Assembly (NCBI GenBank): GCA_021779665.1
Contig: JAJYAG010000052.1
Location: 1 to 37,825 of the forward strand
DNA from: Bacteroidota bacterium
GTDB taxonomy: Bacteria; Bacteroidota; Bacteroidia; Bacteroidales; JAAUTT01
Direction: 5' to 3'
Length of the DNA stretch: 37,825 nucleotides
Part shown: piece after piece, positions 1 to 37,825 of the stretch
Layout of the letters: the number at the start of each line of letters is the position of its first letter
Position numbering within the stretch: the stretch's first letter is position 1
The notes under the pieces: model-generated
The model's input: only the letters and a program-made list of their open reading frames with translations
What the model was told of the DNA's origin: nothing
The model's database searches: none
Position numbers and translations under genes: made by a program

Positions 1-115
1 CAACATATACCGGATCGCCCTGCTTCATGCGCAGAACACGGACAACATGTTTCGATTCCTCTTCATGCAGAGGGAAAAAGCCTAGCTGGCAATTGGGAGC
101 ATAAAATACCTGCAT
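1..115 (-). CDS. rsmE: 16S rRNA (uracil1498-N3)-methyltransferase RsmE, N-terminal part only
   Basis: Partial gene: the start codon is at 113-115 on the minus strand and the reading frame runs off the left edge after 38 codons. The peptide begins MQVFYAPNCQLGFFPLHEEE and continues SKHVVRVLRMKQGDPVYV. This is the typical RsmE opening (short beta strand, then an E-x-x-H-x-x-x-V-L-R motif and a 'GD' turn of the PUA-like RNA-binding domain). The family methylates N3 of U1498 in 16S rRNA using S-adenosylmethionine in the cytoplasm. The catalytic SPOUT domain lies outside the window. The phosphoesterase gene ends 28 bases upstream on the same strand, so the two are probably co-transcribed. Identification rests on about 38 residues. 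Confidence 0.8.
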   Translation of the reverse strand, partial: MQVFYAPNCQLGFFPLHEEESKHVVRVLRMKQGDPVYV

Positions 116-143
116 TGTAATTTTTTTGCGAATATAAAATAAA

Positions 144-638
144 TTAACCCCGCTTCATTTCAAATACTTCCATGTTCTGTATATTCTTACCATCAATCTC
201 GAACCGTAAAGCAGTTTTAACGGTATGAAAACCGGAATTACCCGCAGCACCGGGATTGAGATATAACAGGTTGTATTTTTTATCATTTATAACCCGGAGA
301 ATATGTGAATGACCGCAAACAAATATCTGAGGTTTTATTTCGGAAAAAAGCTGCATTACATTTTTTTCGTAGTGACCAGGATAGCCGCCAATGTGTGTCA
401 TTAAAACCAGCACTTCTTCGCATGAAAATACTTCACTTACTTTATACCGGAGACGAACCTCGTATCCATCAATATTTCCAAAAACTGCTTTCAAGGGCTT
501 GAACTGTTCGAGTTTTTCAGCTGTTTCGACGTTGCCCATATCGCCGGCGTGCCATAATTCGTTACAATCCTTAAAGAACTCGTACAGCCTGGGCTCCAGA
601 CTTCCATGTGTATCGCTTAAAACTCCAATCTTCTTCAT
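144..638 (-). CDS. YfcE/MJ0936-type metallophosphoesterase
   Basis: This 164-residue protein has the complete set of calcineurin-like phosphoesterase motifs: D9-x-H11 (SDTHG), D33 in HAGDMGN, N55 in GNIDG, H82 in MTHIGG, and H110-x-H112 in CGHSH. Together these hold a dinuclear metal centre. The length fits the small YfcE/MJ0936 family, cytoplasmic phosphodiesterases whose natural substrate is usually unknown. The start at 638 puts the first metal ligand near the N-terminus, as the family requires. It is followed on the same strand by rsmE after a 28-base gap. Upstream, the next gene is separated by a long perfect hairpin at 759-809, so this gene probably has its own promoter, which I could not place. 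The fold is certain; the substrate is unknown. Confidence 0.88.
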   Translation of the reverse strand: MKKIGVLSDTHGSLEPRLYEFFKDCNELWHAGDMGNVETAEKLEQFKPLKAVFGNIDGYEVRLRYKVSEVFSCEEVLVLMTHIGGYPGHYEKNVMQLFSEIKPQIFVCGHSHILRVINDKKYNLLYLNPGAAGNSGFHTVKTALRFEIDGKNIQNMEVFEMKRG

Positions 639-758
639 GGTTAAAAGTAAAATGCAAGGACTAAGATAAAACTAATCCTTGCATCATCAATTAAAATAGT
701 TACGCAGAACCACAGCGTAAATTAAAGCTGTTAACTGCTTTATATCTTTTCCAAAAAC

Positions 759-809
759 AAGTATCAAGTATCAAGACTTAACGGCCTTATGTCTTGATAC
801 TTGATACTT
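759..809 (-). terminator. Perfect 19-bp inverted repeat, probable terminator
   Basis: Arms at 759-777 and 791-809 are exact reverse complements, separated by a 13-base loop. Each arm holds a tandem 7-mer (GTATCAA twice). Reading on the minus strand, the hairpin starts at the last gene's stop codon and is followed by GTTTTTGG, which suits an intrinsic terminator for the large gene ending at 809. The stem is AT-rich for a terminator and internally repetitive, so it could also be one copy of a dispersed intergenic repeat family. Confidence 0.6.
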
Positions 810-3800
810 TACTGTATTTCCTGCACCGGAGCATCATCTTCCTCCTGTTTTGGTTCTTCCTTTTTTACGGGAGGTTTAGTTTCAGCAGGCGGTTGTTGTT
901 TAACTTCATCCTTAGGAGCCTGTTGCTGCTTATCGGGTGTTTTTGCTGCCGGAGCTTTAGTCTCGGGAGCCTTCCCTCCTACCGATGTTTTACTTCCGGG
1001 AGACTTTGCCGGTGTGGTTTTAGCCGGAGCGGGCTTCGTTTCCTGAGTTTTTTTGGCAGGTGTGGGTGTCGATTTAGCAGGCGTTGTTTTTGCAGGAGCT
1101 GCTTTAGGATTCTTCGGGATATTATCTACAGGCATTTCAAGTTTTTGTAATCTACTCTGATACTGCCTTCTGAAGTTTGTCCATTTTGCATCCGATGCAA
1201 CCATATAGATATATGGCGTTTGACCGCTGGCAACATCCATCTGCCTGTCCTTATTTGGTAACTTTCTAATGTAGTCGTTCAGTTTTTCTTCCGACGATAT
1301 TATCTGCATCACACCACGTGTATAACCAAAATAGAACCAGTTATTTTCATCGAGTTTCAGATATACATCCATTATATCACCCGAGCGTTTCTTAAATACT
1401 TCAATATAAGCATCCACTACACGGTTGATTTGCACTGTTCCCATACTGCCGATGCCAACTTTCCCGATATAATAATAGGAATTGGACTCGTCGTCCCAGG
1501 TGAGTTTGGTATGCGTGAAAGTGATAGTATGAGTAAGTTCGGGAGGATAAACCTTTACAAAGCCAAACAGTTTAAGCTCGTCGTGATAAGCTTTGGAACC
1601 CTTTTCCCCAAGCAATTCATTCATACCCCGAACATAAGTTTTTGTACCCATATTAATGCCCTCAAGGCCGGGGAAACTATCTATTTTATTGGCAATAATA
1701 TTAAGCGACACCGGATCGAGCATAAAATCCATACCCATCATAAAATCGAGATTGGTTATTTTGGGTATAATCTCATGTGTTGCATTTCCTACAGTCGTAA
1801 GCTTTAGCTGACCTAAATCCGCACCGAGATTGAGTTTACCTTCACCATAAATTGTACATTCATCGCGGTGAATGCTCAGGAAATTACCCGGACTGTTATG
1901 GTTTTGTAACTTTTCATTCGAAGCAATATTGTAAGTACTTGAATCTTTATCATAAATGAGATATCCATCGGCGGTGGCAACAGGAATATCGGCATAATTC
2001 CTCTTATAAGTCAGGAATGCAGGATAAATGTGAATTGAATCGTTTGCAACCATTATTCCTGAAACAATCTTATTGCGGTTAATATTAATTGGTTCAGCCG
2101 AAATTGGTATCATCACTTTTTTAGGATCAATAATACTTTCGAACGATAACCAATGAGGCTGAATATTGCCGCAATCGACTTTAATATGTGCTGCACCGTC
2201 GAAATTCAGCAACTTCTCATTTGAACTCAGATTGACCTTACCCTGAAAATCGAAATAAGGGCTGAGTGTAAAATTATCGGATTCAAGAACCTGCGCCTGA
2301 GCAACAGTCTGAAGTGTTGAATCAACCTTAATTTCCTTAAACTTAATAATCTGAGTCCGTTCCGCTTCATCAATATAATCGTACTCACCTTCGCCTGCAT
2401 ATTTCTTCCGTCCATAGATATTTATGGAAGCCATTTTGAAGGTGTGATATTTTGTCTGGTAATTAGTTACAACCGTGGCTTTGTACAGCGTTTTCATTAT
2501 ACCACCCTCCTCTACTGTAACTTTACCATCCGATGTATAAACAATTGCATCGGCTACTCTCAGCAATTTAACATTGCTGGCATTAATGAGATTCTTTTCG
2601 TAGTCGTAAACAGCAACCGGCGAAACAAAACTGAGTGAATCCTGATTCTTGTTAACAGATATATATCTGGGGCCTTCAGGTTCTTCACTAAACCTGTATG
2701 GGAATTTCGAAGCAAGACCTGAATCCTCCTTTTTCTTTGTCTTTTGGGCAGTCATTTCAAGGGTTTTATCGGTCATGTCCCACTTAAAATGATCCAGATA
2801 GCTTATGTACTTATTTTCAGGAAACTCAACCAGGGTATAATCTTCATTGGAAGTAAACTCGCCCTTCTGGGTTGTAAAGTCGATATGCGACTTAACATTT
2901 TTCGTAAGAACGGTAAAGCCTTCCTTTTGCAGAGATCTCAGATTGAAAGATGCTGTATCGGCATCAAAAATGTTGCTTTTGTACTTAAACTCGTTCGAAG
3001 CCAGAACCGCAGTTTTGAGATCCATTGTTCCGGAACCGGTCATTCCTTTGGGCTTAAGCTTTAATGTTCCTGATAAAATGGTATTATCGTTAAACATTTT
3101 AAACGGGTCTTTCGTTTGGGCTATCAGCATCTCCTCTTTTCCGGGAAGCCAGTGTACATTGTTTTCTGTCGATGTAACCTGGGGAAACTCTGTTCCGCCA
3201 ATGATTTTCTTCTGCATCGAGAAATTGTCGGCAAAAGTGTTCATGGAATCGGGATAGAACACGTAATCCTTGGCCTGCATTGTAGATGACAAATGGTTTA
3301 GTTTACCATTTGCATGAAGTCCGTCGTTGCTTAACTGAATGTCGGCAAACAGCATACCTTTTCCTCCATAAACAGGCATGCCATCTTTTGAAGAGTTGAT
3401 TTTGAACCCAAGGGAATAATCTTTCTGCAGATAGAGTGTCTGAGTAAGGGTAGGAAGAATTCCTGCGGATTCGAATTTCCCTTTGAATACCATACCTTCC
3501 TTACGGAAATTATCAAGGCTGTCGAGCACAAATGGATCGAGTTCGAAGTAAAATTTATCTTTCGGATAAACACCTTTCTGAATTTCGGCCGAGTTATAGT
3601 AGACAAATGAGTTCTCGCGGCTTGTAAACAAAGGATAAGCCGGAAAATTGAATCTTCCGGATTTATTTTCAGCTTTATCAATCACCAGATCGCCGGTAAT
3701 ATGCTGGATTACGTTCCGCACATTGCGTGTTAAAGGACGGCCAAAATTATCCAGTTCTCCGGTAAATACTTTGATCTGAACTGAATCGACATTCTGAAGA

Positions 3801-5629
3801 TTGATTTTAAAATTGGGATAATCGAAAAATAAATTGCTCCCGTAAAAGGTAAACAAACCTGCATCTACTTTACCATTAAACTGAAAACTGCGGTTTCGTT
3901 TCAGAATAATTTGCTCGTTGGCAGGATATATCACTACATTTTGTGAGTCGGACACAAAAATACGGGGAATGCCATTGATAATTATATCGAATGTTTCAGT
4001 GTTCAGAACTGCATTCTGTAACGGAGCTTGTGTTGAAGAGTTAAGGTCCAGTACATCAAAGTCAATTTTTCCGGTACTGGAGTCGAGATAGTCATATAAA
4101 CGTTTCTTCAGCTTAACTACATCGGTTTGAATGTTATAATAAATAAACCCTTCTTTTGCCATCGCCATCAAAACCTGTCTTATCTGGTTAACGCTTTTAT
4201 TGCGGTAATCGGCAAAGTTCGCAGCTTTAAACATATCCGACTTTATAAGCCTGCTGTACTTTCTGAGAGCAACAAGAGGATGAATGTCGTCAATTCCCTG
4301 TAAGGCCTCAAATTGAGGCTGGTTGTAAAAATTCTGGGAAAGAAACCTGGCGTTTCCAATGGCAGAACCTCGAGCCATGGTAAGGTTTATCAAGGGCTGA
4401 TCAATTTTCCACGAAAACAGCTCAAAGTCCATATCAACCTTATGATAAGAATTTGAGTATAAGCTGCGTGAGGAATAATCGCCCGTCCGCAGAAGATTTA
4501 CTTCCTTTTGTTTTACCAGGTAAGAAAAATTTACATCGGCATGAAATATGGAGTCGTCCTCAAGATGCAGCAAAGCGCTGGTATTTATTCCCGTAATCCT
4601 TTCGGGCCGGAAAACAAAATACTTGGATTTGACCTGCATTACATCTTTCCCTTTATTAGAAATGGTAATCACGGCATCTTCGACATCAGAACCAGAGCCA
4701 ACTACTTTGGCCCCTTTCATGGAGAACCCTCCGTCGTAATCGATACCGGGATACAGATTATCAAGTTTAAACCGTTTATTATAAGAATCGAACTGCGGAT
4801 AATCCGCTTCTTCGGGTTTAGGTACAGGAACAACTTCATGATGCAGCTTTCCCTGAATAGGCTGGGGAAAATACTGTTTATGAGTAAATGATACCGAATC
4901 GGCATCAAACTCCGACTTTTTCATATCAATCCGGTAGTTTCTGAGCACAGCATTAACCTGGTCGGGGCTAAATCCTGCCCTCTCCCATGTAACACGGCCA
5001 CCTTTCCCGTACCATCTGTTTTCTACCGGATTCAAAGTTCCTTCCGTACCAAAAATGATAATACTATCGCGCCGTGAAAGGCAAGTCAGATCAGCTTTGG
5101 CAAACTTCACAGATATCCCGGTTGTATCCGTATTGAATTTAAAGTCAACATTCGAAAGTTTCCAATAAACCGAAGTGGTTTCGGATACGCTTCCATGCCG
5201 GGCAAGCGTAATGGAGAAATTCATGTAATTTACAAAAGCAGTAAGCGTTTTCAACTTTTCCAGAAGATAAAACATCCCTTTCAGCCATTCAGGAAAAGAA
5301 CTATCGAAAACTGTATTCTTTTTAATTTCGAGCAGACTTTCCATTAATAGCCTGAAATGAGGATTTCCTCTGGCTTTCTTCTGTAGCATAAGGTTCGACA
5401 ATTCCATAATCGATTTTTTCTGATCGTCGGGAATAGAGCCAGACTTCCATGCATCGGAAAAGCTTTTTAAAATAAACTCATCCTCGTTCGATAAATTTCC
5501 ATTTCCCATGGCAACATACAACTCTCCGGGAAATTTTTCAGCTTCGCCCGAAAATGAAAATTTCTGAGGTTGAGCAATAACACTCACACCTAAGGTTATA
5601 AAGAACAATATTAAGGTCAATTGCTTCAT
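809..5629 (-). CDS. Very large exported protein of unknown function with Pro/Ala/Lys-rich tail
   Basis: I do not recognise a named family. The start chosen is the ATG at 5629, because it opens directly on a signal peptide (MKQLTLILFFITLGVSVIAQ). A longer frame back to 5683 would place 18 polar residues in front of it. The mature protein of about 1585 residues is rich in alternating beta-strand-like segments with many Asp, Asn and Ser turns and no clear transmembrane helix. Short recurring elements such as 'SNEKL', seen around nucleotides 2209-2228 and 1908-1925, suggest repeated beta modules like those of OstA/LptA- or AsmA-type envelope proteins, but this is inference. The last ~100 residues (nucleotides ~812-1105) are a low-complexity tail of PAKTTPAKS-like units followed by an acidic stretch, likely disordered. 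There is no T9SS sorting domain. The location is probably periplasm or outer-membrane inner face. Confidence 0.85.
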   Translation of the reverse strand: MKQLTLILFFITLGVSVIAQPQKFSFSGEAEKFPGELYVAMGNGNLSNEDEFILKSFSDAWKSGSIPDDQKKSIMELSNLMLQKKARGNPHFRLLMESLLEIKKNTVFDSSFPEWLKGMFYLLEKLKTLTAFVNYMNFSITLARHGSVSETTSVYWKLSNVDFKFNTDTTGISVKFAKADLTCLSRRDSIIIFGTEGTLNPVENRWYGKGGRVTWERAGFSPDQVNAVLRNYRIDMKKSEFDADSVSFTHKQYFPQPIQGKLHHEVVPVPKPEEADYPQFDSYNKRFKLDNLYPGIDYDGGFSMKGAKVVGSGSDVEDAVITISNKGKDVMQVKSKYFVFRPERITGINTSALLHLEDDSIFHADVNFSYLVKQKEVNLLRTGDYSSRSLYSNSYHKVDMDFELFSWKIDQPLINLTMARGSAIGNARFLSQNFYNQPQFEALQGIDDIHPLVALRKYSRLIKSDMFKAANFADYRNKSVNQIRQVLMAMAKEGFIYYNIQTDVVKLKKRLYDYLDSSTGKIDFDVLDLNSSTQAPLQNAVLNTETFDIIINGIPRIFVSDSQNVVIYPANEQIILKRNRSFQFNGKVDAGLFTFYGSNLFFDYPNFKINLQNVDSVQIKVFTGELDNFGRPLTRNVRNVIQHITGDLVIDKAENKSGRFNFPAYPLFTSRENSFVYYNSAEIQKGVYPKDKFYFELDPFVLDSLDNFRKEGMVFKGKFESAGILPTLTQTLYLQKDYSLGFKINSSKDGMPVYGGKGMLFADIQLSNDGLHANGKLNHLSSTMQAKDYVFYPDSMNTFADNFSMQKKIIGGTEFPQVTSTENNVHWLPGKEEMLIAQTKDPFKMFNDNTILSGTLKLKPKGMTGSGTMDLKTAVLASNEFKYKSNIFDADTASFNLRSLQKEGFTVLTKNVKSHIDFTTQKGEFTSNEDYTLVEFPENKYISYLDHFKWDMTDKTLEMTAQKTKKKEDSGLASKFPYRFSEEPEGPRYISVNKNQDSLSFVSPVAVYDYEKNLINASNVKLLRVADAIVYTSDGKVTVEEGGIMKTLYKATVVTNYQTKYHTFKMASINIYGRKKYAGEGEYDYIDEAERTQIIKFKEIKVDSTLQTVAQAQVLESDNFTLSPYFDFQGKVNLSSNEKLLNFDGAAHIKVDCGNIQPHWLSFESIIDPKKVMIPISAEPININRNKIVSGIMVANDSIHIYPAFLTYKRNYADIPVATADGYLIYDKDSSTYNIASNEKLQNHNSPGNFLSIHRDECTIYGEGKLNLGADLGQLKLTTVGNATHEIIPKITNLDFMMGMDFMLDPVSLNIIANKIDSFPGLEGINMGTKTYVRGMNELLGEKGSKAYHDELKLFGFVKVYPPELTHTITFTHTKLTWDDESNSYYYIGKVGIGSMGTVQINRVVDAYIEVFKKRSGDIMDVYLKLDENNWFYFGYTRGVMQIISSEEKLNDYIRKLPNKDRQMDVASGQTPYIYMVASDAKWTNFRRQYQSRLQKLEMPVDNIPKNPKAAPAKTTPAKSTPTPAKKTQETKPAPAKTTPAKSPGSKTSVGGKAPETKAPAAKTPDKQQQAPKDEVKQQPPAETKPPVKKEEPKQEEDDAPVQEIQ

Positions 5630-5693
5630 AAAGCCAGTATTAAATAACCAGTCCGCCTGTAAATCTTTAACGGGTATAGCCAATATACGGAAC

Positions 5694-5701
5694 CAAACCT
5701 A
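5694..5701 (-). promoter_or_regulatory. Candidate -7 box for the large exported-protein gene
   Basis: On the minus strand this reads TAGGTTTG, an exact match to the Bacteroidota TAnnTTTG consensus, 64 bases upstream of the chosen ATG at 5629. It also lies upstream of the alternative start at 5683. No convincing TTTG -33 element is found at the usual spacing, so the call is tentative. Confidence 0.35.
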
Positions 5702-5775
5702 AATGTTCCGAAAATAAAACGTTAAAAAAGCAAAAACTTGTTTGTTTTAGCTCTATTAAAGTTAATAATTTACAG

Positions 5776-6618
5776 CTAATCCTTTACAAAACGGGCAGCA
5801 ATCCAGCTATTTTTTTCGATGTGATTTTTGTAGATAACCCCATTATGCTCGGCTGCATCGCGTACAGTATCGAGGTCGTTATGATAAATACCGCTTATCA
5901 GAATAATTCCTCCAGGTTTTAACGATTTTGCATAGGAGATCATATCGTTCACAAGAATGTTGCGGTTAATATTTGCAAGAATAATATCAAACTCTTTGCC
6001 GGCAAGCAACTCTGCACCGCCGTGCAATAAAGCGTAATCATTTATATTGTTAAGCTGAAAATTTTCAGCAGCATTGGAAACAGCCCATTCATCTATATCT
6101 ACGGCAGTTACTTCAGCAGCACCCTGCTTTTTTGCCAGAATAGCAAGTACTCCGGTACCACAACCCATGTCTGAAACCCTTTTACCGGAAAAATCAATGC
6201 TTAACATGGTTTTTATCATCAAAGCAGTGGTTGAATGATGACCCGTGCCAAAAGACATTTTGGGATCAATCAGGATTTCGAATGGATACTCCGGTAAATT
6301 TTTGTGAAATGAAGCCCTGATTAAAACAGTATTGTAAATTAAAACCGGATTGAAATGCTTTTCCCATTCGGCATTCCAGTTTTGTTGTTCAATCTTTTCA
6401 ATTTGCCAGTTAAGTTTCCCGAATTCTTCGGGAATCTCCATAATAAATTCTTCCAGTTTGCTTTGACTGTAGAAATTCTCGGGAATGTAGGCTTTTATTA
6501 ATTTCTCTTCTTCGTCGAACGATTCAAATCCAATTTCGCCTAAACCGGTAATTAAATAGGCTGACAATAAATCCTGGGTTTCGGTTATTAAATTACAGGT
6601 TAGTTCAATGTAGTGCAT
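5776..6618 (-). CDS. prmA: Ribosomal protein L11 methyltransferase
   Basis: This 280-residue protein matches PrmA, which trimethylates lysines and the N-terminus of ribosomal protein L11 using S-adenosylmethionine in the cytoplasm. The N-terminal ~90 residues are the substrate-recognition domain. They are followed by the family hallmark DPKMSFGTGHHSTT (118-131), then SAM motif I in DMGCGTGVLAILAKKQG (150-166), an acidic ribose-binding residue in VTAVDIDEWAV, and the NPPY-equivalent ANINRNIL. Length is normal to slightly short (about 280-300 expected). tpiA lies upstream on the same strand but is separated by a strong terminator hairpin, so prmA is probably expressed alone. The product is a housekeeping ribosome-modification enzyme, and I see nothing odd in it. 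Confidence 0.95.
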   Translation of the reverse strand: MHYIELTCNLITETQDLLSAYLITGLGEIGFESFDEEEKLIKAYIPENFYSQSKLEEFIMEIPEEFGKLNWQIEKIEQQNWNAEWEKHFNPVLIYNTVLIRASFHKNLPEYPFEILIDPKMSFGTGHHSTTALMIKTMLSIDFSGKRVSDMGCGTGVLAILAKKQGAAEVTAVDIDEWAVSNAAENFQLNNINDYALLHGGAELLAGKEFDIILANINRNILVNDMISYAKSLKPGGIILISGIYHNDLDTVRDAAEHNGVIYKNHIEKNSWIAARFVKD

Positions 6619-6655
6619 AACGAAAGGATTGAAATTGATTATCTATAAAAAAATA

Positions 6656-6689
6656 AACTGTTTAGCTGATGTAACTCAGCTAAACAGTT
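6656..6689 (-). terminator. Intrinsic terminator of tpiA
   Basis: Perfect 14-bp stem (6656-6669 with 6676-6689) around a six-base loop. Reading on the minus strand it is followed immediately by TTATTTTTTTAT. It begins 20 bases past the tpiA stop and lies before the prmA start, so it separates the two genes. Confidence 0.85.
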
Positions 6690-6708
6690 AAGTAATATTT
6701 TAGGAGAA

Positions 6709-7461
6709 TTAAAAAGCGGTAATAATTCCTAAGAATTCAGCAGCTACAAGGGCAGCACCGCCAATCAAACCACCATCAACATCAGGATTGGCAAATAATT
6801 CCTTAGCATTCGAAGCTTTGCAGCTACCACCGTAAAGAATTGAAGTGTCGTCGGCAACAGCCTGTCCATATTTTGCAGCTACAGTTTCGCGGATGAATTT
6901 ATGCATTTCCTGAGCCTGATCGGAGCTGGCAGTTTTTCCGGTACCAATAGCCCAAACTGGTTCATAAGCAAGAACTACATTCTTAAATTCTTCGGCAGTA
7001 AGTTCGAAAACTCCGTTTACAATCTGCGATTTTACAACATCGAAATGTTTGCCTGATTCGCGTTCTTCCAAAACTTCACCAATACAAAAAATAGGTTTTA
7101 AGCCATTAGCCAAAGCCAGTTTAACTTTCTTCAGAAGAATAGCATCAGTTTCTCCATAGTACTGACGACGTTCGGAGTGACCGATAATAGCGTATTCAGC
7201 TCCGGTAGATTTAATCATGGAAGCAGATACTTCACCGGTGTAAGCGCCGCTTACTTCGGCTGCGCAGTTCTGGGAAGAAACGCTGATTTTGGAGCCAACA
7301 GCTTTTTTAACTTCGGTAATATGGGTAAAGGGAGGAGCTAAAATAACTTTTACATCGTTAGTTAATCCCGATACAAGTTTATCTATTTCCTTGGCCAGTT
7401 CTAAACCTTCCTGCAGGTTTTTATTCATTTTCCAGTTACCTGCTACTATTTTTTGTCTCAT
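6709..7461 (-). CDS. tpiA: Triosephosphate isomerase
   Basis: A 250-residue TIM-barrel enzyme interconverting dihydroxyacetone phosphate and glyceraldehyde 3-phosphate in glycolysis and gluconeogenesis. All catalytic residues are in their standard places: N9 and K11 in GNWKMN, H95 in IIGHSERR, E167 in [14 protein letters not shown] (the flexible lid follows), and the phosphate-binding YGGSC and GGLIGGAAL loops near the C-terminus. Length is exactly typical. The start at 7461 places [13 protein letters not shown] at the expected N-terminus. A terminator follows it. In many Bacteroidota tpiA lies next to a DoxX gene. Here the DoxX gene is nearby but a peptide-transporter permease gene sits between them. 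Confidence 0.98.
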
Positions 7462-7481
7462 TCTAATTAAATTTTTTGGTT

Positions 7482-7489
7482 CAAAAATA
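7482..7489 (-). promoter_or_regulatory. Candidate -7 box upstream of tpiA
   Basis: Minus strand TATTTTTG matches TAnnTTTG exactly, 20 bases before the tpiA ATG. CAAA (TTTG on the minus strand) at 7504-7507 is only 14 bases away, shorter than the usual 19-21, so the -33 element is uncertain. Confidence 0.3.
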
Positions 7490-7582
7490 AAGGCCTAAAA
7501 GTACAAAAAACAGCAATAAGTAAGAAGTATTTAGTAAAAAGTAATTGAACTATTGAGTGATAATGAATTCAGAAGTATGCCC

Positions 7583-8659
7583 TTAATTGAGCCGGATGCG
7601 CGGATCCAGAAGCGAATAGGCAATATCAACAAGAAAATTAACGACAATAAATATTACAGAAATAGTTAAGACACAACCCAATACAAGCGGAAGATCGAAA
7701 TTACCAAGTGCGTCGACAACAATATAGCCCAGGCCTTTCCAACCAAAAATGTATTCAATAAAGACTACGCCGGCCATCATGGAGGCAAACCACCCAGAAA
7801 TAGCTGTAACCACAGGATTTAACGAGTTTCGCAACGCATGTACCCAGATGACCCGGTTCTCGCTTAGTCCTTTTGCCCGGGCCGTGCGGATAAAATCCAT
7901 GCTCAGCGTATCGAGCATCGAATTTCGTGTCAACTGAACAATTACGCCCAAAGGACGCATACCAAGTGTAAAAACAGGAAGTATAAGGTTTTTCCACTCA
8001 TACCGGATTCCTTCCCCGAAATCGTCCATCACCACCCAGTTTCCTGTAAGATTCAAGCCTGTATATTTCCCTAAAACATAAGCAAACAACCATCCCACGA
8101 GTATGGCAGCAAAAAAGGAAGGCAGGGAAACTCCAATGGTGGAGAAAACAATGGTAGTCCGGTCGAACCATGTATTTTTGTAAATGGCCGATAAAACGCC
8201 AAGTATAATTCCAAATATGCTGGCAAAAATAATGGCCATCAAAGCGAGAATAAGCGTGTTGGGCATTGTTTCGGTAATAATTCCCGAAACGGTTTTGCCG
8301 CTCTGGTACGAACGTCTTAAATAAGGATATTTTAAAACAACAACTTTTTCGGAGAGTGTTAATATTCTGGCTGCAGGTTTATATACTCCTTCATCAAAAT
8401 AAAAGTAATCAGTTTCATTAAGGGAATGTATGGAAACCGGAGAGAGGTCGTTTAAATATTTAAAATATTGTTTCCATTTTGGCTGATCCAATCCCAAATC
8501 CTGACGAATGGCTTTAAGAGAAGCTTCGTCGGCCCGCTGGCCGAGCATCATACGCGCAGGATCGGCAGGAAGATAAAAGAAAAGCAGAAATATAAGGCTT
8601 ACGACTCCCCACAAGACTACGAGGCTATATAACAGTTTCTTTATTGTAAATCCAAACAC
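7583..8659 (-). CDS. Peptide/nickel-type ABC transporter permease (DppB/OppB-like)
   Basis: A 358-residue inner-membrane permease of the binding-protein-dependent transport family. The first helix (residues ~8-28, MFGFTIKKLLYSLVVLWGVV) and the following PADPARMMLGQRA segment are typical of DppB/OppB proteins. Several more membrane helices follow between ~130 and 350, and the cytoplasmic EAA loop is visible (RTARAKGLSENRVIWVHAL, then N-P) where the ATPase docks. The region between helices 1 and 2 (about residues 55-125) is longer than in E. coli DppB, accounting for the extra length. The gene starts four bases after the doxX-like gene and is the last of the tmk-doxX-permease run. No partner permease, ATPase or binding protein is present in the window, so its transporter partners must lie elsewhere. 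Substrate cannot be inferred. Confidence 0.9.
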   Translation of the reverse strand: MFGFTIKKLLYSLVVLWGVVSLIFLLFFYLPADPARMMLGQRADEASLKAIRQDLGLDQPKWKQYFKYLNDLSPVSIHSLNETDYFYFDEGVYKPAARILTLSEKVVVLKYPYLRRSYQSGKTVSGIITETMPNTLILALMAIIFASIFGIILGVLSAIYKNTWFDRTTIVFSTIGVSLPSFFAAILVGWLFAYVLGKYTGLNLTGNWVVMDDFGEGIRYEWKNLILPVFTLGMRPLGVIVQLTRNSMLDTLSMDFIRTARAKGLSENRVIWVHALRNSLNPVVTAISGWFASMMAGVVFIEYIFGWKGLGYIVVDALGNFDLPLVLGCVLTISVIFIVVNFLVDIAYSLLDPRIRLN

Positions 8660-8663
8660 TTAA

Positions 8664-9896
8664 CTAATCCTTTATTTTATTCCTGAACAATGCTAAAACT
8701 GCCACAGAAAGCAGAAACACAGATATAAACAGGAAATTCATTTTATTGTTATCCAGCTTCCTTAAATTATTTAGCTGTTGGGCCATCATATTACCTTTAA
8801 CAAATTCAACTCCGGGCAGGTCATTAAAATGCCACTGGCCAATCACAACCCCTTCTTTAAGCAAAACCAGTCCAGGATTGGAACGGATAATTGTCTTCAG
8901 AGTAGTCTTATCAGTTGAGCAAAAAGGAAATTTTAAATCATAAGCTTTCTTATAGGAAGCGGCAAAATCGAAAGGTGATGCTGTGAGACAATAAAACCCA
9001 TAACCACGCTTTGCTGCTTCCTCGGCCATAGCCGAAGCTATAACCATACCATCTTTGTCAGCCTTTTTCAGCTCGGTTGAAACAAGCAAAAATGTAAAAT
9101 TATTGCTTGATATAATTGAATCAGTTATATCAGCACCAGCTTCAGTGGTAATCGAGAAGTCGTGAATAGGAGGTTCATATCCTTTAGATATCACATCCTG
9201 CTTGGTTTCTACCCACACCCATGTGGAATCGTTCCAGGGATAGTTATCGGATGTAAACTCTTTTACTACACCATCCTTTTTATACAGGAAAGTTGTTTTA
9301 TACTGAGGAGCAGGTGCGCCTTCCGGTATCTCCATTCCTGCTCTTATATCAGCACCAACATGGTAAGGTCTGAAGTCAATAATGGGTAAATGATTTACGC
9401 AATAAATAAAAACCGAGGCGATGGCTATGGTATAAACTCCAATAATTCCCCATTCGTAAGCAGATTTAAACATAGGTAAATACTTGTTTCTCTGCCAGAA
9501 AATGATGATTGCGGGTACTATTAAAACGAGGTTTTTATAAAAGGTACCCCAGTTGGACAACTTAATGGCATCGCCAAAACAACCGCAGTCGGTAACCGGA
9601 TTTGCAATTGCTATGTAAAATGTCAGCAGTGTAAAAAACGACATAAATAACAAGCTTGCCCAGGCGGTTATTTTCATTCGTAAGCCTATAAACAGGCAAA
9701 CCCCTATGATCAGTTCACCGGTCGAAACCAGGATACCCAGAATCATTGTTAAGGCCTGCAATTCGGGTAAGCCAAACGACTCGAAATACTCAGAAAGTTT
9801 GATACCAAAACCATAAGGATCAATACCTTTTACAAATCCTGAAAACATAAAAACCATTCCCAGGAAAATTCTCGAGAAAATACGAACTGCTTTCAT
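8664..9896 (-). CDS. DoxX/MauE-type membrane protein with C-terminal thioredoxin-like region
   Basis: This 410-residue protein begins with a DoxX/MauE four-helix membrane domain (about residues 5-150) holding the motif TDCGCFGDAIKLSNW with cysteines C104 and C106. Such a pair is typical of MauE- and DoxX-like proteins linked to thiol redox chemistry. A further helix lies near residues 150-170. A soluble region follows (~175-380), whose segment around FTFLLVSTELKKAD, GFYCLTASPF and GLVLLKEGVVIGQWH resembles a divergent thioredoxin fold without a CxxC active site. A final helix is near 385-406. The arrangement matches the BT_3928-type family found widely in Bacteroidota. It is translationally close to tmk (2-base gap) and to the permease gene (4-base gap). 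A role in envelope redox or electron handling is inference. Confidence 0.82.
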   Translation of the reverse strand: MKAVRIFSRIFLGMVFMFSGFVKGIDPYGFGIKLSEYFESFGLPELQALTMILGILVSTGELIIGVCLFIGLRMKITAWASLLFMSFFTLLTFYIAIANPVTDCGCFGDAIKLSNWGTFYKNLVLIVPAIIIFWQRNKYLPMFKSAYEWGIIGVYTIAIASVFIYCVNHLPIIDFRPYHVGADIRAGMEIPEGAPAPQYKTTFLYKKDGVVKEFTSDNYPWNDSTWVWVETKQDVISKGYEPPIHDFSITTEAGADITDSIISSNNFTFLLVSTELKKADKDGMVIASAMAEEAAKRGYGFYCLTASPFDFAASYKKAYDLKFPFCSTDKTTLKTIIRSNPGLVLLKEGVVIGQWHFNDLPGVEFVKGNMMAQQLNNLRKLDNNKMNFLFISVFLLSVAVLALFRNKIKD

Positions 9897-9898
9897 AA

Positions 9899-10582
9899 TT
9901 ATAGAGTCAACGTTTTTTCAACATAAGGTTTCAACTTGGAAAAGATCTCGCCGGGAGACAGCATTTCCGAATTGTTTCTGCTGCAATCAATTCTTATAAA
10001 CGAAGGTTCATCAGCTAAAGTTAAATAAATTTCACGCACTTTTTTCTGAAAATCAAGATCTTCTTCGTGAATGTCGCGCATTCCCTGAAGATATTCGCGC
10101 TCCTTACCGGTTCGGTTTTCGGTAAGCTTTTTAGATGTGAACATAAATGGTACATCAAAGAAAACGTTTAAAACCGGCCGGGGTAAACTATAATAGCCAA
10201 ATTCAAGATCGAGTATCCAGTTTTTAAGTTTTTCTTTCTCTTCTGCGCCTTCAATTTTGGCACATTGATAGGCAATATTGGAATAAACATAACGGTCGAG
10301 AATAACAATATTTCCGGCTGAAATCCAATCCTGGAGAATCTTGCGGGCATCCTGACGGTCTTCAGCATAAATAAGCGCAACCAGATAAGGATTGACGGCT
10401 TTGTTATCGCCAAACTCGCCCCTTAGAAAACGTGCAACCAGATCGCCGAATATTCCACCCTCTACTCTTGGAAAGTGCAGGTATTTAAACGGAAGATTAC
10501 GCTCATTCAAATATTCCTTCAACAAATTAACCTGGGTCGATTTTCCAGCTCCGTCTAAACCTTCTATTACTATTACACTCAT
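9899..10582 (-). CDS. tmk: Thymidylate kinase (dTMP kinase)
   Basis: A 227-residue P-loop kinase converting dTMP to dTDP with ATP. The Walker A motif GLDGAGKST is at residues 8-16. The catalytic DR[Y/F] motif is present as LDRYVYSNIAYQ, and a C-terminal Arg-rich lid lies near TENRTGKEREYLQ. Length is slightly above the usual 205-215, and the sequence fits the eukaryote-like/Bacteroidota subgroup better than the E. coli one. It is the first gene of a minus-strand run ending with the permease at 7583. It is divergently arranged with folP across 59 bases. Alternative: another deoxynucleoside monophosphate kinase of the same fold, but the EGLDGAGKST opening is standard for Tmk. Confidence 0.9.
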   Translation of the reverse strand: MSVIVIEGLDGAGKSTQVNLLKEYLNERNLPFKYLHFPRVEGGIFGDLVARFLRGEFGDNKAVNPYLVALIYAEDRQDARKILQDWISAGNIVILDRYVYSNIAYQCAKIEGAEEKEKLKNWILDLEFGYYSLPRPVLNVFFDVPFMFTSKKLTENRTGKEREYLQGMRDIHEEDLDFQKKVREIYLTLADEPSFIRIDCSRNNSEMLSPGEIFSKLKPYVEKTLTL

Positions 10583-10600
10583 AATTTATTTGTATCGATG

Positions 10601-10627
10601 TTGAATCAGCCAGATTCACTAATTTTG
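10601..10627 (+). promoter_or_regulatory. Candidate folP promoter
   Basis: TAATTTTG at 10620-10627 matches TAnnTTTG exactly, with TTG at 10601-10603 sixteen bases upstream as a short-spaced -33 element. It lies 14 bases before the folP ATG, in the 59-base divergent gap shared with tmk, so the mRNA leader would be very short. Confidence 0.4.
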
Positions 10628-10641
10628 AAAAATTTTTCCTG

Positions 10642-11517
10642 ATGGAAGCCAAAGATACATTTTTTTCAAAAAAGGAAACCCTCAATGTTAACGGGCGATT
10701 AATTTCCCCATCGTTTCCGCTGGTAATGGGTATAGTCAACATCACCCCCGATTCCTTCTATTCAGGAAGCAGGGTCAATGCCGAAAGCGAAGTTTTACGA
10801 CGCTGCGAGCAAATCCTGAGTGAAGGCGGCGAGATTATCGACATTGGAGCTTATTCCTCACGCCCTGATGCAGAAGATATAAGTACTGCGGAAGAAAAGG
10901 AACGACTTGCAAAGGTTCTGGGAAAAATCAGAAAAGAATTTCCTTATGCAATTATCTCGGTGGATACTTACCGGTCGGAGGTGGCATCCATGGCGGTAAA
11001 GGAATTCGGCGCTGATTTGATCAACGACATTTCGGGCGGTACTCTGGATGCAGATATGTTTGAAACAATAGCTTCGCTTCATGTTCCTTATATACTCATG
11101 CATATGAAAGGGACTCCCCAAACCATGAAAACCCTGAGCAAATACGATAACCTCACTCATGAAATTTTAATGTTCTTTGCTGAAAGGGTAAATTCTCTTA
11201 AAAAAATGGGCGTAGCCGATATCATCATCGATCCGGGATTCGGGTTTGCCAAAAATATTGCACAGAACTTTCAGCTACTTTCCAATCTGGACAAGTTCAG
11301 ATTCCTGAATTTGCCAGTACTTGCAGGGCTTTCTCGAAAATCATTCATTTATAAAACCCTCAATCAGTCACCTGAAGAAGCTTTAACCGGAACTATTTCC
11401 ATGAATACAATTGCCTTGTTAAAGGGCGCTGATATACTGCGTGTTCACGATGTTAAGGAAGCCGTTGAATGTGTCCGACTATTCAGAGCTTATAATCAGC
11501 AGGCTGATAAAAATTAA
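10642..11517 (+). CDS. folP: Dihydropteroate synthase
   Basis: This 291-residue TIM-barrel enzyme condenses p-aminobenzoate with hydroxymethyldihydropterin diphosphate in folate synthesis; the family is the sulfonamide target. Family signatures appear in order: MGIVNITPDSFYSGSR (diphosphate-binding loop 1), IIDIGAYSSRPDAE (loop 2), ISVDTYRSEVA, LINDISGG, the IIIDPGFGFAKN pterin-binding strand, and LAGLSRKSFI with the conserved Lys-Ser. Length is typical. The ATG at 10642 is followed by about 28 residues before the first barrel strand, as is common in this phylum. The c-di-AMP cyclase gene follows 28 bases later on the same strand, an arrangement seen in many Bacteroidota, so the two probably share a transcript. 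Confidence 0.96.
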   Translation: MEAKDTFFSKKETLNVNGRLISPSFPLVMGIVNITPDSFYSGSRVNAESEVLRRCEQILSEGGEIIDIGAYSSRPDAEDISTAEEKERLAKVLGKIRKEFPYAIISVDTYRSEVASMAVKEFGADLINDISGGTLDADMFETIASLHVPYILMHMKGTPQTMKTLSKYDNLTHEILMFFAERVNSLKKMGVADIIIDPGFGFAKNIAQNFQLLSNLDKFRFLNLPVLAGLSRKSFIYKTLNQSPEEALTGTISMNTIALLKGADILRVHDVKEAVECVRLFRAYNQQADKN

Positions 11518-11530
11518 ATTTGTACTTTTG
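11515..11530 (+). promoter_or_regulatory. Two tandem -7 box matches before cdaA
   Basis: TAAATTTG (11515-11522, overlapping the folP stop) and TACTTTTG (11523-11530) are both exact TAnnTTTG matches placed head to tail, 15 bases or more before the cdaA ATG. Neither has a clear TTTG at -33, so an internal cdaA promoter is possible but unproven. Confidence 0.3.
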
Positions 11531-11545
11531 AAAAAAGCTTAGCTT

Positions 11546-12328
11546 ATGGATTCGTTTATTACCCTGCGTTGGTTGGATGTTTTTGATATAATGCTGGTTG
11601 CATTTCTGATGTACCAGATTTATATCCTTATTAAGGGTACGGTTGCAATTAACATCTTTATAGGAATTTTTTCTATTTACCTGGTATGGCTGGTGGTGAA
11701 AGCTTTGAATATGCAGCTGCTGGGTTCTATTCTGGGACAAATTATCTCTGTGGGAGTAATTGCATTGATTATACTTTTTCAACAGGAAATAAGGCGTTTT
11801 TTACTGATGCTGGGTAGCCGGTACTTGTCACAATCGGTCGAAAAAATGTTGAACCTGAACATTGCCGAAACCCCGAACGTTAAAATTAAACAGGTAGCCC
11901 GTGCCTGCTCGCACTTGTCGGATCACAAAGTTGGCGCCCTTATTGTGATTTCTCGCAAATCGTCCCTTTCTCTTTACTCAGAGACCGGCGATATATTGAA
12001 TGCCGATACCTCCAGCCGTTTACTGGAGAGTATTTTCAACAAAAACAGCCCTTTGCACGACGGAGCTGTAATCATATCAAATGATAAAATCCATGCGGCA
12101 CGATGTATTCTTCCGGTATCAGAAAATATTGACCTGCCGGCTCATTTCGGTCTGCGTCACCGGGCGGCCCTGGGAGTTACCGAGCATACCGATGCTATTG
12201 CCATCATAGTTTCGGAAGAAACAGGAAGCATTTCTATTGCTGACTCGGGCAGAATAGAACATGAACTTTCAAGAGAATCGCTTATGCAATTCCTCGAAAA
12301 AGAATTTCAACAAACCAGATTTGCGTGA
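11546..12328 (+). CDS. cdaA: Diadenylate cyclase CdaA (membrane-bound c-di-AMP synthase)
   Basis: This 260-residue protein makes cyclic di-AMP from two ATP. Three hydrophobic helices at about residues 13-80 anchor it in the inner membrane. A DisA_N cyclase domain follows (~100-250) with both catalytic signatures: D172-G173-A174 in SPLHDGAVII and R204-H205-R206 in GLRHRAALGVTEHTDA. The length and the three-helix arrangement identify the CdaA class rather than DisA (which has extra DNA-binding domains) or CdaS. It sits directly after folP. In Firmicutes cdaA is instead followed by cdaR and glmM, neither of which is seen here. It ends one base before the convergent plsY gene, with no hairpin between. 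Confidence 0.95.
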   Translation: MDSFITLRWLDVFDIMLVAFLMYQIYILIKGTVAINIFIGIFSIYLVWLVVKALNMQLLGSILGQIISVGVIALIILFQQEIRRFLLMLGSRYLSQSVEKMLNLNIAETPNVKIKQVARACSHLSDHKVGALIVISRKSSLSLYSETGDILNADTSSRLLESIFNKNSPLHDGAVIISNDKIHAARCILPVSENIDLPAHFGLRHRAALGVTEHTDAIAIIVSEETGSISIADSGRIEHELSRESLMQFLEKEFQQTRFA

Positions 12329-12329
12329 T

Positions 12330-12986
12330 TTATTCCTGATCCATTCTACGGTTACGACGACGTTTGAGGAAAGTCGCCTTGTTTTCCTGACGGCGTAACA
12401 ACCGTTCTATATTCTTTTGGTGTGTAAAAAGTAAAAGAATGGAAACTGTCATCGAGAAAATTACCAGGGAAGGAATTGAGGTTTTGAAAACAAACATCAC
12501 CAGAATTGGGAATGTAAAACCTGCAATCATCGAACTTAAAGAAACGTATTTTGTTATAAAAAGTGTTAGCAGAAAGACCCCGAAGCAAACGAGAGTTGGA
12601 TAAGGATGAATAGCCATTACCAGGCCAAAAAGTGTTGCAACTCCTTTACCTCCTCTGAATTGTGCAAAAATGGGGAAAATGTGACCTAAAACGGCCGAAA
12701 TACCTAAAACAAGCTGAAGATTAACAAAGTCTGCCGTACGGGGCACAAGGAAATATGAAAGATGAACCAGATTAACAGCTAAAAAGCCTTTTACCATATC
12801 CATTACGAAAACAATCAAACCCGGTTTTAAACCTAAAACTCTGATTGTATTGGTGGATCCTGCATTACGACTACCATGCTCACGCACATCAACGCCATAA
12901 AATGTTTTACCGATCCAAACTGCCGAAGGTATAGAACCCAGCAGATACGCACCAATTACCATCAAAACATCAACTATCCAATTCAT
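12330..12986 (-). CDS. plsY: Acyl-phosphate:glycerol-3-phosphate acyltransferase PlsY
   Basis: This 218-residue inner-membrane enzyme transfers an acyl group from acyl phosphate to glycerol 3-phosphate, the first step of phospholipid synthesis. Conserved motifs are visible: GSIPSAVWIGK (motif 1), the catalytic loop HGSRNAGSTNTIRVLG (motif 2) and FRGGKGVATLFG (motif 3), along with at least five hydrophobic helices. The C-terminus is short and strongly basic (ATFLKRRRNRRMDQE), a cytoplasmic tail common in this family. It is convergent with cdaA with a single base between stop codons. Its own promoter is proposed at 13022-13054, downstream of the pckG terminator. Confidence 0.95.
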   Translation of the reverse strand: MNWIVDVLMVIGAYLLGSIPSAVWIGKTFYGVDVREHGSRNAGSTNTIRVLGLKPGLIVFVMDMVKGFLAVNLVHLSYFLVPRTADFVNLQLVLGISAVLGHIFPIFAQFRGGKGVATLFGLVMAIHPYPTLVCFGVFLLTLFITKYVSLSSMIAGFTFPILVMFVFKTSIPSLVIFSMTVSILLLFTHQKNIERLLRRQENKATFLKRRRNRRMDQE

Positions 12987-13021
12987 CAGTCCAACAGTGT
13001 TAATATTTTGTTAATAAACTA

Positions 13022-13054
13022 CAAAGTTATAAATTAAAGTTAGAAAAAAACAAA
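13022..13054 (-). promoter_or_regulatory. Probable plsY promoter
   Basis: On the minus strand TTTG (13051-13054) and TAACTTTG (13022-13029) match the -33 and TAnnTTTG -7 elements with a 21-base spacer. It ends 35 bases before the plsY start and lies between that gene and the pckG terminator hairpin, where a promoter is needed. Confidence 0.5.
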
Positions 13055-13085
13055 TACAATCGAATTAGAAATAGATTAGAAAGCA

Positions 13086-13110
13086 AAACTGCCTCAAAAA
13101 GAGGCAGTTT
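13086..13110 (-). terminator. Hairpin downstream of pckG, probable terminator
   Basis: Perfect 10-bp stem (13086-13095 with 13101-13110) containing the GC-rich core GCCTC/GAGGC around a five-base loop. It starts 23 bases past the pckG stop. The following minus-strand sequence is T-rich (TGCTTTCTAATC) but lacks a long uninterrupted T tract. Confidence 0.65.
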
Positions 13111-13133
13111 ATAAGATGAGAATACAATTCTAC

Positions 13134-14930
13134 TTAAGCTTTCTGAAGTCTTTCAACAAGTTTTGCCTGCTGATCTTTCATAGCTTTTGGAAGATGATCA
13201 CCAAATTTAGCATAGTGCTCATTGATGAGTTCGAGCTCTTCATACCATTTTTCTTTACTTACTTCAAGAAGTTCCGGCATATTCTTATCAACACCGTTTA
13301 AGCCGGTTGTATCAATAGCATCAGCAGTAGGAACGAAACCAATAGCAGTTTCATTTGCCTTTGCAGTACCTTCAGTTCTTTCGAAGATCCATTTTAAAAC
13401 GCGGATGTTGTCGCCGTAACCTGGCCATAAGAATTTGCCTTCGGCGCTCTTGCGGAACCAGTTAACATTGAAAATAGCAGGTAACTTGGATTTATCAGGT
13501 GCAGTTTCACCAATCTTAACCCAGTGACCAAAATAATCGCCCATGTTGTAACCGCAGAATGGTAACATTGCAAACGGGTCGCGACGAACACCAGCTTTTA
13601 AGCCGATAGCTGCAGCAGTTACTTCAGAACCTACAACAGATCCCATGAATACGCCATGATTCCAGTCGAAAGCTTGGTAAACAAGAGGTACAGTGCTTGG
13701 ACGACGACCACCGAAAAGAATAGCCGAAATAGGTACTCCTTTAGGATTTTCCCAGTCTTTGTCAATAGCAGGACACTGGCTTGCAGGAGCAGTAAAACGA
13801 GCATTTGGATGAGCTACAACTTTACATTTTTCAGCATCAAAAACTTCATTGGTCCAGGTGATAGTACCTTCCGGCATATCGTGACCAATACCTTCCCACC
13901 AGATGTCGCCATCGGGAGTTAAACCAGTGTTGGTGAAAATTGTATTTTTTTCAGCCGAGATCATTGCATTTGGATTGGTATCCATAGAAGTGTAAGGAGC
14001 TACACCAAAGAAACCAGCTTCAGGGTTGATAGCATATAAACGACCATCTTCACCGAATTTCATCCATGCGATATCATCACCTACTGTTTCTACTTTCCAG
14101 CCCGGAATAGTAGGAATAAGCATGGCGAGGTTAGTTTTACCGCAGGCGCTTGGGAAAGCAGCAGCAATGTACTTCTTAACGCCTTGTGGGTTAGTAATAC
14201 CCATAATAAGCATGTGTTCTGCTAACCAACCTTGTTTTTTAGCCATGTTGGAAGCAATACGCAATGCGAAACATTTTTTTCCTAATAAGGCATTTCCGCC
14301 ATAACCGCTACCAAACGACCAAATTTCGTTGGTTTCGGGGAAGTGAGAAATGTATTTCTTTTCAATCGGAGCACAAGGCCATTTAACATCTTTCTGACCT
14401 GGTTCAAGTGGAGCGCCAACAGTATGGATACATGGAACAAATTCTCCATCGGCACCAAGAACATCAAGCACAGCCTTACCCATTCGGGTCATAATGCGCA
14501 TGTTCACAACAACATAAGGTGAGTCGGTAATTTCAACTCCAATGTGTGCAATTTTAGAACCAAGCGGACCCATGCTGAATGGAATCACATACATGGTGCG
14601 ACCTTTCATGCAACCTTTGTACATTGCACGAAGAGTTGTTTTCATTTCGTTAGGATCAGCCCAGTTGTTAGTTGGACCTGCATCTTCTTTCTTGGCAGAA
14701 CAAATATAGGTACGGTCTTCAACGCGAGCTACATCACTCGGGTCACTTTGAAAATAATAGCTTCCAGGACGTTTAGAATCATTTAATTTAATGGCCATGC
14801 CACTTTTTACCATTTCATCAAGGAGGCGTTGGTTTTCTTCTTCAGAACCATCACATAAGTAAACGTTATCAGCCTGACACCAGTCAGCCCATTCCTTCAC
14901 CCATTGATTGAGTTTTTGATTGTTTGTCAT
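13134..14930 (-). CDS. pckG: Phosphoenolpyruvate carboxykinase, GTP-dependent
   Basis: This 598-residue enzyme converts oxaloacetate to phosphoenolpyruvate using GTP, the entry step of gluconeogenesis; in anaerobes it can run the other way. Length and motifs are those of the GTP class, not the ~530-residue ATP class. The P-loop is [11 protein letters not shown] around residues 260-270 with the hyper-reactive Cys263 specific to GTP enzymes. The metal/nucleotide region [13 protein letters not shown] and the substrate-binding [16 protein letters not shown] are also intact. Monocistronic by context: a terminator hairpin follows, and the 350-base gap upstream holds a candidate promoter at 15000-15007. 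The ATG at 14930 gives the usual N-terminus. Confidence 0.97.
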
Positions 14931-14999
14931 ACTTGAATAAATTATTGTTTATATCATTTCATTTATGTTAAAAAACATAAGGCTTTTTAAAAAACCCTG

Positions 15000-15007
15000 C
15001 AAATATA
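15000..15007 (-). promoter_or_regulatory. Candidate pckG -7 box
   Basis: Minus strand TATATTTG is an exact TAnnTTTG match 69 bases upstream of the pckG ATG. Only a partial TTG-like -33 element is seen near 15030. The implied leader contains an AT-rich hairpin at 14963-14980. Confidence 0.35.
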
Positions 15008-15227
15008 AAAATTCATTTCCGAATTAGTTCTAAAACATAAAAAATATTGTTATAAAAATAACAATAAGCTGAATTGTACATCTTTATTGATATTTATGGT
15101 AAAGTATCGCAATTTATTATTCCTTTATCTGGTTTTTCAGAATAATTAAGAAGCCGTAAATTCCTCATTATAATAACACTTTCATATAGAATTTGAATAT
15201 TGCCCGACTTGAAATCACCAAATATTT

Positions 15228-15259
15228 TTTGGTTTATATTATAAACTAGTTTATATTTG
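15228..15259 (+). promoter_or_regulatory. Promoter of the membrane protein/winged-helix operon
   Basis: TTTG (15228-15231) and TATATTTG (15252-15259) match both Bacteroidota promoter elements with a 20-base spacer, the best promoter match in the window. A possible TTG start codon at 15257 lies inside the -7 box, so the real start must be the ATG at 15281. Confidence 0.65.
15240..15255. promoter_or_regulatory. 16-bp palindrome overlapping the promoter, candidate operator
   Basis: The sequence TATAAACTAGTTTATA is a perfect palindrome centred between 15247 and 15248. It occupies the 3' half of the promoter spacer and the first four bases of the -7 box. A dimeric regulator bound here would block RNA polymerase. 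The obvious candidate is the winged-helix protein encoded by the second gene of the same operon (15883-16173); this link is inference. Confidence 0.5.
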
Positions 15260-15280
15260 TTTGAATTAAAATTTAAAATC

Positions 15281-15880
15281 ATGGAAAAAGAATCGTCTAT
15301 CACACCTGAAGAAAGTCTCAGAATAATATCAGAGATGATTAACAAAACCAAGGAAGAGTATGGAAGTAACAGCTTCTATTTTCTGCTCTGGGGATATCTT
15401 ATATCAATAGCCTGCCTGCTCCAATTTTCGCTTATCAAGCTTCTGATTAATACCAGTCAGCATGCATTTGTGGGACTTGTTTCTGCAATTCTGTGGGGAA
15501 TAATTGTCCTTTCCGGCTTTGCTATTCAATATAATTATATTGGAAAGCATAAAAAGCAGGTGAAAATTAAAACACATATAGGAGAATTTCTCGCAGTTCA
15601 CTGGCAGGTGAATGGAGCACTGATTATTATAGCAGGCCTTTTTTGCTGGAAATACCATATTCATCCGTCACCTTTTATTCTGGCGATTTGTGGTGCAGCA
15701 ACAATGATCACCGGAATGCTTATCAAACAAAAAACACTCGTAACAGGAAGCTTGTTTATGCTTGCATTCTCAGTTATAGCGTTATGGATTGATAATGAAT
15801 ATCAGCTGATTATTAATGCTGTTGCTATCATATTCGGATATATACTTCCGGGATATAGTCTGAAATCATTAAACAAATAA
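15281..15880 (+). CDS. Six-helix membrane protein of unknown function, paired with a winged-helix regulator
   Basis: A 199-residue protein. The ATG at 15281 is chosen over a TTG at 15257 because the latter lies within the promoter -7 box. A polar N-terminus (MEKESSITPEESLRIISEMI) with a predicted amphipathic helix is followed by six hydrophobic segments, spaced evenly from about residue 30 to residue 190, and a very short C-terminus. No catalytic motif is apparent. Pairs of such a membrane protein with a small winged-helix regulator recur in Bacteroidota. The downstream regulator begins two bases after the stop codon, so the two are translated from one message. A sensing or stress-related role is plausible but not shown by the sequence. 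Confidence 0.78.
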   Translation: MEKESSITPEESLRIISEMINKTKEEYGSNSFYFLLWGYLISIACLLQFSLIKLLINTSQHAFVGLVSAILWGIIVLSGFAIQYNYIGKHKKQVKIKTHIGEFLAVHWQVNGALIIIAGLFCWKYHIHPSPFILAICGAATMITGMLIKQKTLVTGSLFMLAFSVIALWIDNEYQLIINAVAIIFGYILPGYSLKSLNK

Positions 15881-15882
15881 TT

Positions 15883-16173
15883 ATGTTTCCCGCACTCGAT
15901 CCTCTGCTGCACTCTCAGTTGCGGCTGGCTGTTATGTCTATTCTTATCGGAGTAAAGGAAGCTGAATTTAATTATATAAAAGAAAAAACAGAGGCAACAG
16001 CAGGCAACCTGAGCATTCAGCTGGGAAAATTAAAAGAAGCAGGTTACCTGGAAATTACAAAACAATTTAAAGGCAATTATCCTTTAACCATTTGTAAAAT
16101 AACTGAATTGGGAAAAACCAGCTTCGAAAAATATGTAGCAGCATTAGAAAAATACCTGGGCGATAAAAAGTAA
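15883..16173 (+). CDS. Small winged-helix transcriptional regulator (HTH_34/MarR-ArsR-like)
   Basis: This 96-residue protein consists of a single winged helix-turn-helix domain. It opens with LDPLLHSQLRLAVMSIL (helix 1) and continues through a helix-turn-helix at about residues 35-60 (FNYIKEKTEATAGNLSIQLGKLKEAGYLEI). The wing is KQFKGNYPLTICKITELG, and a C-terminal dimerisation helix follows. This is the standard layout of the HTH_34 family of dimeric regulators. No metal or ligand cysteines are visible. It starts two bases after the membrane-protein gene and is followed by a bidirectional terminator, so the two genes form a closed operon. The palindrome on the operon promoter is its likely autoregulatory site (inference). 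Confidence 0.88.
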   Translation: MFPALDPLLHSQLRLAVMSILIGVKEAEFNYIKEKTEATAGNLSIQLGKLKEAGYLEITKQFKGNYPLTICKITELGKTSFEKYVAALEKYLGDKK

Positions 16174-16178
16174 ATTAC

Positions 16179-16208
16179 GGGTTGGAGAACCTTAGAAGAC
16201 TCCAACCC
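16179..16208. terminator. Bidirectional terminator between convergent genes
   Basis: Perfect 9-bp stem GGGTTGGAG (16179-16187) with CTCCAACCC (16200-16208) around a 12-base loop that can itself pair. It lies between the stop codons of the winged-helix gene (16173) and the OmpA-family gene (16214). A T-rich stretch (AATTTATTTTT) follows on the plus strand; the minus side has only a short T run. Confidence 0.75.
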
Positions 16209-16213
16209 ACAAT

Positions 16214-18169
16214 TTATTTTTCCAGAATCATAAATTCTGTTCTTCTGTTTTGAGCTTTACCTTCTTCTGTATCGTTTGCTGCGACAGGCTGCGTTTCACC
16301 ATAACCTTTAGCAACAAGACGTTTGATATCAATTCCGTTGTCAGTCAGATAACCAACAACTGCTTTGGCCCTGTTCTCAGAAAGTACGCGGTTATGCTCA
16401 GGAGTTCCAGAATTATCGGTATGACCGGAAATTTGTACTTTAATAGTAACATTCTCCTTCATTAACTTCAATAACCTATCGAGCTCGACCTTAGATTCGG
16501 GTTTAAGTGTGTATTTATCGGTATCGAAGAATATATTTCGGAGAATAGATTTTTCGCCTTGCTTAATCGGACTTAAAGGAACATCCATTAAATAAGGCTT
16601 GGCGTAATCGCCATGTGTCATCGTAAAGTTTTCGGAAAAGAAAAGGTAACCGGGTGTGTTGGCATTCAAAGCATAATCGTGCCCCGCAGGAATACTGATC
16701 AGGAAAGTACCATCAACAGGATTGGAATAAGACTGCATGATCAATTTTGCAGTTTGAAGATCGACAAGCTCAAATTTGGCCCTCAACGGCTTTTTGGTTT
16801 CCATATCGTACACAGTACCTTTCATGTACGATACCGGTTTAGGCCTGATTTCTGCCGGCATTTCAAACTGGTAAATATCCCGGCCTCCGAATCCTCCTTC
16901 GCGTGTTGAAGAATAATAGGCCGTATTTCCCTTCGAATTTACAATCAGACCTTCTTCGTTAAAATTTGTATTTATCGGATAGCCGAGGTTTTTTGGTTTC
17001 GACCATTCACCAGCTGCATTCTTACGGGATAAAAACAAATCGAACCGTCCCATTCCCGGATGTCCGGTTGAGGAAAAATACAAACTTTCGTTATCCGGAT
17101 GAATAAAGGGCGATTGCTCCTCTCCGCTTGTATTGATGGTGTCGCCAAGGTTAACCGGATCACTCCAGGTTCCGTCGTCCTGCATGGTACTTTGCCAAAG
17201 ATCCAGTCCTCCTTTTCCGCCCGGTCTGTTGCTTGCAAAATACAGAGTACGCCCGTCGGGCGAAAGTGAGGGTTGTGTTTCCTTGTACCGCGAATTTACA
17301 GGTGCACCCAGATTTCGGGGAGTAACCCAGATTTTCCCGTTCCAATAGGAATAGTAAATATCGCATAAACCTAATCCCGAACGGCGGTTGCAGGCAGTGA
17401 AGTACATTTCTTTACCATCTGCCGATAAGGTTTGAGCGCCTTCATTATCGGAAGTGTTTAAAGGCATTCCTGCATTTTCTGCAGGAGTCCATCCGTCTTT
17501 CGAATATGAAGAAATGTAAAAATCCTCCTGCATATTAATCGAACTCTGCTGTTCATCCTTGTTCTCTTCATTTTTAGGACCTTTAGGAAGCAATAAGGTA
17601 AAAACAAAAGTCTGCTCATCAACACTTATGCTTGGCCAATACTGGTCGAGCTCATTATTAATGGAACTGCCCATGTTCTGAGGATTAAAGGGCACTGGAT
17701 GATCAACAGACCATAGTGCAAAGTCGCAGTTCGAAATTCCAGCCAGAGCCGACCTTCTGCTTTTCTCGGAAATGTTTTTATAAGCCAGGTACTTATTATA
17801 TTGTTCCTTTGCTTCGGAATATTTACCATCAATAAACTCAAGCTCCGCGAGGTTAAGATATGCTCCCGGAAAAAAATCCGGATTGAGAGAAATACTTTTT
17901 TTATACATCTCTATAGACTCGCTGAAATGACGCATATCCATATATAATTCGGCCAAAGAAAGCCATGCTTCGATAAACTTATCGTCTTCCTGAACAGCCA
18001 ATTTCAAATTTGCCTCTGCCGCATCATAATAGCGAAGTCCATAATTCTTCATTCCTTCTTCATAAAACCTTACTGCTTTTTTTGATTTTGATGAAAGCTG
18101 AGTTTGAGAATAAACTATCTGAAAGACCGAAAAAATAAGCAATAGAACTAAAACTAATCCTCTCCGCAT
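16214..18169 (-). CDS. OmpA-family envelope protein with TPR, PD40 beta-propeller and carboxypeptidase-like domains (PorE-like architecture)
   Basis: A 651-residue exported protein with signal peptide MRRGLVLVLLLIFSVFQIVYSQ. Domain order is: TPR repeats (about 28-160, with YYDAAEANLKLAV and HFSESIEMYKKSISLNPDF); a WD40/PD40 propeller (~185-440, with repeated 'PSLSPDGRTLYFASNRPGGKGGLDLW' units); a carboxypeptidase-regulatory-like beta domain (~450-535); and a C-terminal OmpA peptidoglycan-binding domain (~545-651, with GHTDNSGTPEHNRVLSENRA and QNRRTEFMI). The order matches PorE of the type IX secretion system, but Bacteroidota carry many paralogs with the same order. There is no lipobox cysteine, so T9SS membership is only possible. 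It is last in a minus-strand run after the CDF transporter (27-base gap). It likely bridges outer membrane and peptidoglycan. Confidence 0.9.
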   Translation of the reverse strand: MRRGLVLVLLLIFSVFQIVYSQTQLSSKSKKAVRFYEEGMKNYGLRYYDAAEANLKLAVQEDDKFIEAWLSLAELYMDMRHFSESIEMYKKSISLNPDFFPGAYLNLAELEFIDGKYSEAKEQYNKYLAYKNISEKSRRSALAGISNCDFALWSVDHPVPFNPQNMGSSINNELDQYWPSISVDEQTFVFTLLLPKGPKNEENKDEQQSSINMQEDFYISSYSKDGWTPAENAGMPLNTSDNEGAQTLSADGKEMYFTACNRRSGLGLCDIYYSYWNGKIWVTPRNLGAPVNSRYKETQPSLSPDGRTLYFASNRPGGKGGLDLWQSTMQDDGTWSDPVNLGDTINTSGEEQSPFIHPDNESLYFSSTGHPGMGRFDLFLSRKNAAGEWSKPKNLGYPINTNFNEEGLIVNSKGNTAYYSSTREGGFGGRDIYQFEMPAEIRPKPVSYMKGTVYDMETKKPLRAKFELVDLQTAKLIMQSYSNPVDGTFLISIPAGHDYALNANTPGYLFFSENFTMTHGDYAKPYLMDVPLSPIKQGEKSILRNIFFDTDKYTLKPESKVELDRLLKLMKENVTIKVQISGHTDNSGTPEHNRVLSENRAKAVVGYLTDNGIDIKRLVAKGYGETQPVAANDTEEGKAQNRRTEFMILEK

Positions 18170-18196
18170 ATCTGATGTTTTTGAATATTCTGATTT

Positions 18197-19054
18197 TTAT
18201 TCACTAATAGGTTCAACATGGATATTAATCCTAAGCTGAGGCATATTTTCATTCAATTTATTTTCAATTTCGTCGCAAATACGGTGAACTTCTCCAAGCT
18301 CCATCCGGGAAGGAAGTTCTACGTGCAGATCCAGAAACTTCTGACTTCCGGCTTTCCTGGTCTTCAATTCGTGAAATTGAATATTCATTCCGTTAAGTAA
18401 TACTTCTATCTTTTTTATATCCTCTTTAGGTAAAGCACTGTCGAGTAAAGGAGAATAAGCTCTTGACAACAAGTTAAAACTTTCCTTTAAAATAAACAAT
18501 GCTACCAAAATTGCTACAATGGGGTCGAGAATGGCAATACCTGTAATCCAGAGCAATAATAATCCAACGCCTACCCCGAAAGATGTATAAACATCAGTTT
18601 TAAGGTGCAAAGCATCGGCCTCCAAAGCAATGGATTCGGTTTCCTTTGCCACTTTGTAAAGTTTCCGGGAAACCACAAAATTAACCAAGGCAGAAATAAA
18701 CATTACCAATACACCAATGCCGACACCTAAACTATTAACCTCTGCCGGATTAATAATTTTGTGAATCGCTTCGTATATAATCCAGACTGCAGCAATTAAA
18801 ATCAAAATAGCTTCAACTACTCCTGACACGTTTTCGAACTTACCATGGCCGTATGGATGATCATCGTCGGGCGGGTTATCTGAAATTCGGACTGAAAAAT
18901 AAGCGATTACCGCTGCAATAAGATCCATTAAAGAGTGAATTGCTTCCGAAATAATACTTACCGAACCACTTAAAATCCCAACCACGACTTTCATAATTAT
19001 TAAAAAGGTGTTGGAAAAAACTGATATCCTGGCAATGCTGGTTTTTTTATTCAT
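18197..19054 (-). CDS. Cation diffusion facilitator family metal exporter
   Basis: This 285-residue inner-membrane antiporter exports divalent metal in exchange for protons. Six hydrophobic helices fill residues ~10-195, and a cytoplasmic dimerisation domain (~205-285, ending RINIHVEPISE) follows. The transport site is formed by H40-x3-D44 in helix 2 (EAIHSLMD) and H150-x3-D154 in helix 5 (ADALHLKTD). An HD-HD site is typical of zinc-selective members, whereas bacterial YiiP has DD-HD. The segment DDDHPYGHGKFE after helix 2 is the family hallmark. The gene lies between a lipoprotein gene (19-base gap upstream) and the OmpA-family gene and is likely co-transcribed with both. Zinc is the best guess, but cobalt or iron cannot be excluded. 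Confidence 0.93.
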   Translation of the reverse strand: MNKKTSIARISVFSNTFLIIMKVVVGILSGSVSIISEAIHSLMDLIAAVIAYFSVRISDNPPDDDHPYGHGKFENVSGVVEAILILIAAVWIIYEAIHKIINPAEVNSLGVGIGVLVMFISALVNFVVSRKLYKVAKETESIALEADALHLKTDVYTSFGVGVGLLLLWITGIAILDPIVAILVALFILKESFNLLSRAYSPLLDSALPKEDIKKIEVLLNGMNIQFHELKTRKAGSQKFLDLHVELPSRMELGEVHRICDEIENKLNENMPQLRINIHVEPISE

Positions 19055-19073
19055 TGCTTATAAAAAGAAAATA

Positions 19074-19937
19074 TTAGTATAAAACTATCTCAATTATCTG
19101 AGCCGGAGACCGTGTTTTCTCAGAAGAGATTAAAATTTTTGAATCGTCGAAGCATATTCCCTCCGTTTGATAGGTGGCAATCTTATCGAGATCGTACCTG
19201 ACTGACTGCTTGTCCGAAAGTTTGTTCATGTCAGTAAATGTGTAGCTTATAATAAAAGGTACAAAACTACTGTACCCTATAAGCACGAGTTTATTGTCCT
19301 GACATGATGCTCCGGTAACAAGTCCCTTTGTTCCAAGAGTCGTTATTTTTTTCGCAACATATTTGCCACTTACTTTAGGCAAACTGTACACTGTTGAAGT
19401 TCCGTCGAGCCAGTTCTTTGAAAAGAGGTAAATATTGTCCTTCATAACCACAAAGGCCTCGCAATCGTAAGGGCTCATACTCACCGCCAGCGAAACCGGT
19501 TTATAACCCGGATAACTAAACACAATTTTTTCAGCAGTAACTTCTCCATTCCCCTTCTCAGGCAGCGAAGCTTTGGCAATCTTGTAAATAACCATCGAGT
19601 CGCGGGTACCCTGATTATTTCCAAAATCTCCTATATAAATAAAGGTATTATCCTGAGTAATCTCTTCCCAATCTTTGTTAATGCCATTTTTAATGATTAT
19701 GGTTTGTTCAATACTGTCGTTTGTAAGGTTTAACCCGTAAATCTCGGGCTTACCACCACTATCGTTAAAAGTCCATACTAACCCGTTGAATTTTATTAAT
19801 CCCGATGTTTCCTGAACTTCTTCCGGCAGTATATGTCTTTTTCCCACTGTATAAGCAGAGTTTGTTTTTTGAGTCATCGCAGAATCGCACGAAACAAAAA
19901 AAGTTAAAATTGAAAGGGTCAATAGCTTAATACGCAT
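19074..19937 (-). CDS. Beta-propeller-like lipoprotein of unknown function
   Basis: A 287-residue protein with a lipoprotein signal: hydrophobic segment LLTLSILTFFVSC with Cys18 as the likely lipidated residue. The mature part is beta-rich and carries short motifs typical of six- or seven-blade propellers related to SdiA-regulated or esterase-like (phytase-type) proteins: ETSGLIKFNGLVWTFNDSGG, DWEEITQDNTFIYIGDFGNN and YQTEGICFDDSKILISSEK. The recurring 'E[TE][SG]' plus 'ND/GD' pattern around each blade supports this. It is first in a minus-strand run with the CDF transporter and OmpA-family genes. Substrate is unknown. It is probably attached to the periplasmic or outer face of a membrane. 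Confidence 0.75.
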   Translation of the reverse strand: MRIKLLTLSILTFFVSCDSAMTQKTNSAYTVGKRHILPEEVQETSGLIKFNGLVWTFNDSGGKPEIYGLNLTNDSIEQTIIIKNGINKDWEEITQDNTFIYIGDFGNNQGTRDSMVIYKIAKASLPEKGNGEVTAEKIVFSYPGYKPVSLAVSMSPYDCEAFVVMKDNIYLFSKNWLDGTSTVYSLPKVSGKYVAKKITTLGTKGLVTGASCQDNKLVLIGYSSFVPFIISYTFTDMNKLSDKQSVRYDLDKIATYQTEGICFDDSKILISSEKTRSPAQIIEIVLY

Positions 19938-19959
19938 AATCCGGTGTTTAATCCTATCA

Positions 19960-19989
19960 CAAAAGTATCATAAGAAAAACAATGATACT
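19960..19989. promoter_or_regulatory. Candidate promoter and 8-bp inverted repeat before the lipoprotein operon
   Basis: Minus strand TACTTTTG (19960-19967) is an exact TAnnTTTG match 22 bases before the lipoprotein start, with a TTG at 19991-19993 as a long-spaced -33. Overlapping it, AGTATCAT (19964-19971) is repeated inverted as ATGATACT (19982-19989) with a 10-base gap, a possible operator shared by the divergent oxidoreductase gene. Confidence 0.35.
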
Positions 19990-20035
19990 ACAAGTTAGTT
20001 AGTTTTTGTATTTTAGATGTCAAAAACGTACAATT

Positions 20036-21079
20036 ATGTCACAGATAGTAACAGGTTTAGCTTCTTTCGGAATGTCGGGCAAAGTTTTTCATGCGCCTTT
20101 ATTGCATCATCATCCTCAATTCAGGATGAAAAAAATTGTGGAAAGGACCAAAAATGAGGCATCCTTATTATACCCTAATATTACTACTGTAAAAACTTTC
20201 GATGAGCTTCTTGTTGACAACGAAATTGAACTTGTAATTGTTAATACCCCTGATCATACTCATTTTGATTTAGCCAGCAGAGCATTGGAAGCCGGAAAAC
20301 ATGTTATCGTTGAAAAACCTTTTACGCAAACGGTTGAACAAGGAGAAGCCCTGATTAATCTGGCATACAAAAAAAATCTTCATCTCAGTGTTTTTCAAAA
20401 CCGTCGGTGGGATAATGATTTCTTAACCGTAAAGGAAGTGATTAAACAAGGGTTACTCGGCCGACTGGTTGAATTTGAATCGCACTTCGACCGTTACCGG
20501 AATTTTATTCAACCCGGCACCTGGAAGGAAGATGCTTCAACAGGCACAGGAACATTGTTTAACCTGGGATCGCATATGATAGATCAGGCTTTGTGTCTTT
20601 TTGGGATGCCCGAAGCTTTGCATGCCGATGTAAGAATTCTTCGCACCAATGGCAATGTTGACGACAGCTATGATTTAAAATTATACTATTCTGATGTAAA
20701 GGTTACCCTTAAAGGAAGTTACCTGGTTCGTGAAGCGGGTCCCAGGTACACTCTTCATGGTACCTTGGGATCATTTCTGAAGTATGGGATAGACCCACAG
20801 GAAGAAGCCCTCAAGGCTGAAAAGTCTCTGAACGATCCTAACTGGGGAAGAGATGACGAATCCAAATGGGGTTTGCTAAACACCGAAATAAATGGGTTGC
20901 ATTATTCCGGAAAAATTGAGACTATACCGGGTAATTACCTTGCTTTTTACGACAGTATATACAAAACTATCCGACACTCCGCTCCTCTGGAAGTTATAGC
21001 TGAAGATGCGCTGAATAATATTAAGCTGATTAATGCCGCACTTATCAGCAATAAAACAAAAGAGGCCGTTATTCTATAA
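20036..21079 (+). CDS. Gfo/Idh/MocA-family NAD(P)-dependent oxidoreductase
   Basis: A 347-residue enzyme starting at the ATG at 20036; an in-frame ATG at 20006 is rejected because it adds an unconserved 10-residue extension. The N-terminal Rossmann domain has a modified glycine motif, GLASFGMSGKVFHAPLL, typical of the YdgJ/YhhX branch. It is followed by VIVNTPDHTHFDLASRALEAGKHVIVEKPFTQT, where Lys94 of EKP is the expected catalytic or substrate-binding residue. The C-terminal alpha/beta domain contains GTLFNLGSHMIDQAL, whose His is commonly part of the active site. Family members oxidise or reduce sugars and inositols; the substrate here is unknown. It is divergent from the lipoprotein operon and upstream of the hybrid kinase. 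Confidence 0.92.
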   Translation: MSQIVTGLASFGMSGKVFHAPLLHHHPQFRMKKIVERTKNEASLLYPNITTVKTFDELLVDNEIELVIVNTPDHTHFDLASRALEAGKHVIVEKPFTQTVEQGEALINLAYKKNLHLSVFQNRRWDNDFLTVKEVIKQGLLGRLVEFESHFDRYRNFIQPGTWKEDASTGTGTLFNLGSHMIDQALCLFGMPEALHADVRILRTNGNVDDSYDLKLYYSDVKVTLKGSYLVREAGPRYTLHGTLGSFLKYGIDPQEEALKAEKSLNDPNWGRDDESKWGLLNTEINGLHYSGKIETIPGNYLAFYDSIYKTIRHSAPLEVIAEDALNNIKLINAALISNKTKEAVIL

Positions 21080-21148
21080 CAACTTGAACATTTGGATATT
21101 ATAGTAGTTTATAAAAAAAGTTTATCAGCAAATGAGTGTCAAGCCATA

Positions 21149-21172
21149 ATTTTAAGTAAATTAACTTAAAAT
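21149..21172. promoter_or_regulatory. 9-bp inverted repeat upstream of the hybrid kinase gene
   Basis: ATTTTAAGT (21149-21157) and ACTTAAAAT (21164-21172) form a perfect AT-only-core dyad with a six-base centre, ending 27 bases before the kinase ATG. There is no T tract after it, so an operator is more likely than a terminator. No regulator can be assigned. Confidence 0.3.
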
Positions 21173-21199
21173 AAATAATGGCACACAGCACGGACGGAA

Positions 21200-24112
21200 A
21201 TGGAGCAGCAACTATTGGAAATATTGGAATTCTCGCCTGATATCCATTATTATTATGATGTTTCGGAATCGATATATACTTATGTCAATCCAGCTATTAA
21301 GGAACATTTTGGAATATCTCCTGAAAAAATTACAGGTTGTGATTATACATTTTTATACGACATAATTCATCCGGAAGACAGAGAAATATTTGAGACGCAT
21401 TGGGCAAATCCTGCAAATAGCAGTAACTCATCCAATATTGATTCGTGCGATTATCGATGCCGTACCAGTATTGGCAAATTCTTTTGGTTTAACGATACTC
21501 ATCGTTATTTACGAAACAACGAAGGGAAAATTATTTCTATAATTGGGTGCATCCGGGATGTCACAGATTTAAAGGTCGTTGAAATTCTAAAATCGAGCAG
21601 TAAAGAACGGTATTCGCTGGCGATGGAAGCAGCCAGCGATTCCATATGGGAATGGAAAATTACTTCTAACAGGTTATTTTTCGATGCCCGCTTTTATTCC
21701 ATTCTTGAATATGAGCCTTACGAATTTCAGGATAATTTTACAGAATGGGAAAACCTCATGCATCCTGACGACAGGCAAAATGCTTTTGAACTTTTAAAAA
21801 ACTGTGCCTCGGGTTTAACCGAGCAAATTCATCTGGAATACCGTATCCGGACCAAGTCAAATAATTGGAAATGGATTCTTTGCCGTGCTAAAGTTTCAGC
21901 CAAAAATGACGAAGGAAAAATTATAAAAATTATCGGAACCCAAACTGATATAACCAAGCTGAAAGAAGCAGAGGAAGAAATCAGAAAACACAATACCGCA
22001 TTAAAGGAAGCAGAAAAAACAATTCACAGGAATAGTCAGGCCCTTCAGGTATTATACTCCAATCTAAAAGAAAACGAGGAACGTTTGCAGCTTTTCTTCG
22101 ACGAGGCAAAGAATATTGCCTTTTTAATGTTCGAACTGAAAGAAAGGCATTATATATTAACAGAATTCAGCTCAGGTGCCGAAGTAATTTTCGACACCAT
22201 AAAATCGTCAGTTTTACATAAAAGAATCGATCAGATATTTTCAGATACCCCCAACTCCCGTTTCAGTGATTTTATAATTAACCTGAATAGAGGGCGTTTA
22301 GATTATAAAGGTGAATTTTCAATTATTAAGCCGAACGGCCAGAGTAACACCTGCCTGCTGAGTGTTCACTTTATCAATAAAGAGGCTGATAATGGGAAAA
22401 TTCTTATAATACTTACTGATATTCAGGAAAGAAAGGAATTTGAAATTGCTCTTAAATATAAAAATGAAGAGCTGGTTGCAGCCGAAGAAGAACTCAAAGC
22501 TACCAATGATGAACTGAAGTTTGTAAATGAAGAAATTCAGCGCGGTAATATCCAGCTGCGAAAGACAAATGAAAGGCTGCTCGAAAGTGAAGAAAAATTC
22601 AGAGAGCTGGCTGAAAATACAAATGATGCTTTCTGGCTGCGCGACGAAAAGGAACTTTTATATATCAATCCTTCATTTGAAAAACTTTGGGGTCGCAGTA
22701 AGGATCAGATCTTTGAGAATCCCCAGCAACTTGAGAAACTTGTTCATCCCGAAGACCGGAGCCGCTATACTAAATGGGACGACTTTCAATCATTTACCAT
22801 AATAATTAATTATTCAGAGCAATTCAGAATTATTAAAGACGATGGCTCTGTACGTTGGCTCTGGGCAAGAATTCACCCGGTATTTAACAACGAAGGTAAA
22901 ATTTACCGTCTTGCAGGAATTGCAACCGATATAACCGAGCTTAAGGAAACAGAAGCTGCCCTCCTCCGGGCCAAAGAAAAAGCGATGGAAAGTGATAACC
23001 TGAAATCGGCGTTCCTGGCCAATATTTCCCACGAAATACGAACCCCCATGAACGGAGTTCTTGGCTTTTTGGAGCTTTTAAGCGACGATTCCTTAACGGC
23101 CGATACACGGGAACAATACATCAACATCATCAAAAAGAGCAGTAAGCAGTTGCTGCAACTTATAAATGACATTATCGATATTTCAAAAATTGAAGCCAAC
23201 CAGTTAAACCTCGATATTCACGAATGCAACATCAACAGTGTTGCCCGCGACATTTTCCTGTTTTATAAGAAAGACAAGCTACTGCTCGAAAAAGATAATC
23301 TTGAACTAAAAATAGAGCTACCGCTGATTGACGAGTACGCCAAAATATTTACCGATGAATCCCGGTTAAGTCAAATCCTGATGAATATTGCCGACAATGC
23401 TGTCAAATTTACGAATCAGGGTGAAATTGTTATTGGTTACAGGCAGGCCGATAAAAAAACTATTGAGTTCTATATCAAAGATACTGGAATTGGAATACCA
23501 AAGGATCAGTACCATCTGGTATTTGAGCGTTTTCGACAGGTCGATGGTTCTACCACACGCAAATATGGAGGTACTGGCCTGGGACTTTCAATTTCAGAAG
23601 GCCTGGCAAAATTACTGGGCGGATCTATAAGATTCGAATCAGAACCAGGCGTGGGTACCACATTTTATGTAACATTACCTTACAATCCGGTTAACCGGCG
23701 TATTCTTGAGCCTTATTCAGTATCTGAGGAAACGATTCCTAACTGGGAAAACAAAATAATTATGATAGTAGAAGATGATGAGATCAATTGTGAATTAATG
23801 AAAACAATGCTCGAACCTTCCAATGCTATAATAATCACGGCCGGTTCGGGCGAAGATGCTATCAGGATTTTCTCAAGTAATCAGTCTATCCATCTGGTGC
23901 TTATGGATATCCGTTTACCCGGAATTAATGGATATCAGGCCATGCGATACATTAAAGATCAGAATCCGTCCATACCGGTTGTTGCCCAAACTGCTTTTGC
24001 AATGTCCGAGGATAACCAAAAGTGCCTGGAGCAAGGCTTCGACGACTATATAGCTAAACCCATCAACAGAAAACTTTTATACAAAATTATACAGAAGCAG
24101 CTTAACTGGTAA
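21200..24112 (+). CDS. Soluble hybrid sensor histidine kinase with four PAS-type domains and a receiver
   Basis: This 970-residue protein has no transmembrane helix. Domain order: PAS 1 (~5-125), PAS 2 (~135-255), a more divergent PAS 3 (~290-410), a coiled coil (~410-465), PAS 4 (~467-585), HisKA with the phosphoacceptor H611 in FLANISHEIRTPMNG, an HATPase domain with N-box and G-boxes (ILMNIADNAVKF, DTGIGIPK, GGTGLGLSI), and a C-terminal receiver with D903 in LVLMDIRLPG. PAS domains 1, 2 and 4 carry the 'HP[ED]DR' and 'DIT[DEK]LK' borders of the PAC type. This indicates a cytoplasmic multi-input sensor with internal phosphorelay. No separate response regulator is adjacent, so output probably goes through an HPt protein elsewhere. 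A strong terminator follows. Confidence 0.95.
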   Translation: MEQQLLEILEFSPDIHYYYDVSESIYTYVNPAIKEHFGISPEKITGCDYTFLYDIIHPEDREIFETHWANPANSSNSSNIDSCDYRCRTSIGKFFWFNDTHRYLRNNEGKIISIIGCIRDVTDLKVVEILKSSSKERYSLAMEAASDSIWEWKITSNRLFFDARFYSILEYEPYEFQDNFTEWENLMHPDDRQNAFELLKNCASGLTEQIHLEYRIRTKSNNWKWILCRAKVSAKNDEGKIIKIIGTQTDITKLKEAEEEIRKHNTALKEAEKTIHRNSQALQVLYSNLKENEERLQLFFDEAKNIAFLMFELKERHYILTEFSSGAEVIFDTIKSSVLHKRIDQIFSDTPNSRFSDFIINLNRGRLDYKGEFSIIKPNGQSNTCLLSVHFINKEADNGKILIILTDIQERKEFEIALKYKNEELVAAEEELKATNDELKFVNEEIQRGNIQLRKTNERLLESEEKFRELAENTNDAFWLRDEKELLYINPSFEKLWGRSKDQIFENPQQLEKLVHPEDRSRYTKWDDFQSFTIIINYSEQFRIIKDDGSVRWLWARIHPVFNNEGKIYRLAGIATDITELKETEAALLRAKEKAMESDNLKSAFLANISHEIRTPMNGVLGFLELLSDDSLTADTREQYINIIKKSSKQLLQLINDIIDISKIEANQLNLDIHECNINSVARDIFLFYKKDKLLLEKDNLELKIELPLIDEYAKIFTDESRLSQILMNIADNAVKFTNQGEIVIGYRQADKKTIEFYIKDTGIGIPKDQYHLVFERFRQVDGSTTRKYGGTGLGLSISEGLAKLLGGSIRFESEPGVGTTFYVTLPYNPVNRRILEPYSVSEETIPNWENKIIMIVEDDEINCELMKTMLEPSNAIIITAGSGEDAIRIFSSNQSIHLVLMDIRLPGINGYQAMRYIKDQNPSIPVVAQTAFAMSEDNQKCLEQGFDDYIAKPINRKLLYKIIQKQLNW

Positions 24113-24122
24113 AAACAATAAA

Positions 24123-24164
24123 AAAAAAGCTAAACCATAAATTTTAAAACGTTTTAGCTTTTTT
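24123..24164 (+). terminator. Intrinsic terminator of the hybrid kinase gene
   Basis: Stem AAAAAAGCTAAA (24123-24134) with TTTAGCTTTTTT (24153-24164), 12 bp and perfect, 10 bases after the kinase stop. The T run continues after the stem and a second run of eight T lies just beyond it. Confidence 0.8.
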
Positions 24165-24239
24165 ATAAAGATTTTTTTTAATATTGCGGTTAGATAAAAT
24201 AATTTAATCGGAACAATCTTAAAGCCGGTCAACAAAACT

Positions 24240-24803
24240 ATGACTACAAACGTGTTATGGAATGAGGAGTGGAAAACTGTGAAGTTTTCGGGGATTAACG
24301 AAGAAGAAATTTACCAGGTTTCCAATTATGGGAGAATCAGAATTTTTAAGCCTGAACAGAATGACTGGAAGGTATTAAAATCAGCAAATGTGAAAGGTTA
24401 TCGGTATTTTACTTTCAAATCGAACATTGATTGGAAGCATAAAATTTCAAAGCCGGTACACCGTTTAGTTGCCGAATTATACTGTGAACAACCCACGGAA
24501 GAGCATAAATTCGTTATTCACATCAATTTTGTAAAGGATAATAACTTTTTCAAAAATCTGAAATGGGTTACTCAGGAAGAATTAACGGCCCACAACATTA
24601 AAAATCCAAATGTGATAAACTCGAGACGCAAAGGTGTTATTACCAATGCCAAACTTACCGAAACCGAGGTGATCCGTTTGAAACTGAAACTCAAAAGAGG
24701 AAAAAACAAGTTGTACAAAATTGCCAAGGAATTTGGCATTACACATACACAACTTAACCGGATAAGGTCTGGCGAAAACTGGGGACACGTAAAAGTGGAC
24801 TAA
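24240..24803 (+). CDS. Orphan NUMOD4 / HNH-endonuclease-like protein with C-terminal helix-turn-helix
   Basis: A 187-residue protein with three parts normally seen in homing endonucleases. Residues ~5-50 form a NUMOD4 DNA-binding motif (EEWKTVKFSGINEEEIYQVS, then NYGRIR). Residues ~70-115 are an HNH_3-type nuclease core (VHRLVAELYCE, then HINFVKDNNFFKNLKWVT). Residues ~138-185 form an intron-encoded-nuclease-type helix-turn-helix (LTETEVIRLK, then IAKEFGITHTQLNRIRSGEN). The core is altered: the usual N-H-x-D-G-N is I93-H94-I-N-F-V, though H74, H94, N101/N102 and N106 remain. There is no intron, intein or phage gene nearby. It stands alone between a terminator and a convergent methyltransferase gene (4-base gap). 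It could be a degenerate mobile nuclease or a domesticated DNA-binding protein. Confidence 0.82.
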   Translation: MTTNVLWNEEWKTVKFSGINEEEIYQVSNYGRIRIFKPEQNDWKVLKSANVKGYRYFTFKSNIDWKHKISKPVHRLVAELYCEQPTEEHKFVIHINFVKDNNFFKNLKWVTQEELTAHNIKNPNVINSRRKGVITNAKLTETEVIRLKLKLKRGKNKLYKIAKEFGITHTQLNRIRSGENWGHVKVD

Positions 24804-24807
24804 AACT

Positions 24808-25701
24808 CTATCTTCGAAATCGTAAAAAAGTTCCAAGGGGTAACCTTCTGTTGAAAGAATCGGGAACATATATTTCTCCCGATTCCATATCAATGGGATG
24901 GTTGAAATAGCTATTGACAATATTTCCGGCAATTAGTGACGATAATCCCATGGAATAAAGGTTAAGGACAAAAAACGATTTTTGTGGCAATAATAGCTCC
25001 GAACAAAGATTTATTAACTCATCAATCTGTTGTTCCAGGATCCATTTTTCACCTTCAGGTCCGCGACCATAGGCTGGTGGATCCAAAATCAGTCCGTGAT
25101 ATTTTTTTCCGCGTTTCACCTCTCTTTTCACAAATTTAAAGGCATCATCCAAAATCCAGCGGATCCCATCCAGATTGGATTCTTTCATATTTTCATTTCC
25201 CCAGGTAAGCACCTGTTTAACCGAATCGAGATGAACCACATCTGCACCGGCGGCCTTTGCGGCTAATGATGCTCCTCCTGTGTAAGCAAACAGGTTTAAA
25301 ACACGCGGGGTTTGCTCTCCAATTTCGGTTAAAGTATCGAAAATATAATCCCAGTTTTCAGATTGTTCGGGAAATAACCCTACATGCTTGAAAGATGTTA
25401 ATCCTAACCGGAATTTAAGGTGCATACTTTTGTAATGGTACGAGATAAACCATTGCTCGGGCATCCCCTTTTTCAATCGCCATTCGCCGCGCTCGCCCTG
25501 CTCATTCTGCTTTCCGATAGTTTTATTGAGAAAAAAAGTAGCATCAGCCTTCTCCCATTCAGTTATGGGCAGATTTTTAGGCCAAACCGCCTGAGGTTCC
25601 GGTCGCCGGAGTATATAACGCCCAAATTTTTCCAGTTTTTCAAATTGCCCCGAATCTATAAGTTCATATTCGTCCCAATGCTGAGGAAATAATAATCTCA
25701 T
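24808..25701 (-). CDS. Class I SAM-dependent methyltransferase, RlmI/RlmK-like (rRNA methyltransferase family)
   Basis: The start is set at the ATG at 25701 (297 residues). A longer frame to 25761 would lie inside the upstream peptidase gene and adds no conserved sequence. The N-terminal ~130 residues contain strand-rich sequence (YELIDSGQFEKLEKFGRYIL, RRPEPQAVW). The SAM domain follows, with motif I VLNLFAYTGGASLAAKAAG, the acidic residue in VVHLDSVKQVLTW, IRWILDDAFKF and the catalytic-loop motif LILDPPAYGRGP. This pattern is that of COG1092/PF10672 enzymes, which methylate 23S rRNA cytosine (RlmI) or related RNAs. The canonical N-terminal PUA domain of RlmI is not obvious, so the exact target is open. 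It follows the M1 peptidase gene by one base and is probably translationally coupled to it. Confidence 0.85.
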   Translation of the reverse strand: MRLLFPQHWDEYELIDSGQFEKLEKFGRYILRRPEPQAVWPKNLPITEWEKADATFFLNKTIGKQNEQGERGEWRLKKGMPEQWFISYHYKSMHLKFRLGLTSFKHVGLFPEQSENWDYIFDTLTEIGEQTPRVLNLFAYTGGASLAAKAAGADVVHLDSVKQVLTWGNENMKESNLDGIRWILDDAFKFVKREVKRGKKYHGLILDPPAYGRGPEGEKWILEQQIDELINLCSELLLPQKSFFVLNLYSMGLSSLIAGNIVNSYFNHPIDMESGEIYVPDSFNRRLPLGTFLRFRR

Positions 25702-25702
25702 C

Positions 25703-27601
25703 TTAGTAAATGTTAACTTTTGTGATTTTCCTGACATATTTCTCATTTCCATTGGTGACAACCAACAAATATGTTCCTGGTTTTATCGATGTGGTATTTA
25801 AAATTACTTCTTTTCTTTTCCGGGTCAAAGTTTCATAAACAACTGAACCATTCAGCGCGAGAATTGAAATTTTCCCTTCCCTGGGTGGCTCATGGTTAAA
25901 ATAAATATTGAGGTGATGGTCAAAGGGGTTGGGATTAATTTCAAAAAAACTGTCATTGGAAGGAATTTCGGGAAGCTGGGTGATGCTTTGAACTGATTTT
26001 AACAGCCATTTGGCAGAATCGAAAAGCACATTTGTAACCGGCCTGGAAACCTTTACCCGAAACAATTGGGGATTGGTTATTTGCTCCAGCCTTATTGTTG
26101 TGTCCAAACCAGTGCCAATTAACCTGATTTCAAAAGGAGTGGAAAAAAAAGAAACACTTTTTGAACTCGGAGTTTGCTTCACATTAAGTAATAAGGAATC
26201 GTTGCTTGTTTTCCACGAAATATCAAACACCGGATATCCTTTACCATAATACCACTGGCTGAAAAACTTATCCAGGTCCAGTCCTGTGATCTGCTCTGCC
26301 ACATTTTTAAAATCATCTCCGGTTGCAGTCGAATATCTGTATTGCCTCAGGTATTCTTTTAAGGTCCTGAAGAAAAGAGAATCGTTATTTATATAGTAGC
26401 GAAGCATATGGATAATAACTGCTCCTTTTTTATAGCTCAGGTTGGTACTAAAAATCCGGCTGTCGCTGGCCGCCTCGGATGCAGGGATAAAAACCTCGCC
26501 TTCGGGTTCACGCAATGCCCTGTTTTGGGCTGAAATCATCCAGGCGTTTGCATCATCTTTTGTTCCTATGTTTTCATAAGCCAGATATTCGGCATAGGAC
26601 GCAAAACCTTCATTTACCCAGATATCCTGCCAGTTTGCGCAGGTGGTGTTATTTCCAAACCACTGGTGTGCAAGTTCATGCGATACCAGTGAATAGTCAA
26701 AGCTTATAAGCGTTGTCATTGTTTGATGTTCCATTCCGCCTCCAATGGGTGCAATACAATGCCCATATTTTTCATTTCGGAACGGATAATCGCCGAAAAG
26801 TTTACTGAAGAGTCTGATAAAATCAGCTGTCCGGTCAATGTCGGCCTTGTTAGCTTCCAAAAAACCAGGTCTGTTATAAATATAATTCTGCACCAGAACT
26901 GAATCTTTAGGACTGCTTAACCTGGAATAAAAGGAATAATCTTTATAATCGGCTACGGTATACGATATCAGGTAATAAGCTATCGGATACCGTGTTTTCC
27001 ATTGGTATTGAATTTTATTTCCCATTGGAATTGTATCCACGAGTAATCCGACTGATCCGGCTTTTCTGCCTTTGGGAATTGTAAGAAAAACCCAGCACGA
27101 ATCAGCCTTATCGGTTAGCTGTTGCTTGCAGGGGAACCAGTTTTTAGCTCCAAAAGGTTCTGATAAGGTCCAGGTAACATTTGTATTCCAGTAAATATTT
27201 TTTTCGCTCGAAACTGAAGAGAAGAAAGAATTAGAGCCTACATTTCCTTTATAATAAACTGAAACATCAAGAGCAGATCCGGAACTCATCATTCCCATAC
27301 CGCGCAAAACCAAAAGATCTGATCTGAAAACATGGCCTGCTTTTTGCTTTCCCACCACAACGGAATCAATTGTCAGCTGAGGATTAAACTCAAAAACAAG
27401 AGAATCGGTCTGTTGTTTTATTTCAACCTTCATGACTGTATTTCCGGCTACATACGTGGAAGTATCATTCACCTCAAGGTTAATAGAATAAAACTTAACA
27501 TCGTACGTTTTATACCATAATGGCTCAGCCGAATATTTAACCTGAGAATTTATGTCCAGGGCAAAACAAATGATAAGAATATATAATAAAAGCTTTTTCA
27601 T
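25703..27601 (-). CDS. Secreted M1-family metallopeptidase with type IX secretion sorting domain
   Basis: The ATG at 27601 is chosen because it begins the signal peptide MKKLLLYILIICFALDINSQ; an upstream ATG at 27622 adds only seven residues. The 632-residue protein has an N-terminal beta domain (~25-215). The gluzincin catalytic domain carries the substrate-binding GGGMEHQT (GxMEN family motif with His in place of Asn) and the zinc site H308-E309-L-A-H312 with E331 exactly 18 residues later in NEGFASY. A further domain lies near 430-540. The last ~80 residues (FEINPNPFDHHLNIYF to YVRKITKVNIY) are a T9SS type A sorting domain, ending in a GTYLLVV strand and a basic tail. The enzyme is expected outside the cell, cleaving N-terminal residues from peptides. 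Confidence 0.95.
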   Translation of the reverse strand: MKKLLLYILIICFALDINSQVKYSAEPLWYKTYDVKFYSINLEVNDTSTYVAGNTVMKVEIKQQTDSLVFEFNPQLTIDSVVVGKQKAGHVFRSDLLVLRGMGMMSSGSALDVSVYYKGNVGSNSFFSSVSSEKNIYWNTNVTWTLSEPFGAKNWFPCKQQLTDKADSCWVFLTIPKGRKAGSVGLLVDTIPMGNKIQYQWKTRYPIAYYLISYTVADYKDYSFYSRLSSPKDSVLVQNYIYNRPGFLEANKADIDRTADFIRLFSKLFGDYPFRNEKYGHCIAPIGGGMEHQTMTTLISFDYSLVSHELAHQWFGNNTTCANWQDIWVNEGFASYAEYLAYENIGTKDDANAWMISAQNRALREPEGEVFIPASEAASDSRIFSTNLSYKKGAVIIHMLRYYINNDSLFFRTLKEYLRQYRYSTATGDDFKNVAEQITGLDLDKFFSQWYYGKGYPVFDISWKTSNDSLLLNVKQTPSSKSVSFFSTPFEIRLIGTGLDTTIRLEQITNPQLFRVKVSRPVTNVLFDSAKWLLKSVQSITQLPEIPSNDSFFEINPNPFDHHLNIYFNHEPPREGKISILALNGSVVYETLTRKRKEVILNTTSIKPGTYLLVVTNGNEKYVRKITKVNIY

Positions 27602-27638
27602 GTAGGTTGCATTACGCGGCAAATTTCCTTAAAACTTA

Positions 27639-27646
27639 CAAAGTTA
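27639..27646 (-). promoter_or_regulatory. Candidate -7 box for the M1 peptidase operon
   Basis: Minus strand TAACTTTG is an exact TAnnTTTG match 37 bases before the peptidase ATG. A TTTG at the usual -33 spacing is not seen, so the call is tentative. Confidence 0.35.
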
Positions 27647-27800
27647 AAAGTTTTAATACAATGTTATGAATCGCTGATTATTTAAGTTCACTAAACATAA
27701 ACAAACCATCAATTTTTTAGTTAAAAAAATATAAAAAGCATTTAAAAATTACCGGACGTTTTTCCTTAAAATGCTATTTTTACCTTATTGAACGAAGAAC

Positions 27801-30800
27801 ATGAACGAGAATTTATTAAACGCGTTAATGGAATTGGTTGCCTTGTTCGCCAGGGTAAATAATACGCGCTTTATTGACAATGCTCATAGTTTAATAAAGA
27901 CCTACCTGGAACAAGCGGCTACAATAAAAAACAGCCGCCTCCACATTCGCAGGTTTTATGAATATTTTGAACTTTTTTCAGGTTCCGATCAGAATCAACC
28001 CATAGATGAAGCCACCCTGAAAGAAAAAATCAATTCAATTGTTAAGAAGATTAATTCTGAATTGAACGAGGAAGAACGCATTGTTTTTTTCCTGTCGTTT
28101 CTTGAATTAATTAAACTCGACAAAAAGGTTGAAACCGAAGAACTGCAGTTTGCTGAAATATTATCTCTTGAATTACACATTTCTCGCAAGGATTACAAAA
28201 ACAGTCTGATTTTTATTCTCTGCGAAGAAACAGTTGATGGTCTGGAAGAGAATCAGGATTTTTTAATGATCTCGGCACAGAAAAATAATAATTCCGACGA
28301 ACTGGAAGGTTCCTGGATTGAACAGAACCGTCCGAAGGATCGGGAAAGAAACATGTACCTGATTCGCGAAGGCCTTGAAGGCGAAGTTCTTATGCTAAGG
28401 CTGCAGGGAAGCCATTTTATTGTGGGGCGTTATTTCGGGAATCAGGTTGTGCTGCTGAATAACCGGAAATATCTGCCAGGAAATTTCTTTCTGATCGGTC
28501 AGTTCGATCAGCTTAAAATTGGGGCCGATGTTAAACTTTCGTACCAGGAAATTATAACTGGCTTCCGATCGGGGTTCCCCCACAATTTATTAAAATTCAC
28601 AGGCGAAAAAGTCAGCACCAAAGCCTCAGGAAATATTATTCACGTAGCTCCTTTTAACTTTTGTGAAGTGCCGGGGCATCTGGTCTTAGTTCTTTGCAAC
28701 AACACTACTGAAAGTAAAAATCTCTCGTTACTCTTAACCGGACAAATTCCTCTTTCCTCAGGTAAAATATGCCTGAACGGATACAATATATATTCCGATC
28801 GGTACAGAGTGCACAAAATGATTGGACTTGTGCCCCGTGAAAATATTTTCGATGAAAATGTCTCGATATTCGACAATTTTTGGTTCTCAGCACGACTTTC
28901 TTTTCCGGGTTATTCGGATGAAAAAGTTGTTCAAACGGTAAATCAGACTATACAAAACCTCGGGTTAACAGAATTCAGCCGTATTCCGATCCGAAAGCTC
29001 AATCACGGATTACCTGCGGAATATTTGAAAATTCTTATTAATACCGGGATTGAAATTATCCGCGATACTTTTGTTCTGGTACTCGATTTGCCTCTGGAAA
29101 AGCTTAACTCAACCAATGCGGAAGAATTTTGCCATATTCTGAAGTCGGAAGCGAATAAAGGAAAGCTGATATTTATTACATCCACAAACCCTGGCAATTG
29201 CATACTTAAGAAAATTGACAGGATGTGGATCTTTGATTCGGGTGGTTATATAATTTACAGGGGTTTAGCTGGTGATGCCCTGAATTATTTTCAAAATGCA
29301 GGCAATAATCTTGCAGCCGAATCGGATGTTTGCCCAATTTGCGGAAATTTAAATGCAGATCAGCTTTACCAGATTATTCACTCAAAAGTAATTGATAACC
29401 AGGGGAAAGTAACCCACAACCGCAAAACTTCGCCAGCAGAATGGCATAATATCTATAAGCGAAAAATTGAGGACTGCGAACCTCCTGCAGAAAGCAAAAA
29501 AGTTATTGCATCTTATGCCTCTTCCATACCTAATGTTAACCTTCAATTTATAGCATACTTTAAAAAACATTTTTTATCGTTAATTTCAAATCCCCTGAAA
29601 TCATTAATGGTTCTGGGAGGTGGATTACTGATTGCTTTTATGACGGCTGGGTTATTACGATACGACTGGTCGGATAATTTCCAGTTTTCTCAGCATCAGT
29701 ACCTGCCTTTATTGTTTTTTCTAAATACAATCATATGCTTTGTTACCGGATGCGTTATTGGTTTACATTTTACACTCGATGATAAAATTCATTTAGCCTA
29801 CGACCACTTTAAAAATTATAGCTTTTTCAGTTATCTCAATGTCAAATATATTCTTCTTACTTTTTTGGCGTTAATATTCAGCCTGTTTTTTACTTACATA
29901 ACCGACAGCATTAGTGGTATCACAAACTTATTTCTTGTTAACTGGCTGATTTATTTCAGTACCTTTTTTATTGGTGGCAGTATCGGACTGTTTTTAGGGT
30001 ATATTGGATATCAACTTCGCAATTCAATTTTTATAACATCCATTCTGCTGGTTTTGAACATACTTTTCAGCGGATATATGCTGCCTTACAATTCCTTACC
30101 CAAACAATTATCGTCCGACAGGTATGTACCGGCATTTGCTGAAATTTTTCCCGGTCGTTGGGCCTACGAAGCTCTTATTGTTCAGCAGGCAAAGGATAAT
30201 AAATATCAAAAAATGCTTTTCCAGGTCGAGCAACAAATTTCCGACTTAACTTTTAAGACCAATATTCTTATTCCCAAACTGCAGGAACAAGTTTACAATG
30301 CAACCCAGTCAGAGACAAAACCCTTGAACTTTCAGATTTTTTATAAGGATTTGAAAGATATTAATACCCGCTATCCTGATATTTATCCTTTCGAATTTAT
30401 GGAAGACCTGAATAAAGATACGGTGAAATCAGATGTTGTAACTGAACTTGAAGAATATATGCGTTTTGTTCAGTTTCAGTTATACGAAAAGCTTGAAACC
30501 ACCCTGGCCAGCAAAAATGAGTTACGTAAGAATATTACTGATTCTCTTGGAAAAGATAATTTCTCCAAGCTTATCAACGGTAATTTTAACGGCTCCCTGT
30601 TGATGTATGTCTCAGGGAAAAAACCTGGCAGAAATTTTATTGAAAGCAATGGGGATATTATACAAACCGACGATCCTATTTACCGGTTACCGGATAATAA
30701 CTTCGGGCGTTCTCACTTTTTTGCTCCTCAAAAATTAATGAATGGATTTTACTACGACACTACTTATTTCAATCTTTTTGCTTTATGGCTTGAAATCTTT

Positions 30801-30848
30801 CTGGTTTATATCTCGACCCTTATTCTCCGGAAAAAAACGGTTATTTAA
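27801..30848 (+). CDS. ABCG-like fused transporter with TerB-like N-terminus and degenerate ATPase motifs
   Basis: A 1015-residue protein. Residues ~1-150 form an all-helical TerB-like domain (FFLSFLELIKLDKKVETEEL). Residues ~180-260 are a beta-rich linker resembling an FHA-type fold. Residues ~270-500 have the layout of an ABC nucleotide-binding domain, but every motif has decayed. The Walker A position reads LCNNTTESKNLS (~298-309) instead of GxxGxGKS/T. The signature region reads LNHGLPAEYLK (~400-410). Walker B reads VLVLDLPLE (D429 present, catalytic Glu replaced by Leu430), and the H-loop His is missing. CPICG (511-515) follows. Five ABC-2 helices span ~595-760, then a large extracytoplasmic loop (~770-980), then a last helix. 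Bacteroidota carry intact homologs of this architecture. This copy probably does not hydrolyse ATP; a sensory or structural membrane role is inference. It overlaps the Crp/Fnr gene end by four bases. Confidence 0.87.
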   Translation: MNENLLNALMELVALFARVNNTRFIDNAHSLIKTYLEQAATIKNSRLHIRRFYEYFELFSGSDQNQPIDEATLKEKINSIVKKINSELNEEERIVFFLSFLELIKLDKKVETEELQFAEILSLELHISRKDYKNSLIFILCEETVDGLEENQDFLMISAQKNNNSDELEGSWIEQNRPKDRERNMYLIREGLEGEVLMLRLQGSHFIVGRYFGNQVVLLNNRKYLPGNFFLIGQFDQLKIGADVKLSYQEIITGFRSGFPHNLLKFTGEKVSTKASGNIIHVAPFNFCEVPGHLVLVLCNNTTESKNLSLLLTGQIPLSSGKICLNGYNIYSDRYRVHKMIGLVPRENIFDENVSIFDNFWFSARLSFPGYSDEKVVQTVNQTIQNLGLTEFSRIPIRKLNHGLPAEYLKILINTGIEIIRDTFVLVLDLPLEKLNSTNAEEFCHILKSEANKGKLIFITSTNPGNCILKKIDRMWIFDSGGYIIYRGLAGDALNYFQNAGNNLAAESDVCPICGNLNADQLYQIIHSKVIDNQGKVTHNRKTSPAEWHNIYKRKIEDCEPPAESKKVIASYASSIPNVNLQFIAYFKKHFLSLISNPLKSLMVLGGGLLIAFMTAGLLRYDWSDNFQFSQHQYLPLLFFLNTIICFVTGCVIGLHFTLDDKIHLAYDHFKNYSFFSYLNVKYILLTFLALIFSLFFTYITDSISGITNLFLVNWLIYFSTFFIGGSIGLFLGYIGYQLRNSIFITSILLVLNILFSGYMLPYNSLPKQLSSDRYVPAFAEIFPGRWAYEALIVQQAKDNKYQKMLFQVEQQISDLTFKTNILIPKLQEQVYNATQSETKPLNFQIFYKDLKDINTRYPDIYPFEFMEDLNKDTVKSDVVTELEEYMRFVQFQLYEKLETTLASKNELRKNITDSLGKDNFSKLINGNFNGSLLMYVSGKKPGRNFIESNGDIIQTDDPIYRLPDNNFGRSHFFAPQKLMNGFYYDTTYFNLFALWLEIFLVYISTLILRKKTVI

Positions 30849-31543
30849 CCTAGTTCGCTGAGGGTTTTAATAATTTTCATACTCTTAATCTCAACTTCCG
30901 AACCGTTTAGTTCTATAATCTTATCGTTTTTAAATTCGGTTAGTGTTCGTATAAAGCTTTCTTTGGTAGTACCAGCAAGCTCAGCCAGTTCTCTTCTTGT
31001 TAATGGTAAAGTATAGCTTGTATTATGAAAGATCTTTTCAGCAAAATAAAGGAGCACATCGGCAATTCTTCCCGGAAGTTGTTTGTGAGACTGACTCATA
31101 AGCCGCTCAAAAACGAACAGGTTCTCAAGGCTGATGGTGTTAATAAGCTTATTCGCAAATAGCCCGTTTTCTTTAATAATGGTTTTAAAAATATTAATAT
31201 CTGAAAAACAGATTTCGGTTGATTCAATAGCTGCTGCTGAATACTGATGAATGTCGTGTCCGAAAACGGAAGTTAACCCAAGAAAACAGTTTGGAGTTTC
31301 TATTTTAAGAATGAGAACCTTACCATTGCGGCCTTCTTTGTAGATCTTAACCAGGCCCGACTTAACATACATTATATGCGACGTTCTGGTATTCTGCAAA
31401 AATATAACATCTCTCTCCTTATAACGCACTATATTGCTGTTTTTAACTACAACATCCCTTTGTTCGTCGCTAAGAACATTCATGAAGGGCAAACTAATTT
31501 CCGTAGTCTCTGCAGCTTGTTCCTGTGAAAAATTTGAGATCAT
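30845..31543 (-). CDS. Crp/Fnr-family transcriptional regulator
   Basis: A 232-residue protein with a cyclic-nucleotide-binding-like beta roll (about 30-125: RYKERDVIFLQNTRTSHIMYVKSGLVKIYKEG), a long dimerisation helix (~130-155) and a winged helix-turn-helix (~165-215: YTLPLTRRELAELAGTTKESFIRTLTEFKNDKIIEL). The beta roll lacks the FGE-x-x-L-x(10)RSA signature of cAMP binding, and there is no N-terminal cysteine cluster of the oxygen-sensing FNR type, so its ligand is unknown. The recognition helix TTKESFIRTL matches the E-S-x-x-R type. It is divergent from the chemosensory cluster across about 260 bases and is therefore placed to control it. It converges with and overlaps the degenerate transporter gene by four bases. 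Confidence 0.93.
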   Translation of the reverse strand: MISNFSQEQAAETTEISLPFMNVLSDEQRDVVVKNSNIVRYKERDVIFLQNTRTSHIMYVKSGLVKIYKEGRNGKVLILKIETPNCFLGLTSVFGHDIHQYSAAAIESTEICFSDINIFKTIIKENGLFANKLINTISLENLFVFERLMSQSHKQLPGRIADVLLYFAEKIFHNTSYTLPLTRRELAELAGTTKESFIRTLTEFKNDKIIELNGSEVEIKSMKIIKTLSELG

Positions 31544-31805
31544 GCTTATACTGCTTTTATGTTTTAAATATACAAAATAATCTGAATTAAAGAATACCTG
31601 CGCTTAATTATAAAAATAAATTCACCATTGATTATCTGAACGTTATACAAACAGCGGTGATACAAATCATCTGGCACTGGTAATTGATCTCAATCCCAAT
31701 TCTTTTAAAATGATCACTTTCAGGGATATATTTACATATATTTTAATAATTCGATACAAATATTTAAGAGGAATTATTATCTTTAATTACGATAAACGAA
31801 TTGAC

Positions 31806-32189
31806 ATGAAAAAAAAGATAAATTCTCGCATTCTTGTGGTAGATGACTCCTCAACCAATATAGTTTTATTAGAGGCTATACTTAATGGACAGGGGTATCA
31901 GATTGAAACTGCACAGTCAGTCAAAGAAGCGCATACCATAATAAAAAAAGAACCGGTAAACCTTATATTACTCGACCTGCTGATGCCGCGTGTTAGTGGA
32001 TACGATTTTCTGAAAGAAATAAAAAGCAACGATGCCACCAAAAACATTCCGGTAATTATTGTATCGGCAGTTGCCGATCCCGAAAACAAGAAAAAATCTC
32101 TTGAAATGGGCGCATTGGACTTCGTAAATAAGCCAATTGACATTCAGGATTTTATCACGAAAGTGGACACGGTACTTAAAAACAATTGA
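31806..32189 (+). CDS. Single-domain response regulator (CheY-like)
   Basis: The ATG at 31806 is chosen; a longer frame from 31710 gives a 32-residue extension with no similarity to receivers. The 127-residue protein is a receiver domain alone: acidic pair D13/D14 in ILVVDDSS, phospho-acceptor D57 in LILLDLLMPRVSG, S87 in place of the usual Thr (IIVSAVADPE) and K109 in NKPI. No output domain is attached, so it acts by binding a partner. It is the first gene of the plus-strand chemosensory cluster, 75 bases before the coiled-coil protein. A second receiver (34475-34840) lies further along, so the cluster has two CheY-like proteins, one of which may serve as a phosphate sink (inference). Confidence 0.92.
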   Translation: MKKKINSRILVVDDSSTNIVLLEAILNGQGYQIETAQSVKEAHTIIKKEPVNLILLDLLMPRVSGYDFLKEIKSNDATKNIPVIIVSAVADPENKKKSLEMGALDFVNKPIDIQDFITKVDTVLKNN

Positions 32190-32264
32190 TTTTTTCTATC
32201 ATTATTTGCTAACCTATATAACCTGAATGCGAGTATTCACGTATAGGAATTATTCCAATAAAAC

Positions 32265-34094
32265 ATGAAAGAGACGAACGCAGAGAATACACAGTTAAGC
32301 ACTTTATTAAATGCTTATTCCATTCAGGAAATTACATCGTTATTCGCAGTCATAGACGAGAAGATATTAGCACTTCATAATTGTTCATCCGATGACTTCC
32401 TTTCATTAAATGCTTATTTCAAAAGATACTATAAGGATTCGAAAGTAATTTCACAAAACGCTTCCGACATCCTGAACATTATTGTAGATCAGGAAAAGAA
32501 AGACGAAATTTTTAAAACCCTGACGCATTTTCATCATGAACTTTCAGCTCACCTTCATGAGTTTGAGAAATTATCGGACAAACTCACCGGAGGTTTTGAG
32601 AATATGGTGCGCGATATAGAGCACATGTTCGTTCCTTCGAATAATTTAAAGCAGGATTTGATGACCCTCAAACTCTTGGTAGCCAATTTAAAAATCAACA
32701 TTACGGTTTCTGCTGTACCGCGCAAAATGCAAAAGAAGGCAAACGATTTCAACGAAATTATTATTCAAACCAAATCGTTCTTTACCGAATTTTATAATAC
32801 ACTCAATCTCTTAAAAACACAGTTAAAGCAAAATATTGATTTTATCTCCGAACTCGAAGGTAAAAACTCAGAAAATATAGGTGAAATTCTGGTCGAACTC
32901 CAGAACAGCTCCGCTCTGTTCAATCAAAAGTACCAGGAAGCTCATGAATTACTTCCAAAACTGCAGGAAAGCACCGAATCGACGGCATCAAACATTGGGA
33001 AAATTATAACCAATTTGCAGTATCATGATATTATACGGCAAAAGATTGAGCATATTCAACAAACACATAAGGAAATTCTGAAAGAATTGAACCAGGTTTC
33101 AAATCAAACTGATGAAATAAGTCAGCAAAACCAGGTTAAATGCTTTCTTCAGATAAGAGATGTTGCAGGTTTGCAGGCTGCTCAGCTTATCCATGCCAAT
33201 AAGGAATATCAGAAAGCTATTGAAATAATCTCTGATAAATTCCTCCAGGTTGGAAATGAGATGACGATTATTGCAGACATGTGTCATAAATTCATTACCA
33301 GCGGTAATAATTCATCGCAATCACACTTCAAGGATATTATAGATAAAATTGAACGCACAACTTATTTTATAGATGTTTACAGCAAATCTCTGAATCTGCT
33401 CAGAGACCGGTATTATAAATCAAAAGATAAGCTAAGTGAAATTTTAAATAACTATTTTGAGCTATCCGATTTTATTCAGACTATTGAAAGAAACATTTTA
33501 AAATCGATAGACAATCAGCCTGTTCCGGAGAACGAGAATAGTACCATTACGCAGATTAAGCAAATTTTATCCGGAATGAAAGCCATTCTGGCCCAACATG
33601 ATACATTGTTTGAAAAAATAAAAGTTGAATTCTCAGGTGCCGACAGTACTGTGGAGACTTATTATAAAAACGGCACAGTGGCTGCTAATCTCACTGAATT
33701 TTCAGCATTGAGCGAAAGAATAATTTCTTTTCTGAAAGACAGTAATCAGAAAGTTTATAAAACGATAGAAGAGAATCAGATCCTGAGCCGCCAGGTTTCG
33801 AACGATATCAAATCGTCTCTTGAGCAAATAAAGTATTACGAGTTTTTCGATAAAACTATTGACGAAATCATTGGACAATTAAACGAAATTAACTTTAAAT
33901 TGCAGAATGTTGAGAGTCCCGACGATGAACATAAGCGGCTTAACCTCGAGCACATAAAGGCAAAGTATACGATGCAGAGTGAACATATCATTCACGAAAA
34001 CATCTCCAATGAAAAGAATCTGAGCCAGTCGGACCTGATTTCGATCGACAGCACAGGAGTTGATGAAGACGATGATAATTTGGAACTGTTCTAG
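32265..34094 (+). CDS. Long cytoplasmic coiled-coil protein with CheZ-like DxxxQ helix, chemosensory cluster
   Basis: A 609-residue soluble, almost entirely helical protein with no signal peptide or membrane helix and no MCP signalling-tip sequence, so it is not a normal receptor. One helix, LQYHDIIRQKIEHIQQTH, carries D255-x-x-x-Q259. This resembles the catalytic helix of the CheY-P phosphatase CheZ (QDLTGQ; D143 and Q147 in E. coli). A second helix of the same pattern near the C-terminus (IKYYEFFDKTIDEIIGQLNE) has E526 and K530 at those positions and looks like a diverged copy. Between them is QIRDVAGLQAAQLIHANKEYQ. The C-terminus is acidic (VDEDDDNLELF). It is encoded between a CheY-like protein and STAS-CheY-CheA-CheW. 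A phosphatase or scaffold role is proposed from motif and context only. Confidence 0.8.
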   Translation: MKETNAENTQLSTLLNAYSIQEITSLFAVIDEKILALHNCSSDDFLSLNAYFKRYYKDSKVISQNASDILNIIVDQEKKDEIFKTLTHFHHELSAHLHEFEKLSDKLTGGFENMVRDIEHMFVPSNNLKQDLMTLKLLVANLKINITVSAVPRKMQKKANDFNEIIIQTKSFFTEFYNTLNLLKTQLKQNIDFISELEGKNSENIGEILVELQNSSALFNQKYQEAHELLPKLQESTESTASNIGKIITNLQYHDIIRQKIEHIQQTHKEILKELNQVSNQTDEISQQNQVKCFLQIRDVAGLQAAQLIHANKEYQKAIEIISDKFLQVGNEMTIIADMCHKFITSGNNSSQSHFKDIIDKIERTTYFIDVYSKSLNLLRDRYYKSKDKLSEILNNYFELSDFIQTIERNILKSIDNQPVPENENSTITQIKQILSGMKAILAQHDTLFEKIKVEFSGADSTVETYYKNGTVAANLTEFSALSERIISFLKDSNQKVYKTIEENQILSRQVSNDIKSSLEQIKYYEFFDKTIDEIIGQLNEINFKLQNVESPDDEHKRLNLEHIKAKYTMQSEHIIHENISNEKNLSQSDLISIDSTGVDEDDDNLELF

Positions 34095-34113
34095 AAATAT
34101 TGTATCTTAAAAA

Positions 34114-34121
34114 TATATTTG
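34114..34121 (+). promoter_or_regulatory. Possible internal -7 box before the STAS gene
   Basis: TATATTTG is an exact TAnnTTTG match eight bases before the STAS ATG, in the 35-base gap after the coiled-coil gene. No -33 element lies at the usual distance, and an 8-base gap would make a nearly leaderless message. Low confidence. Confidence 0.2.
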
Positions 34122-34129
34122 TAATCAGG

Positions 34130-34450
34130 ATGAAAAAAAACACTATTGAAATAATGAAAGAGAAGAAAGGAGAGCCTCGCAAAGGAATCCTGACGCTCGA
34201 CCATGAAATTACATTCACAAATGCTAATGAACTCCTGGACAACTATATTGCTTCTAAGGATAAGTTTGACGTTCTGGTAATGCAAGGAAATGTTGATCTT
34301 CTTGACCTTAGCGGTATTCAGGCAATTTATTCCATAAGAAAGAGCCTGAAAGATAACGGCAAAAACATATCTCTGGGAATAAAAATGAACGAGGAATCGA
34401 AAAGTTTGATTCTCCGTTCCGGGTTTAAGGAAATATTCGAAATTTTTTAG
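34130..34450 (+). CDS. STAS-domain protein (anti-anti-sigma-factor-like), chemosensory cluster
   Basis: Start set at the ATG at 34130, preceded by ATCAGG; an in-frame ATG at 34100 adds ten residues overlapping no domain. The 106-residue protein is a single STAS domain: ILTLDHEITFTNANELLDNY, then VLVMQGNVDLLDLSGIQAIYSIRKSLKDNG. In SpoIIAA-type proteins the loop reads DSSG and the first Ser is phosphorylated. Here it is D59-L60-S61-G62-I-Q, lacking that Ser, which resembles STAS proteins encoded beside CheA genes (D-x-x-G-[LIV]-Q). It lies between the coiled-coil gene and cheY. It may carry an output by partner binding rather than by sigma-factor release. Confidence 0.88.
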   Translation: MKKNTIEIMKEKKGEPRKGILTLDHEITFTNANELLDNYIASKDKFDVLVMQGNVDLLDLSGIQAIYSIRKSLKDNGKNISLGIKMNEESKSLILRSGFKEIFEIF

Positions 34451-34474
34451 TATAAAACATATCTAATCAGCAAT

Positions 34475-34840
34475 ATGGCAAAAACTATATTAATTGTAGA
34501 CGATTCAGAAAGTATCAGGGAAGTTGTTAGCTTTACGCTTGAACATGAAGGTTATAATGTTTTAGTAGCTGTCGACGGGAAAGACGCACTCAAATTTCTC
34601 GATGGCACTAAAATCGACTTAATCATTACCGACCTTCATATGCCTGTTTTGGACGGCATAGGTTTAATCAAGGAAGTAAGAGCACTTTCGGATTACCAAA
34701 GAATCCCAATCCTGTTTCTTACAACCGAATCGCAGGCTGCCAAAAAAATGGAAGCCAAAGAAGCCGGTGCGACTGGTTGGATTATCAAACCATTTGTTCC
34801 TGCCAAACTAATCGAAGCAATAAATAAAGTACTCAGGTAG
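34475..34840 (+). CDS. cheY: CheY-like response regulator
   Basis: A 121-residue receiver domain with the full CheY signature set: D9/D10 in ILIVDDSESIRE, phospho-acceptor D53 in LIITDLHMPVLDG, T83/T84 in ILFLTTES, and K105 in WIIKPFVPAKL. It has neither a DNA-binding nor an enzyme domain. Its stop codon is directly followed by the cheA ATG, so the two are translationally coupled and it is the likely main phosphate acceptor of that kinase. The motif pattern is closer to chemotaxis CheY than that of the first receiver in the cluster (31806-32189). Confidence 0.95.
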   Translation: MAKTILIVDDSESIREVVSFTLEHEGYNVLVAVDGKDALKFLDGTKIDLIITDLHMPVLDGIGLIKEVRALSDYQRIPILFLTTESQAAKKMEAKEAGATGWIIKPFVPAKLIEAINKVLR

Positions 34841-36892
34841 ATGGATAACTTCAGGAAAAAGTTCATAGAAGAAGCCTCCGAACACATCCAGGATCTGGAA
34901 CAGGCTTTGTTGGAACTGGAACACTCTCCGGGAAATAAACCTTTGATTGAGAGGGTTTTCAGAGCCATGCATTCGCTAAAGGGAAGCGGTGCTATGTTCG
35001 GATTTGAGAAAGTAAGTGAATTTACTCATCATTTGGAGACCATTTACGACCTGGTTCGTAACGATGAAATGGTTATCAATTCAGAACTCCTGAATTTAAC
35101 CCTCAAATCAGTCGACCATCTCTCGCTTCTTTTAAATGAAGAATCACAGGATCCTGAAGAGCTTCTCGAAAAACATAACGATCTGATTAAACAGATTGAA
35201 GATTTTATTGATAACAGCAGGGAATCATCAAATCTTAACCTAATATCAAGGGATGGGAAAAAAGTTGAAAAGGTTTTTCAGACCTATTTTGTTATTTTCC
35301 AACCCAATGAAGATATCATGAAAAATGGAACCAATCCATTATTTCTCATCGATGAACTTCATTCTTTAGGAAAATGCTATGCAATTCCTATATACTATAA
35401 AATACCAGCTCCCGAAGAATTCGACAGAGACAAATGTTATGTCAGCTGGCAGATTTTTCTTGCTTCGGATGTGGATATCAATGCAATTACCGATGTCTTC
35501 ATTTTTGTAGAAGACGAATGTGTTCTGGAAGTAAACCAGATTTTTGACGGCAACCTTCTTGAAAATGAGGAATTTATTTCTAAAATTAATGAATTTCAGA
35601 TACTTCAGAAAGAAATTACCGTTAGCGAAATAAAAGATATTGTTTCAGGAATAAGTCAGCCCGAAATTAAACAGGCTGCTAAAACTGAAGAGCGCACGGT
35701 TGTTACCCCTAAAGAACAAACTATATCGAGCATAAGAGTATCGTCGGATAAATTAGACCAGCTGATGAATCTTGTGAGCGAAATGGTTACAACACAGGCC
35801 CGGTTAAGTTTATATGCCGAACAGGATGGCCGGCCCGAACTGCTCAATATTGCTGAAAATGTTCAGAAACTATCGAGACAACTTCGCGATAACGCCTTTA
35901 GCATAGTCCTCATTCCAATTGAAAATATGCTCACCCGCTTTCAAAGGTTGGTGCGCGATCTTTCCAAGGAATTGAAAAAAGAAGTTGTTTTTGAAGCCGA
36001 AGGAATTGACACCGAGCTCGATAAAACTATCATCGAAAACCTCACCGATCCTCTGATGCACATTTTGCGCAACAGTCTGGACCATGGCATAGAACTTCCC
36101 GACATCCGCATGAAGCTTGGTAAACCACGCGTTGGTAAAATCCTTCTGAAAGCTTTTTACTCGGGAGCAAATGTTATCATCCAGATTTTTGACGATGGCG
36201 CTGGTATCGATCCTAATTTTATAAGGGCCAAAGCTGTTAACAAAGGTTTAATCAGTTCCGAAGCCCAATTATCGAAGCGCGAAATACTCGACCTTGTATT
36301 TATTCCGGGATTTTCCACTGCATCCAAGGTTACCGATGTTTCGGGCCGTGGAGTGGGTATGGACGTTGTAAAACGTAAAATTGCCGATATTCGTGGTGAA
36401 GTCGATCTTGAATCGGAAGTTGGAGCAGGTACAACCCTCACCATTAAACTTCCGTTAACACTCTCGATTATTGACGGATTACTTGTTAAAATTTCCGAAG
36501 TATTCTATGTTATTCCTCTTACGGTTATCGACAAGATTTACGCCGTTGAGCATAAAAAGCTCATGAAATCATTTAACAATGTGATTGTACTCGATGGAGA
36601 ACAAGTTCCGTTTTTCCATTTGAGAAACGAGTTTTCGCTTCCCGAAAGTACAGCCGAATTTGAAGAAGTGATTGTAGTACGCTACGAAGACAAGAGAGTA
36701 GGTATTGCTGTAGATAACGTTATAGGTGAATACCAGGCAGTACTTAAACCTTTAGGAAAACATTACAAGAGACAGGAAATAATTTCAGGAGCAACCATTC
36801 TGGGCGATGGTACTATTGCCCTTGTTCTTGATACCAATAAAGCTATAAAACAATTTGCCAACCAAACTATAATTAAGGAGGAAGTTCAATGA
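34841..36892 (+). CDS. cheA: Chemotaxis-type histidine kinase CheA
   Basis: This 683-residue kinase has the usual modules in order. P1 HPt has phospho-acceptor H44 in MHSLKGSGAMFGF. A P2-like region (~140-260) contains VFQTYFVIFQPNEDIMKNGTNP, LFLIDELHSLGKCYAIP, resembling P2 domains of non-flagellar CheA proteins. P3 dimerisation starts near 297 (SIRVSSDKLDQLMNLVSEMV). The P4 ATPase has N-box HILRNSLDHGIE and G-boxes DDGAGIDPN and GRGVGMDVV. A P5 CheW-like domain covers ~545-683. No C-terminal receiver is fused. It begins on the base after the cheY stop and overlaps cheW by four bases (ATGA). No receptor gene is seen in the window. Confidence 0.97.
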   Translation: MDNFRKKFIEEASEHIQDLEQALLELEHSPGNKPLIERVFRAMHSLKGSGAMFGFEKVSEFTHHLETIYDLVRNDEMVINSELLNLTLKSVDHLSLLLNEESQDPEELLEKHNDLIKQIEDFIDNSRESSNLNLISRDGKKVEKVFQTYFVIFQPNEDIMKNGTNPLFLIDELHSLGKCYAIPIYYKIPAPEEFDRDKCYVSWQIFLASDVDINAITDVFIFVEDECVLEVNQIFDGNLLENEEFISKINEFQILQKEITVSEIKDIVSGISQPEIKQAAKTEERTVVTPKEQTISSIRVSSDKLDQLMNLVSEMVTTQARLSLYAEQDGRPELLNIAENVQKLSRQLRDNAFSIVLIPIENMLTRFQRLVRDLSKELKKEVVFEAEGIDTELDKTIIENLTDPLMHILRNSLDHGIELPDIRMKLGKPRVGKILLKAFYSGANVIIQIFDDGAGIDPNFIRAKAVNKGLISSEAQLSKREILDLVFIPGFSTASKVTDVSGRGVGMDVVKRKIADIRGEVDLESEVGAGTTLTIKLPLTLSIIDGLLVKISEVFYVIPLTVIDKIYAVEHKKLMKSFNNVIVLDGEQVPFFHLRNEFSLPESTAEFEEVIVVRYEDKRVGIAVDNVIGEYQAVLKPLGKHYKRQEIISGATILGDGTIALVLDTNKAIKQFANQTIIKEEVQ

Positions 36893-37422
36893 AAGATTCT
36901 ACATCAAAAATAAACTCCTATTTGACTTTTAAATTAGAGGATGAAATTTTTGGGGCGAACGTTTCCAAAGTACTGAATATTTTGGAAATGACTAAAATAA
37001 CCAAGGTTCCCAAAGCCCCGAATTATATGAAGGGCGTTATCAATCTGCGTGGAGCTGTTCTTCCGCTTATCGATACCCGCATTAAATTTGATATGGGCGA
37101 AACAAACTATACCACAAATACCTGTATCCTGGTTTTAGATATCGATATGGCCGGAGAATCGGTACATGTCGGAGCCCTTGTTGATTCAGTTCAGGAAGTT
37201 ATTGAAATTGACGATGCTTCAATACAACCACCTCCCAGTATTGGAAGTAAGTATAAATCGGAATTTATTGAAGGTATGGCCAAAATAAATGACGAATTTA
37301 TTATGCTCCTGAATATGGACCTTATCTTTTCCACTGACGAGTTATCATTACTGCGCGATTCTTCATCCGATGTTCAGGCTGAACCTGATACCGTTGTTGA
37401 AAAGAAAGGAACAAAGAAGTAA
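36889..37422 (+). CDS. cheW: CheW-like coupling protein
   Basis: A 177-residue CheW-domain protein. Typical sequence: YLTFKLEDEIFGANVSKVLNILEM (first SH3-like subdomain), VPKAPNYMKGVINLRGAVLPLIDTRIKF (the NLRG motif that contacts receptors and CheA) and GALVDSVQEVIEIDDASIQPPP. The C-terminus (~155-177) is a charged tail (SSDVQAEPDTVVEKKGTKK) beyond the usual domain end. The ATG overlaps the cheA stop by four bases. It would couple CheA to an MCP that must be encoded elsewhere or beyond the right edge. A weak hairpin follows at 37424-37439. Confidence 0.96.
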   Translation: MKDSTSKINSYLTFKLEDEIFGANVSKVLNILEMTKITKVPKAPNYMKGVINLRGAVLPLIDTRIKFDMGETNYTTNTCILVLDIDMAGESVHVGALVDSVQEVIEIDDASIQPPPSIGSKYKSEFIEGMAKINDEFIMLLNMDLIFSTDELSLLRDSSSDVQAEPDTVVEKKGTKK

Positions 37423-37825
37423 TATCTGATTTTTCAGATTCTTTAGATATTTCTTACCCAAAAGTGCACAGTCATTTTTTGCTGTGGTGGGATATTTTTG
37501 TCCATACTGACGATTATTAATTTGCAGCTCATGCCTGAATTTAATTATTTTGAATTAGGCTCCAAACATAATATCTGCTATGCAAATCACTTTGCATTAG
37601 TGCCAGTTGCTGTAAAAAAAATAATCCCACGAAACTACTTTCACGGTAAGACCTCTTTAAATTTTAACGCACACACACACCCTTTAAATACCCATTCTGC
37701 TTCCCAATCTCATAAAGAATTGTATGCTGGTAACAGAAACTTTGCAGCTTCACTGAAATATTCGCTTTCTCAGAGTGCAACTTTTTTGATACTCAGCTCA
37801 AAAGTTATTTCATACTATAATAATT
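37423..37825. other. Gene-poor 403-base stretch after cheW
   Basis: No recognisable gene is present. It contains a weak AT-rich hairpin just after cheW (37424-37429 with 37434-37439), a perfect 7-bp dyad ATGCAAA-TCAC-TTTGCAT at 37580-37597, a short CA run at 37670-37680, and the unsupported open frame at 37531-37825. Confidence 0.5.
37531..37825 (+). CDS. Possible partial gene running off the right edge
   Basis: From the ATG at 37531 the frame stays open for 98 codons to the window end (the frame is stop-free from about 37447). The peptide MPEFNYFELGSKHNICYANH continues FALVPVAVKKIIPRNYFHGK and shows no domain I recognise. The composition is unlike the flanking genes (many His, Asn and Ser), there is no ribosome-binding site, and dyads lie inside it. 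It may be chance or a decayed gene. Sequence beyond the window would decide. Confidence 0.22.
   Translation, partial: MPEFNYFELGSKHNICYANHFALVPVAVKKIIPRNYFHGKTSLNFNAHTHPLNTHSASQSHKELYAGNRNFAASLKYSLSQSATFLILSSKVISYYNN

Follow-up and report, generated by a model that had tools for sequence, protein, structure and literature searches.

In the current study, we analyzed a 37,825-bp stretch of DNA from a Bacteroidales bacterium (the window), near whose end lies a six-gene chemosensory cluster. Judged from sequence, we consider it probable that these genes, together with MCPs, CheR, CheD, and CheB encoded elsewhere in the genome, make up a complete nonflagellar system, in which a 609-aa protein would act as a CheZ-like CheY-P phosphatase. 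All six genes run in the same direction (Table 1), in the order receiver, 609-aa protein, STAS, CheY, CheA, and CheW given by the first-pass annotation, and Pfam backs every domain call. The couplings that it had described are also present; the cheY stop codon directly adjoins the ATG of cheA, and cheA and cheW overlap by 4 nt. Scans for promoters, terminators, and repeats added no information.

TABLE 1 Features of the chemosensory cluster and its surroundings in the window
Feature	Position	Strand	Basis
Crp/Fnr-type regulator, divergent	30845..31543	-	Pfam cNMP_binding 5.2e-14, HTH_Crp_2 1e-13
REC1, single-domain receiver	31806..32189	+	Pfam Response_reg 3.9e-28; phospho-acceptor Asp intact
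609-aa tandem-hairpin protein, candidate MCP-derived CheZ-like CheY-P phosphatase	32265..34094	+	Homologues, internal duplication, helical models
CheZ-type motif QYHDIIRQ, residues 252-259 (D255, Q259)	33018..33041	+	Invariance in 86 sequences
Degenerate second site YYEFFDK, residues 524-530	33834..33854	+	hhalign, N-half vs C-half
C-terminal tail NLELF, residues 605-609	34077..34091	+	Conserved family ending
STAS-only protein, CheS-like by position	34130..34450 (ORF 34100-34450, likely ATG 34130)	+	Pfam STAS 8e-07
CheY	34475..34840	+	Pfam Response_reg 2.8e-28
CheA (Hpt, dimerization, ATPase, and CheW-like domains)	34841..36892	+	Pfam
CheW	36889..37422	+	Pfam CheW 5.2e-35
Contig end after cheW	37423..37825		cheR-HK-cheD-cheB occupies the matching place in relatives

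The CheZ-like role proposed for the 609-aa protein centers on a short motif. Only 8 of the 609 positions are constant across 86 aligned sequences, and Q252, D255, I256, Q259, and H263 are among them, the first four being identical in 86/86. The motif pattern is found at all 80 loci examined, versus 19 of 1,022 other ORFs. Its D255-x3-Q259 core agrees with the active site of CheZ (D-x3-Q), and DxxxQ is described as a phosphatase motif in both CheZ and NarX (PMC3510030). In three of four comparisons, hhalign paired D255 with D143 and Q259 with Q147 of CheZ; with A2, a 4-residue gap shifted Q259 out of register. The distant members L068, L069, and L070 carry IQFHDITRQ, which is near the FQDLTGQ of CheZ. 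On the receiver side, Lys92 of CheY, which we take to be the partner of CheZ Asp143, is not conserved here; lysines occur at positions 94 (57 of 65 rows) and 95 (65 of 65).

Actual membership in the CheZ family was rejected, because PF04344 fails and the profile score lies within the range of shuffles. PF04344 had no match at E≤10 to the window protein and no match in the relatives L069, L073, L164, L165, and L167; its hits to the distant members L068 (E 0.32) and L070 (E 0.7) were weak and spanned the motif, and L168 gave an E value of 2.9. When the 86-sequence family was aligned with a 7-sequence CheZ profile, hhalign returned E values of 0.61 and 0.64, and the whole-profile score was equalled by 34 of 200 block shuffles and 17 of 200 column shuffles. 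An HMM built from the seven CheZ sequences likewise gave no separation (best E 0.09 for the family and 0.0074 for background ORFs). A 65-aa family HMM ranked seven CheZ proteins 1, 2, 5, 7, 15, 35, and 345 of 1,029; with the motif masked, CheZ stood weakly above background (p 0.03; 3.6e-4 for the distant members), these sequences being nonindependent. The genome itself has no match to CheZ (PF04344), CheC (PF04509) matched none of 60 genomes, and CheX (PF13690) matched a single one, which is not this genome. The invariant motif and this lack of CheZ, CheC, and CheX matches lend support to the earlier placement of a coiled-coil protein in the CheZ role, and we read the protein as an MCP-derived one that would work like CheZ from outside the CheZ family.

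The 609-aa protein is a tandem hairpin, as revealed by hhalign of its N-terminal half against its C-terminal half (score 56.4 versus a null maximum of 42.8, with 0 of 300 shuffles reaching 56.4). This repeat pairs E526 with D255 and K530 with Q259, and the second copy is without the D-x3-Q motif. Predicted models are helical (mean pLDDT 78 overall and 88 for residues 76 to 345). Foldseek and VIA-align searches with the full model, and VIA-align with residues 76 to 345, matched generic long helical bundles, MCPs included, and E. coli CheZ (1kmi) was absent among the matches listed; the coiled coils returned by sequence searches of the PDB were likewise generic, among them designed bundles, MCPs, and the stalks of viral spikes. 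The MCP signaling domain (PF00015) has no match to the window protein at E≤10; it does match the distant members L068, L069, and L070 (2e-15, 2.4e-11, and 4.7e-11, respectively), which establishes the kinship of these members with receptors.

The C terminus is just as characteristic of the family. Seventy-six of 78 complete members end in [ILVM][ED][LFYI]F, compared with 0 of 623 other ORFs, giving an acidic, conserved tail with a terminal Phe. The tail of CheZ binds CheY-P, and similar pentapeptides on receptors dock on CheR or CheB; the likeness of the family tail to these CheR-tethering tails is no smaller than its likeness to that of CheZ. A C-terminal [DE]-x-F is also common to the 609-aa protein, MCPs, a kinase, and a GAF/PAS protein.

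Conservation of the cluster is well beyond chance. A homologue of the 609-aa protein is present in 13 of the 60 genomes (this one included), all of them among the 21 that bear CheW (13/21 versus 0/39; nominal Fisher p 3.9e-8). A GTDB scan by alignment yielded 117 relatives or loci, of which 80 were kept after filtering, whereas the scan with a single sequence found none. One relative (L121) comes from the cultured species Perlabentimonas gracilis. Among 395 genomes sampled across the phylum, 12 matched the protein, including its own; three of these homologues are about 600 aa long (G283, G215, and G302), one (G109) is a single-hairpin relative, and 7 further matches are weak. With loci counted only where the contig left room, STAS lies downstream in 56 of 74 and STAS, CheY, and CheA in 46 of 62; in 55 of 71, cheY lies close to the gene. 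None of STAS, CheY, or CheA follows in 15 of 62 loci, and at one of these (L097) the che set lies divergently beside the gene. Setting aside loci scored as unlinked, 55 have 2 kb of upstream sequence; of these, 38 carry REC1 upstream and 37 the divergent Crp/Fnr orthologue, a putative regulator of the cluster. We found no published description of the family in the open-access literature, which was covered mostly at the level of titles and the beginnings of abstracts.

The phospho-acceptor Asp of REC1 is retained in 39 of 39 rows, and the equivalents of CheY D57, T87, and K109 are retained in 65 of 65; in the CheY of the cluster, the phospho-acceptor is Asp53. In the CheA tree, the cluster CheA groups with five CheAs from genomes that carry a 609-aa homologue (support 97/96) and stands apart from the 7 other CheAs of its own genome. 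The STAS-only protein next to cheY-cheA occupies a CheS-type position. CheS is described as a STAS-only part of flagellar rhizobial systems that, in S. meliloti, binds CheA and alters CheY dephosphorylation (PMC12654446, PMC8429497), and the earlier argument that STAS signals a nonflagellar output is weakened by this and by the STAS gene of a Methylosinus plasmid described below.

The cluster had been described as receptor-less and as lacking CheR and CheB. This is an artifact of a contig end; the window spans contig C37 from end to end, and that contig stops 403 bp past cheW. Genome-wide, 34 MCPsignal matches were obtained, 32 of them over the cut-off, along with 17 CheW-domain matches, which we read from frame length as 8 CheA and 9 CheW. 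The order cheR-HK-cheD-cheB occurs on contig C253 (L067), where the cheR orthologue shares 79% identity with its counterpart in relative G004. In relatives G001 and G004, cheR is directly 3′ of cheW; the G004 block continues past cheR through cheD and cheB, and the G001 contig stops after the kinase that comes behind cheR. The ends of C37 and C253 share no overlap, and the adjacency of the two contigs is thus only putative.

As to output, the view that no flagellar gene is involved held for the one flagellar marker searched genome-wide, FliM, which was found in 0 of 60 genomes and supports the view of a conserved system that lacks such a switch. The output would most likely be surface gliding. 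GldJ does not discriminate: a strong match (E<1e-80) was obtained for all 13 genomes that have the protein and for 36 of the 47 that lack it (p 0.10). Twitching is unsupported, since PilT stays below the cut-off (319 bits) in all 60 genomes; sub-threshold matches of about 170 to 181 bits occur in 4 (this genome included), and 4 more are weak.

In the mechanism that we propose, signals would pass from the remote MCPs through CheW and CheA to CheY and REC1, with adaptation supplied by CheR, CheD, and CheB and with the STAS protein as a CheS-like partner of CheA. A single helix of an MCP-like hairpin would insert Asp255 and Gln259 into the active site of CheY, where Gln259 would position the attacking water. 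Because the catalytic motif survives in just the first of the two fused hairpins, each chain should have one active site. The flexible acidic tail ending in E-L-F may dock the protein either on CheY-P, as in CheZ, or on CheR or CheB, as in receptors.

A rather unlikely alternative, though the strongest competitor, is that the 609-aa protein is a degenerate soluble receptor or scaffold on a CheY/CheA array, its D-x3-Q helix docking a receiver without catalysis. The MCP-like distant members and the MCP cytoplasmic domains among the generic coiled coils of the structure comparisons fit such a protein, as does the nonsignificance of the overall similarity to CheZ. Yet D and Q are invariant at the CheZ spacing in a protein that itself has no MCPsignal match at E≤10, and its genome has no CheZ, CheC, or CheX match. 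We think it improbable that the protein is instead an output effector, binding CheY-P or REC1-P and acting on gliding or secretion machinery, with the motif as a recognition element. Its frequent proximity to cheY would suit an effector, and CheY must have another target because the flagellar switch is missing; however, cheY is not behind the gene in 15 of 62 loci, and Proteobacteria have single-hairpin proteins that share both motif and tail. An unrelated structural coiled coil bearing the motif by chance is very hard to credit: the protein has no Pfam match over the cut-off and no NCBIfam match, but motif invariance, gene linkage, and co-occurrence with CheW all speak against coincidence.

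Many chemosensory systems are without a recognized CheZ. A survey of 523 genomes is reported to have found CheZ in 20%, compared with at least 46% for each of five core Che proteins (PMC2829493). For Geobacter, in which cheZ is missing, a mechanism independent of CheZ is reported to be necessary (PMC2577667). The 609-aa protein, from bacteria that lack a flagellar switch gene, provides a concrete candidate whose putative catalytic residues can be named, and a possible route from receptor hairpin to phosphatase. One speculative extension, which we offer only tentatively, is that a hidden receptor-derived family of CheY-P phosphatases (in Bacteroidota and Proteobacteria, with single or tandem hairpins) fills the off-switch in some systems where CheZ, CheC, and CheX are absent; that CheZ itself descends from a receptor hairpin; and that phosphatase, receptors, a soluble kinase, and a GAF/PAS protein are gathered by the [DE]-x-F tag on one dock (CheR or CheB).

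Compared with E. coli CheZ, the 609-aa protein has in common a D-x3-Q that follows [FY]-[QH] on a hairpin helix, an acidic tail ending in Phe and, by analogy, presumably the job of dephosphorylating CheY-P. It differs in being a tandem hairpin of 609 aa, one of whose sites is degenerate, rather than a 214-aa homodimer, in having MCP-like relatives and no PF04344 match, and in its tail sequence. CheT of S. meliloti, likened here by description only, is reported to bear DXXXQ and to speed the dephosphorylation of a single CheY; its cluster further encodes CheS (STAS), CheD, and two CheYs. Unlike the present protein, CheT has its gene at the distal end of the cluster (judging by A. fabrum locus-tag numbers) and binds CheR (PMC12654446). 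The likeness to rhizobial CheS is one of position, the STAS-only gene there lying immediately 5′ of a cheY (atu0515-atu0516; PMC12654446).

Other relatives were also found. The alphaproteobacterium Methylosinus sp. C49 carries on a plasmid (L164, L166) the order STAS-RR-CheA-CheW-MCP-MCP-CheW-CheR-CheB, with a 575-aa homologue that shares D-x3-Q and YTM..ER..H but lies behind cheB, has the motif QIGDNTRQ, and ends in ILFA. Single-hairpin, MCP-like relatives occur in Methylobacterium (L165), Sphaerotilus (L167), Methylosinus OB3b (L168), and G109 (L073). These share an MCPsignal domain, QFQD[IV]xRQ, a Y[TV]/YVM/YVS motif, and a tail of IELF or IELFL, but they have one hairpin and only 343 to 453 aa; all except L168 lie within a cluster of the cheR-RR-cheA-RR type. 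The STAS protein of the Methylosinus che cluster, the only STAS protein compared, is 20% identical to that of the window over 74 aa, and on the Methylosinus plasmid the STAS gene is directly 5′ of the response regulator and cheA.

Re-analysis of the window confirmed the gene content, order, strand and couplings of the six-gene cluster (receiver REC1, the 609-residue protein, STAS, CheY, CheA and CheW). The lack of MCP, CheR and CheB, which the first-pass annotation had read as a property of the cluster, did not hold up: none is visible because the window takes up the entire contig C37 (draft genome, 6.9 Mb) and ends 403 bp past cheW, and the genome does carry these genes. It contains 34 MCPsignal matches (32 above the cutoff) and 17 CheW-domain matches, read by frame length as 8 CheA and 9 CheW. 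Its best match to cheR of the compared genome G004 (79%) lies on contig C253, where genes for a histidine kinase, CheD and CheB come next. In both relatives, G001 (from the same genus) and G004, cheR comes after cheW; the G004 locus continues as far as cheB, and the G001 contig stops past the kinase. Since an end-overlap comparison found no overlap between C37 and C253, it is from this gene order that we infer the two to be neighbors. The apparently non-flagellar character of the system was supported by one marker, FliM, found in 0 of 60 genomes. Judged from sequence, this is a complete chemosensory cluster that lacks a flagellar switch and includes a likely MCP-derived, CheZ-like phosphatase.

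The predicted model of the 609-residue protein is almost entirely helical (mean pLDDT of 78 overall and 88 for residues 76-345). In an alignment of 86 sequences (3 of them distant relatives, the other 83 non-identical and long enough), only F45, Q252, D255, I256, Q259, H263, Y568 and T569 are 100% conserved. D255 and Q259 fall in the block N-L-Q-Y-H-D-I-I-R-Q-K-I-E-H and are spaced as in the D143-x3-Q147 motif of E. coli CheZ, described as DXXXQ (PMC7750401; PMC3510030). The two halves of the protein also align with each other (hhalign score of 56.4, E value of 1.7e-7), a score reached by 0 of 300 block shuffles (maximum, 42.8). This internal repeat pairs QYHDIIRQ with KYYEFFDK, so that in the second copy Asp is replaced by Glu and Gln by Lys. 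CheZ is described as a dimer whose two hairpins make a four-helix bundle (PMC7750401); the 609-residue protein could be a fused hairpin pair, which would bear a single active site.

How far the likeness to CheZ extends was examined in several ways. By hhalign, family alignment A3 placed D255/Q259 in register with D143/Q147 (E value of 0.15, insignificant), as did the 86-sequence family started from two members (0.61 and 0.64, likewise insignificant); with alignment A2, D255 again fell on D143, yet a gap of 4 residues came ahead of Q259 (0.58, insignificant). PF04344 gave no match to the window protein even at an E value of 10 and, among further relatives, an E value of 2.9 with L168 and no match with L069, L073, L164, L165 or L167. 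When 95 residues of the family profile were compared with CheZ, the score did not exceed that of shuffles (34/200 block and 17/200 column shuffles scored as high), and with an HMM of seven CheZ sequences, background ORFs (best E value, 0.0074) outranked the family (best, 0.09). A 65-residue family HMM, from a stretch picked for its motif, ranked CheZ proteins 1, 2, 5, 7, 15, 35 and 345 of 1029; with the motif masked, this preference was weak (p of 0.03; 3.6e-4 with distant members only). Moreover, CheY Lys92, which we take to be the partner of CheZ Asp143, is replaced in the CheY of these loci, where lysine stands at position 94 in 57 of 65 rows and at 95 in all 65. Given the failed family-level tests and the replaced lysine, our claim is that the protein works like CheZ, its catalysis being predicted, and not that it is a CheZ. 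PF04344, PF04509 and PF13690 had no match in its own genome, the only one covered for PF04344; control genomes gave matches each time. Among the 60 genomes, CheC was found in none and CheX in one (G039).

Homologues of the 609-residue query occur in 13 of the 60 genomes, its own included. All 13 are among the 21 with a CheW domain, and none is among the 39 without (Fisher p of 3.9e-8, nominal only because the genomes are related). A GTDB scan with alignment A2 yielded 117 relatives, of which 80 loci were kept (52 labeled Bacteroidales, 28 Bacteroidota/Bacteroidetes or a taxon inside); several of their contigs are the same as in the compared genomes. The CheZ-type motif is present in 80/80. The synteny with STAS, CheY and CheA, for which the first-pass annotation had proposed a search, was found: counting only loci with room, STAS lies downstream in 56/74, CheY in 55/71 and CheA in 46/62, with all three in 46/62, none in 15/62 and a partial set in 1/62. 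Outside the none-group, where about 10 kb downstream is present, CheR was found in 34/37, CheD in 33/37 and CheB in 29/37 loci. Eleven of the 15 loci in the none-group are labeled animal gut or rumen; seven have a weak CheW-like ORF (48-54 bits), one has an MCP, and L097 has a divergent REC-CheY-CheA-CheW-MCP set alongside. In genome G059 the gene is unlinked (L033), and STAS-CheY-CheA-CheW-CheR-HK-CheD-CheB lies on a separate contig (L074).

Features and loci, with coordinates (L067 is a stretch of contig C253)
Feature	Location	Strand	Remarks
M1 peptidase	window 25703-27622	-	secretion sorting tail
ABC2-membrane protein, 1015 aa	window 27801-30848		adjoins Crp gene
414-aa ORF	L067:12666-13910	-	directly upstream of cheR, overlapping its start; signal-like N-terminus; no match in Pfam scan
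Conserved soluble histidine kinase, ~300 aa	L067:10820-11719	-	between cheR and cheD
Same kinase	L031:15993-16889		between cheR and cheD
GAF-PAS-PAS-PAS protein	L067:6850-9129	-	after cheB; hydrophobic N-terminus; no kinase domain in Pfam scan; 14 complete homologues in L077-L156; gene directly upstream of 609-aa homologue in L149, L155
No STAS/CheY/CheA downstream (15 loci)	L081, L082, L085, L087, L090, L097, L099, L102, L106, L108, L109, L115, L127, L132, L138

When complete proteins from these 80 loci were compared by their final residues, [DE]-x-F closed the sequence in 76/78 of the 609-residue family, 35/38 kinases encoded between cheR and cheD, 22/33 MCPs and 14/14 GAF-PAS-PAS-PAS proteins (all 14 ending [VI][DE]LF, the tail type of the 609-residue protein), versus 5/623 other ORFs. 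It was found in 1/33 CheD and in none of the CRP, REC1, STAS, CheY, CheA, CheW, CheR or CheB rows or 4 further kinases. CheR is reported to be tethered by NWETF-type receptor tails (PMC2577667) and to be bound by S. meliloti CheT, a DXXXQ protein (PMC12654446); by analogy, the tail of the 609-residue protein may be a tether instead of a CheZ-like CheY peptide.

Rhizobial F7 clusters are described as containing CheS, CheD, CheT and two CheY (PMC8429497), and CheS as consisting of a STAS domain alone, binding CheA and influencing how CheA interacts with CheY (PMC12654446). They resemble the window cluster in composition and STAS-CheY order, so the gene set is less alien than supposed in the first pass, which knew of no system with exactly this set. 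REC1, which retains its phospho-acceptor in 39/39 rows, may serve as an additional output or as a sink for phosphate. In a tree of 21 CheA proteins (in which E. coli CheA sits on a long branch of uncertain position), the window CheA groups with five from family-carrying genomes of the same order (97/96), separate from the seven other CheAs of its own genome (100/100). As to output, PilT exceeded the cutoff in 0/60 genomes; GldJ has a strong match in 13/13 carriers, yet also in 36/47 non-carriers, and the paper describing one cultured carrier, Perlabentimonas gracilis (L121), calls it a gliding anaerobe in its title (cited in PMC11122141). Gliding control is therefore a guess and not a result.

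L068-L070, three distant relatives from another class of the phylum, carry IQFHDITRQ and a C-terminal [IV]ELF, and they retain a match to MCPsignal (2e-15, 2.4e-11 and 4.7e-11); two also match CheZ weakly over the motif (E values of 0.32 and 0.7). Beyond the phylum, a STAS-RR-CheA-CheW-MCP-MCP-CheW-CheR-CheB cluster of Methylosinus sp. C49 includes a 575-residue homologue. MCP-like proteins made of a single hairpin, which show QFQD[IV]xRQ and an IELF or IELFL end, occur in the Proteobacteria Methylobacterium, Sphaerotilus and Methylosinus OB3b (L165, L167, L168) and in genome G109 (L073). Three of these four are housed in cheR-RR-cheA-RR clusters, two of them with an annotated HEAT-repeat gene.
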